From positions 527 through 38,732 of the forward strand of contig JAVHLK010000045.1 of assembly GCA_031082285.1 (NCBI GenBank): a stretch of DNA of 38,206 nucleotides, read 5' to 3'. A program made the translations under genes and the position numbers. Of the stretch, positions 1 to 38,206 are shown piece after piece. Under the pieces are notes generated by a model that was not told the DNA's origin, did no database searches, and saw only the letters and a list, made by a program, of their open reading frames with translations. The DNA is from Desulfomonilaceae bacterium (lineage in GTDB: Bacteria > Desulfobacterota > Desulfomonilia > Desulfomonilales > Desulfomonilaceae). How positions within the stretch are numbered: position 1 is the first letter of the stretch; each line of letters opens with the position of its first letter.

Positions 1-233
1 TCCTTTTGCTTGTGGGGCAAGTAAACGGAAATCCCCCGAAAAGTCATAAATCCCAGCGCGGAAAGTCAGCCGGAAACACTTCCCGGTATCTCCCATTTAC
101 CTGAGGGGAACTTAGGCCTGGAACTCCGCTGGGGTTCCACGGTTGTTCCTGGTGGAGGGGGCATGGACTGGACGTTCGTTGCGGAGACGCTCCCCTTAAG
201 GTTAGCCGTATTTCAGCACCATGGTGCGACACG
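1..233. other. Window edge, no gene recognised
   Basis: No open frame here has the codon character or a motif of a real gene. The stretch lies downstream of the minus-strand gene that ends at 234. I see no U-tract terminator and no RNA gene in it. Confidence 0.4.
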
Positions 234-2138
234 TCAACGGGTCTCCCATGACTTGAGCCGGCTCACGTAATCTTCGGGGAATCCCCAAAACCGGGCCGCC
301 TGGACGATCATGCGCTTATACTCCGGAGTGGGGAGGATATCCCGTCTTGCGTTTGCCGGAACGTTCGCAAGGTACAGCCAGGCGAACACCTTCTCGCCGT
401 CCGGCGCGCGTGTGACGGCAACCCGCTTGTGGCCCCTCGTGTACGCGAACGGGTGCCCCTCTCGTCGGTCAAAGGCCTGCAAAAGCGGGTCCTCGAATTC
501 AATCAGCAAGCCCCACACTCGAGAGTTCTTCTTGCGTTCGAGATTTACCGCGCCGCCCCCTCTGCTGGGGGAATAGAAGTTCCAGACATAATCATAGCCT
601 TCGAGAATGCCCGGGGTCGCGCTCACGATCAGAGAAGAGTCGTACCCGTGAACATCCAGCCACTCGAGGAGTTCCGGGTGGTTCATTTTGGATCCGTACG
701 CGAAGACGAAGTATGTCGGCGCGCCGGCCCGCGACCGCGATCGGTTGTCGAGAGCCGCAAGACCGGGGCCTTCCGATTGATCCGGTCGGACCGTCATCGA
801 GGACGATCCGCGGGACCGTGTGATAGGGCTATCACGCGATCCGTGAACGCCGAAGTAGGTACCCGCTCCTGCACCTGCGGACGCGGTCCTGAATGTGGGC
901 TGTTCTTCATTGGAATGGCGTGAGCCGTCGCGAGGAGTCTGGGACAAAGATGGATGACGATCGGCCTCGGGGGGCTGCCGTCCGAGCGAGACGGACGAGC
1001 GGGATGCATCGACACGGACGTGCATCCGGGCACGGTCCCCGGCATGCGCGCTCAACCGTTGGCGCGTTCTTTCCGAATCGGGCGAATGGGACCTCAGCAT
1101 GCCGACCTCGGTGGTGACGAAACCTTCTTCGCTCGTCCGAGGCCTCCCGGAAACTTTGGACGCACTCGCTTCTCGCGGCTTCTTGCCCCTGACGTCGCCG
1201 GACGAAATCTTTGCCCGATGCGATCCGGCCTCCGTATCAGGGGAGCCCCGCCGTCCTTGGGCCGTTATCCGGCTTTCCCTTGGTCCCGAGGTGGTCGTGG
1301 ATGCCTTGAGCCGTGGTGACCGCGATCCCGGGACATCGGGATTTCCAGGCCTGGGGTGAGCCGGTCCGGGAACAGTCATGGGACGCCGGTCTGTTCCACG
1401 GGTCGGCACTCTTGCCTCTGTAGTCAATTCCTTGGTCGGGACACGCACGTCAGGGCCGGCTTGAGCCGTAATCGGGCCCGCGGTGCCGGGTTCGAACACC
1501 TCGCACTTTCGGTGAGGTTCTTTTCCGTAGAGGTGGTTCCCCAGGCCGCGGCGGGAGACTCTCTCGACCACAAGGAACGGCTCCGGATCGTCCAGGTAAA
1601 TGTTCCACACGTATTGTTTCAAGTCATAGAACGCACCGGCATCCTGATAGAGTAAGATCCACCACTCCTCACCTTGGGAGTCGTAACAGATCTTTATCTT
1701 GCCGATGCCTGAGTGCTCGTTGGCGAGCTTCAACGCGACGCTGCGGACGTAGTCGTCTTCGGACCGCGCCTTGTGGGGCTTCAAGGAATCCGCACGGGAT
1801 GCCGACAACCCGCGGCGGTTGTCGATTAACCTGTGTCCGCTCGGGAATTCGTGCGTCGATACCGTCTTCTTCGCCTCGCGGCCGTGGTCCGTCCGAGATG
1901 CGATGTCCGTCACGGAGGTCTCATCCGAACCTGCGGGTGCTTTCTCATCAGCATTCGGGCGGACGATCGATTTCTTCAGACGCTCTTCCGCGCGAGTATC
2001 CGCAACGTGGGGAGAGTCCACGGTCTTATGTGCTTCGCGAGGAGCGGTAAAGCACCCCGGCAACATCAGTGAGACGAAGCTCAGGAGAACCGCCCCGAGT
2101 CGTATTGTGAGTACCAATCGATTGATGAGAACGATCAT
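234..2138 (-). CDS. Lipoprotein with C-terminal gamma-glutamylcyclotransferase-like (AIG2/GGCT) domain
   Basis: Predicted lipoprotein of 634 residues. I start it at the ATG at 2138, because a hydrophobic signal segment ending in the lipobox LPGC follows at once; an open frame continues upstream to 2246 but adds a non-signal leader. A small folded region follows (about residues 120-215, with WWILLY and a run of aromatics). Next come about 250 residues of Arg/Ser/Pro/Thr-rich, probably disordered sequence. The GGCT-like domain covers residues 475-634. It opens with the family signature FAYGSKM, and Glu560 in DRREG sits where the family has its catalytic Glu. GGCT folds cyclise gamma-glutamyl amines or peptides and are normally cytosolic, so an exported lipid-anchored copy is odd. 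The substrate is unknown. The long linker could also reflect fusion of two genes. It is transcribed away from the gene at 2556. Confidence 0.7.
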   Translation of the reverse strand: MIVLINRLVLTIRLGAVLLSFVSLMLPGCFTAPREAHKTVDSPHVADTRAEERLKKSIVRPNADEKAPAGSDETSVTDIASRTDHGREAKKTVSTHEFPSGHRLIDNRRGLSASRADSLKPHKARSEDDYVRSVALKLANEHSGIGKIKICYDSQGEEWWILLYQDAGAFYDLKQYVWNIYLDDPEPFLVVERVSRRGLGNHLYGKEPHRKCEVFEPGTAGPITAQAGPDVRVPTKELTTEARVPTRGTDRRPMTVPGPAHPRPGNPDVPGSRSPRLKASTTTSGPRESRITAQGRRGSPDTEAGSHRAKISSGDVRGKKPREASASKVSGRPRTSEEGFVTTEVGMLRSHSPDSERTRQRLSAHAGDRARMHVRVDASRSSVSLGRQPPEADRHPSLSQTPRDGSRHSNEEQPTFRTASAGAGAGTYFGVHGSRDSPITRSRGSSSMTVRPDQSEGPGLAALDNRSRSRAGAPTYFVFAYGSKMNHPELLEWLDVHGYDSSLIVSATPGILEGYDYVWNFYSPSRGGGAVNLERKKNSRVWGLLIEFEDPLLQAFDRREGHPFAYTRGHKRVAVTRAPDGEKVFAWLYLANVPANARRDILPTPEYKRMIVQAARFWGFPEDYVSRLKSWETR

Positions 2139-2477
2139 AAGCTGCTGCTCGACTTCAATTGCCTTGCCGCCTCCGAAGGCACTGTTGACGGCAGCCCCGA
2201 ATCGGCCCTCATTGAGTCGTCGGTTCCCGTCCGGCTGCGGAGGCATGGAATATTATCAAACGAAGCGGTCGGCAGAGATCCCCAAACGATTATAACACCT
2301 TCGGTCCGGAAGTCGTCAAGACAAAAGGAATGATACCCGTCAACATTCCTTCTTTTTTGTAAGGCGGATGGATGGTGCAGTCATTGCGATGCGGTGCCCG
2401 CGTCTCGGCCGGCGAGGAGATGACGGGCCGACATGCGCAGCGCCGGATGCATACGCGTCCCCCCGCTCCATAACAGT

Positions 2478-2507
2478 TTGCGCTATGGGCACGGCCTGAT
2501 GTAGTAT
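2478..2507 (+). promoter_or_regulatory. Candidate sigma-70-type promoter for the gene at 2556
   Basis: TTGCGC (2478-2483), an 18-base spacer and TAGTAT (2502-2507) lie in the 2139-2555 divergent space. Transcription would start near 2514, which leaves about 40 bases before the ATG at 2556 and supports that start over the TTG at 2520. The rest of this intergenic space shows nothing further that I recognise. Confidence 0.35.
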
Positions 2508-2555
2508 GAGCGCGATCCCTTGGTTGGGTATTTCGTCGGGAGATTCTTGATCGAT

Positions 2556-3293
2556 ATGTGTGCGGCCACTACAGAGGAAACAAGGAAAAGCGTAACGGAC
2601 CGTTCGGATTCGGAAGTCAGCGTCCGGGATTCACGCGAGGAGTCGGGCTCCATGGATTCCAACGGCCGTCCTCCCGCCGCGGACGTCCGGGCCGATGCTC
2701 ATTCAACGGTCGATCTTTCGGGATTGTTTGACCTGAAAACGGACGCGTCGAATGATACCCCAGCCCCGTTGATAGGGGAGAGCGGCCTATGGCCCGAATT
2801 GGACGCCGCGGAGAAGCAATCGGACCGCAGCCTTGAAGTCGATCTGGATACACTGAGCGGCGCGAATTCGAAGGATGCAGCGGGACGGCTCGATGAGATG
2901 CCGGCCGATTCGGGCCAAACGCAGACCTATCAGTCACCGGAGATCGCCGGCTTCGGCATTGAGGACCAATTTGTCCGTACCGTCATGGATATCACCGGCT
3001 GGATTCCGGACAAGATTACCGTGACGGACGAACGGATCTTCTGCCCCATCTTCACCGACGGCGTAAAGGACTACGAGTTTGTCGATTGGCAAATCCGCGT
3101 TTCGTTTCGTCGTGCTCCTGGACTCGTTATCCTTGAGTGGTCGCCGGAAACCCTGAGCGAGGACGTCAAGAGGGCGGCAAGCGCAGCGATCCTCGCAGAC
3201 TGCAACGTAGAGGAGACTGCACGTATGCTCAAGGAACGTTTCTCCTCTCAACAACTCAGACAACTCTCTGAAAGCCTTACGGAAAATTCCTGA
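2556..3293 (+). CDS. Hypothetical acidic protein
   Basis: Not recognised. The 245-residue product has no signal peptide or membrane segment. Its first about 140 residues are acidic, rich in Ser/Asp/Glu and probably disordered. The last about 105 residues look folded: aromatic and hydrophobic, with strand-like stretches around the sequence DWQIRVSFRRAPG, then two amphipathic helices ending at LTENS. This tail may be the functional domain and could be a partner-binding module. The ATG at 2556 is preferred, with a GGGAG about 13 bases upstream; the in-frame TTG at 2520 is the alternative. It stands alone between a divergent lipoprotein gene and a 440-bp spacer, so context gives no role. Confidence 0.6.
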   Translation: MCAATTEETRKSVTDRSDSEVSVRDSREESGSMDSNGRPPAADVRADAHSTVDLSGLFDLKTDASNDTPAPLIGESGLWPELDAAEKQSDRSLEVDLDTLSGANSKDAAGRLDEMPADSGQTQTYQSPEIAGFGIEDQFVRTVMDITGWIPDKITVTDERIFCPIFTDGVKDYEFVDWQIRVSFRRAPGLVILEWSPETLSEDVKRAASAAILADCNVEETARMLKERFSSQQLRQLSESLTENS

Positions 3294-3735
3294 TATCTGC
3301 TGAAGCAACTTTCCAGCCCCCTTCCCGGTCCGTGTTCGCACGGCAGGGAGAAAAGTCTTGACTACAAGAGTGTTACATCGCAACATACCATGGGCCTGTC
3401 TTGCGGACCCTCGCAATCCCCGGAGATAGAGTTTTGTGAGTCACACCGTCCCTCAGGCCCGGCGCGAACGACTTCTCTGCTCGTAGACCGTGCGCGGGCC
3501 GGTCGGCATCTTGGCCAAGCGGCACCGTCGGGATAATCGAGTAGTTCGACTCGCCGTTCGGCTGCCGGCGCGTGTAAACGAGGTCGATTCAACCGGTGAG
3601 AACAATGACACGAGGAATCCTCGAAAGGGTTTCGAGCGGGCCGAGTGAGATGACCACTCGAACGCGGGAGCGACAAGCTTTCGCATGATGACGTGTCGTG
3701 TGGTGTTGTGTAATGCATGGAGGGTGGTTGGTTCA
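3294..3735 (+). other. Intergenic spacer with a UUCG-loop hairpin
   Basis: No gene seen. At 3330-3343 a perfect 5-bp stem closes a TTCG loop (CCGTG/CACGG). The flanks CTTCCC and GGGAG can extend it with a bulge. It lies about 37 bases after the stop at 3293 and has no following T-run, so it may be an RNA 3' end or a Rho-associated stabiliser rather than an intrinsic terminator. Confidence 0.35.
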
Positions 3736-4797
3736 GTGGTCGTGCGTACTCTGAAAACATGGGGCATCTGGGTGTTGTCGTGCATTCTCCTGTGCAGCTG
3801 CATAGGTCTCGTGCCGTCTCCCTTCAGACCTTCGCCGGGGCCGCAGAAGACGCCGCAAATAGAGGACCTTGCAGAGGCTTTCGATATTGTCTGCAGGAAC
3901 TTTCGAATAGGCCCCGGAGATCAGCTGAGGATTCTGTATCAAGCTCAATGGAATATCCCCGCGGGATCGTACAGACTCGACACTCTGGATCGAATACAGG
4001 TCAAGTTTCTTTTCGATCCCGAGTTGAACGAGGAGGTCACCATCGCTCCGGATGGGATCATCACGCTTCAAGGGATCGGCGACATACGGGCCGCGGGTCT
4101 CACGAGACAGGAGCTGGGGGATCGCATTGAAAAGAAGTTGCTCGAATCAAAGATATTCAGTGCCGACAAGATCGGTCAAGGTCTGGCAGGCTATCGGATC
4201 GTGACGGTCCATCTGGTGGAATTTTACGGCAAGGTGAACAAACTGATCGATGCGCTCAGAAGTCTCACCGGCGGGACTCAGCAAGGCGTTACGGTGAAGC
4301 CGGACGGCACGATAGACTTGCCGTTGCTCAAAGAGACCGTCCTGTGCGCGGGGCACACGATTTCAGAGGTTGAACAGACGGTCAACCGATTGTACAGAAG
4401 AGGCGTCCTGAAACATGTGGATGTCTCGATCGCCCTGGTGGAGGCCAATTCACGAAAGGTATACGTGCTCGGTGAGGTCCAATCGCCGGGTGCCTATGCA
4501 ATCGAGCAACCCATCACCGCGCTGCACGCCATTGCGCTCGCGGGCGGGCACAATGCGGATACCGCGGATCTCACCAGTGTCATCCTTGTGTCCAAAAACA
4601 TACATGGAAAGCCTATCGGTCGACGCCTGGACTTGAAACGAATACTTGATGTGGGAGACATGACCCCGGCAATATTGGTGAAACCCTATGATGTTATCTA
4701 CGTTCCCAAGACGTACATACGGGATGTTCGGGTCTTCATGGAACAGTACCTTACGACGGTCGCGGACGTGAACGCACTGGTGAAGGCGCTCAAGTAA
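3736..4797 (+). CDS. Wza-type polysaccharide export lipoprotein
   Basis: Periplasmic/outer-membrane polysaccharide export protein of the Wza/KpsD (OPX) family, expected to form the exit channel for capsule or exopolysaccharide. I prefer the GTG at 3736: GGAGGG lies 11 bases upstream, and it gives a compact signal peptide ending in the lipobox-like LCSC. The ATG at 3685 is the alternative start. After the lipidated Cys comes the Poly_export domain, with FRIGPGDQL and then VTIAPDGIITL. A second similar block follows (VTVKPDGTIDLPLL), then an SLBB-like domain with VYVLGEVQSPGAY and a hydrophobic AIALAGG stretch. The end reads PYDVIYVPK, usual for the family. At about 353 residues it is family length. 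No Wzc-type kinase or glycosyltransferase lies next to it, so the partner export genes are elsewhere. PqqD-like and S26 genes follow on the same strand. Confidence 0.82.
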   Translation: MVVRTLKTWGIWVLSCILLCSCIGLVPSPFRPSPGPQKTPQIEDLAEAFDIVCRNFRIGPGDQLRILYQAQWNIPAGSYRLDTLDRIQVKFLFDPELNEEVTIAPDGIITLQGIGDIRAAGLTRQELGDRIEKKLLESKIFSADKIGQGLAGYRIVTVHLVEFYGKVNKLIDALRSLTGGTQQGVTVKPDGTIDLPLLKETVLCAGHTISEVEQTVNRLYRRGVLKHVDVSIALVEANSRKVYVLGEVQSPGAYAIEQPITALHAIALAGGHNADTADLTSVILVSKNIHGKPIGRRLDLKRILDVGDMTPAILVKPYDVIYVPKTYIRDVRVFMEQYLTTVADVNALVKALK

Positions 4798-4909
4798 GAG
4801 GACCAAGAAAGCGTGGTGCGGCCGAAACTTGCGTGCCGAACCCGAGTGAGCTAATCTGATTGCCGATGGGAAATCATTGGGCTCCGTAGAGACGAAAGGC
4901 GCCGTATCC

Positions 4910-5191
4910 ATGCGCGGGAAGAGCAAACCGACGGCAAACCCGGATCTCATATTGCGAGAAGAGTTCGACGACTGGGCGATCCTGTTCGATCCCGACACCG
5001 GAGACGGGTACGGGCTCAATCCCGTGGGCGTGTTCGTCTGGAAGCGACTCGACGGTCGTCATTCCGAGAAAGATATTTTGGAGGAACTGATCCGCGCGTT
5101 TGACGATGTTCCCGAAGACGCGGAAGCTCACCTTTCCGAGTTCGTCAAGGACCTGGCCGGCCGAGGATACGTGGGCTACGAGGTTGAGTGA
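4910..5191 (+). CDS. PqqD-family protein (peptide-chaperone fold)
   Basis: A small PqqD-like protein of 93 residues. PqqD-fold proteins hold a substrate peptide for a radical SAM or similar modifying enzyme. The body matches the family: LFDPDTGDGYGLNPVGVFVWKRLDG is split by a turn, then the helix KDILEELIRAFDD, and a C-terminal winged-helix-like part ending in LAGRGYVGYE. The ATG at 4910 is chosen because GAAAGG lies about 10 bases upstream; a TTG at 4877 would add 11 residues. No radical SAM protein is adjacent. The S26 protease-like gene at 5516 is a common companion of stand-alone PqqD genes in polysaccharide or peptide-export loci, which I know from family context and cannot prove here. 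The precursor peptide is not visible. Confidence 0.75.
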   Translation: MRGKSKPTANPDLILREEFDDWAILFDPDTGDGYGLNPVGVFVWKRLDGRHSEKDILEELIRAFDDVPEDAEAHLSEFVKDLAGRGYVGYEVE

Positions 5192-5256
5192 ATGCCGGAT
5201 CCAGGCTTCCGCCGGGAGTATTTCCGGCCTCGGCCTTTGTCTGAAAGTCCTCTTCG

Positions 5257-5291
5257 TTCTCGTTCCCAGGCTCCGCCTGGGAATGCCTATC
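5257..5291. repeat. 35-bp hairpin repeat, copy 1
   Basis: A hairpin-forming element with arms TTCCCAGGC and GCCTGGGAA (5263-5283). The 35 bases are a perfect reverse complement of 24701-24735. A second small GC hairpin (CCGGGC/GCCCGG) follows at about 5294-5308. It occupies the 324-bp space 5192-5515, where I see no gene. It has the form of a dispersed REP-like intergenic repeat. Confidence 0.8.
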
Positions 5292-5515
5292 TTCCGGGCT
5301 CTGCCCGGCCTTTGACGCGGAAAACCGCTTCCGCGAGAGACTTTCATGGTCAGTTGTGAGCCCCGATCATGGCGGTTCGCCGGAAAGACGACGGGCTGTG
5401 GCACGATTATCATGCATTACTTCTTTTTGAGACGCTTTCTTCATCCCCCGGAAACAAGGCGCGCATTCAAACAGGATTTCCGTCATGAAATCACTGTCAT
5501 GAGACGTTATTCACC

Positions 5516-6217
5516 ATGACGCTTCCACCGGATATTAAGACGAGTCCCTCCGGCGAATCCCGCCCTGGAACTCCATACGCCGTCTGTACAGGCGTGAGCA
5601 TGTATCCCACACTGAAGGTCGCGGACGTCCTCACCATTAAACCGTGTCAGGGGAACGAGATCCGACCCGGCGATGTCGCGCTGTTCAGGGAGCCGAACTC
5701 GGGAGAACGTGTCGTACATCGAATCGTCACGATAGACCGCGGCCGAATCACGACCAGGGGAGACAACAACGATCGGGCTGATTCGTTCGTCGTGGGTGCC
5801 GGCGATCTGATAGGCAAGGTTGTCGCCGTGGGGCTGGGTGAACGTCGAACTCGGGTTCACGGCGGATTCGTCGGGCGAGTTGTGGGACGGCTGAATTGGA
5901 CGCGCCGCGACGTAATGCGGCTGTTGTCGAAAGCGCTCCACGGACCTTATCGCATGCTCGCGCGCCGGCGCGTGTTCACAAGGCTGTTGTCACGCAGGCT
6001 GAAGCCTCGGATAGTGTGTTACAACCGGCCCCGCGGCGTCGAACTCCGTCTGTTCGTCGGAAACAGACCGATCGGAGTACGTCGCGCCGCAAGGCGGACG
6101 TGGGAAATCGATCGTCCTTTTCGTGTGTTCATTGATGAATCCAAATTACCCGATGCGGCGGAACGGGCGAGCACCGACACGACGAAGCACCATGGTAAGG
6201 GCGGTTCGGGGCATTAG
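5516..6217 (+). CDS. S26-family signal-peptidase-I-like protein (SipW/S26B type)
   Basis: Serine peptidase-like protein of 233 residues. The GVSMYPTL motif supplies the nucleophile Ser, and VVHRIV supplies a His in the place where the bacterial enzyme has Lys; Ser-His pairing is typical of the S26B (SipW/archaeal) branch. A GDVALF strand and TRGDNN with a conserved Asp complete the catalytic fold by about residue 90. The C-terminal about 120 residues are Arg-rich and carry no recognisable domain. No clear membrane anchor is visible, which is unusual for a true signal peptidase, so it may process a dedicated substrate or be inactive. It follows the PqqD-like gene, and its stop at 6215-6217 is one base from the end of the convergent UPF0261 gene. 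Confidence 0.72.
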   Translation: MTLPPDIKTSPSGESRPGTPYAVCTGVSMYPTLKVADVLTIKPCQGNEIRPGDVALFREPNSGERVVHRIVTIDRGRITTRGDNNDRADSFVVGAGDLIGKVVAVGLGERRTRVHGGFVGRVVGRLNWTRRDVMRLLSKALHGPYRMLARRRVFTRLLSRRLKPRIVCYNRPRGVELRLFVGNRPIGVRRAARRTWEIDRPFRVFIDESKLPDAAERASTDTTKHHGKGGSGH

Positions 6218-6218
6218 A

Positions 6219-7445
6219 TTACGCCTGCCCGCGTACCTTCATGAAAGCGTGCAGCTCGGCCACCACCACTTTTGCAAACTCGTCGTCATTGATGTGAGCG
6301 TCGATTTCGAGCACCTCGATGCCGTGATTCAGGCGTGACTTCAATTCACTCACGAATTCCCCGTTGATGTGGGGATCGAACAAAGGGCCGCCGGCCGCAT
6401 CCGCTTCCGACCATCCGCGCAGAGGCACGACAAATTTCACGGGACCTTTGGCGCGGTTGAGTTTTTCCGAAATGGTTCCGGCCAGCGTGAGTACATCATG
6501 GACGCTGGTGCGGACGCCGGAGCGAAAGTCGTACCAGAACACCTTTCTGTCTTTCAGGTGCGGAGGCTTGGTTTCCTCGGAGTTGAACTCCAGGACTATG
6601 CAGTCCAGGCCGCCTGGAACAATCACCTGGGGAATGCCGCGGGCTCCTGCCGATTCCAGTCTCCCCGGCCCGATACCACCGCAATAGCCCCCGTACATGG
6701 AGTCGGCAAATTCGTGGAGCGCGAAGTCGAGCACCCCAGTGATCAGGCCTTGGTCGATCAGGTCCTCCATAGCCATCCCGCCCGTACCGTTGGCGTGAAA
6801 GGGCGCCACATCATAGCCCGATTCTTCGAGCAACTTCTTGACCTTCATCGCGCCCTGCGTGATGAACCCGAAAGAGGTGAGACCGACGATCGGCTTCTCG
6901 GGGAGTATCTTTCCCGCTCGCTGCGCCATCCCCGCCACTGCACCTGCCGCATTGGCGAGGATCCGCTTGGTGACCGCATTGAGACCGAGTATGTCGGTAA
7001 CCGAGTGCATCACGGTAATGTCTTTGGTTCCCATGAGTGTGCTCATATCTCGAGACGCGACCGTCGATACCATGAGCTTCGGTACGCCGAGGGGAAGTCT
7101 TCGCATGATCCCCATGCCTATGTGTGTGCCGGTCCCGCCGCCCACCGAAATGATGGCGGAAAGTCTTCCGCTGTGGTACATCTCTTCGACGATGGTCGCC
7201 CCCCCCTCGATGACCGTTTCCACCGCAAGTCTCCTATCCTTGACATCGAGGAGCTTCTCGACGGATGAACCCGCCCGCTCTGCAACGATCTCCCGGGGCA
7301 CGTCGGGCGTCACCGTAGGCGCATTGAGCGTTCCCACATCAATGAGCACGGTTTCGCAATTATCCCCTTCGATAAGCCTTTTCAAGTACCCGACTTCTTC
7401 ACCTTTTGTGTCGAGAGTGGCAACGACGGCAACGGTTGGAATCAT
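6219..7445 (-). CDS. UPF0261 / Tm-1-like ATP-binding protein (paralogue A)
   Basis: Family of unknown bacterial function; the fold is known from tomato Tm-1, whose N-terminal domain has an ATP-binding UPF0261 fold. The product has 408 residues. Visible family blocks are VVATLDTKG at the start, the glycine-rich ISVGGGTGTHIG, LPLGVPKLMVST, a central TSFGFITQGA (start of the second domain) and QVIVPGGLD. The start at 7445 is secure, with GGAGG 7 bases upstream; the open frame extends to 7490 without a ribosome site. It lies 75 bases downstream of the LysR gene on the same strand, so the two probably form one transcript divergent from the phenol-type operon. A clear paralogue sits in that operon at 16867. 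I infer a role in aromatic acid or CoA-ester metabolism, but no reaction can be read from the sequence. Confidence 0.85.
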   Translation of the reverse strand: MIPTVAVVATLDTKGEEVGYLKRLIEGDNCETVLIDVGTLNAPTVTPDVPREIVAERAGSSVEKLLDVKDRRLAVETVIEGGATIVEEMYHSGRLSAIISVGGGTGTHIGMGIMRRLPLGVPKLMVSTVASRDMSTLMGTKDITVMHSVTDILGLNAVTKRILANAAGAVAGMAQRAGKILPEKPIVGLTSFGFITQGAMKVKKLLEESGYDVAPFHANGTGGMAMEDLIDQGLITGVLDFALHEFADSMYGGYCGGIGPGRLESAGARGIPQVIVPGGLDCIVLEFNSEETKPPHLKDRKVFWYDFRSGVRTSVHDVLTLAGTISEKLNRAKGPVKFVVPLRGWSEADAAGGPLFDPHINGEFVSELKSRLNHGIEVLEIDAHINDDEFAKVVVAELHAFMKVRGQA

Positions 7446-7520
7446 CACGTGACCTCCGGAGTAGTACACCTTGCGAAGATGTCTCAGCATCTCGGTTGGA
7501 AAAGGGATTTCACTTTGGGA

Positions 7521-8450
7521 TCAGAAATCTGCGGTGATTTCCGAAACGGGTTCCCGGATCCTGAATCTCGGACGCTTCTGTTTTGCGATCTTGAGAAAAT
7601 ACCTCATGGGCATCGACATGGGCTCGCCCCGGCGCGTGACGATATCCGCATCAAACGAGATGTCCCCTTCGATGAGATCGATCTTTCTCACGGTTCCCTT
7701 GTCGAGTTCGGATTCGATCTCGTGAGACAATATAAACGAAATTCCCATCCTGCGCTCGATATAAGCGAGGATGAAGCTGAGACTTTCGGATTCGATCACC
7801 ACGGACGGCGTGACCCCGTAATCACCAAGTTTCTTGAGGATTGCGTTTCGAGAGCCCGATCCCTGCTCTCTGATAATCAAGGGTTCGCCGTCCAGGGATG
7901 CGATGCCGATCGCCCGGGATTGCGCCAATGCGTGGTCGGGACTCGCAATGAGGACAAACTGTGCCTTGGCGAAGGGCACGGCCCGCAACGTGGCGTCATA
8001 CTCCGTTCGAGCGACCACGACGACGTCTTCCTTTCTCGTCCGCAGCCTGTTCAACAGATCTGCGGAGTTTCCCTCGCTGAAACGAACCTGCACGAGAGGG
8101 AACTTCCGCTGAAAGTGTGAGATGAGGTCGGGCATGATGGTCCGTGCATATGCCTTGGTGGTGCCTATCCAAAGGCGTTCGGCGGATGCCTTGCGGGCTT
8201 TGTGAAGAAGGCTGATGATCTGTTCGATTCGGCTGAAAACCCTGTTACTCACCAGAAATATCGCTTCACCCGTCGCAGTCAACCGGTACTGATTGGAATC
8301 ACGGTAGAAGAGTTTGACGCCGCACTCCTCCTCAAAACTCCTGAGTTGTTGCGACACTGCCGGTTGAGAGATGTGAAGGAAGGCCGCGGCTTTGGTCATA
8401 CTCATGAACTTGCAGAAATAGTGAAAGGTTTCCAGATGCCTGAGGTTCAT
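7521..8450 (-). CDS. LysR-family transcriptional regulator
   Basis: LysR-type regulator of 309 residues, the usual family length. The N-terminal winged helix-turn-helix (residues 1-60) is canonical: LRHLETFHYFC, then TKAAAFLHISQPAVSQQL as recognition helix region, then LFYRDSN. The rest is the periplasmic-binding-protein-like effector domain, with the usual ERLWIGTTKAY start of its first strand. Such proteins usually bind a pathway intermediate and activate a divergent operon while repressing themselves. Here the divergent operon begins with ubiX-like at 9081, after a 630-bp space containing palindromes at 8499-8539, so I infer that it controls the aryl-phosphate operon and the UPF0261 gene behind it. 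The effector is unknown, perhaps the phenol or the aromatic acid. Confidence 0.9.
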   Translation of the reverse strand: MNLRHLETFHYFCKFMSMTKAAAFLHISQPAVSQQLRSFEEECGVKLFYRDSNQYRLTATGEAIFLVSNRVFSRIEQIISLLHKARKASAERLWIGTTKAYARTIMPDLISHFQRKFPLVQVRFSEGNSADLLNRLRTRKEDVVVVARTEYDATLRAVPFAKAQFVLIASPDHALAQSRAIGIASLDGEPLIIREQGSGSRNAILKKLGDYGVTPSVVIESESLSFILAYIERRMGISFILSHEIESELDKGTVRKIDLIEGDISFDADIVTRRGEPMSMPMRYFLKIAKQKRPRFRIREPVSEITADF

Positions 8451-8497
8451 TGCTGTTCCGTGGATCCCGTGGGTTCTTTTCCTCGAGCAGACAACCC

Positions 8498-8539
8498 ATT
8501 ATAGTATAAGTGAACCTAATAGACATATAATATTTTATG
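8498..8539. promoter_or_regulatory. AT-rich divergent control region with two palindromes
   Basis: TTATAGTATAA (8499-8509) is a perfect palindrome around one base. An imperfect 16-base palindrome, CATA..TATG with AATATT at its centre, lies at 8524-8539, about 27 bases away. On the minus strand TATAAT (8503-8498) is a -10 suited to the LysR gene (about 40-base leader). On the plus strand TATAAT (8526-8531) is a -10 without a good -35, as is common for LysR-activated promoters. I infer operator sites for the LysR protein. Confidence 0.5.
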
Positions 8540-9080
8540 ATTTGACTTCTTTCCTCCACTGCACGAAAATGCCAATGTGGATGCGATGTTGGAGCAATCA
8601 GGCTATCTCTCGCATCGCCGTGATCCTTGTGTGCTCGCCAATTCCCGTGGCTTTTCTCGGCCGAACAAGATGCCGGCGCAGGCCGCCGGAGATATGGACC
8701 GATACATGACCCGTCGCTGAACCTCCTCCGTGTCGTGCAGACCCACCCTGCATTGTGTTCGGGGGGCACGGCACACCGGAGATGGTCGGATGGGTCTCTG
8801 AGAAATTGTCTGCCCGAAGTCAATGCAACCAAGCTCATCCGTGCAACGGATGCACGATGAAGAGTCCGCGGTAACCTTATCAAACGTGTGAATCGATTCT
8901 TTGGAGGCCGATGGTTTATCCCCGGATAGCGTATCCGCACCAAAGTATCCATATCAAGCGGGATGATGTCGTGATGGGCCGAAATCCGACTTTGACCGGG
9001 GTACGGTCCGTCCGCACGACGTGTGCCCGTGGGTTCTCTTTGGTCGCCGAATCATCCGAGCGTGAGGGAAAGGCCTTCGA
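8540..9080 (+). other. Long untranslated leader of the catabolic operon
   Basis: If transcription starts from the TATAAT at 8526-8531, about 540 bases precede the ubiX-like start. I find no frame in it that reads as protein: the small open frames are Arg/Pro-rich and without a ribosome site. I do not recognise a riboswitch. The promoter may instead lie closer to 9081, although I see no strong one there. Confidence 0.35.
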
Positions 9081-9644
9081 GTGAAACGTATCGTTGTGGG
9101 CATAAGTGGTGCAAGTGGTACGGTGTACGGTGTACGCATCCTTGAGATCCTCCGTCAGACACGGGATATCGAGGTCCACCTCATCGTCAGCAGAGGAGCT
9201 CGCGTCACCATGGAGTACGAGAATTCCATCGACTGCGATGCGGTAGAAAAGCTTGCCGACCACGTTCATTCACCCGACCATCTCGCTGCCCCCATATCGA
9301 GCGGTTCCTTCCGAACCGCCGGGATGATCGTAGCGCCCTGTTCCATGAAAAGCCTTTCCATGATCGCCAACTCGATCGACGACAACCTCCTTGTGCGTGC
9401 GGCCGATGTCACGTTGAAAGAGCGACGCAAACTTGTGCTGATAACGAGGGAAACACCGCTCCACCTCGGCCATCTCCGGCACATGGTTGCAGTCACGGAA
9501 ATGGGCGGTGTTATTCTGCCTCCTGTACCGTCCTTCTATCATCGGCCACGCACAATCCAGGACATAGTCGATCAGACCGTGGGAAAGGCCTTGGATCAAT
9601 TCGACATCCCTCACACGCTCTTCGATCGCTGGGGAGGTGGATGA
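9081..9644 (+). CDS. ubiX: UbiX-family flavin prenyltransferase
   Basis: UbiX/Pad1 family; these join dimethylallyl phosphate to FMN to make prenylated FMN, the cofactor of UbiD decarboxylases. The 187-residue length is typical. Visible blocks are GISGASGTVYGVRIL (FMN phosphate site), APCSMKSLSMIA, the ADVTLKERRKLVL helix, ITRETPLHLGHL, and PPVPSFYHRP followed by IDQT-like helix sequence. Start is GTG at 9081, with AGGGAAAGG 8-16 bases upstream and the protein beginning exactly at the family start. The next gene overlaps by 4 bases (ATGA). As first gene of the operon that also holds a UbiD protein at 13600, it most likely makes the cofactor for that enzyme. In phenol-degrading Thauera a UbiX-like gene lies in the same kind of cluster. 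Confidence 0.9.
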   Translation: MKRIVVGISGASGTVYGVRILEILRQTRDIEVHLIVSRGARVTMEYENSIDCDAVEKLADHVHSPDHLAAPISSGSFRTAGMIVAPCSMKSLSMIANSIDDNLLVRAADVTLKERRKLVLITRETPLHLGHLRHMVAVTEMGGVILPPVPSFYHRPRTIQDIVDQTVGKALDQFDIPHTLFDRWGGG

Positions 9645-10153
9645 CCAAGACCCGGTTTGAACAAACGGCGATGTCGTTCATGGACGGCCTCACGACAATG
9701 ACCTTGGCGACATGCAGCCAAGGGATCCCTTGGGCCGCCGCGGTCTACTACGCACGGCAAGGTTTGGACTTGATTTTCTTCTCATCGCCGGCGTCCAGGC
9801 ATTCGGAGATTCTCTCAACGAACCCTCGTGCCGCGGCGACGATTCACGGCGAGTATGATAGGTGGCAGGATATCAAAGGACTGCAAATGGAAGGAACCGT
9901 CGAGCAGATACGTTCCACGTGGGCGCTGGCAAGGGCCACGGCCGCCTATCTCAAGCGATATCCATTCGTCCGACAATTCTTGGCGGACCCCGGCTCCGTA
10001 TCCACTCTCGCAGCCGCTAAGATGACCAAGGCGGCTCTATATATATTCAGACCCGAACGTATTTTTTATCTCAGCAATGAGGAAGGGTTCGGCAACAGAT
10101 GGAAGCTCGAAATCAGGGACGGAAAGTCCGTCGGCGACCCGGAGCGAGCTTGA
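9641..10153 (+). CDS. PNPOx-like (pyridoxamine 5'-phosphate oxidase family) flavin-binding protein
   Basis: Split-barrel flavoprotein family, 170 residues. MTLATCSQGIPWAAAVYYA, split by a turn, is the first beta hairpin; LIFFSSPASRHSEIL with the typical S..RH.E and the following NPRAAATI, then LQMEGTVEQI, are the standard core of the FMN- or F420-binding family. The C-terminal part carries an added helical stretch and ends in FRPERIFYLSNEEGFG. The start codon lies inside the ubiX-like stop (ATGA), implying translational coupling and matched expression. Family members range from true oxidases to flavin-binding proteins with no known reaction. A link to prenyl-FMN handling or a flavin reductase role is my inference from coupling alone. 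Confidence 0.8.
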   Translation: MTKTRFEQTAMSFMDGLTTMTLATCSQGIPWAAAVYYARQGLDLIFFSSPASRHSEILSTNPRAAATIHGEYDRWQDIKGLQMEGTVEQIRSTWALARATAAYLKRYPFVRQFLADPGSVSTLAAAKMTKAALYIFRPERIFYLSNEEGFGNRWKLEIRDGKSVGDPERA

Positions 10154-10372
10154 CTCGGAGCGGGCCGCGCCCTTCAGGTAAGCCGATGAAACGACTTGAG
10201 GCAGTGAGCAGGCACGCCGCTCATGAGATGGATGCCCAGGGTCTGAGCAACAGGTCTTAGTGTCCGCGCCGCAACCCGGCGCGCCGATGGATGGTCCAAC
10301 CATGTTTCCGCATGCCACGTACCGTTCGGTGGCCTTAATGTCAGGTCTACAACGAAATCAGGAGGTGGAGAG

Positions 10373-12205
10373 ATGGCCGATTTGAAATTCCCGAGTCCTC
10401 ACGAGGCTGAGAGAATACCAGGGACTGAGGGATGGGAGCGGATGTACCCGTATCACTATCTGTACACCACGGAAGATCCGGAACGAAAAAAATACGAAGA
10501 GAGCATGTTCTGGTTCTATGATGGGCTGCACTACCCCGAGCCAATGTATCCGTTTGACATCATCTGGGACGAGGCGTGGTTTCTGGCCTTGTCACAATTC
10601 AATAATCGGATCTTCATCGTACCGCCTGCACGCGGAATAGACCACCGCATCCACAACGGTTACATCTACATCACGCCGGTTCCGGTGACGGACCCGGAAG
10701 AGATCGGCAAGAGAGCGGAGTTCTTCACCAAACGTGCGGGTTTCTATTACGAGAACTGGGACAAACTCCATGACAACTGGGAAGCCAAGATGAAGGAGGT
10801 GATCAACAAGCTTGCCATGCTTGAAATACCGGTGCCGCCGGAGATGGAAGACGACGCGGTCGTCATGGACGGTATCGGCGTGTCCACCGGCTACCATCTT
10901 CTCAAGGCGTACGACGAACTGATCAGCCTGGGAATTCTGGCGTGGCAGTACCACTTTGAGTTCCTGAACCTCGGATACGCAGCGTACGTGTTCTTCGTGG
11001 ATTTCTGCCGGAAGGCCTTTCCCGACATCCCCCTGCAGAAGATAACCCAGATGGTGGGCGGGATTGACGTCATTATCTATCAGCCCGACCAGGAACTGAA
11101 GAAGCTGGCCAGGTTGTCCATCGATCTGGGCGTCGACGAGATTGCGATGAACGGCAACGCAGAGACCGTTCTGGCGGCCATGGAAGGATCGGACAACGGA
11201 AAAAAATGGCTGGAGGCCTGGGACAAAGCACGGGAACCATGGTTCCACGTATCTACGGGAACGGGCTGGTACCACCACGATCGCTCATGGAACGACGACC
11301 TGGACATTCCCGTATCCGCCATGAGGATTTACATCGAGAAGCTTCGTAAGGGAGAGAATATTGCTCGCCCCACCGAGAAGGTTATCAAGGAGCGCGACCA
11401 TCTGACCGAAGGATACCGGAATCTTCTCCAGAGCGATGAAGACAAGGCCACCTTCGATCAAATGCTGGCAACGGCACGGACGGTGTTCCCCTATGTTGAG
11501 AATCACCTGTTTTATGTCGAGCATTGGTTCCACAGTCTTTTCTGGAACAAGATGAGAGAGGTTGCTGCAATATTCGTGGAGCACAAGTTCATCAATGATG
11601 TGGAGGACGTCTGGTTCCTGACCCGGCAGGAGATCAAGGACGCGCTGTGGGATCTGGTGACTGCCTGGGCTACGGGAAGTAACGGCCGCGGACCGCTTGT
11701 ATGGCCCAAGGAGATCGAGTGGCGCAAGGGGGTCATGCAGAAATTCCGAGAATGGACTCCGCCGGATGCCATGGGTCAAGTTCCTGAAACCATTACGGAA
11801 CCCTTCACCATTGTGCTCTGGGGCGTAACGTCCGAGTCGATGAGTCAGTGGGCCAAACTCAAGGCCGTGGCTGAAGGAGATCTGTCCAAGATCGTGGGAT
11901 TCCCAGGCTCGCCCGGCGATGTCGAGGGCATTGTGCGAGTATGTCGGACAGTACAGGAGATCAACCAACTTCAGGAAGGAGAGATCCTCGTTGCTCCCAC
12001 CACTTCGCCCAGTTGGGCTCCGGCCTTCCAGCGAATCAAGGCCGCGGTGACCGACGTGGGCGGAGTCATGTGCCATGCGGCCATTGTCTGCCGCGAATAC
12101 GGACTTCCGGCCGTGGTCGGAACCGGATCCGCGACATCGCGGTTGAAGACGGGCCAAAAGGTACGGGTGAATGGTGCCAGCGGCGAGATCGACATCCTCT
12201 CTTAA
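10373..12205 (+). CDS. ppsA: Phenylphosphate synthase alpha subunit-like protein (PEP-utilising enzyme type)
   Basis: Matches the large subunit of phenylphosphate synthase, which carries the phospho-histidine and transfers a phosphoryl group to a phenol. It has 610 residues (about 70 kDa), the size known for the Thauera aromatica subunit. The N-terminal about 480 residues form the phenol-side part and are Trp/Tyr/His-rich. The C-terminal about 110 residues are the PEP-utilising mobile (phospho-His) domain: GFPGSPGDVEGIVRV, ILVAPTTSPSWAPAF, GGVMCHAAIVCREYGLPAVVGTG. His568 is the expected phosphorylated residue. AGGAGG lies upstream of the ATG at 10373. ppsB-like follows after 101 bases that hold a hairpin. 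The substrate could be phenol or a substituted relative such as catechol or cresol; the sequence alone does not decide. Confidence 0.85.
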   Translation: MADLKFPSPHEAERIPGTEGWERMYPYHYLYTTEDPERKKYEESMFWFYDGLHYPEPMYPFDIIWDEAWFLALSQFNNRIFIVPPARGIDHRIHNGYIYITPVPVTDPEEIGKRAEFFTKRAGFYYENWDKLHDNWEAKMKEVINKLAMLEIPVPPEMEDDAVVMDGIGVSTGYHLLKAYDELISLGILAWQYHFEFLNLGYAAYVFFVDFCRKAFPDIPLQKITQMVGGIDVIIYQPDQELKKLARLSIDLGVDEIAMNGNAETVLAAMEGSDNGKKWLEAWDKAREPWFHVSTGTGWYHHDRSWNDDLDIPVSAMRIYIEKLRKGENIARPTEKVIKERDHLTEGYRNLLQSDEDKATFDQMLATARTVFPYVENHLFYVEHWFHSLFWNKMREVAAIFVEHKFINDVEDVWFLTRQEIKDALWDLVTAWATGSNGRGPLVWPKEIEWRKGVMQKFREWTPPDAMGQVPETITEPFTIVLWGVTSESMSQWAKLKAVAEGDLSKIVGFPGSPGDVEGIVRVCRTVQEINQLQEGEILVAPTTSPSWAPAFQRIKAAVTDVGGVMCHAAIVCREYGLPAVVGTGSATSRLKTGQKVRVNGASGEIDILS

Positions 12206-12238
12206 GCTCGGGCCGGCCGCTCTTGTGAACATGGAAAC

Positions 12239-12260
12239 GGGCGGGCGGAAAGGCCCGCCC
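12239..12260 (+). other. Intercistronic hairpin between ppsA-like and ppsB-like genes
   Basis: GGGCGGGC (12239-12246) pairs perfectly with GCCCGCCC (12253-12260) around a 6-base loop. There is no T-run after it, so it is more likely a message-stabilising or processing stem than a terminator. Confidence 0.6.
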
Positions 12261-12306
12261 CATAGGAGTGAATGCTTACAGCCCCGAAGAAGGTGAGGTT
12301 CGAACA

Positions 12307-13386
12307 ATGGATATGTCCCGGTATGTGCTCCCGTTTGAGGAGTGCGACCTCAGCATGGTGAATCGAGTCGGCGGCAAGTGCGCAAGCCTCGGCGAGCTGC
12401 TCAAGGCACGTATCCCGGTGCCGCCGGGATTCGCGGTTACGACCGAGGCTTTTGACCTTTTTATGGAAGAGAACGGCCTCGTCGAGAAGGTGCAGGCTCG
12501 ACTCGAAGGACTGGACGAAAGCATGGTCGAGGAGACCGAAAGGGCTTCCCAGGAGATTCGAGCCTGGATCGAAGCCGGGACCATATCCGAACCGTTGGAA
12601 GACATGATCGCGGACAGTTACCGCCTCCTCTCACGCCGGACACGCACTCCGGCCCAACCCGTCGCGGTGAGATCCTCCGCAACTGCGGAGGATCTGCCCG
12701 ATGCAAGCTTCGCGGGTCAACAGGACACGTTCTTGTGGGTCCGGGGAGTCGATGATTTGCTCGATCGAACGAAGCGGTGCTGGTCAAGCCTCTTCACACC
12801 GAGGGCCATTGCCTACCGGGCACGGATGGGCTTCGAACATTCCCAGGTGAAGCTCAGCGTGGGGGTACAGAAAATGGTACGTTCCTTCGCTGCAGGAGTG
12901 ATGTTTACGCTCAATCCATCCACCGGCGACCCGGCGACGGTTGTGATCGACTCCAACTGGGGGTACGGCGAAAGCGTCGTGGCCGGGGAAGTCACTCCGG
13001 ATCAGTTCCACGTCAACAAGATCTCGATGGATGTGACCAAGAAAACCGTTTCGGACAAGCAAATCTACTACACGACCGATCCCGAGACCGATGAGGTGAT
13101 CAGGATCGAAGTCGATGCCGAGCGAAGGCATTTACAGAGTCTCTTGGACTCGGAAATTCTGATGCTTGGGGAACTGGCGAATCGAATTGAAAAGCATTAC
13201 GGAAAACACATGGACATCGAGTGGGCCACAGAGAAATCTCTGCCGTACAAGGGTGAAATATTTATCGTGCAAAGCCGTCCGGAGACGGTTTGGAGTCGGA
13301 AGAAGCGTGAACCAATTGAAAAGCCGAGAGCCAGTGCGGTCGACCATATCGTGGCCGGGCTGATAAAGGGCAAGAAGGTCAGATAG
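12307..13386 (+). CDS. ppsB: Phenylphosphate synthase beta subunit-like protein (PPDK/PEP-synthase ATP-grasp domain)
   Basis: The 359-residue (about 40 kDa) product equals the N-terminal nucleotide-binding half of PEP synthase and pyruvate phosphate dikinase on its own polypeptide, the arrangement known for phenylphosphate synthase. Seen in order: GGKCASLGEL near residue 20, VPPGFAVTTEAF, VAVRSSATAEDLPDASFAGQ (ATP-grasp glycine and Arg loop), ARMGFEH, GVMFTLNPSTGDP, and the C-terminal DIEWATE with FIVQSRPETVW. In the known system this subunit uses ATP to phosphorylate the catalytic His of PpsA, releasing AMP and phosphate. The ATG at 12307 has AGGTGAGG 8 bases upstream; the GTG at 12268 lies next to the hairpin and is less likely. 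It follows ppsA-like directly. Confidence 0.85.
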   Translation: MDMSRYVLPFEECDLSMVNRVGGKCASLGELLKARIPVPPGFAVTTEAFDLFMEENGLVEKVQARLEGLDESMVEETERASQEIRAWIEAGTISEPLEDMIADSYRLLSRRTRTPAQPVAVRSSATAEDLPDASFAGQQDTFLWVRGVDDLLDRTKRCWSSLFTPRAIAYRARMGFEHSQVKLSVGVQKMVRSFAAGVMFTLNPSTGDPATVVIDSNWGYGESVVAGEVTPDQFHVNKISMDVTKKTVSDKQIYYTTDPETDEVIRIEVDAERRHLQSLLDSEILMLGELANRIEKHYGKHMDIEWATEKSLPYKGEIFIVQSRPETVWSRKKREPIEKPRASAVDHIVAGLIKGKKVR

Positions 13387-13599
13387 TACAGTGGGGGTCG
13401 GATCTGCTCTTGGCTCACCGTACGTAACCCGGCAAGGCGAAGTGTGAGTCAAGAGAAGACTTTACCCCTGCACGGCGCGGTGAGAGCGGAGGAAACGTTC
13501 CAAATCCCCGTCCGTATCCGTTGGAGAGCCGGTGACGCACGCCGTGCGAGGACCGGGTGCTCACGTGCCGAAGAACAAGGAACAGAAGGAGAGTTCTAC

Positions 13600-15006
13600 A
13601 TGAAAGACATGAGAGATTTTGTCGCCCAAGGCGAAGAGAAAGGCCTATGCAAGAGGATCACCGCGGAGGTGGACTGGAACCTGGAACTTTCGCATATCGC
13701 CAAGCTGAACGAAGAAGCCTGCGGCCCGGCACTACTGTTTGAGAACGTCAAGGACTACGACACGCCGGTCATTACCAGCGTGTGCACGACGACGGAACGT
13801 CTTGCATTAATTATGGGACAACCGCTCGAATCAACCCTGGTCGACCTCTACGTAGCCTGGGCGAGACTTGGCGAAAATTTGATCCCGCCGACCTTTGTGG
13901 ACAAGGCGAACGCGCCCTGCAAGGAAAACATTGTTACCGGGGACGACATAGACCTCTACAAGTTCCCGGTTCCCCATTGGTATCCGTTGGACGGCGGACG
14001 TTATATCGGCACCGCGCACTTCTTCATTTCAAAGGATCCGGAAACGGGTTGGGTGAACCTGGGTACGTACCGGGCTCAACTGCTGGGCAAGGACAAGATC
14101 GGGACTCAGTTCATCAAGGGCAAGCACGCAGACATCATGCTCAAGAAATATCAGGCAATGGGCAAGCCAATGCCCGTGGCTTCGATCATCGGATGCGATC
14201 CCTTACTGTTCGTCCTCGGCGCCGCCCGGGTGTCCGCTTTTGTTTCCGAGTATGACGTGGCGGGTGCGCTCAGAGGAACACCGGTCGAAGTTGTTCAGGG
14301 TGAAACGGTTGACCTGCCCATTCCGGCCCATGCGGAGATCGTGATCGAAGGCGAGGTGGATGCCGACAAGTTCATGGAAGAGGGTCCCTTCGGCGAGTAC
14401 ACGGGGTACTACTCGGGCGTGGGCACCGACCCGCGGAACTTTGTGGATGTAAAGTGCGTCACGTATCGGAACAATCCCATCCTGTGGGGGACGACGGTGG
14501 GCCGGGCTGTGACCGACACCCACATGACCATGGCGCTTTCCTACGGCGCGACGCTCTGGCAGCAGCTCTTGGCCATGAAAATTCCGGGGCTGAAAGCGGT
14601 TTACTGTCCGCCCGAGGGTTCGGGACGATTCCTCGCCATCATCTCCATGAAACAGATGTATCCGGGACATGCGGACCAGGTGCTTACCGCGGCCATCTCC
14701 ACCGAAATGGGTGCTTATGGACTGAAGACGGTGATCGTCGTGGACGAAGACATCGACCCCTGGGACATTCCGCGGGTCATGTATGCACTGAGTTTCAGGT
14801 TCCAGCCCAACCGGTGCCAGGTCATCAAACGGGGCAGGTCCACGCCGTTGGATCCCTCTCTGCCGATCGACGCCAGGGACATCACGGGCAGACTCCTGCT
14901 GGACGCCACCATACCCTACGACTGGAAGCACAAGCCGATTCCCATCGAACTGGATTCGGATATGGTAGCCAGAGTCAAGGCAAGGTGGTCGGAACTGGGG
15001 CTCTAG
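13600..15006 (+). CDS. UbiD-family prenyl-FMN-dependent (de)carboxylase, probable aryl-phosphate carboxylase
   Basis: UbiD family, 468 residues. Family residues are visible: Arg158 in NLGTYRAQ, and the pair Glu261 and Glu266 in EEGPFGEYTGYY, matching by position and 5-residue spacing the Arg-Glu-Glu catalytic set of fungal Fdc1. DPRNF and the later DEDIDPWD and RTRW-like region are usual for the family. These enzymes need prenylated FMN plus a metal and K+. The ATG at 13600 has AAGGAG about 11 bases upstream; the frame is open back to 13444 but reads as Arg-rich non-coding leader. Between pps genes and an acid:CoA ligase, the natural role is carboxylation of phenylphosphate to 4-hydroxybenzoate. 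The Thauera carboxylase has two UbiD-like subunits plus two small ones; only one is here. Confidence 0.87.
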   Translation: MKDMRDFVAQGEEKGLCKRITAEVDWNLELSHIAKLNEEACGPALLFENVKDYDTPVITSVCTTTERLALIMGQPLESTLVDLYVAWARLGENLIPPTFVDKANAPCKENIVTGDDIDLYKFPVPHWYPLDGGRYIGTAHFFISKDPETGWVNLGTYRAQLLGKDKIGTQFIKGKHADIMLKKYQAMGKPMPVASIIGCDPLLFVLGAARVSAFVSEYDVAGALRGTPVEVVQGETVDLPIPAHAEIVIEGEVDADKFMEEGPFGEYTGYYSGVGTDPRNFVDVKCVTYRNNPILWGTTVGRAVTDTHMTMALSYGATLWQQLLAMKIPGLKAVYCPPEGSGRFLAIISMKQMYPGHADQVLTAAISTEMGAYGLKTVIVVDEDIDPWDIPRVMYALSFRFQPNRCQVIKRGRSTPLDPSLPIDARDITGRLLLDATIPYDWKHKPIPIELDSDMVARVKARWSELGL

Positions 15007-15058
15007 GACTCTAAGACATCAGCTTGGTGATGTATTCGAAACGCTCGGTAGCGACCCG

Positions 15059-15160
15059 TCCCGCGCTCTGCGCGGGATGCCGGGCGAAAATCGCAACCTC
15101 CCGAGGAATATCCCGCGGAACGCGGGAAGGCCGGCGCTGCCAAAGCGGGAAGTTGACCGA
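15059..15160. repeat. GC-rich hairpin repeat upstream of the ligase gene, copy 1
   Basis: Two TCCCGCG/CGCGGGA hairpins (15059-15077 and 15111-15127) are followed by a 19-base stretch (15128-15146) identical to 38044-38062, where the same hairpin also precedes it. Similarity continues weakly through GTTGACC. The element lies inside the open frame that extends upstream of the ligase, which argues against a start before 15179. Confidence 0.75.
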
Positions 15161-15205
15161 GGATTCGACACCGCATTAATGAAACGCTGCACCAAGGAGG
15201 CCTCA

Positions 15206-16867
15206 TTGAAACCGATCCGATATAAGAAGGAAATGGTGGATGAATTCATCAAGAAAGGCTATTGGACCCAGGAAACCTTCTACGATTTCTGGGATCGAAA
15301 CGCCCGTGAATATGGAGACAGAGAAGCGCTGGTCGATTCCAAGTACCGGTTGACTTGGGCAGAGGCAAAACGTCTCGTCGATGCCATGGCGATTTCATGG
15401 GTTGAGATGGGAATCCCGAAACATTCCCGCATCATCATCCAGGCGCCGAACAGTGTGTATGGGTTCCTGGCCAGGATAGCGTGTGAACGAGCAGGCCTCA
15501 TTTCCTTGACGGTGTACCCGTACCTTAGGCAGAGAGAACTGGAATACATGGTGGAAAGGACAGAGGCATCGGCCGTCATAATTCTGAACATTTACAACAA
15601 ATTCAATTACCTGGAAATGTATACGGAACTCCAGAAGCAGTTTCCGCATTTGAAGAACATATTTCTGTTCGACGACGAAGTGCCGGCCGGCGCACCCGAG
15701 GGGACGTTCTCGCTCACCCGCATCGTGAACGAGCGAGCCGAAAAGCCTGTGGACGAATCGGTGCTTGCGGAAAGAAGGCTCGATCCCATTTGGGACGTTG
15801 CCTTGCTCACCACGACATCGGGAACGACGGGAATCCCCAAGCTTGTTGAATGGCCCACCGCTCCCCGCGTGTGCACGTCAAAGGGTCGAGTGGACATCTG
15901 GAATCTGAACAAGGACGACATCACCATGGCAATCGCTCCCCATGCCGGAGGCGCAGCCGGAACGCTCACCTATTTCGCGGCACCGTTGGCGGGGGCCAAG
16001 ACGGTCATGTTGGAGGAGTTTTCCCCGGAGGGAGCCCTGGCTCTTATCGAAAAGGAAAAGGCAACCGCGATCGGCGTCGTACCCACGCACTTGGTGCGGA
16101 TGCTGGACGCGGACGCGTCCAAGTACGACCTGAGCTCGCTTCGGTTCATCCGTTCAGCCGGGGGCTATCTTTCTCCCCAGGTAGCCGAAGAGGCGGAACA
16201 AGCCTTCGGCGCTTCCATCACCAGCGATCTTGGCACCCAGGACATGGGGTCGGTTTCCGGATGCAGAGTTGAGGATTCCAAGGACCTGCGCCGCAGAACC
16301 GTCGGGCGTATGCTCCCGGGAAACCAGGTTCGTCTCATGAGCGAGGACGGCAAGACCGAAGTTCCCGAGGGGGAGCCGGGAGTCCTTTATTTCCGCGGCC
16401 CGCATGCACCCGCGGGGTACTATCGCGATGAGGAACTTACCTCAACGGTGTTCGATCCCGACGGCTGGACCACTACCGGTGATATAGTTAAGTTTGACCA
16501 AGGCTGCTTGTGGATACTGGGACGAGCCAAGGACATGATCATTCGCGGCGGTCAGAATATCTACCCGGCGGAGATCGAAGGCCTTCTGAACGATCATCCC
16601 AAAGTGGCATCGGTCGCGGTCGTGGGATATCCGGACCGGGAAATGGGTGAACGAGCCTGCGCCTACGTGATTCCAAAGGGCGGACAGGAATTCACCTTCC
16701 GGGAAATGGTGGACTATCTGAAGTCCAGGAATATCGCGATGTTCAAGCTTCCGGAGCGCCTCGAGGTGGTGTCGGAATTTCCCACGGTGGGCGATTCCGG
16801 AAAGGTCAACAAGGAGACGCTGAAAAAGGACATCAGGGAGCGGTTGGCCGCGGAGGGCAAGTCCTGA
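15206..16867 (+). CDS. AMP-forming acid:CoA ligase (aromatic acid type)
   Basis: ANL-superfamily adenylate-forming ligase of 553 residues. Motifs in order: TTTSGTTGIPK (phosphate loop, about residue 202-212), LVRMLDAD and the FIRSAGGYLS region, SDLGTQDMG, TTGDIVKFDQ with the ribose-binding Asp, GRAKDMIIRGGQNIYPAEIE, and catalytic Lys near 532 in SGKVNK. It converts a carboxylic acid, CoA and ATP to the acyl-CoA, AMP and PPi. A TTG start at 15206 is chosen because AAGGAGG ends 5 bases before it and the repeat element lies upstream; an ATG at 15179 is the alternative. Placed after the UbiD gene, 4-hydroxybenzoate (or the relative made by carboxylation) is the likely substrate. Its stop overlaps the next start (TGATG). 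Confidence 0.85.
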   Translation: MKPIRYKKEMVDEFIKKGYWTQETFYDFWDRNAREYGDREALVDSKYRLTWAEAKRLVDAMAISWVEMGIPKHSRIIIQAPNSVYGFLARIACERAGLISLTVYPYLRQRELEYMVERTEASAVIILNIYNKFNYLEMYTELQKQFPHLKNIFLFDDEVPAGAPEGTFSLTRIVNERAEKPVDESVLAERRLDPIWDVALLTTTSGTTGIPKLVEWPTAPRVCTSKGRVDIWNLNKDDITMAIAPHAGGAAGTLTYFAAPLAGAKTVMLEEFSPEGALALIEKEKATAIGVVPTHLVRMLDADASKYDLSSLRFIRSAGGYLSPQVAEEAEQAFGASITSDLGTQDMGSVSGCRVEDSKDLRRRTVGRMLPGNQVRLMSEDGKTEVPEGEPGVLYFRGPHAPAGYYRDEELTSTVFDPDGWTTTGDIVKFDQGCLWILGRAKDMIIRGGQNIYPAEIEGLLNDHPKVASVAVVGYPDREMGERACAYVIPKGGQEFTFREMVDYLKSRNIAMFKLPERLEVVSEFPTVGDSGKVNKETLKKDIRERLAAEGKS

Positions 16868-18093
16868 TGGAACGTGCGATTCTCCTCATATCAACCCTCG
16901 ACACCAAAGGCCCGGAAACCCTGTTCCTGCGCGATCGTATCCGGGCGAGGGGAGGTATACCCCTTGTCCTGGATCTCAGCATGTCAGCGGAGTGCGAAGG
17001 ATCGGATATAACGCCGACGGAAGTCGCGCACGCGGCCGGCACGAACATCGACGAGATCAGAGCTTCCCGGGAACGAAAGAAAATAACGCGTCTGATGATA
17101 GAAGGTGCCCAGAAACTGGCCCGGGAACTCCTGGATGCCGGCCGTCTAGCCGCAGTCATCGGGTTGGGCGGATCGACCGGCAGCCTTATGGCTACGGATG
17201 TGATGAGGGCCCTTCCGTTCGGGGTTCCCAAGCTGATGGTTTCATCCACCGCGGCCTTGCCGGGATTGTCGACTCGTTACATAGGAACCGGGGATATTGC
17301 CGTCTTTCACACGGTGATCGAGATTACGGGACTTTCTCTGCCTCTGTGCAACGTCTTGGATCGCGCCGCGGCCGCGGTGGCCGGGATGGCTGAGGTGCCG
17401 CCGCTGACGGTGGAATCCGCCCGCAAGGACGGACGGCCCCTGGTGGCAATGTCCATGTTCGGCCCGACCGAACGGTGCGCGCATCACGTTCACACGGCTC
17501 TCGATCGGCTGGGCTATCAGACCATAGGCTTCTCTGCCGCCGGGGTGTGCGACCGCGCCATGGAAGACATGATCGCACTACGTTTTTTCGACGGAGTTGT
17601 GGACCTGGCTCCCGGAGGGGTGGGCGAGGAGGTTCTCGGCGGCATGCGCGCGGCCGGTCCGAACCGCCTTACCAGCGCGGGGAAACTGGGCATTCCTCAG
17701 GTTGTGGCGCCGGGAGGCGTGAACACGACCAATCCGAGAAAATCGCGCTATACGCCGGAGCATCACGAACGGAGAAAGTACGAACTCGATGAGCTTCGCA
17801 CCTTCCTCAGAGTTTCGGACGAAGAGATGAGACGGATAGCCGAGGTGTACGCGGAAAAGCTTGGGCAAGCGCTGGGCCCGGTGATCTTCTTGTTTCCGAC
17901 CAAAGGGTGGTCCGCGATGGACCCTCCGACGGGACACATGTTCGACCCGGACCAGGATCGAATTTTTCTGGATATCCTGAGAGCGCGGGTGGGTTCGAAA
18001 ATCGTAATCCGCGAAGTCGACGCCAATCTCGACGACGAGGTATTTGCGGCAGAGGTTGAAAAGGCCTGCGTCGAGATCTTCCCCACGCCGTAA
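16867..18093 (+). CDS. UPF0261 / Tm-1-like ATP-binding protein (paralogue B)
   Basis: The second member of this family in the window, 408 residues. It shares with the copy at 6219 the opening STLDTKG, the glycine loop GLGGSTGSL, LPFGVPKLMVS, a central MSMFGPTERCAHHV block, QVVAPGGVN, and GWSAMD near the end. The start ATG overlaps the ligase stop by one base, so the two are translationally coupled. Its position between the ligase and ppsC-like genes puts it inside the aryl-phosphate operon. Biochemical function is not established for bacterial members; the two-domain nucleotide-binding fold suggests an ATP- or CoA-linked reaction or a regulatory role. It differs clearly from paralogue A in the C-terminal half, so it is not a recent duplicate. 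Confidence 0.85.
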   Translation: MERAILLISTLDTKGPETLFLRDRIRARGGIPLVLDLSMSAECEGSDITPTEVAHAAGTNIDEIRASRERKKITRLMIEGAQKLARELLDAGRLAAVIGLGGSTGSLMATDVMRALPFGVPKLMVSSTAALPGLSTRYIGTGDIAVFHTVIEITGLSLPLCNVLDRAAAAVAGMAEVPPLTVESARKDGRPLVAMSMFGPTERCAHHVHTALDRLGYQTIGFSAAGVCDRAMEDMIALRFFDGVVDLAPGGVGEEVLGGMRAAGPNRLTSAGKLGIPQVVAPGGVNTTNPRKSRYTPEHHERRKYELDELRTFLRVSDEEMRRIAEVYAEKLGQALGPVIFLFPTKGWSAMDPPTGHMFDPDQDRIFLDILRARVGSKIVIREVDANLDDEVFAAEVEKACVEIFPTP

Positions 18094-18170
18094 TGGGAAT
18101 GTCCGACCGAACGACCTTGTCCTCAAGAAATGGTTGTCGGCAGCGGCGACCCATTCCACCGGAGGTGACC

Positions 18171-18812
18171 ATGATCATAAAGAACTGGATGCTGCCCCAG
18201 CAATTCACCATCTCGAGTGATGCGCTTGCCGTTGAGGCCGTATTGCTGATCCGCGAGCACAACCTTAAGATGCTTCCCGTGGTGGATGAAGGCCGCTTGC
18301 GGGGCGTGGTTCATCGCCGCGACTTGAGCGAGGCGGCTCAATGCGTTACCGGCAGCGGCGATTTGTGTGAGATGAACTACTTTTGCAACAAGCTCAAGGT
18401 CAAGGACATCATGGTCCGGATGCCGATCACCGTCAATCTCTACGATTCCGTGGAAGATACCCTGATGAAGGGACGGGAAATGATGATGAGCACATTTCCC
18501 GTCATGGACGGAGACAAGGTCGTCGGTGTGGTGTCCGACCGTGAGATTTTCGTGACTCTGTTCAAGTTGCTCGAAGCCGGTAGTCATCGTACCAGGATCA
18601 CATTGAGCGGTGTGAGATTGGAGGGCGGGACGTTGTCCAAGATCCTTGATGTGGTCGACGCGTGTGAATGCACCCCCAGTGCGATCTTCACCGTGCCCGA
18701 CAAGGAGAACGGGGACGTGAGAGTCGTCTTGAGAGCGGAGTGCAAGGATCCCGAGGCGCTCAAGAAAGCTTTGGAAGAACAAGGCTACAATATCATGGAG
18801 TACGGGTCTTAG
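18171..18812 (+). CDS. ppsC: Phenylphosphate synthase gamma subunit-like CBS-domain protein
   Basis: A 213-residue (about 24 kDa) protein with a tandem CBS pair, matching in size and type the third subunit of phenylphosphate synthase, which stimulates the PpsA/PpsB reaction in Thauera. CBS1 is residues 1-60 (MLPVVDEGRLRGVVHRRDL), CBS2 about 75-135 (DIMVRMPITVN, TFPVMDGDKVVGVVSDREIF). The last about 75 residues are an ACT-like fold with VRVVLRAECKDPEALKKAL. The ATG at 18171 has GGAGG 6 bases upstream; the frame is open back to 18093 but lacks a ribosome site. CBS pairs usually bind adenosine nucleotides, so it may sense AMP/ATP. It is separated from ppsA and ppsB by three genes but is on the same strand and probably in the same transcript. 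Confidence 0.78.
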   Translation: MIIKNWMLPQQFTISSDALAVEAVLLIREHNLKMLPVVDEGRLRGVVHRRDLSEAAQCVTGSGDLCEMNYFCNKLKVKDIMVRMPITVNLYDSVEDTLMKGREMMMSTFPVMDGDKVVGVVSDREIFVTLFKLLEAGSHRTRITLSGVRLEGGTLSKILDVVDACECTPSAIFTVPDKENGDVRVVLRAECKDPEALKKALEEQGYNIMEYGS

Positions 18813-18933
18813 TTTCGTTCATGATCTCGACCCCCGTCGGGTACTCCTCACCTTGCAATACCGCAAGTGCGCGCAGGCGCGGCACTTCCGTCAGGCACGC
18901 CGATGCACATAATTTCTGCAGGAGGACACGAAC

Positions 18934-19293
18934 ATGAATAGACTGTGCTTTTTTGAAATACCCGCGGATGACCTTGAAGCATTGATGAAATTCTATAGTG
19001 ACATGTTCGGCTGGACATTCGATGCCGTTCCAGGAAAATTTCGCTACTATTCGATCACTCAGGGGAATACGTCCATCAAGGGCGGTATGACCGCTCGACA
19101 AGACCCCGCGCACACGCCGGTGAATTATGTGGCGGTCGAATCCGTGGAGGCGGCGACGGAAAAAGCCGTCGGCCTCGGCGCAAAAGTCGTGGTCTCGAAG
19201 GATTCGGTTCCCGGCGCGGGCTGGTACGTCGTTGTACTGGACCCCCAGGGCAACAGACTGGGTTTTTGGCAGGACGACCCCAACGCGGTCTGA
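18934..19293 (+). CDS. VOC-fold (glyoxalase/bleomycin resistance) small protein
   Basis: 119-residue vicinal-oxygen-chelate fold protein: FFEIPADDLEALMKFYSDMFGW is the first beta-alpha-beta module, and the second ends in VVLDPQGNRLGFWQ, the typical last strand. It is a one-domain form that would dimerise to make the metal site. Its ligand cannot be predicted, because the family includes isomerases, dioxygenases, hydrolases and binding proteins. AGGAGG lies 7 bases before the ATG. It is the last gene before a new promoter at 19487 and probably the 3' member of the aryl-phosphate operon, 121 bases after the ppsC-like gene. Confidence 0.8.
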   Translation: MNRLCFFEIPADDLEALMKFYSDMFGWTFDAVPGKFRYYSITQGNTSIKGGMTARQDPAHTPVNYVAVESVEAATEKAVGLGAKVVVSKDSVPGAGWYVVVLDPQGNRLGFWQDDPNAV

Positions 19294-19599
19294 GAATACG
19301 CGGAGACCCGACGAGCCTGTATGGAGACGGACTGCAACCGTGCGGGCAGGTTCGTGTGTGCGCCCGTCCGGGTCTCCCGTCCTCTTCGAGGCTGACGAGG
19401 ACCGGGACACCACACCCCATTCACCCCATTTCACTCACCGGTAACATGCGTTCATTACCCTCGCCGCACCCGTTTGCCGAAAACTATTGACACTTTCAAA
19501 ACCGTTCAGATACGATTCTCCTGAAGAAATTCCGGTCTTGAGAAACCGATTCTTACACCATCATGGGATGATATCGGTGTGAACCGCTGAGGAGGGGAC
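19294..19599 (+). other. Intergenic region before the outer-membrane gene
   Basis: No gene seen. It contains the TTGACA/TACGAT promoter described at 19487. No strong terminator hairpin is evident between the VOC stop and this promoter. Confidence 0.5.
19487..19516 (+). promoter_or_regulatory. Sigma-70 promoter for the outer-membrane protein gene
   Basis: TTGACA (19487-19492), an 18-base spacer and TACGAT (19511-19516). It is the best consensus match in the window's catabolic half. The leader to the ATG at 19600 is about 75 bases, with GAGGAGG just before the start. It suggests the barrel gene is expressed independently of the upstream operon. Confidence 0.6.
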
Positions 19600-21360
19600 A
19601 TGAAAAGGCTGCCGCTGATCGTGGCGTGTCTCTGTTTGCCGTGTTTTTCCTCGAGCGCCGTTGCGTGGGATTTCAGTCTCAAGGGTGAGAATATTCTCCG
19701 CTACCGATATTGGGCGCGAACGGGAAACGACGACATCTTCGGACGGATGGACACAAACGTAAACCTCGGAGTGAACCATCTCAAGACCCATCCTTCGCCT
19801 TCAAGGGACAATGGTCCTCGCCCCGACTTCGGAGTGCTGGCCGGTGAGAATCGGTTCGGCACGGACATGAACTTCACGGACCTTCAAGTCACGCTCTACC
19901 CGAAGATCAGGATAAACCCCGCCATCACTATGGAAAGCTCCATCAACCTCACGTCTCTGGGGCTTCACTCAGGGGGCAGGCCGTTGGGGAATTGGGAAAT
20001 CCCCGGAGAGGTGAATCAACTCACGGTACCCATGAGTAATCGACCTGCGGCAATCAATGTCCCAAATACCATGGTCACCATGCAATGGTGGAAGATGAAG
20101 GTCGATCTGCCCATCTTTTCCGTAACGGTGGGGTATCGGCCGAGCGGATTGGGGATCGGTTTATGGAAGAGCCCGTGCCAGCGGTCCTCAGCCTCGATTG
20201 CAACAACGACCGCGTATGGGCCGCTTGGAATCGGTTTCGGCACCTATTTCGGCCGTGCCGCAACCAATTGGAACCAGTACCCAAGGGATTCGGGGACAAA
20301 CGCCACGTACCGCAGAGACGACGACCGGAATTATCTGGGGGGAGTGTATGGGGACCTGAAGTACTCGTGCGGTCCCCTTACGCTGGAATTCAGCTCGACC
20401 GCGTACAAGGATATCTCATCCCAGCACGTTGACGGTCGGAATTTCACCACCGGAGCGCCGGGGGACTTGACACAGGTGGTAAGGCCTCGCCCCGATCGGC
20501 TGGTCTATGAACTCACGCTCGCTCTGAAGTACTTAAACGGTTGGTTCTTTTTCAACGGTGAGATAGACCAATACTCCCACTATCGTTCCGGGTCGGGCAC
20601 GACCGTGGTACGTGCGGGAAGACGCATACAGGCACTGGGCACCGACAATATAGCGTGGCTGTACGGGATTGAGACAGGGGTTGTGTTGAGTCCGGCCATC
20701 GTTACGTTGTCGTACGCCCGATCCACCGGCGACGACCCGTCCACCAGGAAGGACGACGAAGACTCGGCCCGCGCCTCGACCGGCCTCAACAACTGCGTCA
20801 TGCGGAACTGGGCGTTTCTCATGTACCACATGTACGGCTCCGGTACGGGGTGGAATGCAAGCGGCGACGGGCAGCCGGTGAATCTGCATCACGCAGGCCT
20901 GAGACTGGACTACGCGGTGGCGGCCAACCTCAACCTCTGGGCGGTCTACTCCCGGGCATGGAGAGATCAGCCGAACGCATTTGTCCTCGGTGGAGATTAT
21001 TCGCACACCGTGGCGCGTTTCACCAACAACACCATCGCACAGCAGCAGGGTCTGGCGGGATTCGACCCACCGGTTCCGGGACTTAGAGCCGTTCCCGATC
21101 ATGCGAATGAAGTCGGCTGGGAAGTGGACCTGGGGTTCGATTGGAAGCTCCTGGAGAATTTCACCTTGAGGAATGTGTTCGCACTCTGGAAGCCGGGGAA
21201 CTGGTGGTCCTACGCGTGCCCCAATACGGTTGCCGTGTACAAGAGAAACGGCGGAACCGTTCCGCAGTCTCCACCCGACGCGGTGGGCGCGGTCGTGGGC
21301 GCGGGAAGGGATATCGATCCCCTGTTCGCTTTTCAGACCGAGTTGAGGACCGAATTCTGA
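19600..21360 (+). CDS. Outer-membrane beta-barrel (porin-like) protein
   Basis: 586 residues with a clear signal peptide (MKRLPLIVACLCLPCFSSSAVAW, split at about residue 22), then a long series of alternating aromatic strands (for example ILRYRYWAR, YGIETGVVLS, LRLDYAVAANLNLWAVYSRAW, WEVDLGFDWKLLENFTLRNVFALW) and a C-terminal Phe (TELRTEF), the usual signal for BAM insertion. I do not recognise a named family. The early GRMDTNVNLGVNH and GRPLGNW stretches are those of large barrel proteins seen in deltaproteobacteria. The position after the catabolic operon makes aromatic-compound or ion uptake a possible role, but this is only context. It has its own promoter. Confidence 0.75.
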   Translation: MKRLPLIVACLCLPCFSSSAVAWDFSLKGENILRYRYWARTGNDDIFGRMDTNVNLGVNHLKTHPSPSRDNGPRPDFGVLAGENRFGTDMNFTDLQVTLYPKIRINPAITMESSINLTSLGLHSGGRPLGNWEIPGEVNQLTVPMSNRPAAINVPNTMVTMQWWKMKVDLPIFSVTVGYRPSGLGIGLWKSPCQRSSASIATTTAYGPLGIGFGTYFGRAATNWNQYPRDSGTNATYRRDDDRNYLGGVYGDLKYSCGPLTLEFSSTAYKDISSQHVDGRNFTTGAPGDLTQVVRPRPDRLVYELTLALKYLNGWFFFNGEIDQYSHYRSGSGTTVVRAGRRIQALGTDNIAWLYGIETGVVLSPAIVTLSYARSTGDDPSTRKDDEDSARASTGLNNCVMRNWAFLMYHMYGSGTGWNASGDGQPVNLHHAGLRLDYAVAANLNLWAVYSRAWRDQPNAFVLGGDYSHTVARFTNNTIAQQQGLAGFDPPVPGLRAVPDHANEVGWEVDLGFDWKLLENFTLRNVFALWKPGNWWSYACPNTVAVYKRNGGTVPQSPPDAVGAVVGAGRDIDPLFAFQTELRTEF

Positions 21361-21565
21361 AGTATCCGGCCGGCCGCTCCACGAAGCACCATCAAGGGTA
21401 ACGGCCCACGTAGGAGTTATGGGGTTCAGTCCTTTTGCGGTGGACGCCTGGGGGATGGAGAACAGGAAACCCCATGCTCGGCGTCGCATTGTTCCGTAGC
21501 AGCCATCTGCTCTTACGACGGGAAGACTCATCAAACGCGTCGCTGCGAGGACGCGGACGTTCGGT

Positions 21566-22735
21566 TCACTCACCGAAAGTCATCGAGCGGACCAATTGCT
21601 CGAGACGTGCTCGATCCTTGTCCGAAATGTAGGTAATCTCAAATCCCGCGTAGCTCCCCTCGGGTTCCTTGACGAGCCGGCGACACTCAGCGTCGAAGGT
21701 GATAGGGTCAATCTCGACGAACTTCTCGGGATATACCACGAACGATCTCTCCTCGCCGACCCGGGTATCTATCCCCACCACGCCCACGGTCCGCTCTCCC
21801 ACATTGCGGAGTCTTCCCACGATGCCGGGATCCATCGCGTCGGATATGGGAACCGGGAACGCGAGATAGTGGGCCGATTCATCGTGGGCGGCATCTACCG
21901 TTACAGTATCGAGGAAAAGGGAAGATCGGCCATACAGCTCACCGCGAGTTACCGCGCCGGATTCGAGCAGTTGACGAAAAACACGATCGAGTCTTTCGTA
22001 TGGAATCTTGTGCTTGTGCATCAGTTCGGAGTCGGTGAGGCCCGCTTGCACGTCCTTCAACACCTGGCCGACATCGACGGGTCTTTCCCGTTCCTTCGCG
22101 TCGGATTTCCTTTTCCCACGCGGATGCCCGGCCGGCGCACCATGCCCGCACTCCGGGCACACCTTGTACTCCGTGTCCTTGGACGCGCCGCACGACGGGC
22201 ACGTCCAGACGGCTGGGATCTCCTCTTCAGGTTCCTCCAGAAGTTCGTCCCAGTCCATGTCGGTCATGAAGTCGCGCAGATCGACTGTCTTATCCACGGA
22301 GGGCATGCGCCTCTCAATTTCGGTGGGAGCGACGAGCTTGGCTTTGACCAGTTGTTCGAACAAATCCTGCAACCCTTTTGAGGAGAGGCGATATTTCTCC
22401 ATGAGTTCGGAATCGGGCATGCCGGCCCTGATGTCTGCAATCGCGTCCACGGCTCGAATGACTTGCCCCGTACTCTCACCCGGCCGTGCTCTTCGTATCT
22501 TCCACTCATCCACTCCGCCGTGACCCGGTTCCTCAGAGAGCGATGCGGACTGCATGAATCCCGGCAAGTAGTGCTCCAGTTCCTCCCCGGAAATCAGTTG
22601 CGATGCAGCCAGCTTCGTCAGCAGGCTTTGAAGCCCTTTGGCCGCCAACTGATACTTCTCCATAAGCTCGGTCTCGCTCAGTCCCGACCTCACGTCGGCG
22701 ATGGCCTGTCGAATTCTGATCTGGCGCTTTGCCAT
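21566..22735 (-). CDS. Three ELMxKY-domain repeats, zinc ribbon and PilZ-like C-terminus
   Basis: A 389-residue soluble protein with a modular layout. Repeats of an unnamed about 40-residue domain occupy residues 9-50, 97-137 and 223-264; the core of each is ELM-x-K followed by an aromatic or His, and a helix GLQ-x-LF or similar. A zinc ribbon (Cys179, 182, 193, 196) separates repeats 2 and 3. Residues about 280-389 form a beta-rich domain with the same ending as the PilZ-like protein at 28986 (ITYISDKDRARLEQLV against IKYVSEADLEALRKLV), but its c-di-GMP motif is degenerate. The ATG at 22735 has GGGGAG 7 bases upstream. I infer a signalling or regulatory role. Three other genes within 8 kb carry the same domain. 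Confidence 0.78.
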   Translation of the reverse strand: MAKRQIRIRQAIADVRSGLSETELMEKYQLAAKGLQSLLTKLAASQLISGEELEHYLPGFMQSASLSEEPGHGGVDEWKIRRARPGESTGQVIRAVDAIADIRAGMPDSELMEKYRLSSKGLQDLFEQLVKAKLVAPTEIERRMPSVDKTVDLRDFMTDMDWDELLEEPEEEIPAVWTCPSCGASKDTEYKVCPECGHGAPAGHPRGKRKSDAKERERPVDVGQVLKDVQAGLTDSELMHKHKIPYERLDRVFRQLLESGAVTRGELYGRSSLFLDTVTVDAAHDESAHYLAFPVPISDAMDPGIVGRLRNVGERTVGVVGIDTRVGEERSFVVYPEKFVEIDPITFDAECRRLVKEPEGSYAGFEITYISDKDRARLEQLVRSMTFGE

Positions 22736-23170
22736 CGTAAGTCTCCCCGTGCCGAACACGTACGGTCCGTCGACCATTCCGTCTTACGCTCGGATCCGTC
22801 GACTTCGACGCCTTACAAGAATGTAGTCTCTTTCGGTTGAATGTCGATGGGCTTCTTCTCTTGAGATCGAGGGTCCTGGATCGACCGACTCGCCGACTCG
22901 GGTTTTACGATACCAGTTCATGTGAACGCGGGCAAGAAGTAACCGATCGTGGATTTTCCAAGGGTCCAAGCAGGGGCTACTCTCCGTCGGCGGTGGGAGG
23001 ATGCGCGCGGGCTTCATCGTTTCGACGACCGAGCGAAGACCAACGCTCAGCCCCATCGAGACGTCGGCCGGACAATGCGAGTTACTCGACTTATCGGCAT
23101 CGGGTCTTGTGTACTCCGTCTGCAATTGGTACTATCCGTATACGGTAACCGGGACAGTGGGAAGGACAGG
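22736..23170. other. Divergent intergenic region
   Basis: 435 bases between start codons of opposite genes. No gene seen. A candidate plus-strand promoter lies at 23107-23135. The open frame running through it from 22949 has no signal peptide or ribosome site before 23171. Confidence 0.45.
23107..23135 (+). promoter_or_regulatory. Candidate promoter for the metallo-beta-lactamase-fold gene
   Basis: TTGTGT (23107-23112), a 17-base spacer and TACTAT (23130-23135). Transcription would begin about 30 bases before the ATG at 23171, supporting that start. Confidence 0.35.
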
Positions 23171-24235
23171 ATGTTCAATGTTTCACTCGATCTTCGTCTG
23201 ACCAAAATTCTTGTTGTCTGTGCTGCGGTGTTGCTCTGGAAGATCTCTTATGCGAACGCGCAGGATTCGATGAAAGCTCATCACACCCGCGACGGATTCC
23301 GGAATATTCATAAGAACGTGGAACCCGGTTTCCTGGGGTTCCTTAAGTGGCGCTGGGACAGATTCTGGATGGACTTGCCGAATCCGGAATCGTTCACCTT
23401 CCCTATGGCGAAAAACGACCCAAGTTTTCTCAAGAGTAACCGCGAGCACGCCACGCTCACCTGGATCGGTCATGCCACCGTATTGGTTCAGATGGAGGGG
23501 AAGAACATTCTGACGGATCCCCATTTCTCGGACCGGGCCTCACCCGTCAGTTGGATCGGCCCCAAGAGGGTCGTGCCGCCGGGACTGTCCCTGGAGGATC
23601 TTCCTCATGTGGACATCGTGGTCATCTCTCATGACCATTACGATTCACTCGATACGCCGACCGTCCGTCGCCTGATCGAGCGACCCGGCGGCGACCGCAC
23701 GACCTTTTACGTGCCTTTGGGGCTCAAGGCATGGTTTGACGGCCTGGGCATCAAACGGGTGTTCGAATTGGATTGGTGGGAAGGCCGCAACGAGGACGGT
23801 CTGGAAATCATAGCGGTTCCGGTTCATCACTGGAGCAAGAGGGGGCTGATTTCCCGAAACCGGACACTCTGGGCGGGCTGGGTGGTCAAAGGGCAGGATT
23901 TCAGCTTCTTCTTTGCCGGAGATTCAGGCTACAAACCGGTCTTCAAAGAGATCGGAGAGAGGCTCGGGCCTTTTGATCTGTCGGTCATACCCATCGGCGC
24001 GTATGAGCCGAGGTGGTTCATGAAGTATCATCACATGTCTCCGAGCGAGGCGGTCCGAGTTCATCTGGATGTAGGCTCCAAGAAATCGGTCGGTGTACAC
24101 TGGGGAACCTTCCCGCTCACCGACGAGCCGTTGGACGAACCACCCAGGGAGTTGGCGAAGGCAAGAGAGTCGTACCGGCTCGCGGAAGATGAGTTCGTCG
24201 CCCTCAAACACGGTGAAACCCTAATACTTTACTAG
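23171..24235 (+). CDS. Exported NAPE-PLD-like metallo-beta-lactamase-fold hydrolase
   Basis: 354 residues: signal peptide or anchor (KILVVCAAVLLWKISYANAQ), then an MBL fold of the N-acyl-phosphatidylethanolamine phospholipase D-like branch. Visible are TWIGHATVLVQMEG, ILTDPHFSDRASPVSWIGPKR, VISHDHYDSLD, VPVHHWSKRG, FFAGDSGY and VGVHWGTFPLTDEP. The Zn motif HxHxDH is present as His154, His156, Asp158, but the next position is Ser159 where His is expected. GDSGY and the His of HWGTF supply other ligands. The ATG at 23171 was chosen over the open frame beginning at 22949 because the signal peptide begins there and AAGGA lies just upstream. The substrate is probably a phospholipid or acyl phosphodiester, inferred from family. 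A small membrane protein gene follows after 54 bases. Confidence 0.83.
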   Translation: MFNVSLDLRLTKILVVCAAVLLWKISYANAQDSMKAHHTRDGFRNIHKNVEPGFLGFLKWRWDRFWMDLPNPESFTFPMAKNDPSFLKSNREHATLTWIGHATVLVQMEGKNILTDPHFSDRASPVSWIGPKRVVPPGLSLEDLPHVDIVVISHDHYDSLDTPTVRRLIERPGGDRTTFYVPLGLKAWFDGLGIKRVFELDWWEGRNEDGLEIIAVPVHHWSKRGLISRNRTLWAGWVVKGQDFSFFFAGDSGYKPVFKEIGERLGPFDLSVIPIGAYEPRWFMKYHHMSPSEAVRVHLDVGSKKSVGVHWGTFPLTDEPLDEPPRELAKARESYRLAEDEFVALKHGETLILY

Positions 24236-24289
24236 GCCGGCACTTGTCGGAGCAAATGCGGTGCCGCCTGGGAAGTGAGAGCGAACAGC

Positions 24290-24580
24290 ATGCAAAACGA
24301 CAGTGCCCGATCCCGGCTTGCACATGCGGCGCATGTGGCGGCAGGTTGGTTGCTTTCAGCGCTGAAGGCCATTGCAAAGGCCCTTTTCAAACTCGTCCGC
24401 CTGCTCGCCGCGTGGATCTATTGGGCGAGTCGTCAAATCCTTCGCTACGTTTATGCCTGGTTCATGAGCCTCGACGTAACGGCCAAGGTACTGTTCTTGT
24501 TGAACATATTCCTGCTGATTGTGGTGATCGTCATGTGGCTCGACCTCGACCTTTGGTCCGTTTTCTACGGCGGCGAGTAG
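24290..24580 (+). CDS. Small membrane protein
   Basis: Not recognised. 96 residues with an N-terminal charged stretch, an amphipathic to hydrophobic region (about 20-55) and one strong transmembrane helix near the C-terminus (VLFLLNIFLLIVVIVMW). The start at 24290 (MQND) is chosen as the first ATG in a reading frame of good composition; a GTG at 24275 is possible. It follows the MBL-fold gene on the same strand and could be its membrane partner. Low complexity is not seen. Confidence 0.5.
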   Translation: MQNDSARSRLAHAAHVAAGWLLSALKAIAKALFKLVRLLAAWIYWASRQILRYVYAWFMSLDVTAKVLFLLNIFLLIVVIVMWLDLDLWSVFYGGE

Positions 24581-24700
24581 TCCTGGAACTATCGTTATGG
24601 TCAACACCAAGTTCGCCATTTCCTGACCCCCCATGATCGGGGCGATCACAACGGACCATGAAAGTCCACGCGAACTCCGGGACGCAGATCCCGCGGGACG

Positions 24701-24735
24701 GATAGGCATTCCCAGGCGGAGCCTGGGAACGAGAA
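24701..24735. repeat. 35-bp hairpin repeat, copy 2
   Basis: Perfect reverse complement of 5257-5291, located between two convergent genes (24581-24837). It is preceded by the palindrome TCCCGCGGGA (24689-24698), related to the arms of the repeats at 15059 and 38005. No gene is seen in this space. Confidence 0.8.
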
Positions 24736-24837
24736 GGGCAACAACCAAGACCGCGACGCGGAGCCGTGTTCCTCGATTGACATGCGTGCAGTTTTCATTC
24801 TCCCGAAAGAGTCAATGGATGCTCGCCCGTCCCGAAT

Positions 24838-26586
24838 TCACCTGACCTGAAAGATTCTGATGCGGTTGTCTCGAAAGACAGGGGGAAATTCCTTTGCGTC
24901 GAGCACGGCGAAATTCGACCGCCCTTTCACGAGGTCCTCGATATAACTTCCAAACGGCTCGAAATAGACCGACTTGCCTTGGGTGACCTGCGGCTCGAAA
25001 TCCTCTTCCCGAACCACCAGGTAATCGATCCCGTACTTCCGGGAAAACTCTCTCACGAGATCGGGGTCTTCCGAGTAATAGGCGCGAAAGAAGTCGAACG
25101 TCTTCGACCGGATGTCGTTCCAATACCGCTTGTACCAGGTGTGGGACATCTCGTATGTAACGAAGGCCTTTCGCGTGCCAAAGGTGGTAATATTGTCCAT
25201 CACGGCCGGATGCCCTGCAATGAGTGCGGTCTTGGGCGTCGATCGCATGAACCGGTAGAGGTCCGCACCATCCGAGTAGTCCCATAGACCCACATTGTGA
25301 AGGCGAACCGCGCCGCCGGCAACCATGCCGGCCGCAATCAGGGCTATCGCGGTTCGTCCCAGGCTGAAACGCTCGATCGCAATTCTCATGCACACGGCTA
25401 TCAACACGCAATAGAACACGCCGATTGAAAACTCCAGGTACCTGCTGGGGAGGAACATCTTCATGAGCATGACGCGTGCCGCCGCGTAGAGTAGGACGGA
25501 AGCCGTAAGGAGATAGAAAAACACTCGGAAACCGGTGAGGTCGACAACCCGGGTGTCCTGCCTGAGAGCCCAGACCGCTGCGGCGAGCGTCGAGACGAAT
25601 ATGAGAACTCCTATCGGCACCTCCCAACTGGAATACACCAGTTCCGGAATCCATGGACTGACAACCAGATCGTACCAGATGGACGGAACCGGAATGATGC
25701 CGTACCGGCCGGAATCGGTGTACTCGATTCTGCCCGACATGTCGGACAGAGTGACGACATCTCCGAACTCTGTGGAGGTGAACACCGCGTACTTGAGCGC
25801 GACCAACGCGACTCCCAGAACTACCGGAGCCGCGGCGGCAAGAGTACTCAAGGAAACCGGCAGTCCGGTCTTCAGCCTTCCCGCGGTTTCCGGTCGGGTT
25901 GCACAAGGGGTGTTCGCTGAGACATGAAGACAACCCGGATGACCGGCCTCGCGTGTCCCCGAGGGAGTGGACGGCTGCGCGGCCGGACGAGCAAGTAAAG
26001 TGTTCGCATATCCATGAGCGATGAAAATGACGTGAGTCGCCAGACAGACAAGGAATGCATAGGGATTGAAGAGTGACAGCAGGAGAAGCACTATGCCGGC
26101 GTGCGTAATGTTGTCTCTGCCGAGGAAGTAGGCATACCCGGCCATGAGAGGATACACGAAACCTCGAGAAAGGCCTCCGGCCATTCTGTCCAGGAAGGTG
26201 CCGAAAAGGAAGAAGACGCATACGGTAAGAACACCCGTAAGGTCGTCCTTGAAGAGACGGCCCAGGCCGAAGAGAAACCCTGCCGTTACCACGAAGAGTA
26301 CCGCGGTGACGACCTTGGTCAGCTGAACGGGATTCATGACCTGAGAGCCGATGGCATACACCGCTTGCACCCCCCAAGGTACGTAGTATCGCGCATAACG
26401 GCTCAGGGGATCGTCCCGGAAGAGTTCAGGGTCAGTCCAGGATTGCATCCAGTAGATCTGTTGACGGACATCGTCGTTGATCACGTACGGGCTCGTGAGT
26501 GCGCTCCAGTGTGCAACGAGATAGACTACGGTTGCTGCGACTAATGTAAAGATGAGACAAAACAAAGTCTTACGGGATTTGTGCAT
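24838..26586 (-). CDS. Polytopic membrane protein, GT-C-like
   Basis: 582 residues, about 11 predicted transmembrane helices, then a soluble C-terminal part of about 130 residues. The first periplasmic loop carries YVINDDVRQQIYW with an acidic DD pair, and the tail has YGIDYLVVRE, both resembling GT-C glycosyltransferases that use lipid-linked sugars, though I cannot name a family. The ATG at 26586 is preferred because hydrophobic sequence starts at once; an ATG at 26640 would add an unlikely leader. Residues 200-240 (DNA 25867-25989) form a Pro/Ser/Thr-rich stretch with Cys in a loop between helices; it is unlike the rest and may be an inserted repeat. It is divergent from the gene at 26818. 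Confidence 0.68.
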   Translation of the reverse strand: MHKSRKTLFCLIFTLVAATVVYLVAHWSALTSPYVINDDVRQQIYWMQSWTDPELFRDDPLSRYARYYVPWGVQAVYAIGSQVMNPVQLTKVVTAVLFVVTAGFLFGLGRLFKDDLTGVLTVCVFFLFGTFLDRMAGGLSRGFVYPLMAGYAYFLGRDNITHAGIVLLLLSLFNPYAFLVCLATHVIFIAHGYANTLLARPAAQPSTPSGTREAGHPGCLHVSANTPCATRPETAGRLKTGLPVSLSTLAAAAPVVLGVALVALKYAVFTSTEFGDVVTLSDMSGRIEYTDSGRYGIIPVPSIWYDLVVSPWIPELVYSSWEVPIGVLIFVSTLAAAVWALRQDTRVVDLTGFRVFFYLLTASVLLYAAARVMLMKMFLPSRYLEFSIGVFYCVLIAVCMRIAIERFSLGRTAIALIAAGMVAGGAVRLHNVGLWDYSDGADLYRFMRSTPKTALIAGHPAVMDNITTFGTRKAFVTYEMSHTWYKRYWNDIRSKTFDFFRAYYSEDPDLVREFSRKYGIDYLVVREEDFEPQVTQGKSVYFEPFGSYIEDLVKGRSNFAVLDAKEFPPVFRDNRIRIFQVR

Positions 26587-26688
26587 GGGCAGGAATCTTA
26601 TTACACACGGTCCTCTATTGCAATTGCGTTCTTGCGACACGCAATCGTCTCTCGACCGGCACTCGAAACCACGAAAGCCCGCGCCGGA

Positions 26689-26717
26689 TTGATCTTCATC
26701 CTTGAAATGCCTATAAT
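26689..26717 (+). promoter_or_regulatory. Sigma-70 promoter for the gene at 26818
   Basis: TTGATC (26689-26694), a 17-base spacer and a perfect TATAAT (26712-26717). The leader would be about 95 bases to the ATG at 26818. Confidence 0.6.
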
Positions 26718-26817
26718 CAACCCTGCCGTGGCGGAAACGCAGCAGAGAATATCTGGGACTTCAGAGCAACATGACCTTTCGGTCATTGTCGCCGTATCAA
26801 CTCGAGACGGACACACC

Positions 26818-27471
26818 ATGCCGGAATCAAAAGGCAAAGTCAGCACCAAAGAGATCCTTGCAGATATTCGAGCAGGCATGGACGAGTCGGAGCTCATGGC
26901 AAAGTATCGGCTGTCCCCACAAAATTTGCAGACGGTGTTCCGAAAATTGGCTCAGGCAGGGTACCTTGATCCTTCGCATGCGGGGAGCTCGATTCCCGCG
27001 GATCATGCCCTGGTGCCCGTGGAAAAGAAGGCGCGCGACGTTCCGAGAGATTCCCGGGAACGAAAGATTCAGTTGCGTCGTCTGCGCGAGCAGCGGAAAG
27101 CTCGGGAAGAGAGTGAAAGACTCCTCATGCTTATGGAGAGCACCTCCCACCGGTGGCTGGTCGGCCTGGGTGTGGTCGCTCTTTTTGCGGGGACGGTTCT
27201 GTATCTTATGTGGCCTTACATTGACTCCCTATGGTTCGGCGATCTCGCGCTGGATCGCGCGTTGGGCCGCCATGGTTCGGCGCAACGTTCGTACGAAATC
27301 TGGCACCGCGTCTCAACCGCCGGAGGTCCCGTGACGGCATTGGTCGGAGGGGTGCTCGTCGCGGTAGGTCTGATAAAACGATGGATGAACAAGAGAAAAC
27401 TGGAAAAAATGATAGTGCGTCAGAGGCAGGCACTGGTTTTCGAGCCATCCCGAGAGACCTCGCGTTCATGA
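26818..27471 (+). CDS. ELMxKY-domain protein with coiled coil and two membrane helices
   Basis: 217 residues. One copy of the unnamed domain lies at residues 9-50 (IRAGMDESELMAKYRLSP, then LQTVFRKLAQAGYL). A charged, Arg/Glu-rich stretch follows (about 75-105), likely a coiled coil, then two transmembrane helices (about 110-130 and 175-195) joined by a loop. The cytosolic domain is thus tethered to the membrane. The ATG at 26818 is preferred because the promoter at 26689-26717 lies upstream of it, although the frame is open back to 26581; the ribosome site is weak. Function unknown; the shared domain links it to genes at 21566, 28986 and 29676. Confidence 0.65.
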   Translation: MPESKGKVSTKEILADIRAGMDESELMAKYRLSPQNLQTVFRKLAQAGYLDPSHAGSSIPADHALVPVEKKARDVPRDSRERKIQLRRLREQRKAREESERLLMLMESTSHRWLVGLGVVALFAGTVLYLMWPYIDSLWFGDLALDRALGRHGSAQRSYEIWHRVSTAGGPVTALVGGVLVAVGLIKRWMNKRKLEKMIVRQRQALVFEPSRETSRS

Positions 27472-27800
27472 GTTGCCGAGAAGCAGCCGCACAGTGTGAC
27501 TGAGCTTTCGCCGCGCATCGTGTCGTACCGGGAGGGTCCTCGTTTCACACAACGATTCTGAGGGCACAGACGAGAGGGGTAAGATTCCGTGTCCCGCGCG
27601 GTGGGACCGCCGTGCCGGCAAGACCGCCCACGTTACGTCCGGGTAAGGTCCGACGCACTACAGGAGCTACCCGGTCGATATTCTCCACCCTCTAATTCTT
27701 TGACACGGCCGGCGGCGTCATGTAGTGTGAGATTATCGCACAGTCTGCCTGTCTTCGGTGGATTTCCGGTTCCGAATGAGACGCGAGGAGGCTCGAGGAA
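27472..27800. other. Intergenic region before the response regulator
   Basis: No gene seen. It holds the TTGACA-type promoter at 27700-27728 and otherwise no recognisable feature. Confidence 0.45.
27700..27728 (+). promoter_or_regulatory. Candidate sigma-70 promoter for the response regulator
   Basis: TTGACA (27700-27705), a 17-base spacer and TAGTGT (27723-27728); the leader is about 66 bases to the ATG at 27801. GGAGG lies just before the start. Confidence 0.5.
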
Positions 27801-28838
27801 ATGCCGCCTGCAAAGATAATGGTCGTGGAGGACGAAATCGTTGTTGCCATGGAACTTCAGACCAGGTTGATTGACTTGGGGTACATGGTTTCCGGCATCG
27901 CGGCCGGCGCCGAGGAGGCGGTGGAACTGGCGGCAAAGACCTTGCCGGATCTGGTGTTGATGGACGTGAAGCTGACGGGCGAGATGGACGGTATTGATGC
28001 CGCTCGAGATATTCGAGAGCATCACAACATCCCCGTGGTGTACCTCACGGCTCATGCCGACGCACGTACGCTTCAACGGGCAAAGCTCACATACCCGCTC
28101 GGGTACATCGTCAAGCCGTTTTCCGAAGAAGATCTGAGGGCGTCTATTGAGGTCGCTCTCTTCAGGCACGGAGAGGAGACAAGACTCAGGGAGGACTCCG
28201 AGTTCTTTGCCGCTACACTGGACATCCTTGGGGGCGCGGTGATTCTTGCCGACGGAGACGGCATTATCAGAAGCATGAGTCCCGTTGCCGAGTCGCTGAC
28301 GGGGTGGACACGGGCCGAGGCGATTGGAAAACACTTGTCCGAGGTGTACGTGTTGAGAGACGAAGAGACGGGACGGATCGTTGAGGACCCCCTTTCCATT
28401 ATGCACTTGAAATCCGAATTTGTGCCCGTTTCGTCGAAGTACGTGCTCATTTCCAGGAACGCGGTGCCTATTCCCGTCGTGAATACGCTCATGGGAACCC
28501 GAGATTCCGGAGGGCGGATCAGCGGCATCATCGCGGCTTTTCAGGACAGTTCTCAAATGATCATGCCCGAGCAGTTTTGGAGCAGTTATGCCGCCAACCT
28601 GCAGCTTTCCGGCATTCTCCTCCGTGCGCAGGGTCATTACTCGAGAGCCGAATCTTGTTTCAGGAGGGCCTTGCTCATATGGGAGAGAAACTTGGGCAAA
28701 GACCATCCAAAGGTCGCCCGTGCCCTTGAAGCACTCGCCGAAGTCTGCCAAATGAGCGGAAGACGGGAGGAGGCAAGAGAACTCCAGACCAAGGCCGCGG
28801 CAATTCGAGCAGGAGTTCCCGAGTCATCGTCATCCTGA
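27801..28838 (+). CDS. Response regulator: REC, PAS and TPR domains
   Basis: 345 residues in three parts. The REC domain is residues 1-120, with acidic pocket Glu10, Asp11, Glu12, phospho-acceptor Asp55 (LVLMDVKLTG), Thr83 in VYLTAHAD and Lys105 in IVKPFSE. A PAS domain follows at about 125-250 (ILADGDGIIRSMSPVAESLTGWTRAEAIGKHL). The C-terminal part is two TPR-like helical repeats (LLRAQGHYSRAESCFRRAL, ARALEALAEVCQMSGRREEA). There is no DNA-binding, GGDEF or kinase domain, so output is probably through protein-protein contact by the TPR region. No histidine kinase is adjacent, so it is an orphan regulator in the window. It lies among the ELMxKY-domain genes and is convergent with the one at 28986. 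Confidence 0.88.
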   Translation: MPPAKIMVVEDEIVVAMELQTRLIDLGYMVSGIAAGAEEAVELAAKTLPDLVLMDVKLTGEMDGIDAARDIREHHNIPVVYLTAHADARTLQRAKLTYPLGYIVKPFSEEDLRASIEVALFRHGEETRLREDSEFFAATLDILGGAVILADGDGIIRSMSPVAESLTGWTRAEAIGKHLSEVYVLRDEETGRIVEDPLSIMHLKSEFVPVSSKYVLISRNAVPIPVVNTLMGTRDSGGRISGIIAAFQDSSQMIMPEQFWSSYAANLQLSGILLRAQGHYSRAESCFRRALLIWERNLGKDHPKVARALEALAEVCQMSGRREEARELQTKAAAIRAGVPESSSS

Positions 28839-28985
28839 GTGCTCTGTGGCATAAGTACCGTCACGTATTCTTAACCTTTCCAGATTGCTGCGGCTTCGCC
28901 ATTGCAATGACAACGCCCATGATGTCTTTGCAACGCGTGATATCCCGCGTTCTGCTGAAGAAGGTCGACCCGGAGTGCGGCCCGC

Positions 28986-29546
28986 TCACCGTAAGGTCTT
29001 CCATTCCCCCGATTTGCTGAGCAGAAGCAGCTGCACTAATTTCCTCAGAGCTTCCAGATCGGCCTCACTCACATACTTAATGTCGTATCCCGCCACGGGG
29101 TAGCGCACGGCGGCCCCCCTGGTTTCCTCCCACACGCATTCGGCGATGAGCAGGAGTGGGTCGAACCCGATAAACATCTCCACCGAGAGCTGAAAGGTTC
29201 TGACTACCCCGATTCTCGACGGAATGCCGGCCACTCGGAAGCCTGTCTCCGAGATATCGCGTATGAGTCCTTCTCGAGCCGATTCAACGCAATATATGGG
29301 AAGAGGGATGGAGACATCCACTCTCGGCCTGCGTCGATTCTGAATGTCATCACAGGATTTCCGGTACGTCGGAGATCTCTCGTAGAGTTCCGAGTGAGGA
29401 ACGGCTTTGAGTGAAACGAGCCTTCGCAAGGCTTTGGTTAGGTACTTCCTGGATATGCCGTACTTGGCCATGAGTTCGGCTTCCGTCATACCGGAACGGA
29501 TATCGGTGACGAGAGCCGCCGCGCTGATGGGTCTCGGAGAATTCAA
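28986..29546 (-). CDS. ELMxKY-domain and PilZ-domain protein
   Basis: 186 residues. Residues 8-48 carry the unnamed domain (TDIRSGMTEAELMAKYGISRK). A PilZ domain follows: the Arg pair of RxxxR at Arg71 and Arg75, and the D-x-S-x-x-G motif DISETG at 97-102, both intact, so c-di-GMP binding is likely from the family. The tail (IKYVSEADLEALRKLV) matches the three-repeat protein at 21566. Start is TTG at 29546, with GGGGGA about 9-14 bases upstream; no ATG fits. It probably acts as a cytosolic c-di-GMP effector. It is convergent with the response regulator and lies behind the zinc-ribbon gene at 29676 on the same strand. Confidence 0.75.
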   Translation of the reverse strand: MNSPRPISAAALVTDIRSGMTEAELMAKYGISRKYLTKALRRLVSLKAVPHSELYERSPTYRKSCDDIQNRRRPRVDVSIPLPIYCVESAREGLIRDISETGFRVAGIPSRIGVVRTFQLSVEMFIGFDPLLLIAECVWEETRGAAVRYPVAGYDIKYVSEADLEALRKLVQLLLLSKSGEWKTLR

Positions 29547-29675
29547 TTCCGCAAATCCCCCATACCAAGAGGCTCACCGCGTCGGTATGCCCATGCCGAC
29601 GCGGTGTCCGCCTCGTACGATGCCTCACTCTGGTGGAAAAAGTCCTTCACAGCCGATTGTAGCATAGAGAAGCAT

Positions 29676-29966
29676 CTATTTGTTCAATTGTTGCATTATC
29701 GCGCCGCACGTCGGACAGATATCGAATCTCGAGTAATGGATTTCACCGCACTCCGCGCACTTAAACACGGGGAAGTAGACCGTCTTGGCAAGCGACCTCC
29801 GTTCCGCAAGCTCCGCCGGCGTCAACAAGCCGGCCGACACAAGTCTGCCCATGAGCTGGATGATGCCTTTGGACGAGAGGCCGTACTTCTGCATCAACCC
29901 GGCGTCGTCCATTCCGGAACGGATATCCGCCAACACCTCGCGACCTTTGATCTTAACCTTTGCCAT
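29676..29966 (-). CDS. Small ELMxKY-domain and zinc-ribbon protein
   Basis: 96 residues. The unnamed domain is residues 8-49 (LADIRSGMDDAGLMQKYGLSSK, split by a turn, then IIQLMGRLVSAGLL). The C-terminal 30 residues are a zinc ribbon with CAEC and CPTC pairs. The ATG at 29966 is chosen; GAGGG lies 9 bases upstream and the upstream open frame to 30239 overlaps the exported protein gene. It lies 31 bases downstream of that gene on the same strand and is likely co-transcribed. It is the minimal form of the family, useful as reference for the larger members. Confidence 0.75.
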   Translation of the reverse strand: MAKVKIKGREVLADIRSGMDDAGLMQKYGLSSKGIIQLMGRLVSAGLLTPAELAERRSLAKTVYFPVFKCAECGEIHYSRFDICPTCGAIMQQLNK

Positions 29967-29997
29967 TGTGGAACCCTCGACGGCGGTCAAATCGTCG

Positions 29998-31392
29998 TCA
30001 CCGAAACGATTGCACGGTGCCGTACACGCGATGCTCTTTGACCCATCGGCGCTGATACTCGATAAATGACTTGACCTCGGATGGAGAACGAGAGGCCAAT
30101 TGTTGCAACGCATCGGAAGCGATCCTCTGCATGCCGGAGTTCCTGACCATGACCGCGACGCCCGCGCTTTGGACCACCGAAGGACGTGCCGGAGCACCTT
30201 TTTCAGCCAGGATGGTGAGCGTATTGATCCCCCACTCACTGAAACGCCCTTTCCCCGTACCGCCGGCGGCCGTGATTGCCGCCTTCAAGGAGTTGTAATC
30301 AACAAGATCGTCGAGGCAGTTGATCGCGGTCTGGAGGAGGTCGATACGCCGAGAGGCCAGGTTGGCCAGATCCTGTGCCGCCCGTTTTTCGGACGACGCA
30401 TTCGCCGGCAGCACCCGAGCCAGTTCCTCAGCGCCCAGCTTCTCGAATGTCAAGCCCCATAGGTAGTACTGATACCCGCTCGACTCCTCGATGAACCGCC
30501 TACCCAAGGAGATCACTTTGCGGTACACCCCTTCGGCCTTTGCTCTGCTTCCCCTTTGTTCCAGGGTCTTACCATAGCTGATTGCGGCCCGGGCATAGTC
30601 GCGAAACATATCCCACGGCACGGGTCGCCTATTATCCGACGGGCCGGCCTTGAAGTCTCCGTGATAGAGTTCACCGAGCCCCGCGGTGGGACGGCTCGCG
30701 GCTCGCAGAAGCACCTGAACGCCGTATGCCGTGCCGTGCACGCCTTTGGGACCCCTCTCTTTCGGGTGAAGTTTCTCCAACTCCTTGAATTCGGACACTG
30801 CCGATCCCGTGGTCTGCCGCGTGCCCAGAGAACCGCTCGACGGGCTTTCCAATCCGATCCTGTCCAATACGGCGAGCGCGGTCTCAAACCGCAGCGCCAA
30901 TTCTTCCTGTCTCGGGGTAGGAAAGACGGCCGTGGATTCCAACACATACTCCATGGACATGGGGCGTTCCAGCCACCACTTGCCGTCTTCCAACACCCAC
31001 AACAGAACCATCGTGAACGTGCCGGGACCGCGGAACTCGTCCGTCGGCGCGGGGCCGTGAAAGGTGAATGTGGACATGATGCGTTCGGAGGATCCGTCCT
31101 CGGACTTGAAACGATCGTCAATCGTCATACTGCGCAAGGATAGCTCACTGCTGCGGCAGCGTTCGAGAAACTGTTCCACGTCCTCGGTGCGGATCTCTTT
31201 TCCCGATCTGATATCCGGATGGATGATTTGTGTAATGCCGGCCGCGTCTTGAGTCAGAAAAAGCCGAGAAAATGTTTCCAGAGCTTTGTTGGGGTCTTCC
31301 ACAGTGGACCAGAAAAGGGATGACAACCCCAACAGGCCCGCAAAGGCGAGACACAAATGGAGGCGAGAAAGATTTGAAATCACAGCAGTCAT
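29998..31392 (-). CDS. Predicted exported or membrane-anchored helical-repeat protein
   Basis: 464 residues, not recognised. An N-terminal hydrophobic segment (LHLCLAFAGLLGLSSLFW) is a signal peptide or anchor. Residues about 35-150 resemble a nuclear-transport-factor-2-like or SnoaL fold (LETFSRLFLTQDAAGITQII, LLWVLEDGKWWLERP), consistent with a stress or substrate-binding module. The rest is alpha-helical with a TPR-like pattern (YGKTLEQRGSRAKAEGVYRKVISLG, split by a turn) and a series of Ala/Leu-rich helices at the end. The ATG at 31392 is the only reasonable start. Possible role: periplasmic assembly or scaffolding. A small zinc-ribbon gene follows closely. Confidence 0.62.
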   Translation of the reverse strand: MTAVISNLSRLHLCLAFAGLLGLSSLFWSTVEDPNKALETFSRLFLTQDAAGITQIIHPDIRSGKEIRTEDVEQFLERCRSSELSLRSMTIDDRFKSEDGSSERIMSTFTFHGPAPTDEFRGPGTFTMVLLWVLEDGKWWLERPMSMEYVLESTAVFPTPRQEELALRFETALAVLDRIGLESPSSGSLGTRQTTGSAVSEFKELEKLHPKERGPKGVHGTAYGVQVLLRAASRPTAGLGELYHGDFKAGPSDNRRPVPWDMFRDYARAAISYGKTLEQRGSRAKAEGVYRKVISLGRRFIEESSGYQYYLWGLTFEKLGAEELARVLPANASSEKRAAQDLANLASRRIDLLQTAINCLDDLVDYNSLKAAITAAGGTGKGRFSEWGINTLTILAEKGAPARPSVVQSAGVAVMVRNSGMQRIASDALQQLASRSPSEVKSFIEYQRRWVKEHRVYGTVQSFR

Positions 31393-31723
31393 TTGGTCGG
31401 CCCAATCCGAGGTTCACTCCGGCCATTTCACGCAAACGTGCATTCTGTATACTGTTCGGGCCTTGAGATCAAGACAGTTCTTTCACGAGCGAAATCCATG
31501 TGAGGGCTGAACGTCGCTGCGCTCCTCACAATGACCGGAGCGACCTGCAAGACCGTTGAGGAACCGGGTCGAGCCGGCCGTGAAATTCACCGCGCGTCAC
31601 TCGTGCGGCGACGGCTTGCCGAACGTACGTCACTATTTCCCGGTAACGACTTCCGTGCGGAACCCATCACTCCCGAGACCGTAACCGGTCACTCCAAAAG
31701 GATTGCCCTGCGCGGGGCCGCGA
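31393..31723. other. Intergenic region
   Basis: 331 bases upstream of the exported protein gene. On the minus strand TATACA (31451-31446) with TTGATC 15 bases upstream is a weak promoter candidate for that gene. No gene seen. Confidence 0.35.
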
Positions 31724-32458
31724 TCAGATGGTCCCTTCGTCTTCCAACACCTTAATGAGGGGCACGGTGATTCGCCTCTTGAGTTTCAAGGACGCGTGGT
31801 CCAGTGCATCGAGGATGCCGTCCAGTTCTTTGATGTTCCTGGATTTCCGGCTGATCAAGTAGTGTATGACCTCCCGAGAAACGCGCACGTTCCTGTCTCG
31901 GGCAAGTTTATCCACAATCACCATGCGTATCGCGTCTTCCGGAGGTTCAAGCCGGAAGACCAATCCCGATTTGATGCGAGACTGCAAGTGCGGGTTGTCC
32001 GTGAACGTCTCTTCGAGAGGTGTTCTCGATCCCATGAGAAGGGGAGCGCCGGTGCGGGTCAACTTGTTGGAAAGATTCCACAAATGTCCGGCATCTTCGC
32101 CCTGAATCAGATGTACGTCATCGATCGCCGCGGCGAACAACGATCGTCCGTCGGGAGGATCCTCCGCAATGGACCGCCGCAAATCAGGAAAACTGGGCGG
32201 CAGGCCGACCGGCTCGATGGTGAGTACGGTGCAGTGGAGGCCTCTTGCTTCACGGATCAGCAGATCCGTAAGGGCTTTGAGGATGTGCGTCTTGCCGGTA
32301 CCGTGAGTACCATAGAGATACAGCGACGGCGCGGGTCGTTGCAATGAGCCGTACACGGACCGTATGGTCAACACGGCCTCCTGGATTCCGTCGTGCACCA
32401 CAAGGTTCTCGAAGGTGAACCGGGGCGGCGTGCTCAGAGGGAGAACAAGTTGGCTCAT
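31724..32458 (-). CDS. hda: Hda/DnaA-like AAA+ protein
   Basis: 244-residue DnaA-related AAA+ ATPase without the DnaA N-terminal domains or the C-terminal DNA-binding domain, the size of Hda (regulatory inactivation of DnaA). Visible: PLSTPPRFTFENLVV at the start, Walker A GTHGTGKT (50-57), Walker B AAIDDVHLI (Asp113, Asp114), GSRTPLEETF sensor 1 region and LQSRIKSGL (box VII Arg), and helical lid IKELDGILDALD. In Hda proteins an N-terminal clamp-binding motif (Q-x-L/x-L) is usual; SQLVLPLS at residue 2-9 is a plausible one. The ATG at 32458 is preferred because that motif begins there; another lies at 32467. It is divergent from rho. Confidence 0.75.
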   Translation of the reverse strand: MSQLVLPLSTPPRFTFENLVVHDGIQEAVLTIRSVYGSLQRPAPSLYLYGTHGTGKTHILKALTDLLIREARGLHCTVLTIEPVGLPPSFPDLRRSIAEDPPDGRSLFAAAIDDVHLIQGEDAGHLWNLSNKLTRTGAPLLMGSRTPLEETFTDNPHLQSRIKSGLVFRLEPPEDAIRMVIVDKLARDRNVRVSREVIHYLISRKSRNIKELDGILDALDHASLKLKRRITVPLIKVLEDEGTI

Positions 32459-32591
32459 GAGACGCATATTACACCGAACGGGTCGCTTATCAAGAGATAA
32501 TGCCCGCCGCGGTTCACCTTGAAGCAGAGGAGAGGGGAGACCGCGGATCGCGAAAACCGTCCGCACTGAGTCCCGGATTGAAACAAAAGAC

Positions 32592-32620
32592 TTGACAGAC
32601 CGACATGCGTTGATTATTAC
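32592..32620 (+). promoter_or_regulatory. Sigma-70 promoter for rho
   Basis: TTGACA (32592-32597), a 17-base spacer and TATTAC (32615-32620). It gives an untranslated leader of about 200 bases before the rho ATG. rho leaders in other bacteria are used for autoregulation, which such a leader could support. Confidence 0.5.
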
Positions 32621-32820
32621 AATTACAAGTATTGGCCACTATTGAGAACTCCCTGCCAGGAGCATCCATTCCCACCGAGGAATATCACTGTTGGGTTCGG
32701 GGTCGTAACGAAGTGAAGCGACTCGTCTAGATCAATTGACCCGTCCTTGAAAAGAACTTCAAAGATAACCCCAGAGATCTCAAAATCCTTATTGCACGCT
32801 AAACAGATGTAGGAGACCTC

Positions 32821-34074
32821 ATGGATGTAGCAGAATTGAAGGAAAAGAAGGTCAGCGAACTCCTGTCCATAGCCAATTCCCTCGACGTCGAAGGGGCAAG
32901 CAGCATGCGCAAGCAGGAGCTCATCTTTGCCATACTTCAGGCGCACCAGGCTAACGAGAAAGAGGCCCCCATCAGGGGCGAGGGTGTCCTGGAAACCCTT
33001 CCCGACGGATTCGGCTTTCTCAGGGCTCCGGACTACAACTACTTGCCGGGACCTGACGACATCTACGTGTCTCCGAGTCAGATCAGGCGTTTCAATATGC
33101 GAACCGGGGACACCATCGCGGGGTACATTCGTCCGCCCAAGGACACCGAGCGCTATTTCGCGTTGCTCAAGGTTGAAGCCATCAACAGTGAAGACCCCGA
33201 CGCGACGCGAGACAAGGTTCTCTTCGATAACCTCACGCCTCTGTATCCGGACGAAAAATTGCAACTGGAGATCGGTCCCACGCAGTACTCCATGCGGATA
33301 ATGGATCTGCTCACACCGATCGGTTTGGGGCAACGGGCGCTCATCGTGTCCCCCCCGAAGGCGGGGAAGACCGTGCTGCTCCAGCAGATTGCCAACAGTA
33401 TTACCATGAACAGACCGGACGCCTACTTGATCGTTCTTCTCATTGACGAGCGTCCGGAAGAAGTGACCGACATGCAGCGGTCGGTGAGGGGAGAGGTGAT
33501 TTCCTCCACGTTCGACGAACCCGCGCAAAGGCATGTTCAGGTCGCCGACATGGTGATCGAAAAGGCCAAACGCCTCGTGGAGCATAAGCGGGATGTCGTC
33601 ATTCTCTTGGACAGCATCACTCGACTTGCTCGGGCGCACAATACCGTCGTGCCCCCAAGTGGAAAGATCCTTTCAGGCGGCGTGGACTCCAACGCGCTGC
33701 ACCGCCCCAAGCGGTTCTTCGGTGCGGCCCGCAACATCGAGGAAGGCGGAAGCCTGACCATTATCGCAACGGCACTCGTCGACACCGGGAGCAAAATGGA
33801 CGAGGTGATTTACGAGGAGTTCAAGGGAACGGGCAATTTGGAAATCCACCTGGACAGGAGACTCCTTGAGCGCCGCATCTTCCCGTGTATTGATATCAAC
33901 CGATCGGGAACCAGGAAGGAAGAGTTGCTGCTGAGCCAACAGGATCTCCAGAGAATCTGGCTCCTCAGAAAGCTTCTTGCCGACATGAATTCGGTCGATG
34001 CCATGGAATTCCTTCTGGATAAGATCATGCAGACGGACTCCAACCGAGAGTTCCTGGAAATTATGAATAGATAG
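32821..34074 (+). CDS. rho: Transcription termination factor Rho
   Basis: 417 residues, typical for Rho. An N-terminal helical domain (1-45, [15 protein letters not shown]) precedes the cold-shock-like RNA-binding domain ([29 protein letters not shown]). The ATPase core has Walker A ([11 protein letters not shown], about 176-186), the Q loop and the Walker B region ([17 protein letters not shown]), the [13 protein letters not shown] and [12 protein letters not shown] loops, and the final [14 protein letters not shown]. It acts as a hexameric RNA helicase that ends transcription. No unusual insertion is present. GGAGAC precedes the ATG. It heads the housekeeping run rpmE-DUF1385-prfA-trpS. Confidence 0.97.
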
Positions 34075-34124
34075 ACCTTCACGGGGTCGGAGCGGGAGTC
34101 CCGGTCGGCCGGCGCAGTTTTGTG

Positions 34125-34153
34125 TTCACTTGGCCGGCGGCGCGTGCTAATAT
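34125..34153 (+). promoter_or_regulatory. Candidate promoter for rpmE
   Basis: TTCACT (34125-34130), a 17-base spacer and TAATAT (34148-34153) in the 112-base gap after rho. The rpmE leader would be about 27 bases. Confidence 0.3.
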
Positions 34154-34186
34154 ATATTGTTTAAGGTTAGTGACGGAGGAAAGGGA

Positions 34187-34504
34187 ATGAAAAAGGACGT
34201 TCACCCGAAATTTCAGGAATCGGTCTTCAGATGCGCGTGCGGCGCGGAGATCCATACACGCTCGACACAACCGGAATACAAACTCGAAATATGCTCGTCA
34301 TGTCACCCCTTCTTTACAGGAAAGCAAAAGCTCGTTGACAGCGCGGGAAGAGTCGAGCGATTCATGAAGAAATACGGCGACAAACCCGTGGCAACCGGGA
34401 AGAAGCCCGCCAAGACCTCAAAGAAAGCCCAGGCGGCAGCCAAACCCGCCAAGGCTTCGAAGCCGAGGGCCAAGAAAGAAAAGACCGCGGCCCCAAAACA
34501 ATAG
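34187..34504 (+). CDS. rpmE: Ribosomal protein L31 with Lys/Ala-rich C-terminal tail
   Basis: 105 residues against about 70 for usual bacterial L31. Residues 1-65 are standard L31 of the zinc-binding type: Cys16, Cys18, Cys36 and Cys39 with [18 protein letters not shown], split over the CSSC turn. From residue 66 there is a basic, Lys/Ala/Pro-rich tail (40 residues) resembling histone H1-like or other low-complexity ribosomal tails. GGAGG lies 7 bases upstream of the ATG at 34187. It follows rho after 112 bases, a common pairing. The tail could contact rRNA or be simple-sequence growth. Confidence 0.93.
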
Positions 34505-34618
34505 CCACGGCACATGGTGCGGCCTCTCAATAAGGCCCACACACCCGATCCAACGTCCACGGTTACTCCGTAGGGGCGAAATGCGGGGCACGCAGTCCCG
34601 CGAAATGGAAGCCTGCGT

Positions 34619-35590
34619 ATGCTGATTGCTCACAATTCTTCTGAAGACAAACCGCTGATAAAGGTCGGCGGCCAGGCCGTCATCGAAGGCATTATGATGA
34701 GGGCCCCCAAGACCTTGACCGTGGTGGTTCGTAAGGCCTGCGGTGACTTATCGGTTCGTGAGGACCGATGGTACTCGCCTATGGAGAAGTGGCCGATTCT
34801 CAAGAAGCCTCTCCTGAGAGGGTGTATCGTGCTCTATGAAGCACTTTACAACGGGATTCAGGCGTTGACGTATTCGGCTCAGGAAGCCCTGGACGAGGAA
34901 GAGGAGAAACTGGGCCCCTGGGCCCTGGGAGGCACCATCGCCCTCGCCTTGGCCGGCGCCATGCTGTTGTTCGTGGTTATCCCGCACCTGGCAACGCTGG
35001 GCATGGGTGCGTTGGCCGGTACGGATCTCGGCGTGCGCAGCGTCTGGTTCCATGTGATAGACGGCATCATTAAGGTGACCATATTCGTCGGGTACATTCT
35101 CGTCATTTCCCTGATCGGGGAGATTCGTCGGGTATTCCAGTACCACGGTGCCGAACACAAGTCGATTCACGCGTATGAAAAGGGCGAGGAATTGACCGTG
35201 GAAAACGCCAGAAAGTACCCCACATTGCATGCCCGGTGCGGAACGGCTTTTCTCCTGTTGGTACTTGTACTCAGCATTTTTCTCTTCACCGCGGTATTCC
35301 CGCTTCTTCCCAAAGACCTGTTCGGCAACAAGATCGTTACCAACGTCTTCTTCATTCTGGTGAAGATCGTGCTTATGGTACCCATAGCAGGATGCTCGTA
35401 CGAGATCATTCGATTGGGAGACCGATTCAACAATCCGGTGCTCAATTTCCTGCTCTTGCCCGGGTTGTGGCTTCAGAAACTTACGACGAGAGAGCCCAGT
35501 GACGATCAGATCGAGGTCGCCCTTGTCGCGCTGAGGAAGACTCTGGAAAAAGAGGAGACGTGGGCCGAGACCGAATCCTCGGCTTGCTGA
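34619..35590 (+). CDS. DUF1385 membrane protein (YqhQ-like)
   Basis: 323 residues. The signature VGGQAVIEGIMMRAP stands at the N-terminus, followed by GDLSVREDRW and LRGCIVLYEALYNGIQAL. Four or five transmembrane helices follow (about 100-130, 145-165, 205-230, 235-260), with the conserved FQYHGAEHKSIHAYEKGEELTVENARKYP and HARCGTAFL between them. Function is not established; the gene often lies between rpmE and prfA in bacterial genomes, as here. The ATG at 34619 has TGGAAG upstream. prfA begins 7 bases after its stop, so they are probably co-transcribed. Confidence 0.9.
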   Translation: MLIAHNSSEDKPLIKVGGQAVIEGIMMRAPKTLTVVVRKACGDLSVREDRWYSPMEKWPILKKPLLRGCIVLYEALYNGIQALTYSAQEALDEEEEKLGPWALGGTIALALAGAMLLFVVIPHLATLGMGALAGTDLGVRSVWFHVIDGIIKVTIFVGYILVISLIGEIRRVFQYHGAEHKSIHAYEKGEELTVENARKYPTLHARCGTAFLLLVLVLSIFLFTAVFPLLPKDLFGNKIVTNVFFILVKIVLMVPIAGCSYEIIRLGDRFNNPVLNFLLLPGLWLQKLTTREPSDDQIEVALVALRKTLEKEETWAETESSAC

Positions 35591-35596
35591 CCGTCG

Positions 35597-36676
35597 ATGC
35601 ACGTACTCGATAAACTGGAAGAACTCAACAAACGATACGAGGAACTCAATATGGAGCTTTCTCGTCCGGAGGTCGTTTCGGATCCGGTCCGGCTCAAGAA
35701 GGCCGCGAAAGAGCAGTCGGACCTGAATGAAATAATCAAGACTTATCGAATGCTTACGGGCGTCATCAGTGAAATGGACGACCTCGACCAGATCGTCGAA
35801 GACGGCGAAGACCCCGAACTCGTTGCCATGGCGCGTGAAGACCTCCGAGCACTCGAGGAACGACGTGCGCATCTTGAACAAGATTTGAACCTCCTGCTTC
35901 TGCCCAGGGACCCGAACGATTCTAAGAACACCTTCCTCGAAATACGAGCGGGAACCGGAGGGGAAGAAGCCGCGCTTTTTGCCGCGGATTTGTTCAGGGC
36001 TTACTGCCGGTACGCAGAGCCGCGAGGATGGCGAGTGGAGATGATGTCTTCTTCGGAAAGCGCCACAGGGGGGTTCAAGGAAGTTATTGCCCTCGTTCAT
36101 GGGGATGGGGCGTACTCACGACTCAAGTACGAACGCGGCGTGCATCGGGTTCAACGCGTTCCCACGACCGAGTCGCAAGGACGGATCCATACGTCGGCCG
36201 TGACGGTCGCGGTTCTGCCCGAAGCGGACGACGTGGAGGTGACGATCGACCCGAAGGACCTGAAGATAGACGTGTACCGGTCATCGGGTCCGGGCGGCCA
36301 GAGTGTGAACACGACCGATTCTGCGGTAAGGGTGACGCACCTGCCGACCAATTTGGTGGTGACCTGTCAGGACGAGAAATCCCAGCACAAGAACAAAGCC
36401 AAGGCACTGAAAATACTGAAGGCCCGCTTACTCGACATCATGGAAGAGGAACGCGATTCCGAGATCAGTAAGGAGCGAAAAAGCCAAGTGGGTTCCGGGG
36501 ACAGATCGGAACGGATCAGGACGTACAATTTCCCTCAGAATCGGGTCACCGACCACAGAATCGGCCTGACGCTCTACAGATTGGAAGAGGTACTTTCCGG
36601 TAAACTCGACGACATTATCGATCCCCTGGCCATTCATTTTCAGACCGAAGCCATCAAAGGGAATCTCACCCACTGA
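35597..36676 (+). CDS. prfA: Peptide chain release factor 1
   Basis: 359 residues, standard length. The stop-codon-reading tripeptide is PTT at 189-191 (in [10 protein letters not shown]), which fits the RF1 PxT rule and not the RF2 SPF motif, so it reads UAA and UAG. The GGQ motif is at 233-235 (SGPGGQSVN), where the PrmC-type methyltransferase modifies Gln. It is not followed by prmC, which is the usual neighbour. The ATG at 35597 is 7 bases after the DUF1385 stop, with a weak ribosome site, consistent with translational coupling. Confidence 0.96.
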
Positions 36677-36929
36677 TCCGTTGCCCACCATAGCGCGACC
36701 GAACTTCACCATTCCAAACCGTTAAGTTGATTGACGTCGGTATCGCCGGCCGCCCTCATATACGGATCTTTGTACGGATAAATTTCGTGACTCGTCGAGG
36801 TTGACCCGGAGGGCGAAGTAAGGCATCCTAAGCCGTTCGTCGGCGGGATAAGATCGGCTGGTTCGAGTGGGCATTTTCGGAGAGCTTCCGTTCGCACGGC
36901 GAGTAACGTTTTTGAAAGGAGACTACGCG

Positions 36930-37895
36930 TTGAGAGTCCTATCAGGCATCCAACCCACAGGATCGTTGCACATCGGCAATTACCTCGGCATGATGAAGCC
37001 GATGATCTCGTACATGGAGACGTCGGAACTCTTCGTATTCATCGTCAATCTTCATGCTCTCACCAGTGTAACCGACAGCAAGAAGCTTTCCGTAGGCACC
37101 TTGGAAGCGGCTGCCGACTTCATGGCTCTCGGACTGGACCCGGACCGGTGCTATTTCTGGGTGCAGTCGGATGTCCCTGAAGTGGTCGAACTTTCCTGGA
37201 TTCTTACATGCATCACGCCGATGGGCCTCCTCGAGCGTTGCCACTCCTACAAGGACAAGATATCCAAGGGCATTTCGCCTAACCACGGCCTGTTTGCCTA
37301 CCCGGTGCTCATGGCCGCGGACATTCTTCTGTACCAGTCTAATCTCGTGCCGGTGGGGCGAGATCAGCAGCAGCACATTGAGGTCACCAGGGATATCGCG
37401 CTGAAATTCAACCACATCTTTGGCGAGACCTTTGTCATACCCGAGGGGGAAATCAGTGACGACGTGGCAACCGTGCCGGGAATCGACGGCCAGAAGATGT
37501 CGAAATCGTACGACAATACCATTGAGATCTTTCTCGACGAGAAGACCCTGAAGAAGAAGGTGATGAGCATCAAGACGGACTCCACCCCCGTAGACCAGCC
37601 CAAGGATCCTCAGAACTGCAATCTGTATCAGGTCTATCGACACTTCGCGCCCAAAGAACGCGTCGCGGAAGTGCTGAGGCTCTATGAAGAAGGCGGCGCA
37701 GCGTATGGAGCGATCAAGAAGGAACTGGTCGGAATTCTCTGGGACTACTTCAGCGATCACAGGCAGGAGCGGGAACGACTCGTCAAGGATCCGGGACACG
37801 TGAGAGCGGTGTTGGCCAACGGGGCGGAAAAGGCGAGGGCGATTGCCGTGAAGACCATGGAGGATGTGCGACGCAAGGTGGGCGTGTTGTACTAG
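36930..37895 (+). CDS. trpS: Tryptophan--tRNA ligase
   Basis: Class I aminoacyl-tRNA synthetase, 321 residues. MRVLSGIQPTGSLHIGNYLG at the start holds the HIGH-type signature (HIGN, 14-17), and the KMSKS loop is at 189-193 (GQKMSKSYDN). FWVQSDVPE, TCITPMGLLERCHSYKDK and VPVGRDQQQHIEVTRDIA are usual TrpS blocks. The start is TTG at 36930: AAAGGAG lies 8 bases upstream and the protein begins exactly at the family start; the open frame to 36867 adds an unlikely leader. It follows prfA after 253 bases in which I see nothing else. Confidence 0.95.
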   Translation: MRVLSGIQPTGSLHIGNYLGMMKPMISYMETSELFVFIVNLHALTSVTDSKKLSVGTLEAAADFMALGLDPDRCYFWVQSDVPEVVELSWILTCITPMGLLERCHSYKDKISKGISPNHGLFAYPVLMAADILLYQSNLVPVGRDQQQHIEVTRDIALKFNHIFGETFVIPEGEISDDVATVPGIDGQKMSKSYDNTIEIFLDEKTLKKKVMSIKTDSTPVDQPKDPQNCNLYQVYRHFAPKERVAEVLRLYEEGGAAYGAIKKELVGILWDYFSDHRQERERLVKDPGHVRAVLANGAEKARAIAVKTMEDVRRKVGVLY

Positions 37896-38206
37896 GTACA
37901 GGATTTCACGGATATGGTTACGTGTTTCAGTAAACGCGTGGAATCCTTGCGGAGTCCCCTGTGTTCTTGTAGGGGCACCCCCCTGTGGGTGCCCGGGGTA
38001 GGCATCCCGCGCAGAACGCGGGACCCCCACCAAATCGGCACGGAGGCCGGCGCTGCCAAAGCAGGGACGGTTGACCCACTCACACGATCGCACTTACGAG
38101 ACACCCTACTATACGCCTGACCATTACCCATATCCTGGATCGCTGGACACCGGGAACATGTCCTATGTCGACCTGATTCGAACCTTGATGAAGGCAACAT
38201 AGATGG
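37896..38206. other. Intergenic region after trpS with repeat array
   Basis: No gene seen. It contains a GGGCACCC/GGGTGCCC hairpin (37973-37994), the TCCCGCG/CGCGGGA hairpin (38005-38023) and the 19-base stretch 38044-38062 shared with 15128-15146. The last bases may run towards a gene outside the window. Confidence 0.5.
37973..38076. repeat. GC-rich hairpin repeat, copy 2
   Basis: Same order as the copy upstream of the ligase gene: hairpin TCCCGCG-loop-CGCGGGA, then 19 identical bases (38044-38062), then GTTGACC. The preceding 8-bp stem (37973-37994) lies about 80 bases after the trpS stop and lacks a T-run, so it is not a clear intrinsic terminator. Confidence 0.75.

Follow-up and report, generated by a model that had tools for sequence, protein, structure and literature searches.

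Background on phenylphosphate carboxylation and the UPF0261 family

The phenylphosphate carboxylase of Thauera is composed of the UbiD-like subunits PpcA and PpcB, the small subunit PpcC, and PpcD, a HAD-type subunit that removes the phosphate. The tomato resistance protein Tm-1 acts through binding another protein. The kinase MarK is reportedly the subject of Hall et al. 2025 (J Biol Chem 301:110606). In Novosphingobium aromaticivorans, the catabolism of acetovanillone starts with MarK, a single-component kinase (PMC13101465). PDB entry 9MPY is titled as Saro_1862, a UPF0261 protein of N. aromaticivorans, with acetovanillone bound. Saro_1862 is almost surely MarK, given the same organism, the same ligand, and a structural co-author. 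The view of an earlier note on this DNA, that the UPF0261 family has no established reaction, is outdated by the 9MPY structure and the report of the MarK kinase.

The phenol-cluster proteins of Desulfatiglans anilini reached far higher levels on phenol than on benzoate; the same study did not find ppc gamma, detected no carboxylase activity in extracts, and suggested a different carboxylation mechanism (PMC6114531). A study of aniline degradation describes 2 UbiD subunits of D. anilini that carboxylated phenylphosphoamidate but not phenylphosphate (PMC7500099). Both papers leave standing the question of how sulfate reducers carboxylate phenylphosphate without the gamma and delta subunits of Thauera (PMC6114531, PMC7500099).

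Organization of the operon

The window, that is to say, the whole stretch of 38,206 nucleotides analyzed here, is part of a genome designated G000 and carries the following genes:

6219..7490, minus strand: second UPF0261 protein UPF2, clade g2, 423 aa; PF06792/PF23189
7521..8450, minus strand: LysR-type regulator, divergent from the operon and conserved with UPF2; PF00126/PF03466
9081..9644, plus strand: flavin prenyltransferase UbiX, source of the UbiD cofactor; over cut-off for NF004685 and TIGR00421
9641..10153, plus strand: PNPOx-family flavoprotein; PF01243
10373..12205, plus strand: phenylphosphate synthase subunit, PpsA-like, with the catalytic His568; NF006152 over cut-off
12268..13386, plus strand: PpsB-like ATP-grasp subunit of phenylphosphate synthase; PF01326, 5e-117
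13444..15006, plus strand: carboxylase of the UbiD type (phenylphosphate carboxylase beta type), encoded by the sole ubiD gene in this cluster; TIGR02724 over cut-off
15077..16867, plus strand: AMP-forming aromatic acid:CoA ligase (ACS); PF00501/PF13193
16867..18093, plus strand: UPF0261 protein UPF1, clade g1, 408 aa; complete ORF with ATG start
18171..18812, plus strand: PpsC-like protein with 2 CBS domains; PF00571; probable start at 18171 behind GGAGGT

The operon has the order ubiX–PNPOx–ppsA–ppsB–ubiD–ligase–UPF0261–ppsC (window, Desulfomonile-like MAG). The setting of UPF1 given in the earlier note, with the ligase upstream, the PpsC-like gene downstream, and a TGATG start/stop overlap, was confirmed on the sequence, in which the ATG of UPF1 and the TGA of the ligase share one base. 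UPF1 matched PF06792 with 168.9 bits (1.4e-49) and PF23189 with 213 bits (4.2e-63), against a curated cut-off of 27 for each, and was over the cut-off of NCBIfam NF002674.

The His, ATP-grasp, and CBS subunits of a PpsAB(C) phenylphosphate synthase lie together in this one operon, and the catalytic His of PpsA is conserved in all 85 sequences compared. Because His568 is present in the window PpsA, the phenylphosphate synthase looks intact, and a UPF0261 protein acting as the sole kinase beside a dead PpsA was rejected on the same residue. The longest ORF of the PpsC-like gene, which is 65–73% conserved in near relatives, opens at a second stop/start overlap (TAATG) at 18093. Its start is most likely 18171, behind GGAGGT, rather than 18093, so the coupling of this gene to UPF1 is unclear.

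Several features around the operon are recorded here. The PNPOx gene (9641–10153) overlaps the end of ubiX and is found at the operon head only in near relatives (46–61%). The UPF2 gene (6219–7490) and the lysR gene (7521–8450), both on the minus strand and divergent from the operon, are kept as a pair in relatives. An ORF of 586 aa (19600–21360, plus strand) 3′ of the operon had no Pfam or NCBIfam match. A candidate 4-hydroxybenzoyl-CoA reductase (924 bits, under cut-off) is encoded elsewhere in the genome.

Conservation of UPF0261 genes in phenol-degradation clusters

UPF0261 genes are near-constant in the phenol-degradation gene clusters of anaerobic bacteria. In a survey of 395 genomes of the phylum, with PpsA called by NF006152 at E values up to 1e-60, UPF0261 was found in 89 genomes, PpsA in 69, and both in 60. 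UPF0261 thus occurred in 60 of the 69 PpsA genomes versus 29 of the 326 others (Fisher p about 8e-39, a value inflated by the relatedness of the genomes), and the 2 genes often lie within a few kb of each other. The neighborhood check that the earlier note had proposed, for a tendency to adjoin aromatic genes, was therefore strongly positive, in co-occurrence with PpsA as well as in physical linkage.

In 17 loci from genome contigs, the ligase–UPF0261 pair was kept wherever both genes were covered, down to 54% identity, and PpsA, PpsB, and UbiD were kept alongside where the contig extended to them. Among 37 g1 genes lying directly 3′ of the same ligase, 18 share bases with it and another 12 begin no more than 10 bp away. 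The overlap of the ligase and UPF1 is therefore no accident. The earlier note held that UPF1 must be made with the pathway: membership in the pathway is supported by the survey, whereas the “must” was drawn from the overlap and its conservation, and the nearest evidence for expression with the pathway is the phenol-induced cluster of D. anilini.

Comparison of ubiD and the ligase (window 13444–16867) with loci L004–L020 revealed 2 kinds of these genes, which are exchanged together among near relatives and have either about 91% or about 50–64% identity to the window; ppsA, ppsB, and the UPF0261 gene have about 70–80%. The pattern is that of a module swap within the operon.

Fold and clades of the UPF0261 proteins

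The AlphaFold model of UPF1 (pLDDT 85.9) has the two-domain Tm-1/Saro_1862 fold and matches both Tm-1 and 9MPY. Comparison with Tm-1 and Saro_1862 showed that (i) UPF1 resembles the N-terminal region of Tm-1 (PDB 3WRW, 3WRX, and 3WRY) in fold (Z up to 37.1) and core motifs, whereas Tm-1, unlike UPF1, is fused to a TBST domain; (ii) UPF1 and Saro_1862 share the UPF0261 fold and domain pair (VIA Z 29.5) and core residues, and both belong to aromatic catabolism via phosphorylated phenols; (iii) the 2 proteins are only 29–31% identical and belong to different clades, Saro_1862 being 47% identical to L123_8876; and (iv) MarK operates in the absence of PpsAB, alongside a biotin-dependent carboxylase, whereas UPF1 accompanies PpsAB and UbiD. 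A role for the classical partner TBST, as a separate protein beside UPF1, was rejected, because in a search of 60 genomes PF09370 was missing from that of the window and from all but one of 46 PpsA-bearing genomes.

Trees of 90 UPF0261 proteins, the second of which also included Saro_1862 and Tm-1 (FastTree), resolved 3 sets: g1 with UPF1, g2 with UPF2, and a mixed g3 with Saro_1862 and Tm-1. The g1 set is a separate clade (99*), and Saro_1862 groups with L123_8876. The g1 genes are almost confined to Pps clusters; in one part of 32 rows every member stands directly behind the ligase, and the other members are mostly behind ubiD. The g2 genes are often beside ppsB, often following it, or beside lysR. 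Many clusters, that of the window among them, hold one g1 and one g2 gene per locus, and the 2 clades may have 2 roles in the pathway or form a hetero-oligomer.

The core residues that Saro_1862, Tm-1, and all clades share (D12, K14, GG101-102, P117/G119/P121/K122, S126, D143, R267, R302, R315, P344, G347, and S349) are retained in UPF1, which is the core-residue pattern of a MarK-type aryl kinase. In g1, position 229 is D in all but one member and Gly in the other clades, position 251 is Gly or Ala instead of Glu, position 254 is mostly Glu instead of Asp, position 223 is mostly S instead of His, a two-residue insertion lies near 131, and the His of the FHxxGxGG motif is lost in 33 of 45 members. 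Since g1 differs from all other clades at residues of the acceptor half (C-terminal half), g1 is not simply a MarK.

The UPF0261 genes of L123 (8876–11500) and L124 (2199–10600) are accompanied by genes for a biotin carboxylase, a biotinylated carboxyltransferase, an HMG-CoA-synthase-like protein, a thiolase, and a CoA ligase; the L123 enzyme names were read from the sequences rather than by profile search. Both loci have no ppsAB, and their UPF0261 genes are mostly of clades other than g1. These loci are candidates for an anaerobic MarK-type pathway for aryl ketones, and the neighborhood in L123, whose UPF0261 protein is the closest to Saro_1862 in the set, fits a kinase acting on aryl ketones. 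AcvF was rejected as a UPF0261 phosphatase; acvABCDEF matches hpeHICBAD, and HpeD is NagD-like (PMC9618137).

The main rival to the reading that we favor (described below) is that UPF1 is a second aryl kinase, single-component and MarK-type, that uses ATP to phosphorylate phenol, another phenol, 4-hydroxybenzoate, or the CoA ester of 4-hydroxybenzoate; phenol would then be phosphorylated at the cost of one ATP, compared with 2 ATP equivalents for the Pps dikinase. The kinship in fold and sequence with acetovanillone-bound Saro_1862, the report of MarK as a single-component enzyme opening a pathway (PMC13101465), and the retained core residues argue for such a kinase, as do L123 and L124, where the UPF0261 gene lies with carboxylase, ligase, and thiolase genes and the missing ppsAB indicate that the family can supply the sole kinase. 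However, the operon has an intact dikinase of its own, g1 stands outside the Saro_1862 clade and has mostly lost the FHxxGxGG His, and a kinase leaves without explanation why g1 accompanies a single ubiD and is dropped with PpcABCD. We regard this alternative as rather unlikely.

Exchange of g1 with the PpcABCD carboxylase

Locus maps revealed 2 kinds of clusters, one having a single ubiD without PpcC and PpcD, and the other a Thauera-type set of 3 ubiD genes, PpcC, and 1 or 2 PpcD-like HAD genes. Every untruncated Pps cluster with a single ubiD carried the g1 gene (28 of 28), versus 2 of 21 PpcC/PpcD clusters (p 1.1e-11), 4 single-ubiD loci without g1 having been left out as truncated (short contigs or contigs cut near the expected place). 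In a tree of 44 PpsA proteins, the cluster kind switches about 7 times; in 7 independent pairs, g1 changed in the direction opposite to PpcC/PpcD in 6 and in the same direction in none (sign test p 0.031).

The window belongs to the first kind. PpcC (TIGR02725) had no match in the window's genome, and PpcD (TIGR02726) had one KdsC-like match (5e-39) below a cut-off that none of the 395 genomes reach; neither gene is in the window cluster. Most genomes do encode KdsC-like HAD proteins, which could act in place of PpcD. Compared with PpcABCD of Thauera aromatica, the window shares the place in the pathway, PpsAB, UbiX, and a PpcB-type UbiD, and differs in having one UbiD rather than 2 or 3, a genome without PpcC, and a cluster without PpcC and PpcD. 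UPF1 has no homology to PpcA, PpcC, or PpcD of Thauera.

The ligase is not the cause of this distribution, because g1 is present in each of the 3 clusters in which a single ubiD occurs and this ligase is missing (L082, L104, and L114) and absent from all 4 PpcABCD clusters with it (L176, L177, L186, and L192). The g1 gene tracks the carboxylation module, not the ligase, and these loci do not support a step linked with the ligase, or with CoA as the earlier note suggested. A post-ligase action of UPF1, with the aromatic acid or acyl-CoA as its substrate, for example by readying a ring substituent for 4-hydroxybenzoyl-CoA reductase, would fit the order ligase–UPF–HcrB–HcrC–HcrA in L085, L086, L095, L099, L101, and L103, as well as the pairwise distances of g1, which correlate with those of the ligase at r 0.77. 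Many g1 clusters, the window's included, have no Hcr genes nearby, and together with the 7 loci above this makes a post-ligase role the most improbable of the alternatives considered.

Pairwise distances of g1 correlate with those of PpsA at r 0.53, and tight co-evolution of UbiD and UPF0261, sought by the same distances, was not found (g1 versus UbiD, r 0.07). In some genomes a g1 gene coexists with PpcABCD (L093 and L179; also L194 and L182, where g1 is beside PpsAB). Replacement of PpsAB by UPF0261 in the PpcABCD genomes G263 and G327, in which little or no PpsA was seen at the cut-off used, was rejected, because divergent ppsAB genes are present there (L182 and L183).

The exchange also bears on whether UPF1 could be a non-catalytic, ATP- and ligand-sensing accessory that serves the Pps/UbiD/ligase assembly as a regulator, as a chaperone, or by channelling substrate. 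Tm-1 works by protein binding, g1 and g2 share a locus in many clusters including that of the window, and the g1 distances follow the ligase and PpsA, all of which would suit an accessory. Against this, core residues are kept across the whole clade, a family member binds a phenol and is reported as an enzyme, and the exchange with PpcA/C/D calls for a specific step; an accessory role therefore appears improbable.

A putative role in handling the aryl phosphate

The g1 proteins have an aryl-kinase fold, occur although their operon encodes an aryl dikinase already, and are present precisely where PpcA/C/D are missing. On these grounds we favor, tentatively and at somewhat short of an even chance, the reading that UPF1 and g1 proteins are aryl-phosphate-handling partners of the lone UbiD that replace PpcA/C/D, the reaction itself being putative. 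PpsA and PpsB would phosphorylate phenol or a closely related compound, and UPF1 would stand in for the missing carboxylase subunits beside one UbiD and UbiX. UPF1 would bind the resulting aryl phosphate by means of the same fold with which MarK binds phenols and phosphorylates them, remove or transfer the phosphate, and hand the phenolate to UbiD, which would carboxylate it to the 4-hydroxy acid for activation by the co-translated ligase. The operon, its conservation, the exchange of g1 with PpcA/C/D, and the independence of g1 from the ligase are observed; we infer the aryl-phosphate binding, the phosphoryl chemistry, and the contact with UbiD. Recovery of ATP from phenylphosphate by the reverse kinase reaction is too unfavorable and was rejected.

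The family member with a bound phenol, acetovanillone, supports the aryl-phosphate reading, and the failure of the UbiD pair on phenylphosphate (PMC7500099) is expected if a component had been left out. Of the roles suggested in the earlier note, a check on the aryl-phosphate intermediate is the half that we retain, and an ATP-dependent role also fits the family. Five points stand against the aryl-phosphate reading: (i) the g1 distances follow the ligase and PpsA, not UbiD, though the 2 ubiD kinds are exchanged freely; (ii) some genomes have both g1 and PpcABCD; (iii) the sole characterized relative is a kinase, not a phosphatase; (iv) the aniline cluster of D. anilini also includes a UPF0261 gene, although the in vitro carboxylation of phenylphosphoamidate proceeded in the absence of its product (PMC7500099); and (v) the KdsC-like HAD proteins of most genomes could fill in for PpcD.

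A more specific proposal, which we put forward with greater reserve, is that g1 and one UbiD form an unrecognized minimal phenylphosphate carboxylase, in which a protein of aryl-kinase fold has come to remove the phosphate as partner to a prenyl-flavin carboxylase, has been swapped several times for PpcA/C/D, and is the component missing from the failed D. anilini assays. The survey points to one protein present precisely where the gamma and delta subunits are missing, and this protein is therefore a strong candidate, open to testing, for the part that is lacking. Such a role would give a second biochemical anchor, beside MarK, for the large UPF0261 family, which extends over bacteria, archaea, fungi, and plants and includes the tomato resistance gene Tm-1.

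UPF0261 genes in the clusters of Desulfatiglans anilini

All 6 published D. anilini RT-PCR primers (for ppsA, ppsB, and ppcB) match locus L165 exactly, and the genome that carries it (G214) therefore appears to be D. anilini or nearly so. Its phenol cluster has the order PaaK–RR–PpsB–PpsA–HcrA–HcrC–HcrB–UbiX–UPF0261–ligase–UbiD (tags H567DRAFT_02049–02059), by which H567DRAFT_02057 would be the UPF0261 gene; this gene lies 3 bp from the ligase. The phe cluster (PMC6114531) has the gene set of the window and differs in order, with Hcr genes inside it and PpsC elsewhere in D. anilini. The excerpted texts of PMC6114531 and PMC7500099 contain no discussion of the UPF0261 genes of the phenol and aniline clusters. 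The aniline cluster of D. anilini corresponds, judging by gene order, to L202, in which a UPF0261 gene (4443–5642), flanked by the PasB-like gene and the ligase gene, occupies the position of tag 03869.
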